Source: a candidate division WOR-3 bacterium
Lineage (GTDB): Bacteria > Hydrothermota > Hydrothermia > UBA1063
Direction: 5' to 3'
Assembly (NCBI GenBank): GCA_039803545.1
Contig: JBDRYS010000001.1
Span: 251,866 to 315,865, forward strand
DNA length: 64,000 nt
Part shown: positions 1 to 64,000 of the stretch, piece after piece
Position numbering within the stretch: the stretch's first letter is position 1
Layout of the letters: each line of letters begins with the position of its first letter
Translations under genes and position numbers: made by a program
The notes under the pieces: generated by a model
Told to the model about the DNA's origin: nothing
Databases searched by the model: none
Seen by the model: the letters and a program-made list of their open reading frames with translations, nothing else

Positions 1-25
1 TAAAAGTTTAAGAAAGGGGGTATAA

Positions 26-2560
26 ATGAGCGCTCTATTAGTCGCATTAATGCTGTCTATTCCCCGGTATCTGGTTGTTGATGCTAAGAGAATAGGTCTT
101 GAATATCTGGAAAAACAGGGGGCAAAGGTAATCCAGCAGGTAGACAGTATAACTTACCTTGTGGAAGGCGAATTGGAAAAAATGGACTACTCTCCTTATG
201 AAATTATCCTCTATAGGCCTATTGAAAAGGAAGTGAAGGGGCACTATAAAAGTGGAAAGTACTACATACCAGATTTGCCAGAGGTGTGGAATTATTTTAG
301 CCTAATCAATGCAGACTCAATCTTTGGACTCCTAAATAGACTCGAAGCCTTCAAAACCCGTTATGCCTACACTGATTCCTGTAGAAGGGCAGAAGAGTAT
401 CTGGCTGGCAAGATACAAAATTATGTGAATCTTGGCTATATGTGGCCCTTTAACTATAATGGCACATGGATGAACAATGTTGTTGGTTTGAGAAATGGAG
501 CGGTAAGTGATTTTATATTGATAACTTCTCATCTTGATTCTTATTCCAACGATCCGTGGAATAACGCACCAGGCGCCGATGACAATGGTTCAGGCACCGC
601 TGTAGTTTTAGAATGTGCAAGAGTTTTAAGCAATGTTTCCTCCCCCTTTTTAACCCTTCAGTTTGTTCCTTTCTCTGCTGAAGAATTGGGACTTATTGGA
701 AGCTATTATTATGCGGGGTATGTATCAAGTAATAATTTGCCTTTGCATGGTATTTTAAATTTTGATATGGTCGGTTTTAACCCTCAGGATGGTTATGATT
801 TTGATGTAAATCTTGACACACTTAGTTTGTTTGGTCAGGTTGTTAGGTATGTGATTGACCATTATGTTCAGGGAAATAACCGTTATTCCTATTCCCCTTT
901 TAGTGGGTCTGATCACTATCCCTTCGCAGTAAGAGGATATCCATGGGTTTTCTTGATTGAAGCAAATTATCAGTTGAATCCTAATTACCATCGAACAACG
1001 GATCTGGTTTCTACCCTTGACACCTTGCAAATGATAAACGCCACAAAGGTAGCGGTTGCCACCGCTCTATATTATTCCCTTCTGCCACTACCACCTGAGA
1101 GCCTCTTCGTGGGAAATTATGGTGACGGACATAGCGTTGTTCTAAAGTGGCCTCGTGTAAACGCTGAGGGTGTGAGTTATACCGTATACAGAGGAACTTC
1201 ACCTACAGATCTTTCTTTTGTGACTGAGACCTCTGATACCTTCATTGTCCTTGAAGGGCATCAGGTAGGTGTTACTTATTACTATACTGTTCGATCTAAA
1301 TACAACGGCAGAGAAGGGTTTGGTACCCCCATCAATGGGATCACCGTTGATTCAATACCACAAGCTCCTGTCTTAGTAAAGGCTCAGCCAGAAAGGGGCG
1401 CAATTACTTTGTTCTGGAAGGGGAACACAGAAGGGGACCTTTCCGGTTATAATGTTTACAGAAGTTCAGGTGGTAACTTTTTAAAACTTAATGAAAATCC
1501 CGTCGTTGATACTTTTTTCCAGGATAATTCTGCTACCTCTCCCCTTTGGTATAGTTATTACATTACTGCTGTTGATATAGATGGAAATGAAAGTGATTCG
1601 AGCAACATTTTGTCTGCCCGTCCTGTGACACTCAGTGAAGGGATTCTTGTTATTGATGATTTTCGTGATGGTAGCGGTAGCCCTATAGCCCCAAATGGCC
1701 AAATGCAGAGAAGTTTTGTGGACTCGATATTGGATTATGTGGGAGTTGATACTTTTGATATAATAGATGCAGCACAGGTAAGTGCAATTTCTTTATCAGA
1801 CTTGGGGATTTATTCCTTAGTGTGGGTTATGAGTGATGATGCAAGCGAATACTTAGGAAGTAAGTATAGGAGCGCATTGGCTGAGTATATCTCTTTTGGT
1901 GGAAAAGTCTTGGTAGAGGGCTATAAAAATTCTCAGAATCTCGGAATTGTTTCCTCTTATCCTCAGGCTGTGAAACCCTCTAATTTATTCGGGTTACCAT
2001 TGGACTCTGTTAAGCTAAATGGTGCTATTGACTTTCAGAGAGCTTATAACAGCGGGCTCGGGCTTGAGCTACGACCTGAACCTTCAAAGCTTTTACCTTC
2101 CTGGAATGGGAGAATGCAGAACATAGAAGTTTACGTTTCTAACTCTGTGGAGCCTCTTTTGTATTTTGATTCTTATAGAGACAGTGTAGGTTTTGAAGGC
2201 GGAATCTGTGCTTTCAAACTGGGAGATTCCCTTGTATATCTTGGATTTCCTCTTTATTACATGAGAACTCAGGATGTGGTGAATCTTTTTGCCTATCTTT
2301 CGAATACGGGATTTATTGGTGTAAAGGAAAACTTTGTGGAGAGGGCACCCCGTACATTTTATTCAGCTGGATATTTAGTTTTTGATAAAAATTTCGGTGA
2401 AGCCCTTGGTTATATTTACAATGCTTCTGGCAGGCGGGTTGTCAGTGGAAAATTCGTAGGCAATAAGTTTTATGCAGGTGAATTAAAGAGGGGTATTTAT
2501 TTTTATGAAGTCAAGAGCGATGGCGTTGTTTATAGAGGCAAATTCATAGTACTGAGGTGA
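26..2560 (+). CDS. Secreted M28-family metallopeptidase with fibronectin III-like repeats and C-terminal sorting domain
   Basis: Zinc-dependent aminopeptidase or carboxypeptidase-type enzyme, 844 aa, exported. A hydrophobic start (MSALLVALMLS) fits a short signal peptide, and an AAAGGGGG site lies just before the ATG. Expected M28 ligands are visible: the SHLDS motif (His169), GADDNGSG (Asp185/186), AEELG (Glu219/220), NFDMVG (Asp247) and YHRTTD (His322). Residues about 355-535 look like two fibronectin III-like domains (YTVYRG, YNVYRSS). The end (ELKRGIYFYEVKSDG...KFIVLR) is a type IX-style sorting tail. The middle part, about 540-760, resembles a glutamine-amidotransferase-like or unknown beta domain and I cannot assign it. 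The family call is firm; substrate and export route are inferred. Confidence 0.9.
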   Translation: MSALLVALMLSIPRYLVVDAKRIGLEYLEKQGAKVIQQVDSITYLVEGELEKMDYSPYEIILYRPIEKEVKGHYKSGKYYIPDLPEVWNYFSLINADSIFGLLNRLEAFKTRYAYTDSCRRAEEYLAGKIQNYVNLGYMWPFNYNGTWMNNVVGLRNGAVSDFILITSHLDSYSNDPWNNAPGADDNGSGTAVVLECARVLSNVSSPFLTLQFVPFSAEELGLIGSYYYAGYVSSNNLPLHGILNFDMVGFNPQDGYDFDVNLDTLSLFGQVVRYVIDHYVQGNNRYSYSPFSGSDHYPFAVRGYPWVFLIEANYQLNPNYHRTTDLVSTLDTLQMINATKVAVATALYYSLLPLPPESLFVGNYGDGHSVVLKWPRVNAEGVSYTVYRGTSPTDLSFVTETSDTFIVLEGHQVGVTYYYTVRSKYNGREGFGTPINGITVDSIPQAPVLVKAQPERGAITLFWKGNTEGDLSGYNVYRSSGGNFLKLNENPVVDTFFQDNSATSPLWYSYYITAVDIDGNESDSSNILSARPVTLSEGILVIDDFRDGSGSPIAPNGQMQRSFVDSILDYVGVDTFDIIDAAQVSAISLSDLGIYSLVWVMSDDASEYLGSKYRSALAEYISFGGKVLVEGYKNSQNLGIVSSYPQAVKPSNLFGLPLDSVKLNGAIDFQRAYNSGLGLELRPEPSKLLPSWNGRMQNIEVYVSNSVEPLLYFDSYRDSVGFEGGICAFKLGDSLVYLGFPLYYMRTQDVVNLFAYLSNTGFIGVKENFVERAPRTFYSAGYLVFDKNFGEALGYIYNASGRRVVSGKFVGNKFYAGELKRGIYFYEVKSDGVVYRGKFIVLR

Positions 2561-2562
2561 CT

Positions 2563-3435
2563 ATGGAAAGAGCAGTAATTATTGTTAACCCGGAGTCGAG
2601 GAATTCAAGGAAGTTTAAGGAAAAGCGCAGTGAAGTTTTAGAAAAACTGTTACAAAAATACGATGTTTATATATGGGAAACCGTAAAAGCTGGAGATGGC
2701 ACGCGCCTTGCGGAGAGAGCGATGGAATTTGGGGCTTCGCTAATTATTAGTGCTGGTGGTGACGGAACGTTGAATGAAGTGGCAAACGCTTGTGCAGGAA
2801 AGGATGTAAAGGTCGGAATTTTGCCCTTAGGAATTACCAATGTTTTTGCTTTATCACAGAAGATACCAAGAAATGTTGAGAAGGCAGCGGAAGTGATTCT
2901 AAATGGAAAGATTAAAGAGGTGGATCTTGGTAAGGTCGTAGGGGGAAGATATTTTCATATGATGTTGGGCGCAGGAATTGATGGCTTTACTATAAAGGAG
3001 ATGCCCCACGAGTTTAAAAAGGCTCTTGGTGCTCCTGCTCATGTCGTTATTGCCCTTGTGAAGTATCCTGATTATATGCCAGTTCCAATCTATGTTGAGA
3101 TCGATGGACAGGATTTCGGAATCGGCTATCAAGTGGTGCTGGCAAATATTCCAAATTATGGCGGAAGGATGAAAATGGCCCCTGAGGCGCTTCCTGACGA
3201 TGGTCTTTTAGATGTAGTGATATTCAGAGAAGCTGGCTTTATAAACGATATAAGCCATTGGATGGGGTTTCTTTTGGGTATCCATCATAAGATGGGAAGT
3301 ATTGATATCCATCGCGGTCGAAATATAAGACTTTCCGGTAAAGGCGTTTATTACCATATAGATTCTGAGTTTGGAGGAGAGCTTCCTATCGAGGTGACCT
3401 GTGTTCCGAGAGCCCTTAAGGTAATAGTACCTTAG
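2563..3435 (+). CDS. Diacylglycerol/lipid kinase family protein (YegS/DagK-like)
   Basis: Soluble lipid kinase of the DAGK catalytic family, 290 aa, which phosphorylates diacylglycerol or a related lipid with ATP. The N-terminus has the NPESRN nucleotide-loop motif and the signature SAGGDGTLNEVANA lies at about residues 64-77. PLGITNVFA and the later PDDGLLDV are also typical. The start is set at ATG 2563 because GAGG (2554-2557) sits 5 nt upstream. A GTG at 2557 overlapping the peptidase stop is possible and would add two residues. It follows the peptidase immediately, so it is probably cotranscribed, and it faces the GNAT-like gene tail-to-tail with 2 bp between them and no visible terminator. 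Confidence 0.9.
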   Translation: MERAVIIVNPESRNSRKFKEKRSEVLEKLLQKYDVYIWETVKAGDGTRLAERAMEFGASLIISAGGDGTLNEVANACAGKDVKVGILPLGITNVFALSQKIPRNVEKAAEVILNGKIKEVDLGKVVGGRYFHMMLGAGIDGFTIKEMPHEFKKALGAPAHVVIALVKYPDYMPVPIYVEIDGQDFGIGYQVVLANIPNYGGRMKMAPEALPDDGLLDVVIFREAGFINDISHWMGFLLGIHHKMGSIDIHRGRNIRLSGKGVYYHIDSEFGGELPIEVTCVPRALKVIVP

Positions 3436-3437
3436 TA

Positions 3438-4583
3438 TTAAATAAACTTCCTGTAAACTCTGTAAGTTTTGTACAATTTGCCTCTCATAAATTCCGTTGC
3501 TCTAATAATGAGGTAGTTGTCCTCCAGTAGCCAGGAGACTTCACAGTACTTGAATCTGTTCATAGCCAGAGCATCCTTCATTAGATGGTAGTAGAGGAGT
3601 GAATCTGCACCCTTTCTCCTGTAACCTTTCTTTATCCCCAGTGCAAGAAGTCTAAGACCGTCGACCTTTTTCAAACCTGTTAAGAATTTGATAAATCCGA
3701 AGGGAAAAAGCCTTCCATTGAGTTTTTTAAGGACCTGATTGATGTCTGGAATTATAAGTCCAAAGGCAGCTGGCACACCGTTGTACTCAACGATTTTCGT
3801 CAGTTCAGGTATCACAATTTGTTTTAAGCTATTGGCTAAGTGTTTTATTTCTTCTTCTTCGAAGGCTAAGGATCCCCAGTTTTGCTCCCAGGCGTCGTTA
3901 TAGATGTCGAAGATGATCTTAACTTCTTCATCCAGCTTTTTCAGGTTTACGTTTCTAATAGTAAACCCATACTCTTGGGCTTTCTGTGAAAGCGGTTTTA
4001 ACCTTGATTCAAGCTTGCCTACGAAATTTATGAATTCGTCGTCTATATTTATTATATAGGCAACAAGGTTCTTCGCCTTCTGGAAACCGTAGCTTTCAAT
4101 AAGCTCAATATAATAGGGAGGATTGTAAGACATTCCCACCACTGGGGGGCGGTCAAACCCTTGAATTAATAGCCCACATTCATCATCGTTGGTATTGAAA
4201 TTCATTGGACCATAAACCGTCTCCATGCCTTTTGATTTCAGCCATTCAATTGCTGCATCAAATAATTTGTGAGCGACCTCTTTATCGTTGATACATTCGA
4301 AGAAGCCGAAGAACCCCGCATTTTCGTCATGGATTTCGTTGTATTTCCAATCATAATGGGCGTCTATACGCCCTACTGGCTTTCCATCTTTGAAGGCCAT
4401 AAAGTATTTCGCTTCCTGGTGTTTAAAAACGGGGTTGAGTTTGGGACTGAGTCTTTTAATATCTTCATCTATCAAAGGTGGAACCCAATTAGGGTCTCCT
4501 TTATAGATTTCCCACTCCAGAAGTACAAATTGTTTAAGTGCTTTTTTGTCCTTTGGGTCTATCTCCTTAATTATTACCCCCAT
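3438..4583 (-). CDS. GNAT-like acyltransferase family protein (YghO-type)
   Basis: Protein of 381 aa resembling a family of long GNAT-fold proteins found in Bacteroidetes-like and candidate phyla; the acyl acceptor is unknown. Family-like motifs are YFMAFKDGKPVGRID near residue 60, YGPMNFNTNDDECGLLIQGF around 125, and YNPPYYIELIESYGF. The C-terminal half carries a second acetyltransferase-like section (ALGIKKGYRRKGADSLLYYHL) with an RRKG acetyl-CoA-loop-like sequence. The start overlaps the HAD gene stop by 17 bp, so it is the last gene of the topA-HAD-GNAT unit. Family recognition is moderate, and no specific reaction can be given. Confidence 0.65.
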   Translation of the reverse strand: MGVIIKEIDPKDKKALKQFVLLEWEIYKGDPNWVPPLIDEDIKRLSPKLNPVFKHQEAKYFMAFKDGKPVGRIDAHYDWKYNEIHDENAGFFGFFECINDKEVAHKLFDAAIEWLKSKGMETVYGPMNFNTNDDECGLLIQGFDRPPVVGMSYNPPYYIELIESYGFQKAKNLVAYIINIDDEFINFVGKLESRLKPLSQKAQEYGFTIRNVNLKKLDEEVKIIFDIYNDAWEQNWGSLAFEEEEIKHLANSLKQIVIPELTKIVEYNGVPAAFGLIIPDINQVLKKLNGRLFPFGFIKFLTGLKKVDGLRLLALGIKKGYRRKGADSLLYYHLMKDALAMNRFKYCEVSWLLEDNYLIIRATEFMRGKLYKTYRVYRKFI

Positions 4584-5259
4584 TTTTTATCCCCCTGTTT
4601 AAAAGTTCCTGGTAAAGTTCCTTCCAGTTTTTGCATTCAACACCAAAGTGGATTGCATCCATTCCCACATTCTTCGCCCCTTGCACATCGTTAGCATAGG
4701 AATCTCCTACAAAAATTGCATCCTTTGGGCTTATCCCCAGTCTTTTTAAAGTTTCTTCAAAGATTTTAACATTTGGTTTTCCAAAGCCCAGTTCTTCAGA
4801 GGTCACAATCGCTTCAAAAATATCAATTATGCCGAGTTTTCTCAAGATTGGTTCGATAATTTCATTGTCGATGTTTGAGATTATGGCTAACCTAAAACCG
4901 AGTGATTTCAGTTTTAAAAGGGTTTCTACTGCGTCGGGAAAAGGTTCAGTAAATTCTTCATGGTATTTTAAGTAGAGTTCCCTAAAGGTTTCAAGGTGTT
5001 TAGGCGTTATGTTAATGTTTTTTGATTTAAGAAATTTTTCCACTGCTCTTGTATAAGCGTTAGAGAGATTTTCCCACCTTTCATGTCCAGTTTTAAGAAC
5101 CTCTTTTATTTCGGCCTTTAAAAATTGAAACATTTCTTCAGGAGTTGACGGTATGTTAAACATGTTGATGAATTCCTTATAGAATGCGAGGTGAAGCTTA
5201 TCATCAGATTCATCGGTCACTATGGTTCCACCAAAATCAAAGATCAGGACTTTTTTCAT
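4567..5259 (-). CDS. HAD-superfamily hydrolase (subfamily IA)
   Basis: Cytosolic phosphatase-like enzyme of 230 aa. Motif I is FDFGGTIVTDE with nucleophile Asp8; the usual second Asp (DxD) is Gly here, as in DFGGT/DLGGV-type members of the family. Motif II is AIISNIDNE, motif III Lys is in GFGKPN, and motif IV is VGDSYANDVQGA. The cap domain is the four-helix type between motifs I and II (about residues 18-95). It overlaps topA by 23 bp and the GNAT-like gene by 17 bp, which indicates translational coupling. Because the second motif-I Asp is missing, ordinary phosphomonoesterase activity is less certain than family membership. Confidence 0.85.
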   Translation of the reverse strand: MKKVLIFDFGGTIVTDESDDKLHLAFYKEFINMFNIPSTPEEMFQFLKAEIKEVLKTGHERWENLSNAYTRAVEKFLKSKNINITPKHLETFRELYLKYHEEFTEPFPDAVETLLKLKSLGFRLAIISNIDNEIIEPILRKLGIIDIFEAIVTSEELGFGKPNVKIFEETLKRLGISPKDAIFVGDSYANDVQGAKNVGMDAIHFGVECKNWKELYQELLNRGIKNGGNN

Positions 5260-7555
5260 CCCTTTCCTCCTGTTCTATTTTGTGTTTGCAATGAGGACAT
5301 TCGAGATAGGTTTTCCCTTTTTTATTTTTCTTTTCGAGCATTATGGGGTATCCGCATTGCGGACATTTCTTGTCCACAGGCTTATATTGTGTAATGAATT
5401 TACATTTTGGATAGTTACTGCATCCGTAAAAAACTTTACCTTTCGGCCCCTTCTTTTCAACGATTTCACCATCACATTCTGGACACTTTATTCCCAGGGT
5501 ATAGGGTAGAGTGCCTTTACATTTTGGATAGTCGATGCATCGATAATATTTACCTTTTTTACCCTCTACTAAGATCATCGGCTTCTGACATATCGGGCAT
5601 TTTTTATCTGTAACTTCACTTGCTTCTGCGGGTCTTGTGTATTTGCATTCAGGGTATCTTGAGCAAGCGTAAAACTTTCCGTATTTGCTCCACTTCAAAA
5701 GCAAAGGTGCACCGCAAAGGGGACATACCTCTTCGGTCTTCTGGAGTTCTTCTTTAATCTCCTTTATATTATCTTCAAAGGATTTTAAGTCTTTGCTGAA
5801 CTCTGAGTAGAAATTTTTTAGTACGTCCAAAGCTTTTTTAGTGCCGTTTTCGATTTCATCCAGCTCTTCTTCCATTTTGGCGGTGAATTTTACTTCAAAG
5901 ATATCTCTAAAACGGGAGACCAGAATGTCATTCACTTGAAGGCCCAGTTCAGTAGGAACAAGATATCCCTTTTCTTTTTTGATATATTTTCTTTCGTAGA
6001 GGGTTTCGAGGGTAGGTGCGTAGGTGGAGGGTCTCCCTATGCCGAGGTGTTCCATTGTTCTTATTAGTGAGGCTTCGGTGTATCTTGGCGGAGGCTCGGT
6101 CTGCTCGATTTTATAGTATGCATCAATTATATCAAGCAGTTCACCCTTTGTAAGTTCTGGAATATCCTCATATTGGGGAATTTCACCAAGAATTCTATAA
6201 AATCCTTCGAAGACTAATTTTTTCCCTCTTGCAATGAAGGTGAAACCATTAACCTCTAAATTTGCTTCTTTCGCCTCTTCTCGTGCATAGCTCCCCTGAG
6301 AGGCTATAGCTCTCTTCCATATGAGGCTATAAAGTTTTTGAAAATCACCCTCTATTTTTCCTGTAAGAGACTCAGGTGTTAATTCGGGATGGGTTGGTCT
6401 TATGGCTTCGTGAGCTCCCTGTACCAATTTACCTCCTGTTTCGTGGTTTATTGGTGATGGTGGTAAGTATTCAGGTCCGTAGATTTCTTTTATGAAAGAT
6501 CTTATAGCCGTTACCGCTTTTTCAGAGAGTCTCAGTGAGTCGGTTCTCATATATGTTATTAATCCGAGATTTCTTCCATCGATTTCGACACCTTCATAAA
6601 GCTTTTGGGCTATGGACATGGTCTTACCAGGACTGAATTTATATCTTTTTGATGCTTCCTGCTGAAGAGTCGAGGTTTTCAAGGGAGGATAAGGTTTCAC
6701 TTGTAATAATCTCTTTTCAAAAGATGACACAATGGCTTTTTTGCCCTTAAGTGAGTTTATTATCTCATCAGCTTTTTCTTTACTTTTTATCGGATCTTCT
6801 GTCTTAAGCGTTGCTTCAAAGGTTTTACCGTTTTTTGAAAGCAAGATTTTGATGACGTAATAGGTTTCCTTTTTAAAGGCTTGCCTTTCCCTTTCTCTTT
6901 CACAGATAAGTCTTAAGGCAACGGTTTGGACTCTACCTGCAGATAAACCCTTTCTTATTGTTTTCCAAAGCAGAGGACTTACAAGGTATCCCACTAATCT
7001 ATCGAGAATTCTGCGGGCCTTCTGAGCTTCTACCTTGTTTTCGTCAATATCTCCTGCGTTTTGAATTGCTTTTATGATTTCATCTCTTGTTATTTCAAAG
7101 AAAAGTGCTCTCTTAATTACCTTATTTTTTGCCTTTTTCTCAATTTCTTCCTTTATGTGCTTCGCTATTGCCTCACCTTCCCTATCGGGATCACTGCCTA
7201 TGTAGATTTCTTCTGCTTCCTGAGATTTCTGTTGTATTTGTTTTACTACCTCTCTCTTTTCTGGAAGTACTATAATTTTAGGCTCGAATCCTGCCTTTAT
7301 ATCGACACCTAAGGTATTTTCCGGGAGGTCTTTAATATGGCCCTTTGAGGCAATAACTTCGAATTCTCTGCCAAGGTAATTTTTAATGGTCTTAGCCTTT
7401 GTAGGGGATTCCACTATTAATAGTTTCTTTGCACCTATTTGGGCCTTTCCTGCCTCAATAGGATCGCTTTTCCCTTCCTTTTTCTCAGCCTTTTGCTTGG
7501 AAACGGATTTCGATGTTTTTTCGCCAGATTTTTCTGATTTTTTCTTTTCGGGCAT
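5237..7555 (-). CDS. topA: DNA topoisomerase I (type IA)
   Basis: Relaxes negative supercoils through a transient 5'-phosphotyrosine bond; 772 aa. A Lys/Ser-rich tail of about 42 residues precedes the TOPRIM domain (LLIVESPTKAKTIKNYLG, then GSDPDREGEAIA). The catalytic tyrosine is Tyr335 in ITYMRTDS. Four C-terminal zinc ribbons are visible, starting CPLCG, CPICQ, CPECD and CPQCG, each with a second C-x4-5-C pair (for example CSRYPEC). No Shine-Dalgarno site lies near the ATG; instead TAAAAT (7562-7567 on the + strand) ends 6 nt before it, so the message may be leaderless. HAD and GNAT-like genes follow with overlaps. Confidence 0.97.
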   Translation of the reverse strand: MPEKKKSEKSGEKTSKSVSKQKAEKKEGKSDPIEAGKAQIGAKKLLIVESPTKAKTIKNYLGREFEVIASKGHIKDLPENTLGVDIKAGFEPKIIVLPEKREVVKQIQQKSQEAEEIYIGSDPDREGEAIAKHIKEEIEKKAKNKVIKRALFFEITRDEIIKAIQNAGDIDENKVEAQKARRILDRLVGYLVSPLLWKTIRKGLSAGRVQTVALRLICERERERQAFKKETYYVIKILLSKNGKTFEATLKTEDPIKSKEKADEIINSLKGKKAIVSSFEKRLLQVKPYPPLKTSTLQQEASKRYKFSPGKTMSIAQKLYEGVEIDGRNLGLITYMRTDSLRLSEKAVTAIRSFIKEIYGPEYLPPSPINHETGGKLVQGAHEAIRPTHPELTPESLTGKIEGDFQKLYSLIWKRAIASQGSYAREEAKEANLEVNGFTFIARGKKLVFEGFYRILGEIPQYEDIPELTKGELLDIIDAYYKIEQTEPPPRYTEASLIRTMEHLGIGRPSTYAPTLETLYERKYIKKEKGYLVPTELGLQVNDILVSRFRDIFEVKFTAKMEEELDEIENGTKKALDVLKNFYSEFSKDLKSFEDNIKEIKEELQKTEEVCPLCGAPLLLKWSKYGKFYACSRYPECKYTRPAEASEVTDKKCPICQKPMILVEGKKGKYYRCIDYPKCKGTLPYTLGIKCPECDGEIVEKKGPKGKVFYGCSNYPKCKFITQYKPVDKKCPQCGYPIMLEKKNKKGKTYLECPHCKHKIEQEERDEKSPDL

Positions 7556-7561
7556 GGTTTA

Positions 7562-7567
7562 ATTTTA
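7562..7567 (-). promoter_or_regulatory. -10 box of topA, predicted leaderless start
   Basis: On the minus strand TAAAAT is followed by exactly six bases and then the topA ATG, so a typical start point (seventh base after the -10) falls on the A of ATG. The candidate -35 17 nt upstream is weak (TTTATT, 7585-7590). The only SD-like string, AAAGGA, is 14 nt from the start and too far to act. Confidence 0.5.
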
Positions 7568-7591
7568 AATCCTTTGGTGCGTTTAATAAAT

Positions 7592-8107
7592 TTAATAATT
7601 CAGCTGCAAAATTAACTTTTCTTCTTCGGTCTGGATTTTAATTTCCTTTAATTTTCCACCAGTGTAAGAAAGAACTGCTGTGGCGCCGTTATACGAGATG
7701 CGGTATGGTAAAGATTTGATGGTTTCAACCTGGACGTATAAAGAGTCTTTGTAATTAAGTTTTAAAGAAGTTCCCAAAATCTCATACTTCAATCCAGCCT
7801 CGCTCCAGTTTTGATTAAGCATACTTTTTATAGGCAGTGTGTCTTCGTTTATTTTAATGATTGATGGGCTCAATGGATTTTGTAATATTACAATCCATTC
7901 ATTCCCCTTTTTCGTCATTCTAAAATGGCCGCTCAGTGTAAGGTCAGCGGATTGATAGAGATAACTTCCCTTTACTTCTGAAGATGCAAGCGTTTCATAA
8001 AGTTTTTTTAGATTTTCCTGGAGTTTATTAACATCCAGTTCTTCTTTCAAAGTTTTTCTTGGCATACAGGCAGGAAGAAAGAGGATTAATATTAAGAGCT
8101 TTCTCAT
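7592..8107 (-). CDS. Putative lipoprotein of unknown function
   Basis: Small 171-aa protein with a lipoprotein signal: MRKLLILILFLPAC has a lipobox L-P-A-C with the lipidated Cys at residue 14. The mature part is short and beta-rich with alternating polar and hydrophobic strands (for example ADLTLSGHFRMTKKGNEWIV), reminiscent of LolB/DUF4292-type lipid-binding lipoproteins, but I see no motif that proves this. It lies 36 bp upstream of topA on the same strand. TAAAAT sits 6 nt before the ATG with no SD, predicting a leaderless message. Coding status is supported by the signal peptide and clean reading frame. Confidence 0.65.
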   Translation of the reverse strand: MRKLLILILFLPACMPRKTLKEELDVNKLQENLKKLYETLASSEVKGSYLYQSADLTLSGHFRMTKKGNEWIVILQNPLSPSIIKINEDTLPIKSMLNQNWSEAGLKYEILGTSLKLNYKDSLYVQVETIKSLPYRISYNGATAVLSYTGGKLKEIKIQTEEEKLILQLNY

Positions 8108-8113
8108 GGGTGA

Positions 8114-8119
8114 ATTTTA
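8114..8119 (-). promoter_or_regulatory. -10 box of the lipoprotein gene, predicted leaderless start
   Basis: TAAAAT on the minus strand, followed by six bases (TCACCC) and ATG 8107. No purine-rich SD site is present. The -35 region is poor (TTTTTG, 8137-8142), so this is supported mainly by matching the same geometry at other genes in the window. Confidence 0.45.
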
Positions 8120-8272
8120 AAGATGGAAGTTTGGAACAAAAAAGTTTCCAGCGTTGAAAGTGGAAAATTTTTGATACGCCACTTCGACATATAAAAAGGG
8201 AAGCGGTATCAAGATTCTCTTTGCATTACTGCGCGCAGAAAAGTTATTTTAGGTTGTAAAACCACAGGAAGT

Positions 8273-8308
8273 AAAAGTGGGGCGCCCCTCTCGGGGCGCC
8301 CCACTTTT
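8273..8308 (-). terminator. Strong intrinsic terminator, 16-bp perfect stem
   Basis: Perfect inverted repeat: AAAAGTGGGGCGCCCC (8273-8288), four-base loop, and its exact complement (8293-8308). The arms end in A and T tracts, so it could work in either direction. It lies 20 bp beyond the stop of the minus-strand propeller gene and before the lipoprotein gene, so its natural role is to end the 11389-8328 transcript. Confidence 0.9.
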
Positions 8309-8327
8309 GAGTTCTAAATTCGCCCTG

Positions 8328-9839
8328 CTATTTAGTAACGATGAATTTCTTTAATCCGCTTGTTTTACTGCCTTTTACGTTTATGAAATAGATTCCAGTC
8401 GGAAGTTCGCTGGTTTCAATAGTGTACTCTTTTATTCCTTTATTAATTTCGAAGTTCTTTACAATCCTGCCATCCGTAGACAAGATCATTCCATTTACGC
8501 TTTCTTCCAGCCCAGCGCCAAAGTGCAGTGTGATCGTTCCTTTTGAAATTGTATTAATTGTAAAGTTTAAATTTGGTGGCAGAAGATTATTTTCAAATAC
8601 CCCAACCGCTGTCATATTATCTACACAAAAATATGTACTGTCGTAGAAGAAAAAGGGATAGCTAAAGTGCACGAAATCTCTCGCCCATACTACTGCTGGT
8701 ATTGAGATGTCGTATCGATTTGCAATCCTTGGAAGATACGAGTTAACATCCCTAAGAATATAAGTGTAATAGGGATGTTCGTCTGAAACGAGAACTGGTG
8801 TTCCCCAGCTCATACCACCTCCTGAGCAACTGGCCTCTACGAAATAAAGTATATTGTTTCTCGTGAAAAGTGTGTTAAATCCTCTGAAGTATGGAGGAAT
8901 CGACCATGGAATAACTACCGGCGTAGATTCTATTGAGTCAGCGTAATTAAAATTAAAGTCGTAGGTTACAACACTATTGCCATAGTCATTGCTGAAGATG
9001 TATTTGATGTCTCCATCCACCTCGTATAGGCATATCAAATATCCACCCGATGCAACACTTAGGGAAGGGTATTTTGAATCTATTGAAGGGTCGTTTTCCA
9101 CATTTTTATAACCTGTATAATAGAACAGTCTGTCCGGTTTGTCATTAAATATCCACAGGAAATGGTCTTTCTTGTTTGTAGAGCGATCTAAATATTCAAT
9201 GGTTGCATACACTTTAATAGTATCATTCCTGAGGGCTGCGTCTATTTCCCTGTAGGTATAATAAATAGAAGAATTTGGGTAACTCACACTATCGACGGTT
9301 TGAAAAGAGCCCCAATTGATGGACCTATATATTTTCAAGATGTCATAGGTTGAGTTTCTGGATGTATAAGCAACGTATAGTGTTAGAGTATCATTTTTAA
9401 CAGCTTTTGAAAAAGATGCGGATACCACGCTGTCAGAAGATGCACCAATTTGAACCGCATTGACATAGGTTAGAGCTTGTAGGTCGAAAACAACCATCCA
9501 AAGTTCTCCATCTTCTGTCAACCAGAGTAAAAGCCCGTATGGCTCATAGTATTTGAGTTGTACGCTTCTTAAGTTGTGCCCAGGGTAACTAATGTCCGCA
9601 GAGTTGTTCCAAGTTTGGCCTGCATCGGTCGATTTATAGAGATTTACATAGGAATCGCTACCCTGATTGTATCCTACTGAGACAATCATATTTGTGTCAT
9701 TCGGCCAAATTATATCGTAGGATACTGGGTATTGATTATTGCTTCTTCTCATGGTGTCGATGACTATGTCATTACCCCATGCGAAAAGAAGCACAGGTAT
9801 GGCCATTCCCACCAACACATTCACTATTTTACTTTTCAT
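8328..9839 (-). CDS. Secreted sialidase-like beta-propeller protein with sorting domain (paralogue 1)
   Basis: Exported protein of 503 aa. The start is set at ATG 9839, where AAAGGAG lies 4 nt upstream and a clear signal peptide begins (MKSKIVNVLVGMAIPVLLFAWG); a longer 516-aa reading lacks a signal at its N-terminus. One full Asp-box, STDAGQTW, is visible, typical of BNR/sialidase beta-propellers. The tail LPTGIYFINVKGS...KKFIVTK is a type IX-style sorting domain. It is a diverged copy of the next gene: both begin with a W/G-N/S-D-I-V-x2-TMR and NNQYP pattern. The enzyme residues of sialidases are not evident, so a surface or adhesive role is as likely as catalysis. Confidence 0.85.
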   Translation of the reverse strand: MKSKIVNVLVGMAIPVLLFAWGNDIVIDTMRRSNNQYPVSYDIIWPNDTNMIVSVGYNQGSDSYVNLYKSTDAGQTWNNSADISYPGHNLRSVQLKYYEPYGLLLWLTEDGELWMVVFDLQALTYVNAVQIGASSDSVVSASFSKAVKNDTLTLYVAYTSRNSTYDILKIYRSINWGSFQTVDSVSYPNSSIYYTYREIDAALRNDTIKVYATIEYLDRSTNKKDHFLWIFNDKPDRLFYYTGYKNVENDPSIDSKYPSLSVASGGYLICLYEVDGDIKYIFSNDYGNSVVTYDFNFNYADSIESTPVVIPWSIPPYFRGFNTLFTRNNILYFVEASCSGGGMSWGTPVLVSDEHPYYTYILRDVNSYLPRIANRYDISIPAVVWARDFVHFSYPFFFYDSTYFCVDNMTAVGVFENNLLPPNLNFTINTISKGTITLHFGAGLEESVNGMILSTDGRIVKNFEINKGIKEYTIETSELPTGIYFINVKGSKTSGLKKFIVTK

Positions 9840-9871
9840 GGCTCTCCTTTGCCCTTTTGGGGCTGTTTGTT

Positions 9872-11389
9872 TTACCATATTAAAAATTTTTCTACGCTTA
9901 AAAGCGAATTTTTGTCCTTAAGTGCAATAAAATATGCACCCTTTTTGAACCTTTTTATTTCTAAATCAAAGTTTTTAGACCCCGAAGGTACTGAAAAACT
10001 CTCGATAAGTTTTCCCTCTATGTTGTAAATTTCCCCTTTAAGTTCGCCTTTAGTAATGTTCTCGAGGTTCAAATGAATAAAGTCGCCATAAATGTTCAGG
10101 CTGAAAAGCTTTATATTTTGTTTTGGTTTCTCGCTGACCGGAACTTGTTCCATTTTATCGATTACAAAATAGGTACTGTCATAAAAAGGAGAACCATAGA
10201 ATAAATGCCAGAAATCCTGGGGCCAGATTAAAACAGGGATATATTCATCCTTTAAAGTTGCAACCTCGGGGTTGTAGGAAATTGATTGGAAGTTGTACGG
10301 TGTTTTACAAACTGGTATTTCATTGGATACAAGTACAGGAGGTGAAAATTGAATTGAATTTCCATTTACTGTTGCCTCTACATAGTAAAGTTTACTGCCA
10401 TAGGTTGCGCTGCCACGGGAATAGATTATGTGAAAACCAAGATTTCCATTGTTATTATAACCCTTTACAAAAGGTCCCCATTCCACGGAATCGGTTGAGT
10501 TGTAGGGAAAATTGTACATCCCCATATTCCCGAAATACTCATAAGCGACCACGTATTTTAGATCGTTGTCTGTTTGGAGGAGTGATAGTGCATATGGTCC
10601 TGAAACGCCGAGGGAAGTGTTAAGAGGGCTTGCATATTGTAATGGGTATCCCAATACGGTATTGATAATGTTTCCGGAAGGTTCTTCTCTAAGGATTCTA
10701 AAATTTAGTGATGCTTTGTTATTTGAGCGATCAAGGTTTTCGAGAGTTAGATAGAGCATAGTAGTGTCGTGGTTTAACGTGGCGTCTAGATCTTTAAGGA
10801 AAAGAAAATTTGTATTGTTGGTGAAAAGTTGTGTGAAAACCTGCTGGAAAGAAGAATAGTTTGAAGATTTGTATATCTTTAAAACGTCCGTGTTTGAATT
10901 TGTGTTCCTTGTGATGAGGACAATATAAAGATTCGTAGTATCGCCTTTTTTAATACATACAATTTTTGCATCTACTATGCTGTCTGACTCAGTCAAAGTG
11001 CCACCATAGTAAGAATTCAGATTGTTACGGTTATGAAGTGTCAAACCAAGTCTGTTTCCCTGTCCCTGCCAGAGCGCTACCAAATAAGGTGGGGATTCGA
11101 GAAGCTGTATTCCGTTGATTTTTGTTCCGATCCATTGGGCAGTTGCAACATGATTCCAGCAATTGCCTCTATCGTTAGAGTTGTAAAAATAGATATAGGC
11201 ATTGGAATCCGAGTCGTTGAAACCAATTCCAACCAGCATGTCGGTGCTATCGCGCCACGTTATGTCATAACCTGCAGGATACTGGTTATTGCCACTTCTC
11301 ATTGTTTCAACCACAATGTCGCTTCCCCACCCCCATAATAAAACAGGGGCTAATATGAGGACCGACTTGATGATTTTTCTACTGTGCAT
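9872..11389 (-). CDS. Secreted beta-propeller-like protein with sorting domain (paralogue 2)
   Basis: Exported protein of 505 aa. The start is set at ATG 11389, 4 nt after GGAGG and at the beginning of a signal peptide (MHSRKIIKSVLILAPVLLWGWG). It shares the N-terminal pattern DIVVETMRSGNNQYPAGYDI with the downstream paralogue. Its Asp-box has decayed to SNDRGNCW, with Thr replaced by Cys. It ends FKKGAYFIALKDKN...KFLIW, a sorting-type tail with an unusual final Trp. It lies 32 bp upstream of paralogue 1, and both probably share one transcript that stops at the 8273-8308 hairpin. Function is unknown beyond fold and surface location. Confidence 0.85.
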   Translation of the reverse strand: MHSRKIIKSVLILAPVLLWGWGSDIVVETMRSGNNQYPAGYDITWRDSTDMLVGIGFNDSDSNAYIYFYNSNDRGNCWNHVATAQWIGTKINGIQLLESPPYLVALWQGQGNRLGLTLHNRNNLNSYYGGTLTESDSIVDAKIVCIKKGDTTNLYIVLITRNTNSNTDVLKIYKSSNYSSFQQVFTQLFTNNTNFLFLKDLDATLNHDTTMLYLTLENLDRSNNKASLNFRILREEPSGNIINTVLGYPLQYASPLNTSLGVSGPYALSLLQTDNDLKYVVAYEYFGNMGMYNFPYNSTDSVEWGPFVKGYNNNGNLGFHIIYSRGSATYGSKLYYVEATVNGNSIQFSPPVLVSNEIPVCKTPYNFQSISYNPEVATLKDEYIPVLIWPQDFWHLFYGSPFYDSTYFVIDKMEQVPVSEKPKQNIKLFSLNIYGDFIHLNLENITKGELKGEIYNIEGKLIESFSVPSGSKNFDLEIKRFKKGAYFIALKDKNSLLSVEKFLIW

Positions 11390-11410
11390 GGTTCCTCCAT
11401 TGTTTAACAT

Positions 11411-11758
11411 CCCACTGCGTAAGTGGAATGCAGGTTTCCTGAATATCGATCCTCAAACTACGGGGAGCGGTATTCGATTTTGTTTTTTAAAGAGCTTAAT
11501 TTAAATCAAACATTGTTTGAACTAATTATATACTTAAAACTATTTGGTGTCAAATCGATTACAAATGGGGCTTGGCAAGGCTTACAACAAGAAAAGAAAC
11601 TTCAGGTAAGCATCAGAACAAAAGTTGAAAATAGTTCAATTAACTTAATTTTGAGGAGGTATGCATATTTGACGAAACAAATTTCCTTGGATTACATTTT
11701 GGAGCGTCCATAATGACTAAGAAGCTGGCAATTGTAAAAGATTGAGAGGAGGCGTGGC
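11411..11758. other. Gene-poor stretch with no supported intact gene
   Basis: No reading frame here has a convincing start, SD and protein-like composition together. A GAGGAGG-type site near 11654 is followed only by very short frames (for example MTKKLAIVKD at 11713-11745). The stretch lies directly before a decayed TM2 gene and may hold remnants of further degraded genes. Confidence 0.5.
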
Positions 11759-12106
11759 GTGTTTGAACAATATAGCCGGGTAAAAAGTTGTATAAATTGC
11801 GGCACGGAAATTAACGCTAAAGCGGAAATCTGCCTATATGTGGTGTAGGCAACCTTTAGCGAGTCCCAATCAGGTAAGAACAGGCTGAAAGCTGCATTGC
11901 TTGCACTTTTTTGTGAGGCAGGTGCTCATAAAGTCTATCTTGGGCAAACTTAATGGGGTTTAGTATAATTACTTTTCTGTTGAACTCTAATACCTGCCAT
12001 TATAGCGTTCGCAGAGTTTATAATACTACTTTCAATGGGTGATGGGAAGTTCCACGAAAATATGCATGATAAATGCCTTCCCTTCTGGGAAAAGGCAAGG
12101 ATATAG
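11759..12106 (+). pseudogene. Decayed zinc-ribbon + TM2-domain membrane protein
   Basis: A GAGGAGG site (11746-11752) is followed 6 nt later by GTG, giving FEQYSRVKSCINCGTEINAKAEIC; the frame then reaches a stop at 11843-11845. Shifting by one base directly after that Cys restores CPICGVGN, the second zinc knuckle. Further on, another frame reads KNRLKAALLALF, GAHKVYLGQ, the start of a TM2 domain (normally GaHrFYLGk), then stops. A last segment, PAIIAFAEFIILLSMGDGKF, matches the second TM2 helix and its short tail, ending at 12106. At least one frameshift and several stops are needed, so this is a pseudogene of a CxxC-x16-CxxC + TM2 protein. Confidence 0.75.
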
Positions 12107-12266
12107 GTGAATTTTTTTATATTGGCTTCCTATTTGTTCTCGGTGTGCAGGCTTAGTTTGAAAGTTTTGGTACAAAAGTTAGAAGAGTTCTCCCAAATTT
12201 TTGCCCCCACCTGCTTAAGCGATTAACATGTTTAGTCCCGAACTCTGGTTATCACGCTCTTTTGTA
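12107..12266. other. Intergenic stretch between TM2 remnant and tRNA promoter
   Basis: No gene, hairpin terminator or repeat could be supported in this stretch. Confidence 0.4.
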
Positions 12267-12295
12267 TTGAATATTCGCGAATCATTAATTATAAT
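12267..12295 (+). promoter_or_regulatory. Promoter of the tRNA-Cys/tRNA-Leu unit
   Basis: TTGAAT (12267-12272), a 17-nt spacer and a perfect TATAAT (12290-12295). Mature tRNA-Cys begins 10 nt after the -10. The spacer contains the palindrome ATTCGCGAAT. Confidence 0.85.
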
Positions 12296-12305
12296 TTTCT
12301 AACAC

Positions 12306-12379
12306 GGCGACGTAGCCAAGCGGCCTAAGGCGGCGGTTTGCAAAACCGCTATTCCCCGGTTCAAATCCGGGCGTCGCCT
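12306..12379 (+). tRNA. tRNA-Cys (anticodon GCA)
   Basis: Acceptor stem GGCGACG pairs with CGTCGCC. The anticodon stem-loop GCGGT-TTGCAAA-ACCGC carries GCA, and the T-loop TTCAAAT follows CCCGG. The discriminator is U, the known identity element for cysteine tRNA. CCA is not encoded and must be added after transcription. Confidence 0.97.
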
Positions 12380-12381
12380 TT

Positions 12382-12465
12382 GCCGGGGTGGCGGAAAGGC
12401 AGACGCAGGGGACTTAAAATCCCCTGGGACAAAATCCCGTGCGGGTTCAAGTCCCGCCCCCGGCA
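12382..12465 (+). tRNA. tRNA-Leu (anticodon TAA)
   Basis: Type II tRNA with acceptor GCCGGGG pairing with CCCCGGC and discriminator A73. The anticodon stem-loop GGGGA-CTTAAAA-TCCCC carries TAA, and a long variable arm (GGGAC/ATCCC region) is present. It lies 2 nt after tRNA-Cys. CCA is not encoded. The next coding start is only 10 nt downstream. Confidence 0.97.
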
Positions 12466-12475
12466 CTTTAGAAAA

Positions 12476-12739
12476 ATGCTACTTCAAAGAACGAGTAAAA
12501 ATGTTTTTATATCAATCCTTATAGGCCTAATTTTTGGGAGTATAATAGGGAAAGTTTTATTTCACATTTTTCCAGAAAGCCCCGCCAGAAAGATAGTTTT
12601 TGAGGAAATTAGAATTGGGATTCCACAAATAAGCTTGAATCTTGGAATTTTGGGTTTTAGTTTTTCTTTTTACTTTGTGATTAGTATTTTTTCCGTAATT
12701 TTCGCTCTTTTTGTGATTTACTTGCTGATTAAGCTCTGA
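12476..12739 (+). CDS. Small DUF4321-like membrane protein
   Basis: Protein of 87 aa with two hydrophobic helices: VFISILIGLIFGSIIGKVLF near the N-terminus and a C-terminal helix through residues 60-85. The GSIIGK turn and the ISLNLGILGFSFSFYF segment resemble the DUF4321 family of small bacterial membrane proteins of unknown function. The ATG lies 10 nt after the 3' end of tRNA-Leu and has no SD, so it is probably transcribed from the tRNA promoter and released by tRNA 3' processing. A longer frame from 12338 runs through both tRNAs and was not accepted. It overlaps the 3' end of the convergent aminotransferase gene by 11 bp. Confidence 0.7.
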   Translation: MLLQRTSKNVFISILIGLIFGSIIGKVLFHIFPESPARKIVFEEIRIGIPQISLNLGILGFSFSFYFVISIFSVIFALFVIYLLIKL

Positions 12740-13934
12740 GTCCTCTCTCTTTTCTCAGCTTTTCAAGACCATCGGCGATACGGTTTGATGCCTCTATTAA
12801 ATTCTCTAAGGAGTTTGCGAAGGAGATTCTAACATGGTTTTTGCCATTTTCACCGAAGGCATCACCGGGAAGTAGAGCTACTTTATAGTTTTCAAGTAAA
12901 TATTTTGCAAACTCTGCAGAGTCTATGTTAACTTTGATTTCCGGGAAGAAATAAAAGGCACCCTTTGGTTTGGAAATGTGGATACCTTCTACGTCTTTTA
13001 AAATGCTATATATTTTGTCCCTTCTTTTCTGGAACTCATTGACCATTCTGGAGATGAATTCTTCTCCCTCTTTTAGGGCAACAATGCCAGCCCTTTGTAT
13101 GAACTCTGGAACGCAGGAGAAGGAATTTTGAATGAGTTTGACAACAGCACCGACCAGTTCCTTTGGTAAAACCCCGTATCCCAATCTGAATCCCGTCATC
13201 GCATAGGTTTTCGAAAAGGCGTCAATAAGGATAATATTATGGTGGCTATCTGTGTAGTTTAAAATGCTGTTATGCTCCTCTCCATCAAAGTAAATTCTCG
13301 AGTAGACTTCGTCAGAGATGATGAGCAGGTTATTTTCGTCTGCGATCTTAACAATTTCTTTTAATTCTTCTGGAGTATGTATCATCCCCGTTGGGTTGGA
13401 TGGCGTGTTTATAATTATGCAGGTAGTCTTTCTATCTATTTTTGTTCTTAAATCGTCGAAATCAATTGCAAAGTTTCTAGATTTATCCAATTTATAAGGA
13501 ACGGGGATTGCTCCAATAAAGCTTATCAAGCTTTTATAGGAAAGATATCCCGGATCCGGATAGAGCACTTTTTCCCCTGGGTTGACTGCTGCAAGAAGCG
13601 CGAAGAGGATCATGGGCTTTGCGCCTGGGGTAATAACGATTTGCTCCGGTTCAACCTTTATTTTTCTAAAACTCCTCTCGTACTCAGCTATTGCCTTTCT
13701 GAGCTCAATTATTCCTTGCGCTGTAGTGTAGTGGGTTTCACCTCGGCGCAGAGATTCAATAAGGGCGTTAATGGAAGATTCGGGAGGATTAAAATCAGGT
13801 TCTCCTATTTCCAGGTGTATGACTTTTTCACCCTGCTTCTCAAGTTCTTTCGCTTTTCCAAGGACCGCAAAAGAGGCCGATTCCTCAATCCTTTCAATAA
13901 TTTTTGCCTGAACGAGTTTATTATCCTTTATCAT
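12729..13934 (-). CDS. Class I PLP-dependent aminotransferase (aspartate aminotransferase-like)
   Basis: Cytosolic transaminase of fold type I, 401 aa, near the usual length. Visible residues: Asn180 in NTPSNPTG, Asp208 and Tyr211 in ISDEVYSRI, Schiff-base Lys242 in DAFSKTYAMTG, and Arg250. The N-terminal IGEPDFNPP motif is typical of the Igamma aspartate/alanine aminotransferases. It is the last gene of an operon with the KOW protein (5 bp gap) and the DUF2723 protein. Aspartate with 2-oxoglutarate is the likely pair, but related enzymes use alanine or aromatic residues, so substrate is inferred. Confidence 0.92.
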   Translation of the reverse strand: MIKDNKLVQAKIIERIEESASFAVLGKAKELEKQGEKVIHLEIGEPDFNPPESSINALIESLRRGETHYTTAQGIIELRKAIAEYERSFRKIKVEPEQIVITPGAKPMILFALLAAVNPGEKVLYPDPGYLSYKSLISFIGAIPVPYKLDKSRNFAIDFDDLRTKIDRKTTCIIINTPSNPTGMIHTPEELKEIVKIADENNLLIISDEVYSRIYFDGEEHNSILNYTDSHHNIILIDAFSKTYAMTGFRLGYGVLPKELVGAVVKLIQNSFSCVPEFIQRAGIVALKEGEEFISRMVNEFQKRRDKIYSILKDVEGIHISKPKGAFYFFPEIKVNIDSAEFAKYLLENYKVALLPGDAFGENGKNHVRISFANSLENLIEASNRIADGLEKLRKERGLRA

Positions 13935-13939
13935 TTCCT

Positions 13940-15067
13940 TTATTCCTCAATTATCTCAACGTTAGCTCTTGGGACGATGACCCTTTCACCATTATCAAAT
14001 TCTAATTCCAGCACCCTTACCTTTGCCTCGGTTTCAATAATCTGAAGCTCTGGTGGTAGGGCAGTTACCTTTCCAATTCTACCGAAGTAAGGTTCTCTAA
14101 TTACCCTGACAATTGTACCTATGGCTAATCCCTGACTGAGCTCTTCCTCGCTCTCTTCAGAAACTACCTGTCCTTCCGGAATTGCTACAATCACTTCTGG
14201 CCTTATGACTCCAGCTCTGATTTGGGTTGCACCATTCATTGAGGCTTTTTTCCCGTTCAGCTCAAGGAAAAGTTCGAAGGTTCTCTTTGCCATTGGAAGC
14301 TTTCCAAATCCTTCTGTAATCATCAACGTTATTCCCTTTTGTTCATTACCTGTTATTGCCACTCCAATGTCATATCCGAGAAAATCTTTTAAATTCTTAT
14401 CATCTATTGCCCCAACTACGACACCCTTTACTCCGCATTTTACAGCTTCTCTAAGTGCTTCGGAGGTAACGTAACTACCACCTATAAGAATTTTTCCTTT
14501 CATTTCGGGTGTTATCTTTTCCTTTGTTAATTCTTCGTCAGGAGATTTTGCAACAACCAGGATTTCCCCAATAGTTTCTCCCCCGATTCCGAAAATTCCC
14601 TGTATGAAACTTGCTGTAGTCTCTACAACCACTCCTTCATTAGGAATTACCTCTACCACCGTTCCATCGATATAAGCGTTTACAGTTATCGGGATGGGAG
14701 GTTCTCTGAGAATTACCTGTCCTGTGATATTGGAAATGCTCTCTATGTATCCATCTACTGGTGAAGTAACGGTATTTTTGAAGAGCCCGAAAAAGCTCTT
14801 AGATTCAGCAATTGGTTCTCCCTTTTTAACAGGGTCATTTACCTTTTTAATCATTACACTGTTTATTTCCTGGGGTGGGATTGAGAGAAGACCTGCGACA
14901 TTTATAGGCTGAACATTTCCAGGTAGCTCGGTCTTAGCAACCACTGTTTCCGCTGATACCTTATCGCCCACCTTTACAACTACTTCACCCGGCAAAGGTA
15001 ATCTTCTCTCTTTTCTCAGAACTGTTTTTCTTGTAACTTTCAAACCAGGCGTATAAGCATGAGCCAT
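13940..15067 (-). CDS. Barrel-sandwich (RnfC/lipoyl-like) and KOW domain protein, function unknown
   Basis: Protein of 375 aa with an AGGAGGT site directly before the ATG. The N-terminus (RRLPLPGEVVVKVGDKVSAE) resembles the RnfC-type barrel-sandwich hybrid, and a second such unit follows (TVTSPVDGYIESISNITGQV, about residues 97-116). No lipoyl- or biotin-accepting lysine motif is evident. The middle (GKILIGGSYVTSEALREAV, then GVKGVVVGAI) looks alpha/beta and is unassigned. The C-terminal 65 residues form a KOW-like module (GTIVRVIREPYFGRIGKV). It has no signal peptide. It sits between the DUF2723 glycosyltransferase-like protein and an aminotransferase in one operon. I do not know its role. 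Confidence 0.7.
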   Translation of the reverse strand: MAHAYTPGLKVTRKTVLRKERRLPLPGEVVVKVGDKVSAETVVAKTELPGNVQPINVAGLLSIPPQEINSVMIKKVNDPVKKGEPIAESKSFFGLFKNTVTSPVDGYIESISNITGQVILREPPIPITVNAYIDGTVVEVIPNEGVVVETTASFIQGIFGIGGETIGEILVVAKSPDEELTKEKITPEMKGKILIGGSYVTSEALREAVKCGVKGVVVGAIDDKNLKDFLGYDIGVAITGNEQKGITLMITEGFGKLPMAKRTFELFLELNGKKASMNGATQIRAGVIRPEVIVAIPEGQVVSEESEEELSQGLAIGTIVRVIREPYFGRIGKVTALPPELQIIETEAKVRVLELEFDNGERVIVPRANVEIIEE

Positions 15068-15076
15068 ATTTACCTC

Positions 15077-17905
15077 CTAAAAAATCTTTTGTTTCATTTC
15101 AAGTGCCCATTTATTTGTTGAGTCTACCTTTAACAAATTATCTAATGCTTTCTGGGCCTTGTCTTTTTGCCCCTTCTTTAAATAAAGTTCCACCAGTTCC
15201 ATATAAGACTCTGTATCCTGTGGGTTAAGTTGCACTGCCACTTCGAAGTTTTGTATCGCTTCGTCGATATTTCCTGATGCTTTCAAAACCTTGCCTTTCA
15301 GACTGTAGAATGGTGCGTATTGAACCTTTTCATTGATTTCGTCAATCGCCTCGATAGCTTTTTGATAATCACCAATCATATACGAGAGGTTTGCAATTTT
15401 ATAGTATATGTAAGGAAGTTCTCTGGTTATTGCATATTCGTCTAATTTGATCTGCTTGAGGAAGGCCCTTGCAAAATCCCATTCGTCCCTTGCCTCTTTA
15501 TACATTCCCTTATATTCATAGTAGAGTGCTGTTCTAAAGGTAACACTGGCATAATTTCTTATCATCCTTTCCTGGTTATCGTCCTTGTAAACTTTCGGGT
15601 TGAAGACGCCCCTGTACCTGTAAGTCTCCGTAGGTGGAATCTTCTCACCGTATTTTTCTATGTATTCATTATAAGGAAGGCCGTCCCTAAGAAGGTAAAT
15701 GGTTCTTTCAATATCGATACCTTCTTTGATTTCAGGCGGAGTTTCCTGTTTTGTTTTCATAACCCTCATTGCCATACCTTCGAGCCTTAGGTATTGGTTC
15801 CAACCATCATAGTGTTCTGGCGATACAGTCATGGAGAAAAAGATGGGCATTTTGAAGGTGTCAGCCTTTTCAATTACTTCTTTTGCAAATTCTTCGGCTG
15901 AAGCCAAGTAAATTCTCGGGATTTTAAAATCAACATTGGGAAAGTCGTATCCCTGGAACACCTTTGAGGGGTTATAAGTCACATAATCTGTTGTTTTATA
16001 ACCTGCTGATGTTGCAATTATATCTCTTATCATAAGGTCCACGAGATACATTATTTTTCCATCTAAGGTAACGAAAACGGGAGGCAGCTTTTTAATAACA
16101 TCATCAGAAAAGCTTATCGGTGCCCCCTGATGCTTTATTTGGTATATGTGCCAGTTGGTATTTAAAAGGCTCATGTTTGCGATGATAACATTAGTTCCTA
16201 TTCCCAGTACCGTCTGGTCTGCCCAAAGTGGGAAGGTATCGTTATCGCCATTAGTAAATAGGACGCATTTTTCCTTAGAGCCTGGTGAAATTAGCAAGTT
16301 GTATGCATAATCTTCTGCAAGATAATTCCCAGAACGATCAAGGATTGGGTAGAAAACGTAAATTTGACCAAAGACGGCTCCTGCAGTTACTAAGATCCCA
16401 AATAAAGCTGGCACAAGGACTTTCTTTTTAAGATTCTCGTATATAAGTCTTAAGATTTCGAACAATCCGAAACCTGCGTAAAGGGCGAAAAATATGTAAG
16501 CCCCAGAGTAGAAGTAGTCCCTGTCACGGACTTCTGTAGGATTCAAAGGATTTACTGGCTGAGAAGGGGAATCCTTCAGATTAAGGTACCAAAGAAAACC
16601 AAAGCTTAAAATGAGGAAGGTAAATCCAACCAGTGCCAAGGTTTTTCTATCCTTAGAGATGTGGGAAATTATTCCAAAGATTCCTAACACCGTGATGGGA
16701 ATCAAAAGATGTAGATACTGCCAGCTGAAGTAGACCCAATAGTTCCTAATCTGATCAAAGAACGGGATTTTCCTTGGTAACATGTTCATTGGACCGTATT
16801 GCTTTCTTGTAAGGACATCCATAAAGGCTTTGAAAGTCGATGGGTCTGCTTCGTTGATATATGGATTGTGAATTGCTCGTAATACCATTGTTATTTCAAG
16901 TAGGAAGCCGAGGAACATAAAGAGAACGGCAAGGCCTTTCCAGTCCTGATAAAGCTTTGCTTCATAGTATAACAAGGCAGTTATCAGGAGTGCCCCACCA
17001 ATTATAAGGTAGGGGTTTTTGGCAAATAGGCCCACAAGGTAAATCAAAGCAAGAATGATCCATATTATTTCATAAGGGATGTCAGATCCTTTAAATTTTT
17101 TGAAAACTTCGGAGGTTAGATAATACAGCATCAAGATAATTCCTAATATTAATACAGCAATACCAAGGGTTCCAGGTTCGTAAGCTATTTGAAGTGATGC
17201 GAGTAGAAAGAATGTAATCCCAAGAAGTCCTAAGGTATTTTTATCCCAGTACAGTTCCCTTTTTGCGATAAAAGTGAAGAGAAGCAATGCCGGGAAAAAG
17301 GCAAAAGAGGTTAAATGGAATCCAATTCCAAGGGTCAAAAGATATCCTGAAAAAATAAGATATCTCGTTGATGCAGGGTCATCCTTTTCTTTATACCATT
17401 TCAATGCAAGCCAGGTCAGCATTACTATGATAAAATTCGCAGGTGTATAGGTTTCGGCTTCAATTGAGTTTTCCCAGTTTACTTTAGCTAATACAGCCAT
17501 TAAGCCCGCAAATATTCCTGCAATGTGAGCAAAAATAGGAGGTGTCTCTTTGAATAGCATTCTAACGAGGTCGTACAGTATTAGGTAAACGAAGCTGGCT
17601 GTTAGGGCACCTGTAGTCATTGCGATTAGCGTTATTTTTAATACCGTGTTTACCGGATAACTTCCCGGATGAAAGAGCTTGTATAGTGTATCGAGGGGGA
17701 GTGGAAGGATGGTCATAAACCTTCCTAATAAAACGTAAAGTGGTGTACCCGGCGGGTGTGGAACTCCAAATATTACCGAACAAGCAAGGAATTCACCAAC
17801 ATCCCAGAATACTATCGTGGGAGCTGTGGTGAGAAAGAATATGAACCAGGCAAACAGTCCTACAATAGCAAACACAAGCCACTTTACTTTATCTTCTTTT
17901 AGCAT
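15077..17905 (-). CDS. DUF2723 multi-pass membrane protein with C-terminal TPR repeats
   Basis: Large inner-membrane protein, 942 aa. The N-terminal half has about ten or more hydrophobic helices. The family signature is seen near residue 35: FWDVGEFLACS followed by GVPHPPGTPLYVLLG. DUF2723 proteins are GT-C-like and related to protein O-mannosyltransferases (TMEM260), so transfer of a sugar from a lipid carrier outside the membrane is plausible. The last 130 residues hold TPR units (YYKIANLSYMIGDYQKAIEA; SYMELVELYLKKGQKDKAQKA). An SD (GGAGG) and a near-consensus promoter precede it. It heads the operon with the KOW protein and aminotransferase. Confidence 0.88.
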   Translation of the reverse strand: MLKEDKVKWLVFAIVGLFAWFIFFLTTAPTIVFWDVGEFLACSVIFGVPHPPGTPLYVLLGRFMTILPLPLDTLYKLFHPGSYPVNTVLKITLIAMTTGALTASFVYLILYDLVRMLFKETPPIFAHIAGIFAGLMAVLAKVNWENSIEAETYTPANFIIVMLTWLALKWYKEKDDPASTRYLIFSGYLLTLGIGFHLTSFAFFPALLLFTFIAKRELYWDKNTLGLLGITFFLLASLQIAYEPGTLGIAVLILGIILMLYYLTSEVFKKFKGSDIPYEIIWIILALIYLVGLFAKNPYLIIGGALLITALLYYEAKLYQDWKGLAVLFMFLGFLLEITMVLRAIHNPYINEADPSTFKAFMDVLTRKQYGPMNMLPRKIPFFDQIRNYWVYFSWQYLHLLIPITVLGIFGIISHISKDRKTLALVGFTFLILSFGFLWYLNLKDSPSQPVNPLNPTEVRDRDYFYSGAYIFFALYAGFGLFEILRLIYENLKKKVLVPALFGILVTAGAVFGQIYVFYPILDRSGNYLAEDYAYNLLISPGSKEKCVLFTNGDNDTFPLWADQTVLGIGTNVIIANMSLLNTNWHIYQIKHQGAPISFSDDVIKKLPPVFVTLDGKIMYLVDLMIRDIIATSAGYKTTDYVTYNPSKVFQGYDFPNVDFKIPRIYLASAEEFAKEVIEKADTFKMPIFFSMTVSPEHYDGWNQYLRLEGMAMRVMKTKQETPPEIKEGIDIERTIYLLRDGLPYNEYIEKYGEKIPPTETYRYRGVFNPKVYKDDNQERMIRNYASVTFRTALYYEYKGMYKEARDEWDFARAFLKQIKLDEYAITRELPYIYYKIANLSYMIGDYQKAIEAIDEINEKVQYAPFYSLKGKVLKASGNIDEAIQNFEVAVQLNPQDTESYMELVELYLKKGQKDKAQKALDNLLKVDSTNKWALEMKQKIF

Positions 17906-17927
17906 TACGATCCTCCGCGTTGCTTAA

Positions 17928-17956
17928 ATTATAGATTTAATCGCTTATCCAGTCAA
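17928..17956 (-). promoter_or_regulatory. Promoter of the DUF2723-KOW-aminotransferase operon
   Basis: On the minus strand TTGACT (17951-17956), a 17-nt spacer and TATAAT (17928-17933). It gives a short leader containing GGAGG before the ATG at 17905. It is arranged back-to-back with the promoter of the PAS/GGDEF gene, the two -35 boxes being about 16 nt apart. Confidence 0.85.
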
Positions 17957-17972
17957 TTTTTAAAACAAAAAT

Positions 17973-18001
17973 TTGATAAAACAAAAATGGCTTGTTATAA
18001 T
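17973..18001 (+). promoter_or_regulatory. Promoter giving a leaderless PAS/GGDEF mRNA
   Basis: TTGATA (17973-17978), 17-nt spacer, TATAAT (17996-18001). The seventh base after the -10 is the A of ATG 18008, so the transcript would begin at the start codon. An in-frame ATG at 17987 lies inside the spacer and so cannot be in this mRNA. Confidence 0.85.
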
Positions 18002-18007
18002 TTAATC

Positions 18008-19261
18008 ATGTTTGAAAGGGAATTGTATAAAACTGCTTTTGGTACCAACCCCCTTCCCATGGTCCTCACGGACTTTAATGGGAATATTCTCGATGCTTCG
18101 GTTGGTTTCGCATTGCTTTTTGACGTTCATAGGGATGACCTCATCGGTTTGAATTTGAAAGAGATAATCCAAATTGAAATTGTTGAAGACCTTGCAATTG
18201 AAACGAGTATAAAAGGGGAGTTTTATAAAGTTTTCTCCCAGAAATACGAAGTTGAGGGAATCACGTTTTTTGTTTTTTCCTTTTATAAAGTGGAGCAACT
18301 CAGACAGAGTCCCAGTAGCTCCCTTCTTGTTAATTTAAGGGATTTACTTAAAGTCTCTCTCGAGGTTTCAACCTTTCCTGAGTTTATCGCACATACGTTA
18401 CCTATGCTTTGCGAAATCTTTGGCGCTTCTAACGCAATGCTTTTGAAGAGAAGCAAGACGGAACTTTCGAGATTTTTTATAGTTTTCGGAACGGATGAAT
18501 CTTTCAAACAGCTTAGGGATAGAGTTCAGGTTAAAGTTGAGGATGAAACTTATCTAAGCGTCGGAATGCCAATTATTGCAAATGGGGAATACAAATGGGA
18601 AAGCCTTAAAGAACTAATTATTGAAGCGGGATATGTCTCTGGGTGGGCTATTCCCTTTGGTTTTGAAGAGGATTTTGTCGATTCTTTATGCGTTTTATTC
18701 TTTGATAAATTTAGAGAACCAGAACCAGAAGAGCACAATCTTCTCGTTTTCCTCTCTTACTATTATTCCCTCGTTTATCAAAAGGCCGAGTTTAAAAAGC
18801 AATACGAGGCATTATCTTACAAAGACCTAATTAGTCAGACTTACAGCGAAGTGCTGATTAGAGAGATTCTGGATGTGCAATGTGAACAGGCAAAACGGTA
18901 TGGAATAACCTTCTCGGTTTTAATGATTCGGGTTGAGAATTATGAAAAACTTGTCAGTATTTATGGGAATTATCAAGTAGAATCTACAATGTCAAATATT
19001 GCTAAGGCGTTGAAAGAGAATTTAAGAAGAGCAGATATTGTTGGAAGACTGTCTAAAAACTCTTTTATTGTGATTCTGCCCTTTACAAATTCTACTGGGA
19101 CCGATGTGGTTTATCAGAGGGTTTTGAACATCCTGAGGTCTGGGATGTTCCCACCTTGTAAAAATGTTAAGTTCTCTGCGAGTATCACAAACTACATGGA
19201 AGGTGACAACCAAAAAGTAATAATTGAGAGATTACAGGATTTATTGAGGCCTGTTCTCTGA
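18008..19261 (+). CDS. PAS-GAF-degenerate GGDEF signalling protein
   Basis: Cytosolic sensor-type protein of 417 aa. Residues about 10-95 form a PAS-like domain (PMVLTDFNGNILDASVGFALLF). About 105-265 are GAF-like (MLCEIFGASNAMLLKRSK). About 285-410 align with a diguanylate cyclase fold (AKRYGITFSVLMIRVENYEKL; ALKENLRRADIVGRLSKNSFIVILP). The GGDEF signature is replaced by LSKNSF and the metal-binding Asp of the DxD-F region by RVENYE, so c-di-GMP synthesis is unlikely; nucleotide binding or a structural role is possible. The start is fixed by the promoter geometry, as no SD exists. It stands alone before the M24 peptidase, which has its own promoter. Confidence 0.8.
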   Translation: MFERELYKTAFGTNPLPMVLTDFNGNILDASVGFALLFDVHRDDLIGLNLKEIIQIEIVEDLAIETSIKGEFYKVFSQKYEVEGITFFVFSFYKVEQLRQSPSSSLLVNLRDLLKVSLEVSTFPEFIAHTLPMLCEIFGASNAMLLKRSKTELSRFFIVFGTDESFKQLRDRVQVKVEDETYLSVGMPIIANGEYKWESLKELIIEAGYVSGWAIPFGFEEDFVDSLCVLFFDKFREPEPEEHNLLVFLSYYYSLVYQKAEFKKQYEALSYKDLISQTYSEVLIREILDVQCEQAKRYGITFSVLMIRVENYEKLVSIYGNYQVESTMSNIAKALKENLRRADIVGRLSKNSFIVILPFTNSTGTDVVYQRVLNILRSGMFPPCKNVKFSASITNYMEGDNQKVIIERLQDLLRPVL

Positions 19262-19264
19262 TTT

Positions 19265-19293
19265 TTGTTTATTCAAAAGCTTAGATTTAATAT
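19265..19293 (+). promoter_or_regulatory. Promoter giving a leaderless M24 peptidase mRNA
   Basis: TTGTTT (19265-19270), 17-nt spacer, TAATAT (19288-19293), then six bases and the ATG at 19300. Start point and start codon coincide. There is no SD. Confidence 0.75.
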
Positions 19294-19299
19294 TATCGC

Positions 19300-20505
19300 A
19301 TGAATCCTGAAAGAATTGATCTTTTAATGGAGAAGTATGGTGTTGATTGGGTAGTTGTTGAGGGAAGCGGATCCGCTACTTCCCTCTTCTATCTTACAAG
19401 GGGTGCGCATATCGGTTCGGGCATCTTCCTTAAGGAAAGAGGTAAATCTCCTATTCTTATTCACATTGATATGGAGCGCGATAATGTGAAGCATCTTGCT
19501 GACTTTAGTCTCGTTTCTTTCTCCTCCTTGAATCTTAGAGACTTAAACCAAATTAAGGATCCAGTGGAACGGGGTTTTGCCTATTATAAGAGGATCTTCG
19601 AGAGATTTGGGGTAAGGGGAAAAGTCTATTTCCAGGGCGAAAGGTTCAATAACGTCTCACTGGAAGTTTTTAAGAGAATTTCTTCAGAGCTAAGTGGCAT
19701 TCAGTTTCCACCAATTAAGGAAGACATCATTTATATTGCAAGGCGGCAGAAGACAGAAGAGGAAATAGAAAGGTTGATGTCTGTTGCCACAAGAACCCAA
19801 GAAGCTTTTCTGGTTTTGATTGACTACTTGAAAAAGTTAGACCGTTCCAGTGGATACCTTGAGGATAATGGTAGGCCTGTTACAATTGGTGCAGCAAGGG
19901 TTTTTCTTAGAAATGAATTAATAAAAAGAGGGCTGATTGACTCTTCTGGCATGATTATAGCCCAGGGTAGAGATGGTGGAGTTCCCCATAATCACGGTAA
20001 TGATGAAGAGCCCATTAAAGTTGGCACTCCCATCGTATTTGATATTTACCCGAGAGAGTATGGGGGCGGCTTTTATTTCGATATGACAAGAACCTATTCC
20101 TTTGGGGAACCATCTGAGGATGTAATCGATGCCTTTGAGCAGGTTAGATATATTCAGGAAGAGGCTGTGAAACAAGCGGTAGAGGGTAAGGCTTGTAAGG
20201 AGTTAGAAGAACTTGTCGTAAACTATTTTGAGTCAAAGGGCCATGAGACGCTGAGGAAAAATCCTCAGGCTCAGGAGGGATATGTTCATAGCCTTGGTCA
20301 CGGTGTAGGTCTTGATGTACATGAACTCCCCGTTATAAATTTAAACTCTGAACACACCCTTGAAAAGGGTGATGTTTTTACCATTGAACCAGGGTTGTAT
20401 TATCCTTCTAAGGGGTTTGGAATTAGAATTGAGGACACCCTATACATTGATAAAGAGGGAAGGACCGTTAATTTGACCTTCGTACCAAAGGACCTTGTCT
20501 TATAA
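19300..20505 (+). CDS. M24-family metallopeptidase (Xaa-Pro aminopeptidase-like)
   Basis: Cytosolic two-metal aminopeptidase, 401 aa, with creatinase-like N-domain (about 1-145) and pita-bread catalytic domain. All five metal ligands are present: Asp248 (VFDIYP), Asp261 (FDMTRT), His334 (LGHGVG), Glu363 (TIEPGLY) and Glu378 (IRIEDT). His330 and His341 match the usual supporting histidines. Xaa-Pro dipeptides or peptides are the likely substrates; M24 members of this type also include prolidases. It is predicted to be translated from a leaderless mRNA and is followed after 15 nt by PEP carboxykinase. Confidence 0.92.
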   Translation: MNPERIDLLMEKYGVDWVVVEGSGSATSLFYLTRGAHIGSGIFLKERGKSPILIHIDMERDNVKHLADFSLVSFSSLNLRDLNQIKDPVERGFAYYKRIFERFGVRGKVYFQGERFNNVSLEVFKRISSELSGIQFPPIKEDIIYIARRQKTEEEIERLMSVATRTQEAFLVLIDYLKKLDRSSGYLEDNGRPVTIGAARVFLRNELIKRGLIDSSGMIIAQGRDGGVPHNHGNDEEPIKVGTPIVFDIYPREYGGGFYFDMTRTYSFGEPSEDVIDAFEQVRYIQEEAVKQAVEGKACKELEELVVNYFESKGHETLRKNPQAQEGYVHSLGHGVGLDVHELPVINLNSEHTLEKGDVFTIEPGLYYPSKGFGIRIEDTLYIDKEGRTVNLTFVPKDLVL

Positions 20506-20520
20506 AAAAAGGAGACAGAG

Positions 20521-22308
20521 ATGTCAATTAGAGAGATTGTTGCAAAAAAGGATAAACCCTTTAACGTAAAATATCATGTCAATCCTTCACAGCAGGAGTT
20601 GAGGGAGCTGGCATTGAAGCACATACCCACCTGTCTTGTGTCTGCTTACGGCAATATCAACAGGATAACTCTGCGTAAAGCCAGAATGGAAAAGTTTACT
20701 TACATTATAGCGGATGGAAGCAGAGCTTCGGAGTTTTCTTCTGCCGTTATGAGCCCGGAGAGGGCTGAGAAGTACATAAACCTTCAGAAAGAGTTTATCG
20801 AAAGGAAAGGTGAACTAATAGAAATTCAGGGATATTATGGTATTGGGGAAACCGCAGTTCCCATACAGGCTTTTTACACCCTTGAAGCAGCGAATGTTGC
20901 TGGGATGCAACAAGTAATGATGTTTTCTCGGGAGGAAGTCGAGGGGCCCGAGTGGTATAAAAAGGAATTTAAACCTGTATTTAAAGTTGTTTACACGCCC
21001 GGACTTGAACTTGATGACCTTCCGGGTAAAATGGCAATCTTAGTTGACCTTGAAAATTACGTGACCTATGTGATCAATTCAGACTACTTCGGTGAAAGCA
21101 AAAAAGGTATTTTAAGGATGTTAAATCACTACTTCTATTTGAAGGGCGGACTTGTCCTTCATGCTGGAGCGAAGTCTGTAAGAATTGACGGGAAAGATTA
21201 TGCTGTTGCAATACTTGGACTCTCCGGAACCGGCAAGACTACCACCACTTTTGCTAAGCATGGGGAACATTCCATGCCCATCCAGGATGATATGATCACT
21301 CTCTGGCCCGATGGTTCTTATACAGTGACGGAGAACGGCTGTTTTGCAAAGACCTTTGGGCTTACAGAGAAAACAGAACCGGTCATTTATAAGGGTACTA
21401 TTGACCCTTCTGCCTGGGTTGAAAATGTTTATATGAATGAGGATGGAACTTACGATTTTTCAAAGGAGGCACTTACACCACAAGAGGTAAAAAGGTACAG
21501 AGAGATATTTATTTTAACGGGAAGTGATCCAGCCCATGTTGATGCCTATATAAATGGAGAGGTGAAGTTTGAGGAAGTGGTTGATGAATACGGAATCCCA
21601 AAGGACGGATGGGATTTTGTTGTATGGACGCAAAATGGACGTTCCATCATTCCTCTGAAAGCCATTGAGAATGTAGCCGATTTGAATAATCTTCCGCCTT
21701 TAAAGTATGTTGGCATCCTTAATCGTGACGAGGGCAAGGATGCCGCGACTCCAGGTATCGTTCTATTCCCAAATCCTGAGATTGCTTCTGGTTATTTTAT
21801 GCTCGGAGAAACTTCGAAGACTTCTGCAGCTGGTAAAGAACGAGGAAAGACGAGATCTCCATTTACTCAGCCCTTTTTCCCACTTAATCACAAACTACAG
21901 GCTGAGAGATTTCGTGAGCTTATGGCCAAAAACCCTGGGCTTATTACTTGGATGATGAATACCGGCTATGTGGGAGGAGATCAGCTGGATGAGAAAAAGG
22001 GAATAGCTCTTAAAGTAAAGATATCCCATTCTACCGCTATGCTGGAGGCACTCTTTAGAAACGAAATTAAATGGATGGAGGATCCCGATTTTGGCTACTG
22101 GATTGTAGATGTTAATGCCCCGGAAAATCAAAAACTCCTGGAAAAGGTGCCTGCTGAAATTCTTTATCCCAGGATACTTTACGAAAAGCAGGGCAGATTG
22201 AACGAATACAATGAATGGGTAATTAGAATCAAAAAGGAAAGAGAACAATTCCTTTTAAAATACGGCGTTGATGAGAAAATAATAAAAGCGGTGCTGAATG
22301 TGAAGTAA
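20521..22308 (+). CDS. pckA: Phosphoenolpyruvate carboxykinase (ATP type)
   Basis: Interconverts oxaloacetate plus ATP with PEP, CO2 and ADP; 595 aa, somewhat longer than the common 530-540. The P-loop is GLSGTGKTT at residues 233-241 with Lys239. Nearby LVLHAGAK and the IQDDMI segment fit the kinase-1a and metal-binding region. The Arg/Thr-rich GKERGKTRSPF part near residue 440 matches the family. A GGAG site precedes the ATG. It links C4 acids to PEP and would fit gluconeogenic growth on the organic acids handled by the 45-50 kb operon. Family certain; direction inferred. Confidence 0.92.
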   Translation: MSIREIVAKKDKPFNVKYHVNPSQQELRELALKHIPTCLVSAYGNINRITLRKARMEKFTYIIADGSRASEFSSAVMSPERAEKYINLQKEFIERKGELIEIQGYYGIGETAVPIQAFYTLEAANVAGMQQVMMFSREEVEGPEWYKKEFKPVFKVVYTPGLELDDLPGKMAILVDLENYVTYVINSDYFGESKKGILRMLNHYFYLKGGLVLHAGAKSVRIDGKDYAVAILGLSGTGKTTTTFAKHGEHSMPIQDDMITLWPDGSYTVTENGCFAKTFGLTEKTEPVIYKGTIDPSAWVENVYMNEDGTYDFSKEALTPQEVKRYREIFILTGSDPAHVDAYINGEVKFEEVVDEYGIPKDGWDFVVWTQNGRSIIPLKAIENVADLNNLPPLKYVGILNRDEGKDAATPGIVLFPNPEIASGYFMLGETSKTSAAGKERGKTRSPFTQPFFPLNHKLQAERFRELMAKNPGLITWMMNTGYVGGDQLDEKKGIALKVKISHSTAMLEALFRNEIKWMEDPDFGYWIVDVNAPENQKLLEKVPAEILYPRILYEKQGRLNEYNEWVIRIKKEREQFLLKYGVDEKIIKAVLNVK

Positions 22309-24837
22309 GTGATTTTTCTTTTGTTTTTTCTTGTTGCTGACACATTAATCTTCACAAACCCGCGGGTTGTTGAGGAGAGTACAGTTAATTTTGTTACCGA
22401 GGAAGCGCATGTAGATACAGTCTCGCAGGTTTTCAATTTTGAAGGTTCAAAGGGCGTATTTGTTGTCTTTCAGGGTTTAAATTTAGACCTTTCGCAATCT
22501 CTTGATTTGAAGTTACAGGGTAAACTTACAGAATCTATGACCCTAAGCGCCCGCCTTAAGGATAATTTTACCTATTATGGGAATGACTATTATAGCAAAT
22601 CCCTTGGAGATCTTGATGAAATTTATTTGAGTGTTAGGGATCGGAGAGGTCTTTCGTTGGACCTTGGGAAGTTTTTCTATGAAGGCAGAAAACTCCTTGG
22701 CTTTGAAGCTGATTATAAGAATTATGAAGCAGTTTACGGCAGCACAGAACAAACAAGGAAGAAAAAGGTTATTGAGTACAGGGATTTTTATGACGGGCCT
22801 TATTTTGTGGATTATGGTTATTTGATAGTACCGGGTTCGGTTCGAGTTTTCTTGAACGGTTTTACTCTGGATAAGGCAAATTATTCCTTTGATTACTCCA
22901 CTGGTTCCCTTTATTTCAAGGGATTGAGGATCTTGCCAGGTGATGTTATTTATGTAGAATATAGCACCTATTCGTATGCTCCCTCCCTTTTTTCAGGTGT
23001 AAGGGGAAGGTCAGGCCATTTTATTTTCGAACTAAAAAGGCTCAATTCCGTGGAGGGATTTTATTCTGGTTTTCCTGCAGAAATTTTGGATTACCTAAGG
23101 ATGAAGGGGGATTCCTGTGCATCAGAGCCCTATCGTGGAGGTATCAGAACGGGAAAGGGGGATTATATTTTACAGGATTCTATTTATGTTTTTGTAGGGC
23201 AGGGTAGGGGTGATTATCAGGTCTATTTTAAATTTAAAGGCCAAGGCCAGGGTAGCTATGTCTTTGATAATTTAATCGGAGGATATAAGTTCGTAGGCAA
23301 AGGTAACGGGCTTTACGAACCCGAGATTGATCTTTATCCCCCTACCGATTTTCTGCTTGGAAAGTTTAGTTATGATGGACTATTTAGGTTTTCAGGAAGG
23401 GTAAGTTATAGGGACCTTAATACTTTAAGCCCTAAAGATGATGGTGATAATCTCGGCTACGATTTTGAATTAGGTCGGGATTTTCATACAAAGGCTTTTG
23501 ATTTTCAATTCAACTGGCGTAATCAAAGTTCCAACTTTTCTACCATAGACGGGGAAATAGACCCTCTGTGGGGCACAGAGGATAAGGGCTTTTCCCACCA
23601 GATTAACCTATTTTTCGATTCTAAAAGGGTAGGGACTTCTTTAAAAAGTTCTGTAAGGGCTACGGAAGAAAAGGTTTCTTACCTTGTTTCTCTTGTAAAT
23701 CAAGTGGGTCCCTTTCATGCTCAAGGAATTTTGAGTAAAACTGATACTCTGGGTTTTAAAATGCTTGCAGGTTTTGACTTTAAAAAGTTGCCATCTCTTA
23801 ATCTTCTAATCTCTAAGGGCAGCAGCGCTAAGGCTTTTTTATATGACTCTTTACATGGTTTTGAATACCTTATCGGTGTTAATTTCGCGTTGGCTAAAAA
23901 AGTTTCTTTGTTTTCTAAGGCCGGTTTTAATTATAATTCCGATGAGAACCATTTATCTGCCGAGTTCCTTTATCTTCCGGAGTATCAGAAAACTTTGTTG
24001 TACAGCCTCGGCGGCACATCTAAGCTTGTAGGTGGCCTGTCAGTTAATGGATCTTTTTCTTTTGTGCCCGTCTTTCTGCCTCTTCAGGAGGAGAGATATT
24101 ACCCCTCTCCAATGGGAATGTTTAACTATGACGAAAGGACAGGGATTTTCGTTCCTGATATTAACGGAGGATACGAGAGGGAGTTGGTAGTCCTTGGAGT
24201 TATGGATACGACGCTTCAGAAGTCTTATTCCTTTGGAGTTGATTTTGATTACACTTTTGTTGGATCCGCGCGGTTTGAAAGAACCTATTCCGAGTTTACT
24301 GATTACACGCTCATTTCAGTAGATTTGAGAAAAAATCAGCTGGAATTCAATTGGCAAAGATCGGTTAGAAACCTTTCCAATGTTTTAAATGGGCATAAGA
24401 CAGAAAATAGTGAGATTGGTCTCAAATTTCCCCTATTAAAGCCGATTTTTTTGAACTTGAAGTATAGAGATTGCTTTGAGACGCCGGTTAACTATTCCAT
24501 TTGGAGCGGATACCTTACCTTTACGTTTACTTTTATGTCGTTGACTTCTGGGCTGGATTACACCTATTTTGAGTCCGTCAACTTTCCCGGTCTACATCTT
24601 GAAGGTAGCGTGTTTAAAGCCTCAGAAAAATTCAGGGTTGTAGGCTCGTTTTACTTGAATTTTCCTTTAAATTCTCCGAGTGCTCTTCCTACGGTACTTC
24701 CAACTGCGAAGAGGTATGGAATCAATCTATCCATAAAAAGGCCCTTCGGGAGTGGAGAGTTTTTTATTGATGGATTTTATTCTAAAAGCTTGACAGCAAC
24801 AAGCAAGGTTAAGGCTGGATATAATTTTCTATTTTAA
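22309..24837 (+). CDS. Predicted outer-membrane beta-barrel protein
   Basis: Large 842-aa exported protein starting at a GTG that directly follows the pckA stop. The start MIFLLFFLVADTLIF is a short signal peptide. Residues about 60-130 and 360-842 show long runs of alternating hydrophobic/aromatic residues typical of outer-membrane strands, and the chain ends in Phe (AGYNFLF), as barrel proteins do. Residues 150-220 (VIEYRDFYDGPYFVDYGYLI, then GSVRVFLNG) look like a soluble Ig-like insert. No known porin or receptor family is recognised. It overlaps the convergent AMMECR1 gene by 9 bp. There is no good SD, so coupling to pckA is likely. Confidence 0.75.
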   Translation: MIFLLFFLVADTLIFTNPRVVEESTVNFVTEEAHVDTVSQVFNFEGSKGVFVVFQGLNLDLSQSLDLKLQGKLTESMTLSARLKDNFTYYGNDYYSKSLGDLDEIYLSVRDRRGLSLDLGKFFYEGRKLLGFEADYKNYEAVYGSTEQTRKKKVIEYRDFYDGPYFVDYGYLIVPGSVRVFLNGFTLDKANYSFDYSTGSLYFKGLRILPGDVIYVEYSTYSYAPSLFSGVRGRSGHFIFELKRLNSVEGFYSGFPAEILDYLRMKGDSCASEPYRGGIRTGKGDYILQDSIYVFVGQGRGDYQVYFKFKGQGQGSYVFDNLIGGYKFVGKGNGLYEPEIDLYPPTDFLLGKFSYDGLFRFSGRVSYRDLNTLSPKDDGDNLGYDFELGRDFHTKAFDFQFNWRNQSSNFSTIDGEIDPLWGTEDKGFSHQINLFFDSKRVGTSLKSSVRATEEKVSYLVSLVNQVGPFHAQGILSKTDTLGFKMLAGFDFKKLPSLNLLISKGSSAKAFLYDSLHGFEYLIGVNFALAKKVSLFSKAGFNYNSDENHLSAEFLYLPEYQKTLLYSLGGTSKLVGGLSVNGSFSFVPVFLPLQEERYYPSPMGMFNYDERTGIFVPDINGGYERELVVLGVMDTTLQKSYSFGVDFDYTFVGSARFERTYSEFTDYTLISVDLRKNQLEFNWQRSVRNLSNVLNGHKTENSEIGLKFPLLKPIFLNLKYRDCFETPVNYSIWSGYLTFTFTFMSLTSGLDYTYFESVNFPGLHLEGSVFKASEKFRVVGSFYLNFPLNSPSALPTVLPTAKRYGINLSIKRPFGSGEFFIDGFYSKSLTATSKVKAGYNFLF

Positions 24838-25392
24838 GTCCTTTTCACTGAAAATTAAGGCTTCAAAAATGTAGATTTCTGTTTTTTCGTCCTTCCAGCA
24901 TCCTGGATAAAGTCCTGCTTTTAAGCAGGTATGGTCCAGAAAGGTAATTCTATCCCAGTTTTCTTCAACGGCAACTTGAGGAAGTAGCAGGCCCTGGTAG
25001 AATCCTCTTTTGATTAAAATTCCGTGCCTACCCACTTCTATTTTGTTTATGTCGTCGATTTTTTGAAGCGGTGTTAAAACGGAGATTTCAATCTCAATGT
25101 CTTTTAATTCTTCTTTTCTTACAGGGTAAAACCGTGGATCATGGAAAGCGGATTCCTTTGCCAGGTCTACAATGGCTTTCCATAAAGGTTTGATGCCCGT
25201 GATGTAACCTATGCATCCTCTGAGTTCACCATGTTTTTTAAGGGTGACGAAGGCACCGACTTCCTTAAGTAGGTTCGGAGTCGGGTTTTCTAAGACAGGG
25301 TCTTTTTGACCATTAAGTTTGTTTTCTATTGACTTCCTTGCTAATTCCAGTAATACCTTTTTTTCTTCTTTAGTTAGGGTAAGGGTCTCCAT
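24829..25392 (-). CDS. amrA: AMMECR1-domain protein (AmmeMemoRadiSam system protein A)
   Basis: Small 187-aa protein of the AMMECR1 family. Key motif GELRGCIGYI lies near residues 56-65 after AFVTLKKH, with DPRFYPV and IEISVLTP following. In bacteria these occur with a MEMO protein and a radical SAM enzyme (AmmeMemoRadiSam system) whose biochemical role is unsettled. It starts 1 nt after the stop of the MEMO gene, so the two are coupled. The radical SAM partner (amrS) is not in this window. It is the last gene of the 33152-24829 operon. Confidence 0.9.
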   Translation of the reverse strand: METLTLTKEEKKVLLELARKSIENKLNGQKDPVLENPTPNLLKEVGAFVTLKKHGELRGCIGYITGIKPLWKAIVDLAKESAFHDPRFYPVRKEELKDIEIEISVLTPLQKIDDINKIEVGRHGILIKRGFYQGLLLPQVAVEENWDRITFLDHTCLKAGLYPGCWKDEKTEIYIFEALIFSEKDLK

Positions 25393-25393
25393 T

Positions 25394-26218
25394 TCACACC
25401 CCCATCGCTATCCCTGCATATCCTACAACGTATCCTCCCTTAATTCCTGTAATATCTGCGGAATTTGTGTAGTGGATAAGCTGTGCCTTAGGCGTCTCAA
25501 AGGTCTCCTTTATAGCATAAAGCAATATAGCAATGCCTGTTTCACCGCAGGCCATAATAGACCCTTTTTGGGAGGCATCTATGAAACTTTCTGGATTTAA
25601 TTCCAGTATTTTTGCAATTGTGTTTTTATCAGTTTCTACGCATTCTCTGTATGAGTATCCATGGTAAAGGTCCGAGCTCGCTACAATTAAAACTTCCTTG
25701 GAACCAAGTAGCAGCTTTGATAGGGTCTTGCCAGCCTCTCTGATTTCATCACGTTCCATTTCGCCAACAAGAAGAGGCAAGATCTTTGAGCCCGGTGATA
25801 AGTATTGTATAAAGGGAATCTGAACTTCTATGGAGTGTTCCCGAAGATGATTTTCAGGAGCCGCGATAAATATATCATTGTTTAGGATTTTCCCTGCACT
25901 TTCTGAGTCTATGATCGCTTCTCCCAGTGGGCTTATCCATTTTCCTTCGGGATAGACCGCAATTCCTCTAAAATAGACGTAATGAGATGGCCCGAGGATA
26001 ACCACCGTTTTATAATAGTTTTTATCGAAGATATTCCTGTAGGTGCTATATGCTGTTAGTCCTGAATATACATAACCCGCATGTGGTGCAACAGCGCCAT
26101 AGACGTCGAATTTAATTGGAGTAGAAATTTTTCTCTTTTCAAACTCTCTAAAGAATACCTCTAATTCTTCCTTTGTGTCTGGATAGAAGGTACCTGCGTG
26201 TTTTGGGTATCTTATCAT
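25394..26218 (-). CDS. amrB: MEMO-family protein (AmmeMemoRadiSam system protein B)
   Basis: Protein of 274 aa related to LigB-type dioxygenases without known dioxygenase function. Motifs are HAGTFYPDT near the start, GAVAPHAGYVYSG (about 44-56), VILGPSHY, ENHLREHSIEVQIPF and ASSDLYHG, which contain the conserved His/Asp metal-site residues. Its ATG overlaps the HtrA stop in an ATGA arrangement, and AMMECR1 follows. The position in an envelope-biogenesis operon is notable, as these genes are more often found alone or with amrS. Confidence 0.92.
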   Translation of the reverse strand: MIRYPKHAGTFYPDTKEELEVFFREFEKRKISTPIKFDVYGAVAPHAGYVYSGLTAYSTYRNIFDKNYYKTVVILGPSHYVYFRGIAVYPEGKWISPLGEAIIDSESAGKILNNDIFIAAPENHLREHSIEVQIPFIQYLSPGSKILPLLVGEMERDEIREAGKTLSKLLLGSKEVLIVASSDLYHGYSYRECVETDKNTIAKILELNPESFIDASQKGSIMACGETGIAILLYAIKETFETPKAQLIHYTNSADITGIKGGYVVGYAGIAMGV

Positions 26219-27744
26219 CGGATTGTCACGGCAATATAAATGGGCATTCCATTTCTCAGAATCTTAAATCTGAGAGGTCCTGATGCGTTTTTGTAGGTCT
26301 TTGAAGCCTTAACGAAATCGCTGATGTCTTTAATTTCATAGTTCCCGATTTTTTGTATCAGGTCGCCCCTTATAATACCTGCAAAGTCAGCAACGGAACC
26401 GGGTTCAACCTCTTTTACGACCACACCTTTTTCATTGCCTGAATATAAATTGTATTGTCTTGCGAGTTCAGTGCTTATTACCGTCATTCCAAGCCAGTTT
26501 GCTTCAGGACCTTTTTCCTCCTCAGATCCCGTAGTATCTTCTTGCTCCTCCTTAGGATTTTGTTCGGGATATTCTCCCACCTTAACTTTCAGAGTTTTCC
26601 TTTCACCGTTTTCGCTAACTACCTCTAAGGTAACCACTTCTCCCGGTTGGGTATGGGCAACCATAAGCCTGAAATTTTCAACGTTGGTGACCTCTTTACC
26701 ATTAAACTTAAGAATTACATCCCCCTCTTTAAGTCCTGCTTTTTCTGCCGGGCTATCTTTTATTACTCTTGCTACAAGAACACCATAAACTTTATCCAGG
26801 TTGTAGGTTTTAGCTAAATCGGCAGTCATTTCTTGGGGGTAGATTCCAATGTATCCCCTTGTTACCTTACCTTTTTTCAATATTTGTTCTACAACGAATT
26901 TTGCTGTGTTGATCGGTATTGCAAAGCCTACACCTGCATAGGCACCCGATGGAGAGGTGATTGCGGTATTTATGCCAATTACCTCACCGCGGATGTTCAA
27001 CAACGGTCCACCAGAATTTCCTGGGTTAATGGCAGCGTCAGTTTGAATAAAGTTTTCGTAAATAGGGCCTTCAGGGAGTGGAATACCTGAACGCCCTTTT
27101 GCACTGATTACGCCAACTGTTAATGTGCCTTCAAGACCAAAGGGATTTCCAACGGCTATTGCCCAGTCTCCGACCCTTATTTTGTCAGAATCACCGAATT
27201 TTAGAACCGGAAGGTCTTTCTTTGTCTTGATTGATAGCACTGCAAGATCTGTACTGTTATCGGTTCCGACAACCTTTACGTTGTCTCCTGTTATTGTTGT
27301 TCCGTCGTTCAGCTTTACTATTATCTTATCGGCGTTTTTGATTACGTGATTATTGGTTAGAATGTAATATTTGTCACCGTCTCTCTGGAAGATAAAGCCT
27401 GAACCGAGACTCGTGGATTTATATTCCCTTGGGATAGATGGAATGGGAATGTCAAAATATTTTCGGAATTGTTCAAAAAAAGGATCATTATCGTCGAAGA
27501 AGGGATTTCTTGTGAATTTTACTACCCTCTCTGTTGAGATGTTAACGACGGCTGGAGTTGCAATTTCGGCAACTTGTACGAAAGGACTTTCTAAGGTACC
27601 AGAATCGCCTTCAACGAAATATGGCTTTGAGTCTTTTCCCTCTAAATTGGCAAGCCTTAACTGTGCTGTTATAATGAAACCGCTAATGGTGCCTGCGAGG
27701 AATATAATTGCTATAAGAAGCACTAATTTTAGCTTTTTGGCCAT
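26215..27744 (-). CDS. htrA: HtrA/DegP-type periplasmic serine protease with two PDZ domains
   Basis: Envelope quality-control protease and chaperone, 509 aa. One N-terminal membrane helix (LVLLIAIIFLAGTISGFIIT, 7-26) anchors or exports it. The trypsin-like triad is His133 (TNNHVIK), Asp166 (STDLAVL) and Ser244 (NPGNSGGP). PDZ1 starts near residue 290 (RGYIGIYPQE) and PDZ2 near 420 (WLGMTVIS). A Pro/Glu-rich linker (EQNPKEEQEDTTGSEEEK) separates them. AAGGAGGT precedes the ATG. It sits 15 bp after bamA, a sensible pairing because DegP removes misfolded outer-membrane proteins. Confidence 0.96.
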   Translation of the reverse strand: MAKKLKLVLLIAIIFLAGTISGFIITAQLRLANLEGKDSKPYFVEGDSGTLESPFVQVAEIATPAVVNISTERVVKFTRNPFFDDNDPFFEQFRKYFDIPIPSIPREYKSTSLGSGFIFQRDGDKYYILTNNHVIKNADKIIVKLNDGTTITGDNVKVVGTDNSTDLAVLSIKTKKDLPVLKFGDSDKIRVGDWAIAVGNPFGLEGTLTVGVISAKGRSGIPLPEGPIYENFIQTDAAINPGNSGGPLLNIRGEVIGINTAITSPSGAYAGVGFAIPINTAKFVVEQILKKGKVTRGYIGIYPQEMTADLAKTYNLDKVYGVLVARVIKDSPAEKAGLKEGDVILKFNGKEVTNVENFRLMVAHTQPGEVVTLEVVSENGERKTLKVKVGEYPEQNPKEEQEDTTGSEEEKGPEANWLGMTVISTELARQYNLYSGNEKGVVVKEVEPGSVADFAGIIRGDLIQKIGNYEIKDISDFVKASKTYKNASGPLRFKILRNGMPIYIAVTIR

Positions 27745-27759
27745 AGCGTACCTCCTTAC

Positions 27760-29976
27760 TTAAAAAGAGGTTCCCACCTGTATGTGGGGCATCCACTTCT
27801 TTGAATCTATTCCATAAGCAAAGTCAAACCCAATAACACCCATGAGTGGTATTTCCATCCTTAATCCTACACCTACACCTTTTTTGACGATAAATGGCCT
27901 TATTGTGTTCACATTCTTGAAGGCATTACCTGCGTCAAAAAATGCAAGGAGGTACATGTTGTCATTTATCCTGTACCGTTGTTCAAAGGTAAAAATGAAG
28001 TAAAGCCTTCCACCTATGTTCACACCGTTTTCGATAGGACCAACACTGTTTGCTTCATATCCCCTCAGGCCGTAGGTGCCAACATCACCGAGGAAGAATC
28101 TCTCATAGAAAGGCACTGAATCGGGGTTTGAGATTCCGCGGATGTAACCTGTTTTTAATGAGGCTGCTGAGATGAAGGATTTAGTCACGGGAAAGAGTTT
28201 TGAAAATTCGAATTCCTGTTTTATAAAGTGAATATCACCTTGGAGGGGCCCACCGGATAGTTCCCCACGGTATGAGAAGATGTTGCCTCTGGTTGCATTG
28301 AAAACCCTATCCCGGTTGTCAAAAGACAGGTTATAGTTTATTGCTGAGGACCATTGCCAGCCTTTATGGGCCCAGTAGGAATAGTAGGGATGGCTAAGGA
28401 GGACGCTGTCAATATTATATACGTTGGTTTTTTCGAGGGTATACTGAGTAAAAATTCTCCAGTAATCATTTTTAGAGAGTCTTTTACCGTAGCTTATGTT
28501 GCCCCCGTTTTTGGCTACAGTATATTGGGGGTAATAGGTTGTAAGGGAGTAGAGGCTGAAACCAGCCTGCTGTTTTTTTCCGAAGAGCCAGGGTTCAGTA
28601 AAACTAATCTGAAAATTCCTCTTTTTAAATCCGTATTCGATTAGAAAGTTAACAATTTCTCCCTTTCCTCTGAAATTGGGTTGTTGTATTTGAAAGTAGA
28701 AGGAAAGGCCATCGAGCTGAGAGTATGTAGCGCCAAGGCCTACGTTACCTGTATATTTTTCTGACACTTTAAAGACCAAATCGACAAGATTGGAATCCTT
28801 TGTGGGAGTGAAGTTGACTTCGACATTCTCAAAGAAATTCATGTAATAAAGATCCCGCTGGCTTTTAATCAGCTTCTCTCTCGAGAAGTACTCGCCGGGG
28901 AATAAGTCCAGCTCCCTTCTTATAACTTCATCGTGAGTTTTTGTATTTCCCACAATGTCGATCTTTCTTATTTTGATTCTCGGCCCCTCAAAAATGTAAA
29001 ACTTTAAGTCGATACTCGAGTCTCTCACGGCTTCCTGAAATGGGGTAATGTTGACATATAGGAAACCTGAGTCCCCGTATATTGATGTGAGTTCTTCAAC
29101 GGTTTTATCTATACCTTTTTGGGAATAAATAGCTCCCTCTTTAATCTTGATCCTCTTCTGAAGCTCTTCCGTTGGGAAAAATTTGTTACCTTCTATGGAA
29201 ACCTTACCGAAAAAGTATTTTTTACCTTCCGTAAGGTAAAGGTGAACAAAGAGATCTTTACCTTTAACTTCATTTTTGAAGGAATCGACTTTGGCTTCAG
29301 GAAAGCCGTTATTGAGGTAGAACGTTTTGATTCTCTTGAGATCTTCGTTAAATTTCTCCTCGTCAAATTTCCCAGTGAAGATAACGAATTTCTTCTCCTT
29401 CGTTTTCATTACCCTTTTAAGCTTACTGGAGGAGAAATGGTCGTTACCGTGGAATATAATTTCCTTGATTCTTGCCTTTTGCCCTTCCTTTACATTTACA
29501 GACACCTTCACTCTTCCATTTTCATCAGGCTCTGAAAGATTGAAACTTACTTCCGTCCCGTAATATCCTTTGTTTTTGTACTCTTCGAGCAGGAAGTTCT
29601 TTATTTTGAAGAGGGTAGCATTGCTTACTGGTATATTTTCTTTTATTCCCAGGGTGTCTTTTACTTTGGATGGCTTCAGTGCCTTTAGGCCCTCAAAGGT
29701 AATTTCCTTTAGTTTTGGGTTTTCTTTGATTTTTACAAGAACATCTGCTTTTTGATTTTCAGCAGTTGCTTTTACATAGATGTCGTTGAAATACTCAGTA
29801 AGATATGCCTTTTTGAGGACAGACCTTATGGAAGCAGGTGAAATGCTTTGTCCTTTTTTGATACCTATGGCATTGAGAATAGTTTGTTGGTCCCACCAAT
29901 TGATGTTTTCTACCTTTACATCTTTAACTAATAGAGTTTGCCCTACGAAAAGCAAAACAAGGATTTTGGGGAACAA
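27760..29976 (-). CDS. bamA: Outer-membrane protein assembly factor BamA
   Basis: Omp85-family insertase for beta-barrel proteins, 738 aa. A TTG start is chosen: GGGAGG, embedded in the clpC 3' end, is 7 nt upstream and the signal peptide MFPKILVLLFVGQTLLV follows at once. Five POTRA-like units fill residues about 18-390 (for example VKVENINWWDQQTILNAIG; KIRKIDIVGNTKTHDEVI). The 16-strand barrel follows, with the GLRGYE loop matching the conserved VRGF/Y lid motif, and the chain ends in Phe (IQVGTSF). It is part of the TPR-clpC-bamA-htrA operon. Its presence shows the organism has an outer membrane. Confidence 0.96.
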   Translation of the reverse strand: MFPKILVLLFVGQTLLVKDVKVENINWWDQQTILNAIGIKKGQSISPASIRSVLKKAYLTEYFNDIYVKATAENQKADVLVKIKENPKLKEITFEGLKALKPSKVKDTLGIKENIPVSNATLFKIKNFLLEEYKNKGYYGTEVSFNLSEPDENGRVKVSVNVKEGQKARIKEIIFHGNDHFSSSKLKRVMKTKEKKFVIFTGKFDEEKFNEDLKRIKTFYLNNGFPEAKVDSFKNEVKGKDLFVHLYLTEGKKYFFGKVSIEGNKFFPTEELQKRIKIKEGAIYSQKGIDKTVEELTSIYGDSGFLYVNITPFQEAVRDSSIDLKFYIFEGPRIKIRKIDIVGNTKTHDEVIRRELDLFPGEYFSREKLIKSQRDLYYMNFFENVEVNFTPTKDSNLVDLVFKVSEKYTGNVGLGATYSQLDGLSFYFQIQQPNFRGKGEIVNFLIEYGFKKRNFQISFTEPWLFGKKQQAGFSLYSLTTYYPQYTVAKNGGNISYGKRLSKNDYWRIFTQYTLEKTNVYNIDSVLLSHPYYSYWAHKGWQWSSAINYNLSFDNRDRVFNATRGNIFSYRGELSGGPLQGDIHFIKQEFEFSKLFPVTKSFISAASLKTGYIRGISNPDSVPFYERFFLGDVGTYGLRGYEANSVGPIENGVNIGGRLYFIFTFEQRYRINDNMYLLAFFDAGNAFKNVNTIRPFIVKKGVGVGLRMEIPLMGVIGFDFAYGIDSKKWMPHIQVGTSF

Positions 29977-29979
29977 AGG

Positions 29980-32445
29980 TTAGCCTCCCTTTTTTACTGG
30001 CTCGGGCTGAATTACTTCAAAATCGAGTTGTTCTCCTTTTCTTAAAACTTTTACAAAGGTTCCTTCACTTAGGTGCTTACCAAGGATAAGTTCTGATAGC
30101 GGTTCCTCAACATACTTTCTTATTGTTCTTCTCAAAGGTCTTGCACCGAATTCAGGTTCGTAACCTTTTTCAATGAGGAACTCTTTTGCATCAGGTGAAA
30201 GTTCAATTTTTATGTTGAGCTCTTTAATTCTTGCCTCAAGATCCTCAAGCTGAAGGTCAACGATCTTCAATAGGTCTTCCCTTGTGAGAGGTTTGAATAT
30301 GATGATTTCATCTAGACGGTTATAGAGTTCTGGAGGGATTGCATTTTTTAACTCTTGAAGCAGGAACTCCTTTGTCTCTTCAAAGGTCTTATTGAAATCT
30401 TCCGTCTTGAAACCAAGCATTTTGTTTTTACTGAGACTTTTAGTTCCAATGTTGGATGTTAAAATGATTATAGAGTTCCTGAAACTTACCCTCCGTCCAA
30501 AGCTGTCTGTGAGGACTCCCTCTTCCATTATTTGTAAGAGGATGTGGAAGACTTCCGGGTCTGCTTTTTCAAATTCATCGAAAAGTATAACTGAATAGGG
30601 TTTTCTTCTCACTTTTTCAGTTAATTGGCCACCTTCTTCATACCCTACGTACCCTGGTGGTGCGCCGATCAACTTGCTAACATTGAACTTTTCCATGTAT
30701 TCCGACATGTTGATCTCAATAACTGCATCCCTATCGTTGAATAGAAATTCGGCAAGAACCTTTGCGGTCTCTGTTTTTCCAACACCTGTAGGCCCAAGGA
30801 AGATAAAGGAACCAATTGGCCTTCTTGGATCCTTAATGCCTGCACGGGACCTTCTTATTGCCTTCGCAAGAGCAGAGATCGCCTCGTCCTGTCCGATAAT
30901 CCTTTTCCGCATTTCTTCTTCCATTTTCAGCAACTTTTCCATCTCGCTTTCGGCAAGCCTTGTAACTGGTATTCCAGTCCAGAGGGAAATAATTTCAGCA
31001 ATATGATCTTTGGTTACGAGCAGTGGTTCACCCCTGCTTCTTAATTTTCTTTTTCTCTCTGCGATTTGTTCCTTTAATCGGTCTTCCCTTTCTTTAAGGA
31101 GAGAGGCTGTTTCAAAATCCTGCTTTTCTTTTGCAAGTTCCTTTGCTCTTTTGACATTTTCTAAATCTTTTTTGAGTTCTTCAAGTACTTCATCGTTTTC
31201 CTGAGTTTTGAGCTTTACCTTAGCCCCTGCTTCGTCCAGTACGTCTATCGCTTTATCAGGAAGATAGCGATCGGTAATGTATCTATCTGATAGCTTCGCA
31301 GCCGCTTCTATTGCATCGTCTGTATATTTAACGCCGTGAAAGCTTTCGTATTTTTCTTTAAGACCATAAAGTATTTCAATGGTTTCTTCTACCGTTGGAG
31401 GATCGACGAATACAGGCTGGAATCTTCTTTCAAGGGCACCGTCTTTTTCTATGTATTTCCTATAGTCTTCAAGGGTAGTGGCCCCAATTATTTGAATTTG
31501 TCCCCTTGCAAGTGGAGGTTTTAAGATGTTTGATGCGTCAAGAGAACCTTCTGCTGCGCCGGCGCCGACCACGGTGTGAAGCTCATCAATGAAAAGTATT
31601 ACATCTGGGGCTTCTTTAGCTTCGTCGACGATGGCTTTAAGCCTCTCCTCGAATTGGCCTCTGTATTTAGTACCTGCAACGATTGCGGTTAAATCTAACT
31701 GCAAGATTCTTTTGTCCAGGAGAGAGTCGGGAACCTGATCCTGTGCAATTCTTTGGGCAATTCCTTCAACAATGGCGGTTTTTCCAACCCCTGGTTCGCC
31801 GATCAAAACTGGATTATTCTTTTTCCTCCTTGCCAGAATTTGAAGAACCCTTTCAATCTCTCGTTCTCTTCCGATTACAGGGTCAAGCTTACCTTCCTTA
31901 GCCAATTTTGTTAAATCTGTTGAGAAGGTTTCAAGGTTTTTCAACTTACCGCTTTTTAGTCCTGTTCTTTCACCCTCTCTCGAACCCCTTAAGATTTTGT
32001 CGAGTATAACTTCGTAAGTGATATTGAAATCAATAACCAATATCCTGTAGGTAACGTCTTCTTCGATTCTTAGAATCCCCAGTAAGAGGTGCTCCGTTCC
32101 AATATATTGCTTGTGTAGCTTAAGCGCTTCGTCCTTTGCAAGTTCAAAGGCTTTGATACATTTTGCACTAAATTTTATTTCTTTTGCACTGATTGGGTGC
32201 TCTAAGAGAAGTCTTGGAGGTCTTAATCTATCGAGGGCTCGTTTGAAGCGCTCATAAGAAACACCTTCTTCTTCTAAAAAAGCATAGGCACTGCCATCCT
32301 GGATACTTAAAATCCCAAGGATTAAGTGTTCAAGATTAACGGTGGAACTAATGCCCTCTTTTGAAGCCTCTTCTTTGGCTCTTTCAACAACTTTCTTGAG
32401 GCTTGCGGTAAAATCATTATAATAGGGTAGATTCATAAAATTCAA
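29980..32445 (-). CDS. clpC: ATP-dependent Clp protease ATP-binding subunit ClpC
   Basis: AAA+ unfoldase of 821 aa that feeds substrates to ClpP. The N-terminal repeat domain spans about 1-150. Walker A of D1 is GEPGVGKT (Lys222) and of D2 is GPTGVGKT (Lys557). A UVR-type coiled segment ([20 protein letters not shown]) lies near 440, which marks ClpC rather than ClpA. The ClpP-binding loop is MLGFK. A TTG start is chosen because GGAGG is 4 nt upstream; the ATG three codons later is too far from it. The TTG overlaps the TPR gene's TGA stop (TTGA). No clpP is in the window. Confidence 0.95.
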
Positions 32446-33152
32446 TTCACCTCCCCGAGCATCCCCTTAAGAAATTGTAGCTCTTCATTAACAGCTTGGG
32501 TCAGGGAGGATTTGGGGAATTTTTTGTTAAAGGCTTCAAGGGTTTCTTTCGATTTTTTAATGTCGCCTTTTAGATAATAGATCCTTGCCAGTTTGTAATA
32601 ATAGTATGCTTTTAAAGGCTCCGTTGGGGCGCTTTTTTCAGCTTTTTGAATGTAATTTAAGGCTTTGCCAAAATTTTTCATATCTACATATATATCTGAC
32701 AGATTTGCGTAAGTAAAAGTTCGAAGCAATTTATCCTCAATGGAGGAACCTAAAAATTTTCGGTAATATCCAAGAGCCTTTTGGTTGTCTCCCATCTTTT
32801 GGTAGTAAAGACCACTGTAATAGTATGCTCTCTGTCCCGCGGTTGTGGTTCTATATTTTGTAGTAAGTTCTTGGAGGAGTTGAGGCGCTTTTGTGGTATC
32901 TTGTTGGGTAATAGACACTATTGCCTGTAAGAGCACGAAATCAGCCTCAGTTGATATTCTCGGTTTAGTTGCATTTTTGTATAAAATAACGGCAATTACG
33001 ACTGTAACAACGCCTCCAAGTCCATAAAGGCCATACCAGAAGTACTTAAATTTCGAAATTTTCTTGAAGAAAGCAATTATTGAAAGTATAGCATCTCTAA
33101 CTGGGTCGTGCCTCAACTCCTCTTTGTGTACTTTTTTTATCTGTTTTGCCAT
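32442..33152 (-). CDS. Membrane-anchored TPR protein (YfgM-like)
   Basis: Protein of 236 aa with a basic cytosolic N-terminus, one membrane helix (FWYGLYGLGGVVTVVIAVILY, about 38-58) and a periplasmic part made of TPR units (GQRAYYYSGLYYQKMGDNQKA; PLKAYYYYKLARIYYLKGDI). This layout matches YfgM/TPR_21 proteins, which act near the Sec translocon and periplasmic chaperones. Heading an operon with clpC, bamA and htrA fits a role in envelope protein handling. A GGGAGG site lies 9 nt before the ATG. Exact partner is inferred. Confidence 0.8.
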   Translation of the reverse strand: MAKQIKKVHKEELRHDPVRDAILSIIAFFKKISKFKYFWYGLYGLGGVVTVVIAVILYKNATKPRISTEADFVLLQAIVSITQQDTTKAPQLLQELTTKYRTTTAGQRAYYYSGLYYQKMGDNQKALGYYRKFLGSSIEDKLLRTFTYANLSDIYVDMKNFGKALNYIQKAEKSAPTEPLKAYYYYKLARIYYLKGDIKKSKETLEAFNKKFPKSSLTQAVNEELQFLKGMLGEVN

Positions 33153-33178
33153 TTTTAAAAACCTCCCAATTGTACTAA

Positions 33179-33207
33179 ATTATAGTGGCATTTATTGGAA
33201 AAATCAA
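33179..33207 (-). promoter_or_regulatory. Promoter of the TPR-clpC-bamA-htrA-amrB-amrA operon
   Basis: On the minus strand TTGATT (33202-33207), 17-nt spacer, TATAAT (33179-33184). It lies just after the end of the nucleoside phosphorylase gene and yields a short leader with GGGAGG. Confidence 0.8.
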
Positions 33208-33211
33208 GGAT

Positions 33212-34513
33212 TTATTCCACGCCTTCAAAGACCAAAGGTTCTTTCGCTGGTTTCTCGCTCTTTACAATGTAACAATTTTTTAAAAGTTGCAAAGCTTGAT
33301 TAAATTTGTTTACATCGTTGTATTTAATTTCCATAACTGTCTCACCCGATTTAACTTCGTCACCAACTTTTTTGTGAAGGATTATACCAACCTTGTGATC
33401 GATTTCGTCGTCCTTTGTGCTTCTCCCTGCTCCAAGTATTGAGACCGCTACACCTACCTCGTAAGTATTGTAAGAATAAAGATATCCATCAGAATTTGCC
33501 TTTAACTCAAAGGAATAATTTGTCCTTGTGAATTCTTCAGAGTACATGTAATCAAGATCACCGCCTTGGTATTTTACAAGCTCCTCCCACTTTTTAAGTG
33601 CTTTTCCTGATTTCACTGCCTCATCTACTTTCTTGAGCGCCTCTTCTCTTGAGATTTCTTTTCCTGCAATAATTAACATCTCAGCTGCCAAGGTGTAAGT
33701 GAGTTCCCTTACATCTTCTGGACCTTTTCCCTTAAGAATCTCGATAGTTTCTTCAACCTCCAATGCGTTTCCTATTTTATAGCCAAGAGGCTGGTTCATA
33801 TTGGTGATAAAGGCTTTTACCTTTTTACCCATTCCTTTACCGATTTCTACCATAGTTTGGGCTAATTTTTTAGCGTCCTCGTATTTTGCCATAAAGGCGC
33901 CGTTACCTGTTTTTACATCTAAGACAAGGCCGTCAATACCTTCGGCCAGTTTTTTAGACATTATGCTTGCAGAAATAAGTGGAATACTTTCTACGGTAGC
34001 GGTCACATCCCTGAGCGCGTAAAGTTTTTTGTCGGCAGGGCAGAGGTTTTCGGTCTGGCCTGCCATTACAACACCTATGTCAAGGAGTTGCTTTTTAAAT
34101 TTCTCAGGCGAAATTGCGGTTGTCAGACCTTTGATTGATTCGAGTTTGTCAAGGGTACCGCCGGTGTGTCCCAGGGCCCTTCCTGAAATCATCGGAACGA
34201 AGATTCCAAGAGAAGCAACTATGGGAGCAAGGGGGAGAGAAATTTTGTCTCCGACACCACCCGTTGAATGTTTGTCTACTTTGGGACCTGGAATATCTGT
34301 AAGATCGAGAACTTCCCCTGATTTCATCATATATTCCGTGAGTGCGACGGTCTCATCAGAAGTCATGCCTCTAAAGTAAATAGCCATAAGGAGTGCAGAG
34401 GCTTGATAATCCGGAATTTCCCCTTTGGTATAGTTTTCCACAAAAAAGGCAATTTCTTCCCTTGATAAAATACCGCCATCCCTCTTTTTCTTTATTATGT
34501 CAACCATTCTCAT
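33212..34513 (-). CDS. Pyrimidine-nucleoside (thymidine) phosphorylase
   Basis: Splits thymidine or uridine with phosphate into base plus (deoxy)ribose-1-phosphate; 433 aa, the usual length. The family signature SGRALGHTGGTLDKLESI lies near residue 109; the phosphate-binding KHSTGGVGDK precedes it. The C-terminal domain has the expected alpha/beta hammerhead pattern. ATG 34513 is chosen since GGAGG is 7 nt upstream and MRMVDIIKKKRDG matches family N-termini. It overlaps the upstream unknown membrane protein gene by 14 bp. Whether it prefers uridine or thymidine cannot be read from sequence. Confidence 0.93.
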   Translation of the reverse strand: MRMVDIIKKKRDGGILSREEIAFFVENYTKGEIPDYQASALLMAIYFRGMTSDETVALTEYMMKSGEVLDLTDIPGPKVDKHSTGGVGDKISLPLAPIVASLGIFVPMISGRALGHTGGTLDKLESIKGLTTAISPEKFKKQLLDIGVVMAGQTENLCPADKKLYALRDVTATVESIPLISASIMSKKLAEGIDGLVLDVKTGNGAFMAKYEDAKKLAQTMVEIGKGMGKKVKAFITNMNQPLGYKIGNALEVEETIEILKGKGPEDVRELTYTLAAEMLIIAGKEISREEALKKVDEAVKSGKALKKWEELVKYQGGDLDYMYSEEFTRTNYSFELKANSDGYLYSYNTYEVGVAVSILGAGRSTKDDEIDHKVGIILHKKVGDEVKSGETVMEIKYNDVNKFNQALQLLKNCYIVKSEKPAKEPLVFEGVE

Positions 34514-35732
34514 CCTTCTGCCTCCTGGTTCTTCCAAAAGTATAAATTAAAGCAGTGTAGATAAAAAGCAAAATGAGAAAAAGAGAGCTGGATTGCGAGG
34601 GCAAAACTGTAAAATGGATTTTGGCTTTGTATTGTTTTTTATCCTTATAATTGAGCTTGCTGTGCAAAACAAAGGTGGTATCGTAAATAACTTTTTCCAT
34701 AACCTTTGCTGTTACTTTGATTGTATCAACTTCCTTTTCAGGCAGGATTTTAAGGTAGCCCTGAATGAGACTTGAAGTTGGCATTTTCTTGCCATTTCTC
34801 GAAGCTTCAACCAAAAGATATTCGGGTAGATGGGGTGGTTCACATAACAAATAGTTATCTTGGTTTAAACTGATTATTTTAAATTTTGGGTAAGAGATGT
34901 TCTCGATAATTACGTTTAAGATAGAGTCCGTAATTTCAGGGCTTTTCAAGGAGAGCTCAAAAAGGTTTTCGAGGTTAAAGCAAAAGTTTCCATCGGCTCC
35001 GAGGAAGAAAAGAGGAATTTTGTTGGGCTCTATCCATATAATGGTGTCTTTGACCTCTCTCTGTACTGGTGAAAGGAAGATGTTTTCTGCCCTTAATTTG
35101 AACCTGTCGGAGACTATAAAGGCGTTGTTTAGTTTTACAGTATTTTCGGAACGATCAATAAGGCATACCGGAAACTTTACCCTTCTGTAAAGGATTTGCT
35201 TTTCTGTGTTATCAATAATTAAGGCATTGAAGCTGGTGAAATCTGGATTTTTCTCCTTGACTAAGCTGTTTTCCTTTAGGGTTATCCAGTCGTTATTGAC
35301 TGTTACAAAAGGCTGAGTTATCAAGTCTCCTCTTTTAGTTCCATGAGAATTTATTACTTTGAAGAGCGGGTTAAATTGTGGGGTAAATACTGCAATTCTT
35401 GTTTTTTCCTGAAGTTTATAAATCTGGATGGCTTTTGAACTATGTTCTTTACCTTTGTAGATAGATAAATTGAACTCGTTGATGCCTGAACTTAATGGAA
35501 GTTCAAGGGAGGATGCATTGTAAACCGTTTGGGAGTAATCCTTTCCTTCGACCTTTAGTGAGTCAAAGTTGCCTGATAACCTTATCTTTGCGCGGTAAAA
35601 TGCAGTTACCGGTTCGAAGTCGATATTGATCTCTCCCTTTGTTAGAGGCATTTTTTTGATTATTATGCTGGGAAAGGGCAGATTCAAAAGAAGGTAAATG
35701 TAAAGCAGGATTAAGATTAAGCGTTCTATCAC
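34500..35732 (-). CDS. Membrane protein of unknown function
   Basis: Protein of 410 aa that I do not recognise. A hydrophobic N-terminal helix (LILILLYIYLLLNLPFPSIII) and a C-terminal one (LFLILLFIYTALIYTF, just before a basic tail RTRRQKDENG) flank a long beta-rich region likely outside the cytoplasm. This bracket resembles BatA/aerotolerance-type proteins only in outline; no VWA motif is seen. The start is GTG 35732, with TAAAAT ending 7 nt before it and no SD, predicting a leaderless mRNA. It overlaps the phosphorylase gene, so the two are cotranscribed. Confidence 0.6.
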   Translation of the reverse strand: MIERLILILLYIYLLLNLPFPSIIIKKMPLTKGEINIDFEPVTAFYRAKIRLSGNFDSLKVEGKDYSQTVYNASSLELPLSSGINEFNLSIYKGKEHSSKAIQIYKLQEKTRIAVFTPQFNPLFKVINSHGTKRGDLITQPFVTVNNDWITLKENSLVKEKNPDFTSFNALIIDNTEKQILYRRVKFPVCLIDRSENTVKLNNAFIVSDRFKLRAENIFLSPVQREVKDTIIWIEPNKIPLFFLGADGNFCFNLENLFELSLKSPEITDSILNVIIENISYPKFKIISLNQDNYLLCEPPHLPEYLLVEASRNGKKMPTSSLIQGYLKILPEKEVDTIKVTAKVMEKVIYDTTFVLHSKLNYKDKKQYKAKIHFTVLPSQSSSLFLILLFIYTALIYTFGRTRRQKDENG

Positions 35733-35738
35733 TTAATA

Positions 35739-35744
35739 ATTTTA
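35739..35744 (-). promoter_or_regulatory. -10 box, predicted leaderless GTG start
   Basis: TAAAAT on the minus strand, six bases (TATTAA), then GTG 35732. The -35 17 nt upstream is TTCCTA (35762-35767), a partial match. No SD is present. Confidence 0.5.
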
Positions 35745-35929
35745 GAATGGTTCTTGCGTTTTAGGAAGTCAGGATTTTGAAAAGGTGAATTAAAAAGGCC
35801 CGATAGCCCGACAACTTTTAGCATTTTTTGGCTCGCTTTTACGCTAAATGCGTCTCAATCCCTTGAAAATTCGAAAGAAATTCTTTATATCTATTATACT
35901 CAATGACTTAGCAAGGTTAGGGAGGTATT

Positions 35930-36631
35930 ATGAGGGTTTTAGGAATTCTAGGATCACCGCATAAAACGGGTGGTTCTGCCCAGCTTTTGATTGCAGCCCT
36001 GAAAGGCGCCTCAAGACTGGGTGCCGAAACAGAGCTTGTAAGTGTGTATGATGGTGAGATAAAACCCTGTGTAGGGTGTATAAAAGACGAGGAACCCTAC
36101 TGTAAGTTCCCCTGTATTTTTGATGATTATGGAAAAGTAATCTTGCAGAAGATCTACGAGGCAGATGGAATCATTTTCTCAACACCAATTTACTGGTTCG
36201 CTCCCTCTGGTCAAATGAAGAACCTCATTGACCGGATGACTTCCATGGAAAATATGGTAGCATATGGACAGCCCAGTTATCTTGAGGGGAAAGTGGCAGC
36301 TGCCATAGCAGTTGGCGCGGATGATGGTGGTTCCTGGGCTACGGGTTATCTTGTCGCCACTCTAACTTCAATGGGGTGCATCATTCCACCCTGGGGATTA
36401 GCATATTCCCACAGAAGAGAGAAGGCCATCTTTGACGACAAGGCTTTGATGGACGCAATCAATATAGGCCTTCTTACCGCTAAGACCATAGCGCGGCTGA
36501 ATGGCGAAAGAGTTGATCTCCTTTTTGTAGATGACAAGAAGATGCTTCAGGAAATAAGAAAAGAGATTATTGAGGAACTCGGCATTCCGGTGGAAGAGGG
36601 ACAGAGTTATCTTTTAACGGAGAAAAAGTAG
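35930..36631 (+). CDS. Flavodoxin-family NAD(P)H/FMN oxidoreductase with four-cysteine motif
   Basis: Cytosolic flavoprotein of 233 aa. The N-terminal LGILGSPHKTGGSAQLL is the FMN-phosphate loop of the NADPH-dependent FMN reductase family, and TPIYWFAPSGQMKNLIDR is the second flavin-binding segment. A cysteine cluster, CVGC-x7-CKFPC, sits where iron-sulfur flavoproteins carry their [4Fe-4S] ligands, though the spacing is not the classic one. AGGGAGG precedes the ATG; a possible promoter is TTGAAA-N17-TATATC around 35868-35897. It stands alone, and the electron partner is unknown. Confidence 0.85.
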   Translation: MRVLGILGSPHKTGGSAQLLIAALKGASRLGAETELVSVYDGEIKPCVGCIKDEEPYCKFPCIFDDYGKVILQKIYEADGIIFSTPIYWFAPSGQMKNLIDRMTSMENMVAYGQPSYLEGKVAAAIAVGADDGGSWATGYLVATLTSMGCIIPPWGLAYSHRREKAIFDDKALMDAINIGLLTAKTIARLNGERVDLLFVDDKKMLQEIRKEIIEELGIPVEEGQSYLLTEKK

Positions 36632-36782
36632 ATAAGGTTCCCATCAGAAGGTCTACTCAGACATTTTGAACATTGTGGAAGTTTCTGAAAGGAAAGTTTG
36701 TTTTTTTTCTCTTGCTCACCTATTTGCCCTTTACAATTTGAACATTAACCAGAAGGTGAAACATAGAGGTATTAGCGAAAAT
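36632..36782. other. Intergenic stretch, no supported feature
   Basis: An open frame from 36666 runs into the small membrane protein below but its first 39 residues look non-coding and lack an SD. No hairpin terminator was seen after the flavoprotein gene. Confidence 0.4.
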
Positions 36783-36953
36783 ATGGGAAAAGATAAAAAA
36801 AGTAAGGCGGTGTTGGTTGCAGTTTTAATATTGCTGGCCATCGGCTATTTTATACGAGAAAGGTTTCCAGATGCGGCAGGTTTCATGTGTCAAGTAGCAG
36901 GATCATTATTAGGATTGTGGATATTTTTTAAATTGATAGACCTTTACCCTTAA
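36783..36953 (+). CDS. Small membrane protein, hypothetical
   Basis: Predicted 56-aa protein starting at ATG 36783: a basic start (MGKDKKSK), a hydrophobic helix (AVLVAVLILLAIGYFI), a short loop with one Cys, and a second helix (QVAGSLLGLWIFFKLI). The hydrophobic helical-hairpin pattern and positively charged N-terminus support a real small membrane protein, but there is no good SD and no family is recognised. Confidence 0.4.
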   Translation: MGKDKKSKAVLVAVLILLAIGYFIRERFPDAAGFMCQVAGSLLGLWIFFKLIDLYP

Positions 36954-37092
36954 GAGAGAGCAATAGCTTAAGATTTTTCAAAAATTTGGGAAAACGCTAA
37001 GGCATAGGTGGTATAGTATCTCGTTAATAGGACCAATTCTTGTATTTGAGTTTGTTATTAGATTAATATGATTTTTAACCCGCAGGCTTGTC

Positions 37093-37115
37093 CTCCCGGT
37101 AACTGAGGGAGTTTT
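37093..37115 (+). terminator. Weak hairpin terminator candidate
   Basis: CTCCC (37093-37097), a 9-nt loop, GGGAG (37107-37111) and then TTTT. The five-base stem is short. It would end plus-strand transcription before the convergent nucleotidyltransferase gene. Confidence 0.35.
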
Positions 37116-37135
37116 AAGAATTGATTGCAGGGCTC

Positions 37136-37627
37136 TTAGCTCCTTTTAAAATACATTCTCCATTCTTTTCTAAACTTCGCAATTCTCTTTTCCGGCGGGA
37201 TGTACTTCAATCCAAGATGCGAAAAGATTTCTTTTTCTTTGTTTGTAATCAGTTTTCCCGTTTCTCTATCATAGAGACCATACTGGCTTAAAAGATAACC
37301 CTTATTTTTGGCGATCGATCTCATCCATACGTTAAATTCTCCAGAACCAGTTAGATAGAGGGCAAAACTTTCCCAGCTCTCTTTGTATTCATCGGGAATA
37401 CAGTAGAATTCTATTCGAGAGTAAAAGTCGAAATCTTTAAGCAGATTTTTTGCCCTTTTGCAGTCCTTTTCATGAAGAAGCAAGTCCAAATCACCTATTG
37501 TCTCTTCTTTTCTTATGAAAGAACCATAGATTTCGTGGGTGATGCCATATTTACTAAGAATTTCTTTAATTTTTTCAACTATCTTCCGTGCCTCTTCGTA
37601 CGATATCCTTTCTTTAACCTTTGCCAT
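37136..37627 (-). CDS. Minimal Pol X-type (DNA polymerase beta-like) nucleotidyltransferase
   Basis: Stand-alone 163-aa palm/thumb protein of the DNA polymerase X family. The nucleotidyltransferase signature is YGSFIRKEETIGDLDLLL (about 38-55): GS, then GDLD with two metal-binding Asp. The third carboxylate is apparently Glu (SRIEFYCIP) instead of Asp. The C-terminus has the Pol X thumb motif: TGSGEFNVWMRSIAKNKG, then YGLYDRETGKL and KEIFSHLGLKYIPPEKR. The helix-hairpin-helix and lyase domains of full-length Pol X, and the bacterial PHP domain, are missing. It begins 1 nt after the stop of a secreted-protein gene. A repair or end-processing function is inferred. Confidence 0.85.
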   Translation of the reverse strand: MAKVKERISYEEARKIVEKIKEILSKYGITHEIYGSFIRKEETIGDLDLLLHEKDCKRAKNLLKDFDFYSRIEFYCIPDEYKESWESFALYLTGSGEFNVWMRSIAKNKGYLLSQYGLYDRETGKLITNKEKEIFSHLGLKYIPPEKRIAKFRKEWRMYFKRS

Positions 37628-37628
37628 C

Positions 37629-39068
37629 TCATGGGTTGAGTATCTTAATTACCTTGTTTACTCCACTTCCAGACGAGGCCTTGACGAAGTAAATGCCTTT
37701 CTTTAAAAGGCTTAATGGTGTAGGGACATTAGATTTTGCTTTTGTCTTCAGCACCAATTTGCCCATTACATTGTAGGCTTCAACGCTGTAATCTTCTTGC
37801 TTGCTCGAGTTTATGGTGAGAAGGCCTTCCTTTATGTCCCATTTCATTTTGAATCCTGCAATATTTTCTGGCACTCCTTGACTTTTATTAACATCCATCC
37901 ACAAAATGGTGCTATCTAAGACAGGTAGATAAGGCGGGGTCGAAAGATAGTGCCAGAAATCTTGGTGCCAAACGGCGCACATGGAACTTTTTGATGGTGA
38001 GTATTTCATTAGAGGCCTGTAAAAATTCCTGAGGGCGCTATGGTAAGTTGAGACGAGTGGAAAGTCGGCAAAATTGGCGGTGTCAGAAATTTGCATTTCT
38101 TCGGAAATTAACGGTTCTGTATTTCCCGCTGGAAATTTAAATATTCTATGGAATATTTTGCCGTTTATTACGTAAAGGTGTGGGAAGTAAGAAGTATCCT
38201 GGATTGTAAATCCTTCGACATAAAAATGGGATAATCCAATGCCTCTTACAGGTCCTTGCCAGGAGCTGCCACTGGTCGCGCTATACTCGTAGAGAAAGGA
38301 ATCAGGGTAATCTATGCGATTTGCGAAATCTATAACATAGTTAGAAGTAGCTGCAAAGGAGGGAAGCTGGGCATCTACTAAGGAGAAGGGATAGTGCTCG
38401 CTGTAGGGGCCATTGTTTGTGTAAGTAACTATGTGAGGGTAAAAAGTGTTTGGATCGCTTTGTGGCACATATAAGAAGTAAAAGTGATAAAGGGAAATTC
38501 CAGGGAATGAATTAAATCCTATGTCCATTGGGTAAGTTGGAGTAAAGGATACCATATACCACCTTTGATGTGAACCGGCAGTCATGTTTACTTTATCTAT
38601 TTTTACAGAATCGTCACCGTTTGAACCAGGATAAGAGAATACCAAAAAGCCATATGTAGTGTCATTTTCCCGATATATGTCTGTTTTAACCGATCTTATC
38701 ACATGGAATGGACCTTCAATTTGTTCACTCCTTCCCTGGTGGATATTTTGAACAGATAAAACGATGAGATTTATATAGCCTGAATCCCCCGAGACCACTA
38801 AGTAGATTGAGTCCTGGTAAGTAAATATATCGAGTCCGGTGATATGTCCAGGCACCCCCGTGCAAAATTGAGCATCGGCCCAGTCGGTATTAACATATTT
38901 TAACACGTAGATTGATGAGATATCAGATTGGTTGTAAATTCCTAAGGCAAGAAAGGAAGTTGAATCATCATACATGCAAAGGTTGTATGCCTCGAGATAG
39001 TCGCCATTTTCGGCACGAGTGACAGTGATTGCCTGATTTAACGAGAACAACATTAACAATAGCAACAT
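37629..39068 (-). CDS. Secreted propeller-like protein with sorting domain (paralogue 3)
   Basis: Exported protein of 479 aa. The start is set at ATG 39068, 5 nt after AAGGAGG, where a signal peptide begins (MLLLLMLFSLNQAITVTRA); the longer frame has no signal. It ends SLLKKGIYFVKASSGSGVNKV, a type IX-style sorting tail. Overall plan and segments such as an FWH near a PxYDST/PVLDST motif before the tail resemble the two proteins at 8.3-11.4 kb, suggesting a distant third copy. No catalytic motif is recognised. The Pol X-type gene follows directly and may be cotranscribed, though no functional link is obvious. Confidence 0.8.
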   Translation of the reverse strand: MLLLLMLFSLNQAITVTRAENGDYLEAYNLCMYDDSTSFLALGIYNQSDISSIYVLKYVNTDWADAQFCTGVPGHITGLDIFTYQDSIYLVVSGDSGYINLIVLSVQNIHQGRSEQIEGPFHVIRSVKTDIYRENDTTYGFLVFSYPGSNGDDSVKIDKVNMTAGSHQRWYMVSFTPTYPMDIGFNSFPGISLYHFYFLYVPQSDPNTFYPHIVTYTNNGPYSEHYPFSLVDAQLPSFAATSNYVIDFANRIDYPDSFLYEYSATSGSSWQGPVRGIGLSHFYVEGFTIQDTSYFPHLYVINGKIFHRIFKFPAGNTEPLISEEMQISDTANFADFPLVSTYHSALRNFYRPLMKYSPSKSSMCAVWHQDFWHYLSTPPYLPVLDSTILWMDVNKSQGVPENIAGFKMKWDIKEGLLTINSSKQEDYSVEAYNVMGKLVLKTKAKSNVPTPLSLLKKGIYFVKASSGSGVNKVIKILNP

Positions 39069-39169
39069 TTTAACCTCCTTGTATTGGGAAATTTTAATTC
39101 TATTTGAAGTCGCAGTCAATAGTTTTTGGTCAATGTCTGTGTTTTAACGGTTATCCTTGTTTTTTCGTT

Positions 39170-39175
39170 TAAAAT
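39170..39175 (+). promoter_or_regulatory. -10 box of sfsA-aor operon, predicted leaderless start
   Basis: TAAAAT followed by six bases and ATG 39182; no SD and no clear -35 (ACGGTT at the 17-nt spacing). Supported mainly by the same geometry elsewhere in the window. Confidence 0.45.
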
Positions 39176-39181
39176 TTTTGC

Positions 39182-39841
39182 ATGTTCTTTCAGGATTTAA
39201 TTCCAGTTAGAGTCATTAAAAGGGAGAAAAGATTCAGGCTTTATGTCGAAGTTAACGGAAATCTGGAATTGGCGTACTTGCCAAATTCCGGTAGGCTTGG
39301 AGAACTTATTTACCCGGGAGCAGAGGTTTATGTTGCTTCTAAGGGCAATGCTAACAGAAAAACGAAGTACGAGGCAGTTCTTGCAAAGTATGGTAACATT
39401 TTCGTTTCTATAAATGCCCACCTTGCCAACGATCTGTTCTTGGAAAATATCGAAAAAATGCCCTTTACTGCAAAAGAGATCAAGCGTGAGTTTACTTTTC
39501 TTGATTCACGTTTCGACTTTCTTATCAATAATGAAATTCTAATTGAAGTTAAATCTTGCACTTTGGTCAAAAATTCGGTAGGTTTATTCCCCGATGCACC
39601 GACAATAAGGGGTGCCAAGCATTTGAAGACCCTTCTGCAATGGCCTGGTAAAAAGGGGCTTGTTTTTGTGATTCAGCGAGAAGATGCAAAGTATATGTCA
39701 GCTAACTTTGAAATGGATGAAGACTTTGGCAGGAATTATCTCGATGTTCTTAAAAAGGCGGACTATATATTGGCCTTTACTACGAAGGTCTCCCCTGAAG
39801 GCATCTTCTTCAAAGAGTTTGTTCCGATTTTAGGAGTGTAA
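39182..39841 (+). CDS. sfsA: SfsA-family protein (sugar fermentation stimulation protein homologue)
   Basis: Protein of 219 aa with an OB-like N-terminal domain (YLPNSGRLGELIYPG) and a PD-(D/E)xK-like nuclease fold. The family motif is EILIEVKSCTLVKNSVGLFP followed by DAPTIRGAKHLKTL. E. coli SfsA was named for effects on maltose use, and the nuclease-like fold suggests nucleic-acid binding, so true function is unsettled. It lies 11 nt upstream of the aldehyde oxidoreductase genes and is probably the first gene of that transcript. Confidence 0.93.
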   Translation: MFFQDLIPVRVIKREKRFRLYVEVNGNLELAYLPNSGRLGELIYPGAEVYVASKGNANRKTKYEAVLAKYGNIFVSINAHLANDLFLENIEKMPFTAKEIKREFTFLDSRFDFLINNEILIEVKSCTLVKNSVGLFPDAPTIRGAKHLKTLLQWPGKKGLVFVIQREDAKYMSANFEMDEDFGRNYLDVLKKADYILAFTTKVSPEGIFFKEFVPILGV

Positions 39842-39852
39842 AATATATCATT

Positions 39853-40311
39853 ATGAGAGTGCTAAATGTAAATTATGAAAAGTGTACAGGATGCAGGCTT
39901 TGTGAAATGGCCTGCAGTTTAGGCCATTTCACACTCTTCAGCTACTGGTTCTCCAGGATTAGAGTCTTAAAGGGCAAGACTTTTTTCCACTTCTACCCTC
40001 AATTTTGCACCCAGTGTGGCGATGCCTATTGTGTAAGGGCCTGTCCAACAGGCGCTTTAGAGAAAAAATTCAATCTCGTTCATTACGACAGGAATAAATG
40101 TATCCTGTGTCGACAGTGCACCTTTGCCTGTCCCTGGGGGCTTATTTATCCAGACCCTGAAATGCAATTTATTATAAAGTGTGATTTATGCGGAGGCGAT
40201 CCCGAATGTGTAAAGGTTTGTTTGCAGGATGCCATTACCTTTGTCGATGTTGAAGAAGGTGCCGATATAAAGCAATTTTCAAATGTAAATAAGATGGAAG
40301 GTGGAAGATGA
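39853..40311 (+). CDS. aorA: Four-cluster ferredoxin, AorA-like electron-transfer subunit
   Basis: Small 152-aa iron-sulfur protein with 16 cysteines in four groups (CTGCRLCEMAC, CTQCGDAYCVRAC, CILCRQCTFAC, CDLCGGDPECVKVC), enough for four [4Fe-4S] clusters with exchange between pairs. This matches the small AorA subunit of NAD-linked aldehyde oxidoreductases such as that of Aromatoleum. Its stop overlaps the large subunit's start (ATGA). It would wire the tungsten site to the FAD subunit and possibly into a longer electron chain. Confidence 0.88.
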   Translation: MRVLNVNYEKCTGCRLCEMACSLGHFTLFSYWFSRIRVLKGKTFFHFYPQFCTQCGDAYCVRACPTGALEKKFNLVHYDRNKCILCRQCTFACPWGLIYPDPEMQFIIKCDLCGGDPECVKVCLQDAITFVDVEEGADIKQFSNVNKMEGGR

Positions 40312-42107
40312 GTTTCAGAATTTTGAGGGTGAATTTATCTAATAGAACTTTCTATGTTGAGGAGTTGAGTGAAGAGGTCTTTAAGAAGTTTCTCCTTGGT
40401 AGGGGAATAGGTGATTACATTCTTTACAAGGAAGTGAATCCTGCTATAGATCCATATTCGTCTGAGAACAAACTGGTTTTTGCTACGGGTCCCTTCTCTG
40501 GTACAACGGTTCCTGGAGCAGCAAGACTTTCAGCGGTAACCAAGAGTCCATTGACAGGCACTATAACCAGTACCAATGCGGGCGGACACTTTGGGATGGA
40601 GATGGCTTTAGATGATTACCATGTAATCATAATTGAGGGAGCCTCTGATTCTCCTGTTTACCTTTTTGTTAAAGGTGATGAAGTGATATTTGGAGATGCT
40701 TCTAAATTGTGGGGAAAGACCACATCGGAGTCGGATACCTTACTGAAAAAACTTACCCATCCTAAGAGTAAGACCCTTGTTATCGGTCCCGCAGGGGAGA
40801 ACTTGTCTCCTATTGCTGGAATATTCGTGGATGGTCACAGAGCCCTTGGAAGAGGCGGTGCCGGTGGGGTGATGGGCAGTAAAAAGCTAAAGGGTATTGC
40901 GATTCTTGGTAAGTCGAAAATTGGATTTAAAGGAAACCCGCAGAAATATAAGGATTTAATTAATAAACTTTACGGTTACTTAAGACAATCAGAGGGTCTT
41001 ATACGTTTTAAAGCCTTTGGAACCACAGGGAATGTGAGGACAATAAACCTTGCGGGATCTTTTCCTACAAGGAATTTCAGGAATTCTTACCTCGAAGGTT
41101 ACGAAAATATAAATGGAACTGAAGTAAACAGGCTATATTTGGTGAAAGCAGGTGCCTGTGCCCAATGTCCTGTAAGTTGCAATAGGATAACCAAGGTTGA
41201 ATATGATGGTAAAGTGTATTTGGTAAGTGGACCGGAATATGAGACCCTATGGTCTTTCGGAGGTGCTACAGGCGTAACGGATTTAAAGTATGTAATTTTG
41301 GCCCACCACCTTGCCAACGAGTACGGTTTCGATGGTATTTCCCTTGGTTCAACGATTGCCTGTATAATGGATCTTTACGAGGATGGTCATGTAAAAGATT
41401 TGCCTTTCGAGGCTAAGTTCGGAGATGGTGAAGCAATGGTGAAACTCATAGAGCTTGCAGGTAAGAATGAGGGCATAGGCGCGTTAATAAAAGAGGGTTC
41501 ATTAAAATTAGCGTCCCATTTTGGACATCCGGAGTATTCGATGAGTGTAAAGGGGCAGGAGATTCCCGCTTACGATCCAAGAGGCATCAAGGGAATGGGT
41601 ATCGGGTATGCTACTTCGACCCGTGGCGCCTGCCATTTGAGAGGGTTCAACACCTCACAAGAGGTTTACAATGCCCCCGACCCAGAGTATAGATTGAAAT
41701 ATACCGACGAAAAGGTAGATTTCCTCATACATAATCAAAATATGAGAGCATTACAAGATTCTCTTGGTGTTTGTGCCTTTGTAGGAGGATATTACGAACT
41801 GGAGGACTATAGTACTTTAATTGAATCTCTCTGGGGTATATCGATAGGTCCAGAGGATCTCTACAGGGCAGGGGAAAGGGTGTGGAACATTGAGAATCTT
41901 TATAACAGGAAAGCCGGCATTTCAAGAGTACACGATACTTTGCCTGAAAGGATCTTTAGCCTCCCTGTAAAAAGTGGACCTTCTTCTGGTGAAGCCTATG
42001 ATAAGTCAGAGTTTGAGAGGCTACTCAACCTCTACTACGAGAAGAGGGGTTGGAACCAAGAGGGGTGGCCTGAGTTCAATAAGTTAAGGGAACTTGGGAT
42101 TGAATGA
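40308..42107 (+). CDS. aorB: Tungsten-dependent aldehyde:ferredoxin oxidoreductase, large subunit
   Basis: Oxidises aldehydes to acids, or the reverse, at a tungsto-bispterin site; 599 aa, close to the 605 aa of the Pyrococcus enzyme. The pterin-binding N-terminal part has GPFSGTTVPGAARLS and NAGGHFGMEM. [4Fe-4S] ligands are Cys284, Cys287 and Cys291 (CAQCPVSC) plus Cys489 (SLGVCAFVG), matching the known 288/291/295/494 spacing. GPEYET holds the conserved Glu. Ferredoxin and FAD subunits flank it with overlaps. Substrate aldehyde is unknown; use of tungsten rather than molybdenum follows from the family. Confidence 0.94.
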   Translation: MSFRILRVNLSNRTFYVEELSEEVFKKFLLGRGIGDYILYKEVNPAIDPYSSENKLVFATGPFSGTTVPGAARLSAVTKSPLTGTITSTNAGGHFGMEMALDDYHVIIIEGASDSPVYLFVKGDEVIFGDASKLWGKTTSESDTLLKKLTHPKSKTLVIGPAGENLSPIAGIFVDGHRALGRGGAGGVMGSKKLKGIAILGKSKIGFKGNPQKYKDLINKLYGYLRQSEGLIRFKAFGTTGNVRTINLAGSFPTRNFRNSYLEGYENINGTEVNRLYLVKAGACAQCPVSCNRITKVEYDGKVYLVSGPEYETLWSFGGATGVTDLKYVILAHHLANEYGFDGISLGSTIACIMDLYEDGHVKDLPFEAKFGDGEAMVKLIELAGKNEGIGALIKEGSLKLASHFGHPEYSMSVKGQEIPAYDPRGIKGMGIGYATSTRGACHLRGFNTSQEVYNAPDPEYRLKYTDEKVDFLIHNQNMRALQDSLGVCAFVGGYYELEDYSTLIESLWGISIGPEDLYRAGERVWNIENLYNRKAGISRVHDTLPERIFSLPVKSGPSSGEAYDKSEFERLLNLYYEKRGWNQEGWPEFNKLRELGIE

Positions 42108-43182
42108 TTTTGTATTAATTGGCTCTGGCCCTGCGTCCATTAATTGCGCATTGACTTTAAGGAAATTAAAGCCCGAATCTAAAATTAAAGTAATTACAGA
42201 GGCCCCTTTTATCTTTGCAAAAATGGCGGCACCTTCTGCTTTGAGAAAAGAGATAGAGCCTTCTAATTTGATTAAAACTCCACTTGAGGGAATTGAATTT
42301 GAGTTTAATCAGAGAATCGAAGGTGTTGACGTTGAAAGAGGGGTGGTTTTTTCTTCAAGTAAGGAATGGAAATATGGCAAACTGTTTATCGGGACAGGTT
42401 CCCGCCACCGGACTGTCTCTTTTGAGAACGCTTTTTATCCTGGTGACTTCAATTCAATGCTGAGATTAAGAGAATTGATCTTAAGTGGGAAGGTTAAAAC
42501 TGCAGTTATATATGGCTTTGGAATGGTGACCTTGGAACTTTTGGATATTCTTTTTTCCTATGGCATAGAAACTACAGTTGTTTCATCTTCATGGTATCCA
42601 TTAAGTACCTTGGTTTACAATGAATTGGGGAGCAAGCTGTCAAGCTATTTTGAAAGATTTGCCAAACTTATTTTTGAAAATGATATAAAATCTTACGATG
42701 AGAACTACGTTTATATGAAGGATGGAAGCCACATTCCTTGCGATGCCTTGATTGTGGCAAAGGGTACTGTTGCAAGTCCTATTATTTCGGATCTTGAAAT
42801 AAATGAATTTATGGAAACCCAGTATGAAGGAATCTTTTCAGGTGGTGACGCGGTGAAGGTTAAAGATAGCTTTACGGGGGAGTTTAAATACATACACCTG
42901 AACTCAGTTGCGTGGAAAACAGGTCATTACGCTGGTCTGAATATGGCAGGTTTAAAAGTCCCATTCCCTGGCGATATCTTTTTCTCGCTAACAAAGACTA
43001 AAAATTTCAGTGTTGCAGTATTAGGCGAGCTCAAAAGTTTTGAGAATGTTGAGATAATGGAGCAGGGTGATTCGCTTCTTTGTAGAACCTATAGAAAGGG
43101 AAAGGCAATAGGACTTTTCGCTCTAAATTGGGAAGTTGATTTTTCGAATTTTTCACAATTTTGGGTTAATACATTCATATAA
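42100..43182 (+). CDS. aorC: FAD/NAD(P)-binding oxidoreductase, AorC-like subunit
   Basis: Flavoprotein of 360 aa with two dinucleotide-binding folds: FVLIGSGPASINCALTL at the N-terminus (FAD) and AVIYGFGMVTLELLDIL near 135-150 (NAD). The motif GIFSGGDAVKVKD is the second FAD contact. A TTG start at 42100 is preferred (AAGGGA 8 nt upstream); a TTG two codons earlier is possible. It overlaps the aorB end. With the ferredoxin and tungsten subunits this completes an AorABC set, in which the flavin subunit passes electrons to NAD. Confidence 0.85.
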   Translation: MNDFVLIGSGPASINCALTLRKLKPESKIKVITEAPFIFAKMAAPSALRKEIEPSNLIKTPLEGIEFEFNQRIEGVDVERGVVFSSSKEWKYGKLFIGTGSRHRTVSFENAFYPGDFNSMLRLRELILSGKVKTAVIYGFGMVTLELLDILFSYGIETTVVSSSWYPLSTLVYNELGSKLSSYFERFAKLIFENDIKSYDENYVYMKDGSHIPCDALIVAKGTVASPIISDLEINEFMETQYEGIFSGGDAVKVKDSFTGEFKYIHLNSVAWKTGHYAGLNMAGLKVPFPGDIFFSLTKTKNFSVAVLGELKSFENVEIMEQGDSLLCRTYRKGKAIGLFALNWEVDFSNFSQFWVNTFI

Positions 43183-43225
43183 ATTGACGGCTCTTATCAT
43201 TTCCAATTGTTCGCATTGTGTACCT

Positions 43226-43231
43226 TATAAT
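43226..43231 (+). promoter_or_regulatory. -10 box before CBM9/DUF5916 gene
   Basis: Perfect TATAAT 29 nt before ATG 43261, allowing a leader that contains GGGAGGA. No clear -35 was found at the right spacing. It overlaps an upstream in-frame TTG, which argues against that longer start. Confidence 0.5.
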
Positions 43232-43260
43232 TGTTAGCAACACGAACAAAGGGAGGACTT

Positions 43261-45348
43261 ATGCTTATTTTAGCTGCTATTCTTGCGTCTATTACTTTCA
43301 AAGTTCCCGTAGTTAAGGATGATATTAAACTGGATGGCTTTCTTGAACCTTTGTGGGATTCTGCTCTGGTGTTTAGCAAATTCAGTGTTTTTGAACCATC
43401 GGATAGAGAAATACCATCTTTTAGAACGACTCTCTATGTTTTACAATCAGATAACTCCCTTTACTTCGCCTTTAAGTGTGAGCAAGATCAGATCAGAAGT
43501 TTAGTGGGACTTAGGGACAAAGGAGAGGGTGACTACGTTGGGATATATCTTGATACCTTTGGAAAAGGTAGCAGCGTCTATTTCTTCGGTGTTAATACGG
43601 CAGGTGTTCAGACAGATCGTATTATTACCGGTGGAGGTAAGGTTGAAGATGACAGCTGGGACGGTGTATGGTTATCTGCAACACGGGTTTCCGATGGTTC
43701 ATATGTTGTTGAAATGAAGATTCCTTTTAAGACTCTACAGTATGATATTAAAAACCCCGTTTTCCGAATGGAAGCGACAAGATTTATCTCTAAGAACAAT
43801 GAGAGGCTCTATATTGGTAAGTATAAGAGGGAGTGGGGTTTGAATCCCTTAGATTTTCCAATAGAACTTAAACTACAATTGCCGGAAAGTTCCTTTGGAT
43901 TTGAACTTATGCCTGTCTTATTAGTTCAAAAGGACAGCACAGATATTAAAATCAAGGCGGGTTTAGACTCCAAATGGTGCCCTTCCAATAAATTTACACT
44001 TAATTTGACTCTGTATCCTGATTTTTCACAGGTAGAGGCTGATCCTTTTACGTTAAATTTGGGTAAGTACGAAGAGTACATGGAGGAGAAAAGGCCATTT
44101 TTTGTTGAAGGTAGTGAAGTATTTAGATTTAGATCAAATCCCTACTCTTTTGGGTTTGGGCCTTCTATAAATCCGTTCTATTCCAGGAGAATTGGGAAGG
44201 CTTTATCCTCTGAGGTAGTTGTACCACTGATTTTCGGGTTAAAGGGCTTTTACAAATCTCGTGGTTTTGAAGGAGGATTGCTTACCGCTCTAACAGGTGA
44301 TGCCTTTTATGTTTACGATTACGGTGATACATTAAGGGAAGAAAAAGCACTTTACAATGTAATATCTTTCGGGAAGCAATTTTCTGGAAACTCAAATTTA
44401 GGATTTATTTATTCTGGTAAAGCAACGCAGAGTAATATTGCGGAAAACCATGCTATTGGTGTGAATTTTCACTATTTTGTCCAAAGTACAGAATTGACCG
44501 GAACTTTTTCTAGTTCACTCTATGAGAATCACATAGGAAATGCCTTTGCCTTCCATGTTGCTATGCTCGAGGAAACTCATCATTTTATGTTCTCTTTTAT
44601 GAATATAGATTCCCTGTACAATGTTTCGGAAATAGGCTTCACACCATGGGTGGGGTTACGGAGGATTTCGATACTTGGAGGGCCCGATTTTGAAATTAAT
44701 GGGGAGAAGTTGCAGAATGCCACTTTTTCGGTCGGATACAACAATAAAGCAGAAGCTTTCGAGGGCATGAAAAGTCAGAATTTTGTATTTTTCCATTCTA
44801 ATTTGAACTATAAAAATGGAGCAGGAATTGAATTCCACTTCTCGGCAGGCCGCGAATATATAAACAATTACGTGAACAACTATGAGATTGATGTTGATGG
44901 CTGGTCTTCGCCCAATGGAAGGCTTGAATTGAATGGAGGTATTGGATTTGAAGAAGGCTATAACTATTATCGTGACTACGTAGGCTTGATGGTTTCTCAC
45001 AGAGCAAGGTTGAGGATACACGGGGATTCGAGATATGATTTGGAGTTAAATTTAAGAGGGTGGCTGGAATTTGATCCATCGTCAAAATTGGAGGAATACA
45101 CCCTTTCGATCCTTCCAAGATTTCAATACGCAGTGAATAAAGATTTGCTTATCAATATTTACGGTCAATACGCTAAACTCATTCTGTCGAAGGAGACAGA
45201 AAGCAAAAATGTTAACCTTTTAGTATCTTATAATTTCAGGCCTAAGAGCTGGATCTACCTCGTGATCTCGAAGGATTTTGCCTCAGATAGTCCACATGGG
45301 AAACCTCTTCAAGGTGTCCTTAAAATAAGGTATTTGTTCTACTTTTAG
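43261..45348 (+). CDS. CBM9-like/DUF5916 outer-membrane protein
   Basis: Exported protein of 695 aa. ATG 43261 is chosen: GGGAGGA precedes it and the signal peptide MLILAAILASITFKV follows. Residues about 20-215 form a CBM9-like beta-sandwich (IKLDGFLEPLWDSALVFSKF; GDYVGIYLDTFG; YVVEMKIPFKTLQY). The DUF5916 part begins near 230, with its hallmark EEKRPFFVEGSEVFRF around 278, and ends as a predicted barrel with terminal Phe (RYLFYF). Such proteins sit in the outer membrane of Bacteroidetes-like bacteria and may bind carbohydrate; no enzyme activity is established. Confidence 0.88.
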   Translation: MLILAAILASITFKVPVVKDDIKLDGFLEPLWDSALVFSKFSVFEPSDREIPSFRTTLYVLQSDNSLYFAFKCEQDQIRSLVGLRDKGEGDYVGIYLDTFGKGSSVYFFGVNTAGVQTDRIITGGGKVEDDSWDGVWLSATRVSDGSYVVEMKIPFKTLQYDIKNPVFRMEATRFISKNNERLYIGKYKREWGLNPLDFPIELKLQLPESSFGFELMPVLLVQKDSTDIKIKAGLDSKWCPSNKFTLNLTLYPDFSQVEADPFTLNLGKYEEYMEEKRPFFVEGSEVFRFRSNPYSFGFGPSINPFYSRRIGKALSSEVVVPLIFGLKGFYKSRGFEGGLLTALTGDAFYVYDYGDTLREEKALYNVISFGKQFSGNSNLGFIYSGKATQSNIAENHAIGVNFHYFVQSTELTGTFSSSLYENHIGNAFAFHVAMLEETHHFMFSFMNIDSLYNVSEIGFTPWVGLRRISILGGPDFEINGEKLQNATFSVGYNNKAEAFEGMKSQNFVFFHSNLNYKNGAGIEFHFSAGREYINNYVNNYEIDVDGWSSPNGRLELNGGIGFEEGYNYYRDYVGLMVSHRARLRIHGDSRYDLELNLRGWLEFDPSSKLEEYTLSILPRFQYAVNKDLLINIYGQYAKLILSKETESKNVNLLVSYNFRPKSWIYLVISKDFASDSPHGKPLQGVLKIRYLFYF

Positions 45349-45357
45349 CATGCTCGT

Positions 45358-45386
45358 TTGATAGTATAAATCTGCTGAAATATAAT
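45358..45386 (+). promoter_or_regulatory. Promoter of the symporter-CoA transferase-oxidoreductase operon
   Basis: TTGATA (45358-45363), 17-nt spacer, perfect TATAAT (45381-45386). It gives a leader of about 15 nt with AAGGAG before ATG 45408. Confidence 0.88.
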
Positions 45387-45407
45387 TTACCACAAAAGGA
45401 GAAGCAC

Positions 45408-46847
45408 ATGCACTTGTCAATACAATTTATAATTGTGTTCCTTTATTTTGTGGTCGTGCTCATTGTCGGTCTTCTCGCCCAGAAGCTTGCCAAGTCAGGT
45501 ACTGACTATCTGATTGCCGGAAGAAACCTCGGATTGTGGCTCTGTACCGCTGTGGTTGTCGGGGAATGGCTTGGTGGGATGAGTACTATTGGTGTATCCG
45601 AAAGGGCATACGTAAGTGGGATTTCCTCTGCCTGGTACAACATTTCCACTTCAATTGGAATGGCGCTGTTTGGCTTTCTTTTGGCGAAGCATTATAGGAG
45701 AAACAACGTATATACCGTATCGGAGATGATTGAGAAGCTCTACAACAAAAATGTAAGAACGGTTTCAGCAATCGCTTTTCTTTTTGCTTATATAATTCTC
45801 GGGTATGCCCAGGTTCAAACTGTTGGTTCTGTTCTTGCATCAAGCCTTAATATGAAGTTCACCGATGGTGTAATATTAGGGGGGCTTTTGGTAACTATTT
45901 ACGTGACTGCAGGTGGCTATTGGTCTATTACATTAACGAACGTCATTCACACATTGTTCTTATATTTTTCAATCATTTCGACCTTTATCATTGGGCTTAT
46001 TAAGATAGGTGGATATTCAGGTTTATTTAAGGCACTTGCAGAAGTGGGTAAAAACCCCGCAATTTACAAGAGTCCCTTTGGAGTGGGTACAAATCAGGTA
46101 CTGGGATGGATAATTGGCGGTATGTTTGGTGCCTTTGCTGCTCAGGCTTCAATCCAGCCAGTCTTCGCCGCAAAGGATGAAAGGACTGCAAAGAACGCTT
46201 CCCTTTTAAGCGCATTATTAATCTTTCCCACTGGAATCCTTACCGCAACCCTTGGAATGATTGCGGCGACAGGTAAATTTGTTAATGTATCAAATCCAAA
46301 GCAGGCACTTCCGAGCCTTTTAATGTCAACAAATTTTGTTCCTGCCTGGTTTGGTGGGATTGCTCTTGCAGGTATTCTTGCAGCTATCCTTTCTACCGTC
46401 GCACCGGTGATGTTTGCAATTTCTACAATTCTTGTAAAGGACATATACCACAACCTTATTCACAAGGAAGCTGATGAACAAAGGCTTTTAAAGGTTTCTC
46501 GGTGGTTTACCTTTATTGTGGGGTTACTCCTTATTCCCCTTGCGGTTTATCTTCAAGGTTATGTCCTTGATACTGGTTATATCTCTTATGCCATTAGGGG
46601 CGCCGCTGCCATCATAGTCCTTGCTGGCGTCTACTGGGTTGTTAAAGGCAAAAGAATTCCTACTTCAAATGCTGCCAATGTTGCAATGATTCTTGGAACC
46701 GTTGTTGCCGTTGCCTTTCCTATCATTAAGTATTATAAACCCACTTTCAATTTTGACAAGAACCTCTGGGCACTTGGAATAGCGCTATTATCAATTCTTT
46801 TTGTGACTTTCATTGAAAGGGTTATATTAAAGAAGGAGAATCAATGA
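45408..46847 (+). CDS. Sodium:solute symporter (SSS family)
   Basis: Inner-membrane transporter, 479 aa, with about 13 hydrophobic helices. SSS features: SGTDYLIAGRNLGLWLC early on, GMSTIGVSERAYVSG in helix 2, VTAGGYWSITLTNVIHTLFL, and the Na-site region GILAAILSTVAPVMFAIST near residue 325. It takes up a small solute with Na+. Its neighbours (CoA-transferase and 2-oxoacid oxidoreductase) suggest a carboxylate, but the family also carries sugars, amino acids and choline. It overlaps the next gene by ATGA. Confidence 0.92.
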   Translation: MHLSIQFIIVFLYFVVVLIVGLLAQKLAKSGTDYLIAGRNLGLWLCTAVVVGEWLGGMSTIGVSERAYVSGISSAWYNISTSIGMALFGFLLAKHYRRNNVYTVSEMIEKLYNKNVRTVSAIAFLFAYIILGYAQVQTVGSVLASSLNMKFTDGVILGGLLVTIYVTAGGYWSITLTNVIHTLFLYFSIISTFIIGLIKIGGYSGLFKALAEVGKNPAIYKSPFGVGTNQVLGWIIGGMFGAFAAQASIQPVFAAKDERTAKNASLLSALLIFPTGILTATLGMIAATGKFVNVSNPKQALPSLLMSTNFVPAWFGGIALAGILAAILSTVAPVMFAISTILVKDIYHNLIHKEADEQRLLKVSRWFTFIVGLLLIPLAVYLQGYVLDTGYISYAIRGAAAIIVLAGVYWVVKGKRIPTSNAANVAMILGTVVAVAFPIIKYYKPTFNFDKNLWALGIALLSILFVTFIERVILKKENQ

Positions 46848-48028
46848 AACCACTTGAAGGCGTTAAGGTCCTTGATCTCTCGAGGGTTCTTGCAGGTCCC
46901 ACTGTTGGGATGATCCTCGGGGATCTTGGCGCCGATGTGATAAAGGTAGAAAGGCCCGGAGTCGGTGATGAAACCCGGGGCTGGGGGCCACCTTTCGCAG
47001 GCGGTGAAAGTGCCTATTACATGTGTGCAAACAAAAATAAGAGAGGAATGACCCTTGATCTAAAGTCTGAGGCCGGTAGGGAAATTCTTGAGAAGTTAAT
47101 AAAACGTAGCGATGTTATGATATTAAACTTCTTACCCGATGTGCTTGAAAGTCTCCACTTGACCTATGAAGAAGTTAGAAAAATCAAACCTGACATTATT
47201 TGGGCCTCTATAACGGGTTTTGGACTCACTGGTCCGAAGGCTAATAAGCCTGGCTATGATGTTCTGATTCAGGGCATCAGTGGACTAATGAGTATTACTG
47301 GTGAACCTGATGGCGAACCGATGAAGGTTGGAGTAGCCATCTGTGATGTACTTACTGCCCTCTACACGGTAATCGCTATCGAAGCTGCCCTAATTAGGCG
47401 AAGTCAAACTGGAGAAGGTGCAATGATCGATAATTCCTTGTTGGAATCATCTATTGCAAGCCTTGTAAATGTGGCGAACAACTATTTAATTGGAGGAATT
47501 ATTCCTAAGAGATACGGTAATGCCCATCCCAACATAGTGCCTTACCAGGTTTTTAAGGCCAGCGATGATTATATAATCATAGGAGTGGGAAATGAGGAAC
47601 AGTGGAAACGGTTTTGTAAAGTAATCGAAAGGGAAGATTTGGCTACGGATCCAAGGTTCGAAACCAACGCAAAACGGCTTGAAAATAGACATATTTTAAT
47701 TCCCATTATTGAAGAAATAATCTCAAAGAAGGAAAGCAAGTACTGGCTTGAGAAGCTGGATGAGGCCCATATTCCAGCAGGTCCCATAAATACCGTTGAC
47801 AAGGCTATTAATGATGAACAGGTTGTTTATAGAAAATTCATTCAGGAAATTGACCATCCAACGGCAGGCAAGATCAGGTTAATGAAAAACCCAATTCACT
47901 TCGGGGATATTGAATTGGATATTTATAGACACCCTCCACTTCTTGGAGAGCATACGAAGGAGATCCTCTTGGAGATTGGTTATACCGAGGAGGATTACCT
48001 AAGGTTTAGGGAGATGGGGGTTGTATGA
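46844..48028 (+). CDS. Class III CoA-transferase (CaiB/BaiF family)
   Basis: Moves CoA between acyl groups through an aspartyl-CoA thioester; 394 aa. Family motifs: LDLSRVLAGPTVGMILGDLG, VIKVERPGVGDETRGWGPP, NKRGMTLDLKSEAGREI, and GYDVLIQGISGLMSITGEPD, in which the conserved catalytic Asp region precedes KVGVAICDVLT. It overlaps the symporter and ferredoxin genes, so all are cotranscribed. It probably activates the imported acid, with succinyl-CoA or acetyl-CoA as donor; the actual pair is not readable. Confidence 0.92.
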   Translation: MKPLEGVKVLDLSRVLAGPTVGMILGDLGADVIKVERPGVGDETRGWGPPFAGGESAYYMCANKNKRGMTLDLKSEAGREILEKLIKRSDVMILNFLPDVLESLHLTYEEVRKIKPDIIWASITGFGLTGPKANKPGYDVLIQGISGLMSITGEPDGEPMKVGVAICDVLTALYTVIAIEAALIRRSQTGEGAMIDNSLLESSIASLVNVANNYLIGGIIPKRYGNAHPNIVPYQVFKASDDYIIIGVGNEEQWKRFCKVIEREDLATDPRFETNAKRLENRHILIPIIEEIISKKESKYWLEKLDEAHIPAGPINTVDKAINDEQVVYRKFIQEIDHPTAGKIRLMKNPIHFGDIELDIYRHPPLLGEHTKEILLEIGYTEEDYLRFREMGVV

Positions 48029-48273
48029 ATAAACGCTTTGAAATAGAGATTAATCACGACTGGTGTAAGGCTTGCTACATTTGTGTTAAAATTTGTCCTA
48101 AGAATGTTTTTGATATCGCGGAAAAGGAGAGTTTTAGGGGATTTAGAGAGGTAGTACCATCCAGAGTAGAGGATTGTATCGGGTGCTTGATGTGTGAAAA
48201 CTTCTGCCCTGATTTTGCAATTGAGGTGAAGGAGCTAAAAGATGCCGTGGAAGAGGATAAAGTTACCGATTAA
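48025..48273 (+). CDS. korD: 2-oxoacid:ferredoxin oxidoreductase, delta (2x[4Fe-4S]) subunit
   Basis: Ferredoxin-like protein of 82 aa with two clusters: CKACYICVKICP and CIGCLMCENFCP. It accepts electrons from the thiamine site and passes them to external ferredoxin. It begins inside the CoA-transferase stop (ATGA) and its end overlaps the alpha-subunit gene by 32 bp. The delta-alpha-beta-gamma order is typical of 2-oxoglutarate ferredoxin oxidoreductases. Confidence 0.92.
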   Translation: MNKRFEIEINHDWCKACYICVKICPKNVFDIAEKESFRGFREVVPSRVEDCIGCLMCENFCPDFAIEVKELKDAVEEDKVTD

Positions 48274-49384
48274 ACCTGGAAGATTCTTGGTACAAGGTGA
48301 CGAAGCTGTTGCCGATGGCGCTTTTTGCGCTGGGATGAGATTTTATGCTGGATATCCGATAACCCCTGCCAGTGAGGTAATAACAAGGGTTCAGGAGCGA
48401 TTCGAAGAATCAGGAGAGGGTGTTTACTTTCAGGGTGAGGATGAAATAGCCTCGATAGCAGCTTGTATTGGTGCTTCTTGGACCGGTGTAAAGGCGATGA
48501 CGGCAACCAGTGGGCCGGGTTTTGACCTTATGGTGGAGAACTTAGGATATGCGATTTTTACTGAGACTCCCCTTGTTATTGTTGATGTTCAAAGGGCAGG
48601 TCCATCAACGGGTCAGGCGGCAAGACCTTCCCAGGGGGACTATCATCAGGTGAGATATGCAACCCATGGCGATTATGAGATTATTGTTCTTACTCCCTGG
48701 TCCTGTCAGGAGCTATTTGAGTTTGGAATAAGGGCCTTTAATTTGGCTGAAAGGTACCGAGTCCCAGTCATTATTTTGACGGACGAGGCTGTAGGGCATT
48801 TAAGGGAACCCGTTGTTTATCCTGAAGAGATAGATGTGTTTGACCGGGAGCACGATCCAGATGCTCCTCCTTTTAGTTTTGATGAAAGGGATGCAGGTCC
48901 AATGCCCCTTATTGGTGATGGAAAGGCGCTTTTGATCACCGGTTCCACCCATACGGAGGCCGGAAAGCGGGTAACACAAGACCCTGAAATTCATAGGAAA
49001 ATTGTTAAACACCTTATAGGAAAGATTCAACATAACGTTTCTGATATTTTTGAATCACACGAAGAATTCATAGAGGATGCAGAGATCGTAATTGCATCCT
49101 ATGGCATTTCTGCAAGGAGTGGGTTCGAAGCGGTGAAAAGGCTAAGGGAAAAAGGCCTTAAAGTGGGATTTTTCAGATTTAAAGTCATCTGGCCTCTTTG
49201 GGAGAAGTACGTGAGGGAGAGGCTTTCAGGAATAAAGAAGATTTTTGTTCCAGAGATGAATGCAGGCCACTTATCGCGAGAATTAGAAAGACTGGTTAAT
49301 GGTGAGGTAATCTCAATATCAGAGCTTGGTACTAATATAATAACTCCAGAAACCATTGTTAAAGAAGTGGAGGCCCGTCTATGA
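48242..49384 (+). CDS. korA: 2-oxoacid:ferredoxin oxidoreductase, alpha subunit
   Basis: Pyrimidine-binding and domain II part of the enzyme, 380 aa. Motifs: GDEAVADGAFCAGMRFYAGYPITPASE (split across residues 19-45) and ATSGPGFDLMVENLGYA; the YPITPxSE string contacts substrate and is shared with 2-oxoglutarate oxidoreductases. GGAG lies 8 nt before the ATG. Overlaps with delta and beta genes indicate coupling. Substrate is likely 2-oxoglutarate, although branched 2-oxoacids are possible. Confidence 0.92.
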   Translation: MPWKRIKLPIKPGRFLVQGDEAVADGAFCAGMRFYAGYPITPASEVITRVQERFEESGEGVYFQGEDEIASIAACIGASWTGVKAMTATSGPGFDLMVENLGYAIFTETPLVIVDVQRAGPSTGQAARPSQGDYHQVRYATHGDYEIIVLTPWSCQELFEFGIRAFNLAERYRVPVIILTDEAVGHLREPVVYPEEIDVFDREHDPDAPPFSFDERDAGPMPLIGDGKALLITGSTHTEAGKRVTQDPEIHRKIVKHLIGKIQHNVSDIFESHEEFIEDAEIVIASYGISARSGFEAVKRLREKGLKVGFFRFKVIWPLWEKYVRERLSGIKKIFVPEMNAGHLSRELERLVNGEVISISELGTNIITPETIVKEVEARL

Positions 49385-50124
49385 AAAATTACATGGATTG
49401 GATTAGAACAGACTACTTTCCCACTGCCTTTTGTGCCGGATGCGGGCACGGCATTATTTTAAAGGCCATTGCAAAGGCTTTAACAGAGTTGGAGTTCAAG
49501 AGAGAGGAAGTGGTTTTTGTTTCGGGTATTGGTTGTTCCGGATGGATTCCAAGCCCATATATTAAAGCCGATTCTATACATACAACTCATGGTAGAGCAC
49601 TTGCCTTTGCAACGGGTGTTAAACTTGCACGACCTGATTTAACTGTTATCGTTGTTGGGGGCGATGGGGACATTGCCTCTATCGGTGGAAATCATTTAAT
49701 TCATGCAGCGCGGAGAAATATAGATATCACATGTATAATGGCTGACAACAACAATTACGGGATGACAGGCGGCCAGTACTCTCCCACTACACCTCAAGGG
49801 GCAAAGACCACCACCTCACGAAAAGGTCATGTTGAACCGCCTTTTGATGTGGCCTACATGGTTAAGGCTGCTGGGGCTTCTTATGTCGCAAGGTATACCG
49901 TTGCCCATTTTCCACAACTGGTTAACGCCATTAAGAAGGCTATTACAACACCCGGTTTTTCCTTCGTACAGGCGATCAGTTCCTGTCCCACCCACTTTGG
50001 CAGAAGGAACATATCCCAGGATCCATATGAGTATCTTGATTACCTCAAAAAAAATTCTGTCAATATAAAAAATGTTAAAGAAACGGACGAAATTCGGAAT
50101 AAAATCACAATAGGAGAATTCTAA
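49381..50124 (+). CDS. korB: 2-oxoacid:ferredoxin oxidoreductase, beta (TPP-binding) subunit
   Basis: Thiamine diphosphate-binding subunit of 247 aa. CAGCGHGIILKAI lies at the N-terminus, and the TPP signature is GGDGDIASIGGNH followed by ADNNNYGMTGGQYSPTTP. There is no extra cluster domain, so the iron-sulfur centres are in the delta subunit. The ATG overlaps the alpha stop. Together the complex converts a 2-oxoacid plus CoA to acyl-CoA, CO2 and reduced ferredoxin. Confidence 0.94.
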   Translation: MKNYMDWIRTDYFPTAFCAGCGHGIILKAIAKALTELEFKREEVVFVSGIGCSGWIPSPYIKADSIHTTHGRALAFATGVKLARPDLTVIVVGGDGDIASIGGNHLIHAARRNIDITCIMADNNNYGMTGGQYSPTTPQGAKTTTSRKGHVEPPFDVAYMVKAAGASYVARYTVAHFPQLVNAIKKAITTPGFSFVQAISSCPTHFGRRNISQDPYEYLDYLKKNSVNIKNVKETDEIRNKITIGEF

Positions 50125-50125
50125 A

Positions 50126-50665
50126 ATGGGAACCTTGCAGGTTAGGTATGCTGGAACTGGAGGGCAGGGTATAATTCTGCTGGGTGTTCTAACCGCAGAT
50201 GCTGCGGTAAAGGCCGGAAACTATGCGACTCAGGGTTCTTATTACGGTGCTCAGGTTAGAGGTGGTATCACTTCAGCCGATGTGGTTTTGAGTAAAGACT
50301 GGGTTGCTTTTCCTTACGTTGAGTATTCCGATATCCTTGTTGCCCTCACCTCGGAGTCGCTAAGTTATTATCTAAAATCTGCCAAGGAAGGGAGTATTAT
50401 AATTGTAGATGAGATAGTCCTAATTGAGCAAGATGAGGGGGAACTGAAGTCCAAATTTAGATTAGAAAAGATCCCATTTACCAGGTTATGTTACGAGAAA
50501 TTCAACTCGGGTTTTCTGTTAAACATTGTGGCTTTTGGTTATGTTTCCAGGTATCTAAGGGATTTCTTCACTGAAAAGGAAGCTATCGCAGCCTTAAAAG
50601 AAAATGTTCCCGAGAAATATTTTGAAATAGAGGCTGAAGCTTTTAAAGTTGGAGCTTCAATTTAA
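50126..50665 (+). CDS. korC: 2-oxoacid:ferredoxin oxidoreductase, gamma subunit
   Basis: Gamma subunit of 179 aa, typical length. The N-terminus RYAGTGGQGIILLGVLTADA and the following GSYYGAQVRGGITSADVVLS are the family hallmarks for CoA binding. It starts 2 nt after the beta stop, with GGAG 9 nt upstream, and its end overlaps convergent purA by 4 bp. It is the last gene of the 45408-50665 operon. Confidence 0.93.
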   Translation: MGTLQVRYAGTGGQGIILLGVLTADAAVKAGNYATQGSYYGAQVRGGITSADVVLSKDWVAFPYVEYSDILVALTSESLSYYLKSAKEGSIIIVDEIVLIEQDEGELKSKFRLEKIPFTRLCYEKFNSGFLLNIVAFGYVSRYLRDFFTEKEAIAALKENVPEKYFEIEAEAFKVGASI

Positions 50666-51930
50666 TAGGTTTTTCTGATTAGCTTTTCTCGTTCGGGGCC
50701 TACTGAGATATAGTTAATATCAAGTCCTAATTGGCTTTCAATGAATTCAATATACTTTCGGGCATTTTCGTGAAGTTCTTCGTATCTCTCTTCTTTTAAA
50801 GAAAGTTCAAAGCCTGCAAATTCTTCGTACACAGGCTCAACGGCTTCTAAATCTTCGGACATTGGAGGGGGTAATTCCATTATTTTACCATCTTTTTTGT
50901 ATCTTGTAGCTACTTTAACGGGATTCAATCCGCTCAAAACATCGAGCTTTGTCATTACCAAGTGGGTAACTCCATTCATTAGTACAGAATATTTTAGAAT
51001 TACCAGGTCCAGCCATCCACATCTACGAGGCCTTCCTGTGGTAGCACCAAATTCCTGTCCTTTCTCTCTAATCAGTTCACCTTCTTTATCTTTAATTTCC
51101 GTGGGAAATGGGCCTTTGCCAACCCTCGTGGTGTAAGCCTTGAAAACGCCGTAAACTCTTTCGATTTTTTGAGGAGGAAGTCCTGAGAAAACAAGAGCCC
51201 CGGATGAAATCGTATGGGAAGAAGTCACGTAGGGGTAGCTCCCGTATATGATATCCAGTAAACTTCCCTGGGCTCCTTCAAAAAGAATTCTCTTGCCTTC
51301 TCTTTCCATTTTGTGAATGAATTCAAATCCGTCAGTGGTGAATGGCTTAATGAATTGAGCAAACTCCTTCAAGTCTTCGAGGATTTTTTTATAATCAAAG
51401 GGCGGATGGCCAAAGCGTGCTGCGATAATTTGGTTGTTAAAATCGGTAATGTCTTTTACCTTTCTGTTAAGGGTTTTCTCATGAAATAAATCTCCCACCC
51501 GTATGGCAATTCTTTGGTATAGGTCTCTGTATGCGTAAGCGATACCCCGCTTTGTGCTTCCAATGCCTCCTCTTGATTCTTCTTCGAGGGCATCTTCTTC
51601 TTTGTGAAAGGGGAGAACGATTGTCGCGCGCTCATCTACAAAAAGCCTACCATTTAGTGAACCTGTTAAACTTGAAATTTCTTCAACTTCCTGTTTGAAT
51701 ACATCGGGGTCAATCAAAACACCTGCGGTTATAAGATTCTTTTTTTCAGGCCTTATTATTCCTGACGGAAGTAAATGGAGTACGAGTTTAGTATTATTCA
51801 CTACAATTGTATGACCTGCGTTAGCTCCCCCCTGGAACCGGCATATAAGATCGTAGTCCTTCGCAATGTAATCAACGAACCTTCCTTTTGCCTCATCGCC
51901 CCATTGGAGCCCAATTACAACGTCGGCCAT
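50662..51930 (-). CDS. purA: Adenylosuccinate synthetase
   Basis: Joins IMP and aspartate using GTP in AMP synthesis; 422 aa, normal length. The GTP-loop is QWGDEAKGRFVDY where most homologues have GDEGKGK, so the central Gly is Ala and the final Lys is Arg. Catalytic Asp and the later AGHT His are kept. GNAGHT-like GGANAGHTIVV, TTRVGKGPFPTEI and GRPRRCGWLDL are all recognisable. No SD precedes the ATG; a promoter inside the queA 3' end predicts a leaderless mRNA. Confidence 0.94.
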   Translation of the reverse strand: MADVVIGLQWGDEAKGRFVDYIAKDYDLICRFQGGANAGHTIVVNNTKLVLHLLPSGIIRPEKKNLITAGVLIDPDVFKQEVEEISSLTGSLNGRLFVDERATIVLPFHKEEDALEEESRGGIGSTKRGIAYAYRDLYQRIAIRVGDLFHEKTLNRKVKDITDFNNQIIAARFGHPPFDYKKILEDLKEFAQFIKPFTTDGFEFIHKMEREGKRILFEGAQGSLLDIIYGSYPYVTSSHTISSGALVFSGLPPQKIERVYGVFKAYTTRVGKGPFPTEIKDKEGELIREKGQEFGATTGRPRRCGWLDLVILKYSVLMNGVTHLVMTKLDVLSGLNPVKVATRYKKDGKIMELPPPMSEDLEAVEPVYEEFAGFELSLKEERYEELHENARKYIEFIESQLGLDINYISVGPEREKLIRKTY

Positions 51931-51936
51931 GGTTTA

Positions 51937-51965
51937 AGTATCAAGTTAAAATGAGGTTTTTTCAA
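51937..51965 (-). promoter_or_regulatory. purA promoter inside queA end, predicted leaderless
   Basis: On the minus strand TTGAAA (51960-51965), 17-nt spacer and GATACT (51937-51942), then six bases and ATG 51930. It overlaps the last codons of queA. Confidence 0.6.
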
Positions 51966-52986
51966 TTTCAGGAAGAATCAACATTGCGTCTCCGTAACTT
52001 AAAAATCGATAACCTTGCCTTATAGCCTCTTCGTAAGCTTTCAGAACTTTTTCTCTACCTGCAAAGGCACTGACAAGGATGAGAGGGGTCGATTTTGGGA
52101 GGTGAAAATTGGTAATAAGCCCGTCTATAACGTCGAATTTAAATCCAGGGTATATGAATAAGTCTGTGTTTCCTCTCAATTTTTGATTGTCAAATTTCCA
52201 GGATTCTAATGTACGTACACTGGTGGTTCCACAGGCAATTATTCTATGCCCGTTCCTCTTTGCCTCAATTATGATATTCGCTGAGTCTTCGGGAATCTCG
52301 TAATATTCTTCATCCATTTTGTGCTTTGTGACATCTTCCGTTTTGACAGGTTTAAAGGTTCCGGGACCAACATTGAGAATTACGGGCACGATTTTGACAC
52401 CTTTATCTTTCAGTTCGTTAATCGTCCTTTCGGTGAAGTGGAGGCCAGCTGTTGGTGCGGCTACTGAATATCCCTTTTCAGCGAAAATGGTTTGATAATA
52501 CTCTTCGTCTTCCTTCTCGGGCTCCCGTTTGATATAGTGTGGCAAAGGAACCTGGCCATAAAGTTCCAGAAGTTGAGTTACATTAATATCTGAGAGAATT
52601 TTAAAGATTATTTTTTCGCCTTCCTGGCCCTGGACTATAATTTCGTGGTCTCCAACCACAAAGATTCTTCCGTCTTTAGCCTTTTTTCTGCTGGAGACGA
52701 GGGCTTTAAATTCTTTGTCATTAATGTAATTCACAAAGAAAATCTCCAATTTCCCACCAGTGTCCTTAGCGTGCGCAAATAACCTTGCCTTTATCACTTT
52801 CGTCTTGTTCACTACAATAACATCACCGGGTTTTAGAAATTTTGGAAGTTCGTAAAAGTGAGAATGAATAATTTCGTCGTCCTTTAAATTTATTACCAAG
52901 AGACGAGCTTTGTCTCTCTCTTTCAATGGTTTTTGAGCGATCAACTCAGCTGGCAAATTGTAATCAAAAAGTTCAAGGGAAAGCAT
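51946..52986 (-). CDS. queA: S-adenosylmethionine:tRNA ribosyltransferase-isomerase
   Basis: Adds the epoxycyclopentane precursor in queuosine synthesis at the tRNA wobble base; 346 aa. Motifs: YNLPAELIAQKPLKERDKARLLV at the start (split over residues 8-30), KTKVIKARL, SVAAPTAGLHFTE near 180, and ITNFHLPKSTPLILVSAF near 295. It lies between the glycerate kinase gene (16 nt upstream) and purA. No other queuosine gene is in the window. Confidence 0.95.
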   Translation of the reverse strand: MLSLELFDYNLPAELIAQKPLKERDKARLLVINLKDDEIIHSHFYELPKFLKPGDVIVVNKTKVIKARLFAHAKDTGGKLEIFFVNYINDKEFKALVSSRKKAKDGRIFVVGDHEIIVQGQEGEKIIFKILSDINVTQLLELYGQVPLPHYIKREPEKEDEEYYQTIFAEKGYSVAAPTAGLHFTERTINELKDKGVKIVPVILNVGPGTFKPVKTEDVTKHKMDEEYYEIPEDSANIIIEAKRNGHRIIACGTTSVRTLESWKFDNQKLRGNTDLFIYPGFKFDVIDGLITNFHLPKSTPLILVSAFAGREKVLKAYEEAIRQGYRFLSYGDAMLILPEIEKTSF

Positions 52987-53002
52987 TTTTGCCTGCAGTT
53001 AA

Positions 53003-54334
53003 TTATAACGTATTAATCGGGTTTTGCTGATTTAACAAAAGGAGGCAATAAACGTCTTTAACATTGATGCCAGTAGGTCCTGTAAGAATTAGATCTTCGA
53101 TTTTTTTGAAAAAGTTATAAGAGTCGTTTCTCTTCAAATACTTTTCAGGGTCTAAGTTTAGTATTTTTGCCCTTTTCATCGTTTCACTATCACAGATGGC
53201 TCCTGCTGCATCTGTTATTCCGTCGATTCCATCGGTACCAAGGGAGGTAAAAACAAAGGTTTTGCTAAATTTTGACATTTCAACGGCCATTCTAAGCACG
53301 AGTTCTTGGTTCCTTCCTCCCTTCCCTTTCCCTATAACCTTAAGGTATACTTCACCCCCTGCAACAATGGCTATTGGTTTGTGAGGACTTTGTAAAGTTA
53401 ATTCCTGTGCTTTTTTAACAAGGATTTGAACCATATTCTCAATATTTAAGTGAAAATCACTGCCAAGGTTAAAAACGGCAAAGCCCAAAGACTTTAAGTA
53501 ATCTTCTGAGTGGGCGAGAAAGTCAGCATTTTTTAGAATTATGGTGTTTTCAATTTTCCCCTCTGCCAGTTTGCAATCCTTTAATGTTTCAGGAATATCG
53601 CCTTTAATTCCTGCGCTGATTACCTCTTTTACGCTTTGAGGCGCCTTATCCCATAGATCATATTTATTTAATACTTCAAGGGCATCAAGAAAGGTTGACG
53701 GATCACAGGTGGTAAGGCCTGAGGCGATTAAATCAATTCTATCATTTATGACATCGGACATCAAAAGAGCGTAAGCTTTGTTTTTGAAATAATTTATCAG
53801 TTGACCACCCTTAATTTTTGAAAGATGTTTCCTCACTGTGTTAATTTCCTCGATGTTTGCTCCACTTGATAAGAGGAGTTTATTGATGGTTATGAGGTCT
53901 TTCAATGGAATTCTTGGGAGTTCAAACATCGACGATCCGCCCCCAGAGACGAGAAAAAGAAGTTTTTCAGGTGGTTTTGTTTTAAGAATGGTAAGGAGAT
54001 ATTCCGCGGATTTGATGCTCGCCCTGTTGGGGTAAGGATGTCCGCCTTTGAAGTACTTTATATTGTTTAACTTTTCGGGTATTTTTACATTTGTAACAAG
54101 AATTCCACCTCTTATTTCCGTTGATTTCACAAAGGGCTTTAGCATTGTGTAAGCAGCCTTACCGATGGATACGATATAGGGATTTTCGCCCATTTGGTTT
54201 GTGTAATTTTTGAGAATTAAATCTAAGCTGCACCTTTCGAAGGCGTAATTTAACGCTTCAATGAGAACTTTTCTTGCTTCGTATAGGGGAGAGGATATAT
54301 CATCTCGCAGAAGGGTTGTTTTGTTTTTGATCAT
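53003..54334 (-). CDS. Glycerate 2-kinase (GckA/MOFRL family)
   Basis: Phosphorylates D-glycerate to 2-phosphoglycerate; 443 aa. The DUF4147 N-terminal domain has VSIGKAAYTMLKPF, KGGHPYPN and the LFLVSGGGSSMFELP loop (about 130-144). The MOFRL domain follows near 315 (IAIVAGGEVYLKVIGKGKGG, then RNQELVLR) and ends with TSLGTDGIDGITDAAGA. No SD; upstream there is only a weak CTGACA-N16-TAACCT pattern ending 7 nt before the ATG. It could feed serine or glyoxylate carbon into glycolysis. Confidence 0.92.
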   Translation of the reverse strand: MIKNKTTLLRDDISSPLYEARKVLIEALNYAFERCSLDLILKNYTNQMGENPYIVSIGKAAYTMLKPFVKSTEIRGGILVTNVKIPEKLNNIKYFKGGHPYPNRASIKSAEYLLTILKTKPPEKLLFLVSGGGSSMFELPRIPLKDLITINKLLLSSGANIEEINTVRKHLSKIKGGQLINYFKNKAYALLMSDVINDRIDLIASGLTTCDPSTFLDALEVLNKYDLWDKAPQSVKEVISAGIKGDIPETLKDCKLAEGKIENTIILKNADFLAHSEDYLKSLGFAVFNLGSDFHLNIENMVQILVKKAQELTLQSPHKPIAIVAGGEVYLKVIGKGKGGRNQELVLRMAVEMSKFSKTFVFTSLGTDGIDGITDAAGAICDSETMKRAKILNLDPEKYLKRNDSYNFFKKIEDLILTGPTGINVKDVYCLLLLNQQNPINTL

Positions 54335-54409
54335 ATATTAAGGTTAATGCTACTGGCTCGGATGTCAGCTTAAGATTTCTGCGCTTTTACAAAAGCCGTG
54401 CTTTTTGAT

Positions 54410-54438
54410 TTGAAAAGACAGATTTTGTGAATTATATT
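54410..54438 (+). promoter_or_regulatory. Promoter of the aminotransferase gene
   Basis: TTGAAA (54410-54415), 17-nt spacer, TATATT (54433-54438). The leader carries GAGGAGGT just before ATG 54470. Confidence 0.8.
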
Positions 54439-54469
54439 TACTTACAAATGCTTAATCCGAGGAGGTGTC

Positions 54470-55678
54470 ATGAGTTCCCATTTTACAGTTCCCCAATGGG
54501 AAAATTTTTTTGCAGAAAGAACGAAGTGGATAAAGAGCAGTATCATAAGAGAGCTTCTGAAGTTTACCCAACAACCTGAAGTAATTTCCTTTGCTGGAGG
54601 GCTTCCCGCCCCTGAGCTTTTCCCAATTGAGGCCATAAAAAAAGCCAGTATAGAGCTTCTTGAAAAAGATGGGCAAAAGATGCTTCAATATGGACCCACA
54701 GAAGGTTATCCTCTTCTTAATGAGCAAATTGCGAAATATATGGGAAAGATGGGAGTACAGTGTACACCCCAAGAGATCCTTCCTACCAGTGGTTCTCAGC
54801 AGGCCCTTGATCTTATCGGGAAAATCTTCATTAATGAGGGAGATCTGATCTTTGTCTCTAAACCCACCTATCTCGGTGCTCTTCAGGCTTTCAATTCTTA
54901 TGGACCCCAATATATAGGTTCTGTAATGGATGACGATGGGCTTATTCCCGAGGAGGTTGAAAAGGTTCTAAAAAGGCACAAGCCAAAATTTATGTATGTG
55001 ATCTCTACATTCCATAACCCCGCAGGTGTAACAATGCCTGAAGATAGGAGGAAAAAACTGCTAGAACTTGCTGAAAAGTATGATACATTTATAGTTGAAG
55101 ATGATCCTTACTCGAGACTCAGGTTCGAAGGTAAGGATATACCCCCGTTGGCGGCCTACTCTCGTGAGAGAGTGATATACCTCGGCACCTTTTCTAAGGT
55201 CCTTGCCCCAGGGTTCCGTTTGGGTTGGATAGTAGCTCCAAAGGAGGTCATAGCGAAGCTTGTTCAGGCAAAACAAGGCACTGATCTGCACACCTCCACT
55301 TATGTTCAATACCTTGCTGCCCATCTTTGCGCACAGGATCTAATAGAGAGTCATCTTGACAAAATCAGAGAGGTCTACAGAAGAAGGCGGGATATTATGC
55401 TTGATGCTATGGAAAAATATTTCCCGAAGGAGGGTTTTCACTGGACCAGACCGCAGGGTGGTCTTTTCCTGTGGGTGATCATGCCGGAAAAGATTGACAG
55501 TGTGAAGCTTCTTGAAAAGGCTGTAGAGAGGAAGGTTGCCTTTGTACCCGGGAATGCCTTCTATCCTGATCCCGAAGAGGGTAAAAATACGATGAGACTC
55601 AACTTCTCCAATATGAGAGAAGATCTGATTGTTGAAGGTATAAAGAGGCTTGGTGAGCTGTTGAAGGAAGAAGCCTGA
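54470..55678 (+). CDS. PLP-dependent aminotransferase (2-aminoadipate/MocR-type class I)
   Basis: Fold-type I transaminase of 402 aa. Seen residues: ISFAGGLPAPELFP near 39-52, PTSGSQQALD (105-114), Asn183 in HNPAG, Asp211 and Tyr214 in EDDPYSRL, Schiff-base Lys243 in GTFSKVLAPGFRLGW, and Arg250. This subgroup includes 2-aminoadipate and valine/aromatic aminotransferases such as LysN. It has no DNA-binding domain. It has its own promoter and a strong SD. Specificity is not readable. Confidence 0.9.
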   Translation: MSSHFTVPQWENFFAERTKWIKSSIIRELLKFTQQPEVISFAGGLPAPELFPIEAIKKASIELLEKDGQKMLQYGPTEGYPLLNEQIAKYMGKMGVQCTPQEILPTSGSQQALDLIGKIFINEGDLIFVSKPTYLGALQAFNSYGPQYIGSVMDDDGLIPEEVEKVLKRHKPKFMYVISTFHNPAGVTMPEDRRKKLLELAEKYDTFIVEDDPYSRLRFEGKDIPPLAAYSRERVIYLGTFSKVLAPGFRLGWIVAPKEVIAKLVQAKQGTDLHTSTYVQYLAAHLCAQDLIESHLDKIREVYRRRRDIMLDAMEKYFPKEGFHWTRPQGGLFLWVIMPEKIDSVKLLEKAVERKVAFVPGNAFYPDPEEGKNTMRLNFSNMREDLIVEGIKRLGELLKEEA

Positions 55679-55685
55679 AAAATAC

Positions 55686-55714
55686 TTGACAAAACGTATA
55701 TAAAGCATTATTCT
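55686..55714 (+). promoter_or_regulatory. Strong promoter of secreted-protein gene
   Basis: Consensus TTGACA (55686-55691), 17-nt spacer, TATTCT (55709-55714). The leader has AAAGGAGG 5 nt before ATG 55737. This is one of the best promoter plus SD sets in the window. Confidence 0.88.
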
Positions 55715-55736
55715 ATTTGAAAGAAAGGAGGTGTGT

Positions 55737-56627
55737 ATGAGGAGAGTTTGGTTACTGCTACTTCTGGGAGTAGCAATGGTAAGTGCTGCACCTGTTGTGG
55801 ATGGAAATGTCGACCCCAATGCCGAAGGGTACATCCTTGTAGCCGAAAATCCTACCAATACAGATAAAGCGGGTGCAGATCTTCTTGCATTTTATTATGC
55901 TATTGCTAACGATTCCCTATACCTTGCGATAACAACTCAGAATTCAGCGGCGTGGGATGTTGCTTATGGCTTTGTACTGGATGTAACGGATGGGGGATAC
56001 ACTGGTAATCCAGACAGTAATGTAAAAGACTCATGGGGAAGGCAGCTCTACTTCCCATCCTGGAATCCTGATTACCAGGTATATTTCTGGTATAGTGGTG
56101 GGAGCCAATCAATCACTTCCCAAAACCTTAATAGGTATAATAACGGCAGTTGGGACTATAATTTCAGCGGGTTCAATTTTGCAGCAGGCTACGGTGGTGC
56201 TTCTGGACTACAAACATTAGAAGTTGCTATTCCTCTTGCTGCGATAGGGAATCCCACTCAAATAAAATCCTGTGCCTATATAGTCGGCGGTGATAACAGC
56301 TCTGCTGTGGATATTTTGCCCTATGACTCAACGGTCTTGCTTACTGGTGTTGAGGAATGGACAGATTGGGACACAATTACTACCTATTTTACCCTTAATG
56401 TGAGGGAAGGGAATGTAAAGTTTAGTATGCAGCCTATTCTTAATGGCGTAAGAGTAACAGGTTCTGGTAGTTACATCCTTGAAGTTTACACCGTTGATGG
56501 CAAAAAGGTTCTCACCAGAAAGGTTACGCTGAATGGACGTGCAGATGTAACCTTCAACCTCAAACCGGGCCTTTACTTAGTAAGGGAAGGGAAACTCGGT
56601 ACTTCCAAATTTATTGTTGCAAAGTGA
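55737..56627 (+). CDS. Secreted beta-sandwich protein with C-terminal sorting domain
   Basis: Exported protein of 296 aa. ATG 55737 is chosen from its SD spacing and the signal peptide MRRVWLLLLLGVAMVSAA. The next part (PVVDGNVDPNAEGYILV; DSLYLAITTQNSAAWDVAYG; TLEVAIPLAAIGNP) resembles CBM9-like beta-sandwich domains that bind sugars. The tail LKPGLYLVREGKLGTSKFIV is a type IX-style sorting signal. A strong promoter, perfect SD and a strong terminator suggest high expression. It stands just ahead of two sugar-permease genes, so a glycan-related surface role is a reasonable but unproven guess. Confidence 0.85.
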   Translation: MRRVWLLLLLGVAMVSAAPVVDGNVDPNAEGYILVAENPTNTDKAGADLLAFYYAIANDSLYLAITTQNSAAWDVAYGFVLDVTDGGYTGNPDSNVKDSWGRQLYFPSWNPDYQVYFWYSGGSQSITSQNLNRYNNGSWDYNFSGFNFAAGYGGASGLQTLEVAIPLAAIGNPTQIKSCAYIVGGDNSSAVDILPYDSTVLLTGVEEWTDWDTITTYFTLNVREGNVKFSMQPILNGVRVTGSGSYILEVYTVDGKKVLTRKVTLNGRADVTFNLKPGLYLVREGKLGTSKFIVAK

Positions 56628-56646
56628 GAGATGTTGTAGTTGATTT

Positions 56647-56678
56647 GGGCGAGGGCGAAGCCCTCGCCCTTTTATTTT
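56647..56678 (+). terminator. Intrinsic terminator, 10-bp GC stem
   Basis: GGGCGAGGGC (56647-56656), loop GAA, GCCCTCGCCC (56660-56669), then TTTTATTTT. It ends the secreted-protein transcript and lies 2 nt before the permease start codon. Confidence 0.93.
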
Positions 56679-56680
56679 GA

Positions 56681-57574
56681 ATGGGAAGGAGTAGTTTAAA
56701 AAACTTTTTGTTCGTTTTACCTTTCACTTTAATATTCTTCGTTTTTCTGCTCTTTCCTTTCTTCTACGCTTTGTATTTGAGTTTTTTTAAGGTTACAGAC
56801 CTTTCGAATATCTTTGCTAACCTTAGGTTCGTAGGTTTGCGGAACTATTTGTATGTCCTTAAGGATAAAGAATTTCTTTACTCCGTATGGCTCTCCCTGA
56901 AGTATGGCTTGATGCTAATTCCTTTGAATATCTTTCTCTCCATCACCTTGGCTCTACTCCTTAAAGGTGACCTTAAAATTAATAGGTTGTATCGCACCCT
57001 TTTCTTTATGCCCTTCGTTCTTGACGCCTTTGTGGTGGGGGTCGTCTGGACTATCATGTACGCGGGTAGGTATGGACTCCTTGTAAATTTGCTGAAGCCC
57101 TTGCTTCCTGCCTCTCTTTATAATACTGGATTTCTTGGAAATCCAAATACCGCGATGTTGGCGGTAGTGGTAGCGATTTGCCTGAAGAACATTGGATTTG
57201 GAACGGTTCTTTATACGGCGGCGTTGAATAATATTTCACCAGATATTGAAGATGCAGCCAAGATTGACGGGGCTTCAGGGCTTAAAAAGTTTTTCAAAAT
57301 CACCTTTCCACTGGTTAGCCATACTACAACCTTTCTTGTGATTACCGGTATTATTGGTGCATTTTCGGCTTTTTCCGAATTTTTTGCAATGACCGGTGGC
57401 GGCCCCATAGTCTATAAGTGGGGAGTTCCCCTTGGTGCCACGAAGGTCTCGGGTTATTATCTTTATAATCATATTGCAAATTTAAGGCTCGGGATTGCCT
57501 CTGCAACATCTTTCTTGTTGCTTATTCTAACTCTTGCAATTTCAATAATTTATTCGAGGTTGGTTAGAGAATGA
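56681..57574 (+). CDS. Sugar ABC transporter permease (MalF/UgpA-like)
   Basis: Inner-membrane permease of 297 aa with six hydrophobic helices, the first being LKNFLFVLPFTLIFFVFLLF. The EAA motif that docks the ATPase is DAAKIDGASGLKKFFKITFP near residues 194-213. It belongs to the CUT1 group for oligosaccharides or glycerol-phosphate. The start codon has neither SD nor promoter and directly follows a terminator, so expression depends on readthrough. No solute-binding protein or ATPase is in the window. Its end overlaps the second permease (ATGA). Confidence 0.9.
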   Translation: MGRSSLKNFLFVLPFTLIFFVFLLFPFFYALYLSFFKVTDLSNIFANLRFVGLRNYLYVLKDKEFLYSVWLSLKYGLMLIPLNIFLSITLALLLKGDLKINRLYRTLFFMPFVLDAFVVGVVWTIMYAGRYGLLVNLLKPLLPASLYNTGFLGNPNTAMLAVVVAICLKNIGFGTVLYTAALNNISPDIEDAAKIDGASGLKKFFKITFPLVSHTTTFLVITGIIGAFSAFSEFFAMTGGGPIVYKWGVPLGATKVSGYYLYNHIANLRLGIASATSFLLLILTLAISIIYSRLVRE

Positions 57575-58377
57575 AGAGAACGTCTTTCTGGAGATATTTT
57601 ATTGTAACATTGCTCCTTATAGTGTGCCTTTTTCCGTTTTTCTGGATGCTTATCACATCTCTAAAACCCGAAGGCGAGGCCTTGCTCCTATCTTTGCCTA
57701 AGAAAATTACTTTTGAAAATTATAGGAAGATTCTTTTTCAGTATCGTTTTTACAGGTATTTCATTAACAGCCTTATCGTTGCCTTAACATCCGCTATCCT
57801 TTCCACTATTCTTGCCTCCCTCGCAGCTTACGCCTTTGCAAAAAAGGAATTTCCTTTCAAAAACTTTCTCTTTTGGTTTTTTATGTCGTCTATGATGGTT
57901 CCGGGACTTTTATATGTGATACCTCAATTTCTCATCGTTTATCAGTTTCGCTGGATTAATAGGTACGAAGGCATGATAGTTCCCCATTTGGCAAATGTTT
58001 TCGGAATGTTTCTTATCACACAGTTCTTAAAAGACTTGCCCGATTCACTACTTGAGAGTGCGAGGATTGATGGCGCTTCTGAGTTAAAGATCTTTACAAA
58101 GATTGTTGTGCCCCTTGCCTTACCTATTATTGCTACTGTGTTTTTACTCAACTTTCAGTTCCATTGGGCCAACTTTTTGTGGCAATTGCTCATAGCTCAA
58201 ACAGAGTCCATGTACACTGTACCAGTTGGGCTTGCCATGTTTAAGAGTGCCCATGAAGAGGCATATGCTCTAAAGATGGCCGCTTCAACCGTTTCGCTTT
58301 TACCAATAATGGTCCTCTTCTTTATTGCCCAGAGATATTTCATTGAAGGAATTACCCAAGGTGCGGTAAAGGAATAA
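57571..58377 (+). CDS. Sugar ABC transporter permease (MalG/UgpE-like)
   Basis: Partner permease of 268 aa with six helices, starting YFIVTLLLIVCLFPFFWMLI. The EAA loop is ESARIDGASELKIFTKIVVP around residues 165-184. The FINSLIVALTSAILSTILASLAAYAFA segment is typical of MalG-type subunits. It forms a heterodimer with the preceding gene product. Sugar unknown. Confidence 0.92.
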   Translation: MKRTSFWRYFIVTLLLIVCLFPFFWMLITSLKPEGEALLLSLPKKITFENYRKILFQYRFYRYFINSLIVALTSAILSTILASLAAYAFAKKEFPFKNFLFWFFMSSMMVPGLLYVIPQFLIVYQFRWINRYEGMIVPHLANVFGMFLITQFLKDLPDSLLESARIDGASELKIFTKIVVPLALPIIATVFLLNFQFHWANFLWQLLIAQTESMYTVPVGLAMFKSAHEEAYALKMAASTVSLLPIMVLFFIAQRYFIEGITQGAVKE

Positions 58378-58452
58378 ACTTGTGCAGGCTTTATTTGATT
58401 TTGTAAGGTTTTGGGATTAAACTATAACGATTGAATTTGAAAGGAGGTAAAT

Positions 58453-58908
58453 ATGTTTGCACAACTTTTGAGAGAGGATAGAGTTATAATCGATATGAAG
58501 GCAAAAGACAAGGATTCCGCTTTGCAGGAACTCCTTAGCGTCTTGAACCTGAAACCCGAACAGGAAAAACTTGTGCTTGAACAGTTGAAAAAAAGAGAAG
58601 CTATCGGTTCGACTGGAGTTGGAAAGGGTGTTGCTATACCTCATGCCAGAAGTGTAGTTGTCGATGATGTCCATTTAGTAGTTGGAGTTTCAAAGGAAGG
58701 TATAGATTTCCAGGCCCTCGATGGTAAACCTGTGCATCTATTTTTCCTACTGATAGCACCGCCTCAGGACCTTGGTGCCAGATATCTTATCACCCTTGGC
58801 GAAATTGCCAATGTAGTAAGAAAGATCGTATCTTCTAAGGAATACCTGAATTTTGAGACTCCTAAGGAATTGGTAGATTACCTTCTTAAGATATACAGGG
58901 AGGGTTAA
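58453..58908 (+). CDS. ptsN: PTS EIIA-domain protein (PtsN/fructose type)
   Basis: Phosphocarrier of 151 aa. The phosphorylated histidine is His64 in GVGKGVAIPHARS, and LREDRVIIDMKAKDKDSALQ and the LIAPPQ segment match the EIIA-Fru/Ntr fold. No EIIB, EIIC, EI or HPr is in the window, so a regulatory role is likelier than sugar transport. AAAGGAGGT precedes the ATG. It overlaps the zinc-ribbon gene (TAATG) and leads the unit with tyrS and a glycosyltransferase. Confidence 0.9.
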   Translation: MFAQLLREDRVIIDMKAKDKDSALQELLSVLNLKPEQEKLVLEQLKKREAIGSTGVGKGVAIPHARSVVVDDVHLVVGVSKEGIDFQALDGKPVHLFFLLIAPPQDLGARYLITLGEIANVVRKIVSSKEYLNFETPKELVDYLLKIYREG

Positions 58909-59273
58909 TGGATCCGGTACTTGAGCTACTCATTGCCCTTGAAAGTCTTGACGCACAATTGGATGATTTTGAATCAGAGGATTACATTAAATCCATAAGC
59001 ATAACCCAAGGGACTGATGAGAATGCGTTTGCGAAGCAGGTGGAAAAGCTCAAAAAATTGAGAGAGGAAATTGTGAAAAAGATACCCGTGCCTGTATTTA
59101 AAAGGTATGAAAAGCTTAGAAGCAAGTACGGTAGAGGAGTGGCTCCTGTTATAAATGGTACCTGTTCAAACTGTTTTATGGAATTTCCCTCGGCACTGGT
59201 TTCAAGGCCAGTTAAAAATAAGGCATTAGAAACCTGTCCAAACTGTGGAATTTATGTTTATTGGACCAAATGA
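58908..59273 (+). CDS. Coiled-coil/zinc-ribbon protein (C4-type)
   Basis: Short 121-aa protein: an alpha-helical, charged N-terminal half ([16 protein letters not shown]) and a C-terminal C4 zinc ribbon ([10 protein letters not shown], then CPNCGIYVY). This ribbon and the preceding [12 protein letters not shown] closely match the C-terminus of COG1579/CdsZ proteins, but the long N-terminal coiled coil of those about 240-aa proteins is shortened here. It may bind nucleic acid or a partner. It sits between ptsN and tyrS with overlapping ends. Confidence 0.82.
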
Positions 59274-60457
59274 GGTTAGAAGATCATCTAAGAGTTATAA
59301 AGTTCAATACAATAGACCTTTTGCCAGAAGAGGAACTTATTGAGAAATTAAAGACTGGCAGACCCCTCAGAATCAAATACGGTGCGGACCCGTCAAGGCC
59401 TGATCTCCATTTAGGTCATTATGTTTGCTTGAAGAAACTTAAGGATTTGCAAGATCTTGGACACCATATAATCTTCATTGTTGGCGATTTTACTGCAATG
59501 ATCGGAGATCCCTCAGGTCGATCTAAAACGAGGCCGAGACTATCTCGAGAGGAAGTACAGGAAAATTCCAGAACCTATTTTGAACAGGTTTTTAAAGTCC
59601 TTGACCCCGAAAAGACGGAGATCAGATACAATTCAGAGTGGCTATCTAAATTAACCGCAATTGACATTATCGAACTGTCGGCTACCTATACTGTGTCAAG
59701 AATGCTGGAAAGGGACGATTTCAAGGAGAGATTTAAAAATAACGTCCCGATATCGATTCACGAGTTCCTCTACCCATTGTTCCAGGCTTACGATTCCGTT
59801 GCTATCAAAGCGGATATCGAGGTCGGGGGAACTGATCAAAAGTTTAATTTTCTCGTAGGGCGTGAGGTACAGAAAGCTTACGGTCTTGAACCGCAAGTGA
59901 TTCTAACAGTTCCAATACTTGAAGGTACTGATGGGAAGCTTAAGATGTCGAAGTCCTATGATAATTACATTGGGTTAACAGAACCTCCGTCAGAGATGTT
60001 TGGTAAGGTCATGTCCATTCCCGATGAATTGGTCCTAAAATACTACAGACTTGTCCTTTACTACGATGATCAACAGATGAAGGAAGTTGAGAAGAAAATG
60101 AGGGAAAATCCAAGAGAGTGTAAAGCCGATTTAGCTGAAAAAATTGTGGAAATTTTCTGGGGAAATAGTGAAGCCAAAAGGGCAAGGGAAGAGTTTGATC
60201 GAGTTTTTAAATTAAGAGAAGCACCTGATGAAATACCGGAGTTCAGGATTCCACAGGATGGGATGCCTATCCTTGAGATACTTGCACAGTCCGGAATTGT
60301 TTCAAGTAAATCAGAGGTGAGGAGGTTGGTTGCCCAAAGGGCGGTGAAAATTGGAAATAGAGTGGTAGAGAGCGAATTTGAGGTCGTTAAACCCGACGGT
60401 AATATCGTTATCAAGGTTGGTAAAAGAAAGTTTTTACGTGTTCTTCCCTTAACCTAA
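59270..60457 (+). CDS. tyrS: Tyrosyl-tRNA synthetase
   Basis: Charges tRNA-Tyr; 395 aa. Class I signature HLGH at 47-50 and KMSKS at 225-229. The residues recognising tyrosine (GGTDQKFN) are present. The C-terminal S4 domain ([20 protein letters not shown]) binds RNA. It is the TyrZ-like type with a bare S4 end. ATG 59270 overlaps the previous stop (ATGA); a TTG three codons earlier is possible. The next gene starts inside its TAA stop. Confidence 0.96.
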
Positions 60458-61563
60458 TGAAAATTTTGGTAATAAATTGGCAAGACCTGGCCCATCCATT
60501 GAGTGGTGGAGCTGAGGTCCATCTTCATCAGTTCTTTTCCTATTTCATTGAAAAGGGGCATTCCGTAACTTTACTCTGCTCATCTTTCAAGGGGCTCAGT
60601 GAGTTTGATGAAAGGGACGGTATCCGGATAATAAGAAGAGGAAATAGGTTCTTGTTTAATTTTCTCGTGCCTTTTTATGTGCGGTCTCTATTGAAGAGCG
60701 AAGATTTTGATGTCATCGTTGAAGATGTGAACAAAATTCCATTTTTTTTAAGGTTTGTTGTTAAAAAGCCTATAATAGTTGTGACCCATCACTTTTTTGG
60801 AAAGGTGATTTTTCAGGAGACCAACCCCATTTTTGGCCTTTATGTGTATCTTTTTGAGAAGTTGTTCTTTAAATTATACAAGGGACTTCCAATAATAACG
60901 GTTTCAGAAAGCACCAAGGAGGAAATGGTTAAGCAGGGAATCCCACAAGCCACGGTGAGAGTGGTTTACAATGCGGTAAGACTTGATTTTTTTAAACCGG
61001 GTGAAAAGTCGGAAATCCCTTTTATCATTTATCTCGGGAGGCTTAAAAAATACAAGAGGATCGACTTATTCGTAGAAGCCATCAAAGTTTTGAGAGAAAA
61101 ATACTATGCTGGACCCTTAAGGGTTGAGATTGTGGGGGATGGTGATGCCAGAAAGGACCTCGAAAATCTTGTTAGAAAATATGGACTTGACGATGTAATC
61201 AAATTTACCGGTTTTGTTTCAGAAGAGGTTAAAGCAGAAAAATTGCGCTCGGCTTGGCTCATTATTAACACCTCTCCCAAGGAAGGTTGGGGTATTGTAG
61301 TAATGGAGGCCCAAGCTTCAGGGACGCCCGCTATTGTCTTTGATTCTCCCGGGCTAAGAGAGGCGGTTAAAAATGGTATTAGTGGATTTGTTGTCCCCTT
61401 CGGTGATATTTCCTCACTGGCGGAAAAGGCCTATGAGATTATTACCAAGGATGATCTCCGTGAAAGGCTTTCCGAAGGTGCGAGGAAATGGGCCGAAGAG
61501 TTTGATATCGTTGTTTTGAAGGAGAAGTTTTATTCTACTTTTTGGGAACTTCTAAAGTTCTGA
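60457..61563 (+). CDS. GT4-family glycosyltransferase
   Basis: Retaining GT-B glycosyltransferase of 368 aa that uses an activated nucleotide sugar. The N-terminal WQDLAHPLSGGAEVHLHQFF has the glycine loop, IIYLGRLKKYKRID opens the donor domain (about 187-200), and the E-x7-E motif is EGWGIVVMEA near 283. It starts within the tyrS stop codon (TAATG) and overlaps the convergent radical SAM gene by 34 bp. Product may be a surface glycan or lipid; sugar unknown. Confidence 0.9.
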   Translation: MKILVINWQDLAHPLSGGAEVHLHQFFSYFIEKGHSVTLLCSSFKGLSEFDERDGIRIIRRGNRFLFNFLVPFYVRSLLKSEDFDVIVEDVNKIPFFLRFVVKKPIIVVTHHFFGKVIFQETNPIFGLYVYLFEKLFFKLYKGLPIITVSESTKEEMVKQGIPQATVRVVYNAVRLDFFKPGEKSEIPFIIYLGRLKKYKRIDLFVEAIKVLREKYYAGPLRVEIVGDGDARKDLENLVRKYGLDDVIKFTGFVSEEVKAEKLRSAWLIINTSPKEGWGIVVMEAQASGTPAIVFDSPGLREAVKNGISGFVVPFGDISSLAEKAYEIITKDDLRERLSEGARKWAEEFDIVVLKEKFYSTFWELLKF

Positions 61564-62966
61564 AGATCTTTGCAGATACCACAAGCTCTGCAAATTTCTG
61601 GATTACAGTAAGGTGTTAAAATCCCCTTTTGGGCCTTTTCCAGTTCCCTTGAAAGAAAGTTTTGGTTAACACCAGAATCTATTCTGTTGAAAGGCAATGA
61701 CTTTACTGTCCGCTCATCGAATAGCAAATTTTTATAATCGAATATCTTGAGGATATCCTTTCCCTTTAGCAAACTTTCCAACATTGCAAATCCCAGTTCT
61801 TCCCCGCCTCTGGAAAAAATAGTTTGAATTAGGGCGCCTTTGTAGTTGCCTATATGCACCTTAACACCTTCCGGGATTTTTAAAAGTCTAAGTCGTTTGT
61901 TTAGCTCTTCTTTTTCTATATAGGGCTCGTATTGGAAAGGGGTATGGGGTTTCGGGACAAAAATACTAAAAGTTAACTCAATTTTTCCAGTGAAGTGCTG
62001 TCTGATTTGCTCAATTAAACTGTTGGTTTCCTTAATGTCTTCTTCCGTTTCCAAGGGCAAGCCTATCATGAAATACATTTTGAGGTTTTTGAATTTTAAG
62101 GCCTCTATTGCTTTTACAAATTCGATTATCTCTCCATTTGTGATTTTTTTGTTGATCCTTTTCCTTAATTGTTCACTTCCCGTTTCTGGTGCGATCGTGA
62201 TGCTGTTGAGCCCTTTCTTTTTTAAGTGTTCAAGAACATCGATTATTTTAATATCGATTTTTATCGAGGAGGGATTTATGATTTTGAATTTCTGGCTAAT
62301 ATTAATGATTTCTCTGATTTGTGGATGGTCTAAAACCGAACCGCCCACCAATCCAATGTCAGAATTTTCAGGAAATTGTTCAATTATCTCTTTATACTTT
62401 TGAACTGGTAACCACCTCGGAGGAAGGTTATTGTAACTTAATAGGCAAAATCGGCACTTTGACGGGCAGCTTCTTGAAAGCTCTACAAGGTTCATTTTGA
62501 AGGTGGAATCTGGAGAGTAAAAGGCACTGAAAGATTCGCTTAAATTCAGGTTATTTAAGTATACTCTTTCTCCTTCTTTTTTGTTTTCCATTATAGCCCA
62601 GGTTTTTTCCTTAAAGGCCTCGAGGTCAAAATTGTCGAAGTTCTCAACGATTTCAGGTATTATTACTTCGGCCTCTCCGATGCAGAGTAAGTCAAAGAAA
62701 GGGAGAAGGGGAAAGGGGTTTGAAGAAACCGCTGCGCCTCCTGCAATTAAAATTGGACGTGTTCTTTTTGAAGAGAGGGGTTCAACTCCTATTTTTGTGA
62801 TGATCTTTAATGCCTCTAAGTAATTAGGTTCGTAATCTATGGTGAAGAAGAGAAAATCGAAATCCTGAAGTTTGAGGCCAGTTCTCAGTCCTGTTAAGTT
62901 TTCAGAAGTAAAAATGTCAGTAAAGAATTCCTTAGAAAGTAGCCGATAAAGGGTATGGACCGCCAA
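61530..62966 (-). CDS. Radical SAM protein with N-terminal B12-like domain
   Basis: Radical S-adenosylmethionine enzyme, 478 aa from a TTG at 62966. The cluster motif is SCPSKCRFC (CX3CX2C) near residue 165, followed by LVGGSVLDHP. The N-terminal 130 residues are Rossmann/cobalamin-domain-like. A C-terminal CNPEICRACGIC may bind a second cluster. The reading frame stays open upstream to about 63128 and the encoded KCAIVFPGTISNCTSNL looks like the family N-terminus, so the true start is probably upstream, yet no ATG, GTG or TTG is available there. Substrate unknown. Confidence 0.82.
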   Translation of the reverse strand: MAVHTLYRLLSKEFFTDIFTSENLTGLRTGLKLQDFDFLFFTIDYEPNYLEALKIITKIGVEPLSSKRTRPILIAGGAAVSSNPFPLLPFFDLLCIGEAEVIIPEIVENFDNFDLEAFKEKTWAIMENKKEGERVYLNNLNLSESFSAFYSPDSTFKMNLVELSRSCPSKCRFCLLSYNNLPPRWLPVQKYKEIIEQFPENSDIGLVGGSVLDHPQIREIINISQKFKIINPSSIKIDIKIIDVLEHLKKKGLNSITIAPETGSEQLRKRINKKITNGEIIEFVKAIEALKFKNLKMYFMIGLPLETEEDIKETNSLIEQIRQHFTGKIELTFSIFVPKPHTPFQYEPYIEKEELNKRLRLLKIPEGVKVHIGNYKGALIQTIFSRGGEELGFAMLESLLKGKDILKIFDYKNLLFDERTVKSLPFNRIDSGVNQNFLSRELEKAQKGILTPYCNPEICRACGICKDLQNFRSSQKVE

Positions 62967-63060
62967 GTTTGAAGTGCAATTAGAAATGGTGCCAGGGAAT
63001 ACAATTGCGCACTTTGTCTCAGAATGTACGAACTTTGTATACCAGGTGATATGTGAAGTG

Positions 63061-64000
63061 CTATTTCTTATGTTTCCGCACTCCCGGAGGTATTTCGAAG
63101 TTTTTCCAATTTGTTTGTTTGCTCGTTATTTTGTCTATGACCTCATCCGTTGTTCTCTTTCCAGTGGTTCCGATTAAATAGATTTCCGCGTAGGAGTCTA
63201 CTCGATTGTCCCCTTCCTTCTGAAGCCCGTATTTAATGGGGGCTTTCTCAGGAAGATGGGCTCTTATTTTGTCAAGAATTTCTCGGAAGTGGTTCATTGT
63301 GAGCTCGCCGTTACTTTTAATATTTATTAGGGCACCTTTAACATCACTTATAGTAACCCCTGTAAGTAGAGGATTAAAAACGACGCTCTCTATAGCCTTA
63401 TCCACATCCTCTGGCTTTTCTGCAATACCTTTGGCAAAATATCCAAGTCCCCCTCTTGAAATTAAAGATTTAAGGTCGTTAAAATCTACATTAACATCGC
63501 TGGCCTCTTGGACAATACTTATAATTGATTCTACGCAGTTCTTAACTACCCGGTCTACAAGGTCAAAGGCATCTTTTACACTCGATTCCATGCTTACGAG
63601 TTCTGAGATCACGTTGTTGTCTATAATTACCATGGTGTTTAGGTATTTTTCCATTTCCGCGATGGCTTTGAATGCTACATCTTTTTTGCCCTCGGCTTCA
63701 AAGGGCAGGGTAAAGACGCCAACGGTAAGTATATTTTTCTCTCTTGCGTATTTGGCAATGACTGGTGATGCTCCTGAGCCTGTCCCATTTCCAAGACCTG
63801 CAACAAGAATCAGTAAATCTGCATTTTGAATTTTTAAGAGGATTTCATGAATAGACTCTTCTGCTGCCTTCTTCCCAAGGTCTGGATCTGCCCCGGCGCC
63901 TCCTCCTCTCGTAACCGTCTTTCCAATTGTGATGAGGTGATGTGCTCGATGTCTTGAAATCGCCTGACTGTCTGTATTCAATATAATTGTCTCGCAGCCA
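63061..64000 (-). CDS. ftsZ: FtsZ-like cell-division GTPase, 5' end outside window
   Basis: Tubulin-like GTPase that forms the division ring; 313 residues visible, N-terminus cut at the window edge. The first residues (CETIILNTDSQAI) match the FtsZ NTD strand ending NTD. The GTP-binding loop reads AGLGNGTGSGASPVIA in place of the usual GGGTGTG, so it is diverged. The T7 catalytic loop VNVDFNDLKSLI is intact. The end FEIPPGVRKHKK resembles the FtsZ C-terminal peptide (IPxFLR) used to bind FtsA. It lies upstream of the radical SAM gene. Confidence 0.85.
   Translation of the reverse strand, partial: GCETIILNTDSQAISRHRAHHLITIGKTVTRGGGAGADPDLGKKAAEESIHEILLKIQNADLLILVAGLGNGTGSGASPVIAKYAREKNILTVGVFTLPFEAEGKKDVAFKAIAEMEKYLNTMVIIDNNVISELVSMESSVKDAFDLVDRVVKNCVESIISIVQEASDVNVDFNDLKSLISRGGLGYFAKGIAEKPEDVDKAIESVVFNPLLTGVTISDVKGALINIKSNGELTMNHFREILDKIRAHLPEKAPIKYGLQKEGDNRVDSYAEIYLIGTTGKRTTDEVIDKITSKQTNWKNFEIPPGVRKHKK

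Follow-up and report, generated by a model that had tools for sequence, protein, structure and literature searches.

Two adjacent genes and their flanking regions

The window, a 64,000-nucleotide stretch of a candidate division WOR-3 genome, contains two consecutive genes on the forward strand, one for a GGDEF-domain protein (gene 1) and one for an M24-family metallopeptidase (gene 2), each with a predicted promoter immediately upstream (Table 1). The original prediction had read these regions as TTGATA-N17-TATAAT-N6-ATG 18008 and TTGTTT-N17-TAATAT-N6-ATG 19300, with no Shine-Dalgarno (SD) site at either gene. Both readings were correct to the base, and none of the SD-like motifs GGAG, GAGG, AGGA or GGGG was found at positions -16 to -4 of either start codon. 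At both genes, the distance from the -10 element to the ATG falls within 5-7 nt, the -35 element lies at a spacing of 16-18 bp, SD is absent and the start codon is ATG, the combination taken here as characteristic of a leaderless gene.

Table 1. Features of the two genes, their putative promoters and their neighbours (positions are those of the window)
Feature	Position	Strand	Remark
Divergent gene	15077-17905	-	shares 102-bp intergenic region with gene 1
GGAGG Shine-Dalgarno, divergent gene	17912-17916	-	leadered contrast within the 102-bp intergenic region
-10 TATAAT, divergent gene	17928-17933	-	22 nt ahead of its ATG; sequence and promoter scan
-35 TTGACT, divergent gene	17951-17956	-	17-nt spacer; sequence and promoter scan
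-35 TTGATA, gene 1	17973-17978	+	TTGATA or TTGCTA at equivalent site in G001, G002, G003
17-nt spacer, gene 1 promoter	17979-17995	+	read from sequence
In-frame ATG upstream of gene 1 start (longest ORF)	17987-17989	+	not kept in G001 or G003; unlikely start
TG of extended -10 (TGnTATAAT), gene 1	17993-17994	+	in G003; missing from G001, G002
-10 TATAAT, gene 1	17996-18001	+	identical across four congeners
Six-base gap TTAATC, -10 to ATG 18008	18002-18007	+	length kept, letters not
Gene 1, GGDEF-domain protein, 417 aa from ATG 18008	18008-19261	+	predicted leaderless
-35 TTGTTT, gene 2	19265-19270	+	same spacing: TTGTTT in G002, TTGTTA in G001, TTGTCA in G003
17-nt spacer, gene 2 promoter	19271-19287	+	read from sequence
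-10 TAATAT, gene 2	19288-19293	+	N6 to ATG in every relative compared
Six-base gap TATCGC, -10 to ATG 19300	19294-19299	+	read from sequence
Gene 2, M24-family metallopeptidase (Xaa-Pro peptidase-like), 401 aa	19300-20505	+	predicted leaderless
AGGAG Shine-Dalgarno, PEPCK-like gene (ATG 20521)	20510-20514	+	operon-internal, SD-started contrast

The promoter of gene 1 matches 11 of the 12 consensus positions, in addition to the TG of the extended -10 element. Its N17, TATAAT, N6 and ATG are kept in the congeners G001, G002 and G003, with different letters in the spacer and the discriminator; across the four congeners the six-base gap reads TTAATC, TTGAAT, TTCTTT and TCTTTC.

The promoter of gene 2 is weak, with two mismatches to TATAAT in its TAATAT and three to TTGACA in its TTGTTT, and it fell below the threshold of the consensus promoter scan of the region. 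We took it as real because it is kept in relatives. The -10 element is TAATAT in this genome (G000) and G002, TAAAAT in G001, TATAAT in G003 and TAAAAT in G004, a member of the sister genus, and is followed by N6 in all five. TTG is found at the 17-base spacing in G000, G001, G002 and G003, and the -35 element of G004 is weak. Spacer and discriminator letters have turned over between these relatives with N6 unchanged, and such fixed distances across replaced sequence are expected of a promoter tied to its start codon. Given this weak consensus, and since no terminator was found between gene 1 and gene 2, the gene 1 transcript may extend through gene 2 as well.

Genes with SD sequences flank the pair on both sides, so that SD-led and apparently leaderless genes adjoin. 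Elsewhere in the window, genes at 5237-7555 (reverse strand) and 39182-39841 (forward strand) are further candidates, with TAAAAT at -12, no SD and no good -35 element.

The -12 hexamer across the genus

Genes were called with a purpose-written program whose score depends solely on coding hexamers and the type of start codon, which keeps upstream motifs from biasing the starts. A gene was counted as operon-leading when it was divergent or when its same-strand neighbour was 60 bp or more away. The sample comprised 464 kb of the genome (the window and twenty further stretches of 20 kb each) and was supplemented by whole-genome pattern counts. The count of -10 offsets that the original prediction had proposed gave, in this sample, a single peak at -12: TATAAT with at most one mismatch is found there in 20 of 147 operon-leading genes, against a background of 2.24 per offset at -90 to -17 (P ~5e-13). 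The peak is confined to one offset, with 20 genes at -12, six at -13, none at -11 and a maximum of six anywhere at -90 to -17. Among operon-internal genes, 3/190 carry the signal when a stricter form of the motif is used. After background subtraction, about 12-16% of the operon-leading genes in the genus are estimated to carry the signal, which at around one in seven would not be the dominant mode.

The same analysis of congeners placed a -10 element at -12 in 11 of 86 leading genes (P 1.3e-6). E. coli, taken through the identical pipeline, had no peak and 0/97 leading genes at -12, and plasmid MP1 of D. radiodurans, a species with known leaderless genes, did show the peak, with TAnnnT there in 7/77, against 0.61 expected (P 4e-6). 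Of 178 genes that lead an operon or are loosely spaced, 12 had the motif with its -35 element, TTG-N20-TAnnnT, at -12, versus 0.44 expected from other offsets. Counts made independently of annotation gave the same spacing. Indeed, TTG-N20-TAnnAT-N6-ATG is present 56 times in the whole genome, the N10 version 14 times and the reversed pattern 5 times; the N6/N10 counts are 60/11, 61/16 and 53/13 in congeners and 54/11 in the sister genus, and a gap scan of the 464-kb sample peaked at a gap of 6. TATAAT-N6-ATG was counted 53 times in the whole genome versus 7 for its reverse, but reversed-pattern controls inflate enrichment because TATAAT is itself common, and offset controls were preferred.

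Pooling the genus and family gave 33 leading genes with a -10 element at -12 and 224 other leading genes. TTG lies exactly at -35 in 16/33 of the former (0-3 at neighbouring offsets) and 5/224 of the latter, while an SD motif precedes 1/33 and 85/224, respectively (Fisher P 1.5e-5). The base at -1 is a pyrimidine in 27 of the 33 genes, and a pyrimidine is expected immediately upstream of a transcription start; the start codons of the same genes are ATG (31) and GTG (2), with no TTG. On this evidence the -12 hexamer appears to act like a promoter, being coupled to a -35 element, anticorrelated with SD and limited to genes that need a promoter of their own. No functional theme was obvious in the leaderless set; 19 of its genes were sampled, and 18 of these had Pfam matches (for example UvrB, MutS, MetRS-like, CdaA-like, asparaginase and C25 peptidase).

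SD motifs precede 38% of the leading and 53% of the internal genes in this genome. The 3' end of the 16S rRNA is canonical (...GGATCACCTCCTTT), as read from the 3' part of the gene at a contig end, and an S1-like protein is encoded that scores 520.7 bits to rpsA, under the curated cut-off of 577. The presence of all three points to leaderless initiation as a second mode and not a replacement.

Divergent pairs of predicted leaderless genes were also seen. At L075:13127-13184, two genes (12053-13126 and 13185-14192) lie 58 bp apart, both predicted to be leaderless, and their -35 elements overlap within the palindrome TTGAAATTTCAA. Similar pairs, 79 and 129 bp apart, are found in L065.

Predicted mode of initiation and its alternatives

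Very probably, both genes are expressed from a sigma-70 promoter with a -10 element ending six bases before the ATG, and their mRNAs are leaderless and devoid of SD. The housekeeping (sigma-70 type) RNA polymerase would begin the transcript on the A of the ATG, or within about 1 nt of it; with a gap of six, RNA polymerase ordinarily initiates on the A. The 5'-terminal AUG would then be recognised by a 70S ribosome or an initiator-tRNA complex, which is the general leaderless route. In the genus, this would be a stable minority mode for the heads of transcription units, next to SD initiation, which most operon-internal genes use. The DNA itself shows the geometry, its conservation, the coupling to a -35 element and the mutual exclusion with SD, and, together with the null result in E. 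coli, these support the original reading of the arrangement as that of leaderless transcription. The start point and the route of translation we infer from established knowledge of leaderless genes.

Transcription could instead begin a few bases ahead of the ATG and leave a leader of 1-5 nt. Gaps between the -10 element and the ATG are indeed broader in other families, at about 7-11 with a mode near 10 among the full-length matches listed for family f6, and at 6-9 in family f9, but the genus of the window has a sharply defined gap of six, as seen in the counts at -11 to -13, and such a short leader is unlikely here. A transcription start displaced from the ATG by one or two bases, or an extra upstream promoter that yields a leadered mRNA, is conceivable as well.

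It is very doubtful that the TA-rich hexamer serves translation, as an unstructured or S1-binding AU-rich leader in transcripts that start further upstream. Such a role would fit with the S1-like protein encoded in the genome, and in some phyla a bias towards A and U between -20 and -10 has already been interpreted either as S1 sites or as leaderless signals (PMC5397173). However, a translation element has no need of a TTG 17 bp upstream or of placement to the exact base, and operon-internal genes, which also need translation signals, are nearly devoid of the -12 hexamer.

Chance is still harder to defend, although TATAAT-like hexamers are common in an AT-rich genome (40% GC), two of which might happen to fall at -12, and a general promoter scan of the region gave 7 sites against 4.2 expected. 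That scan ignores position relative to the start codon, and the one-offset peak, the -35 element at exactly 17 bp, the SD exclusion and the conservation in several species all disfavour coincidence, which we regard as already refuted, statistically for the gene set and by conservation for gene 1 and gene 2. Finally, ATG 17987 is in frame with gene 1 and would give the longest ORF (424 aa), with TATAAT inside the gene, but it is hardly credible as the true start: it has no SD ahead of it, has no counterpart in G001 and lies outside the reading frame in G003, where the open frame has no Met ahead of MFEK, the -35 and -10 elements are retained at the gene 1 position in 4/4 species, and the motif-blind gene caller chooses 18008.

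ATG 17987 could mislead longest-ORF annotation and bury the promoter within gene 1. It is an example of how starts can be misassigned by a gene finder that looks for an SD.

Known systems and other families

Leaderless transcripts are reportedly common in the translational landscape of mycobacteria, as seen by RNA-seq and ribosome profiling. Those transcripts belong to Actinobacteria and were followed by these two methods, whereas here we have sequence only. The groups with leaderless mRNAs named in the original prediction (Actinobacteria, Deinococcus and archaea) made too short a list, as an earlier survey had already predicted leaderless genes across numerous bacterial phyla and placed the highest proportions in Deinococcus-Thermus and Actinobacteria (PMC3160421). 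The arrangement described here resembles the TA-led genes of Zheng et al. 2011 (PMC3160421), in its TA-like signal, which in those genes lies some 10 bp ahead of the start, and in its minority share, and the medium-GC genomes of that study show TAtaaT, as here. The same study covered 953 genomes, and the leaderless phyla that it names include no fitting uncultured phylum (PMC3160421).

In D. radiodurans, a -10 element adjoining the ORF was shown to act as a promoter (PMC12340547). The likeness to Deinococcus-Thermus lies in a TAnnnT that ends 6-7 bp ahead of the start, the lack of SD, and a class of genes with ribosome-binding sites alongside (PMC12340547). In contrast to that group, the -10 element is TATAAT or TAAAAT here and half of the sites have a proper -35 element at 17 bp; the share is lower in this genus and higher in family f9, and the mode is predicted here from sequence. 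A search of the available literature combining leaderless transcription with WOR-3 returned no report, and a broader search covering several uncultured phyla had none with leaderless genes among its ten best matches. These negatives argue only weakly for novelty. The mechanism is known and the lineage, as far as these searches indicate, is apparently unreported for it, so that it would be an addition to the lineages with systematic leaderless transcription.

The samples from other families were small, with 10-65 leading genes each, and the percentages that follow are to be read as leads. In G005, an order-mate from the same class, and in family f4, about 20% of the leading genes carry the signal, partly via offsets adjoining -12. 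In family f9, the strict motif was found at 57% (G025) and 50% (G032) of the leading genes, and SD at 6% and 18%, respectively. Inspection by eye of G025 (L105-L114) placed TATAAT or TAGAAT 6-9 bases upstream of the start in most of its 34 leading genes, with no clear TTG -35 element in the promoters of this family (G025 L105-L114 and G032 L172-L178). Leaderless or near-leaderless initiation looks dominant in f9. In family f6, whole-genome counts of TTG-N20-TAnnAT gave N10 as commoner than N6 (17 vs 5 in G012, 18 vs 7 in G021), suggesting that transcripts in this family carry leaders of a few nucleotides.

Phylum-wide counts of exact TATAAT (N6 vs N9-14) miss the TAGAAT boxes of f9 and the longer gaps of f6; they were dropped and replaced by gene-based and -35-coupled counts. 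A list of TAAAAT offsets in one f6 genome was too noisy without the -35 element.

Whether the initiation of leading genes is split by family within one class, with a gap of 6 in a minority of genes here, a majority share in f9 and short leaders in f6, we consider evenly balanced. If these differences are true, the class would form a natural series for the replacement of SD by leaderless initiation or the reverse, and would allow a compact comparison for a shift that is usually argued from very distant groups.

Across the phylum, the signal appears to range from nil to a majority of the leading genes. The widespread use in the lineage that was originally suggested holds in so far as the mode is steady within the genus; it is too strong for a minority of the leading genes there and for a phylum so uneven. 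No signal was detected among the leading genes sampled from family f13 (G041), and about 25% of those from family f21 (G063), which belongs to another part of the phylum, carry it, many of them with a TTGAC -35 element.
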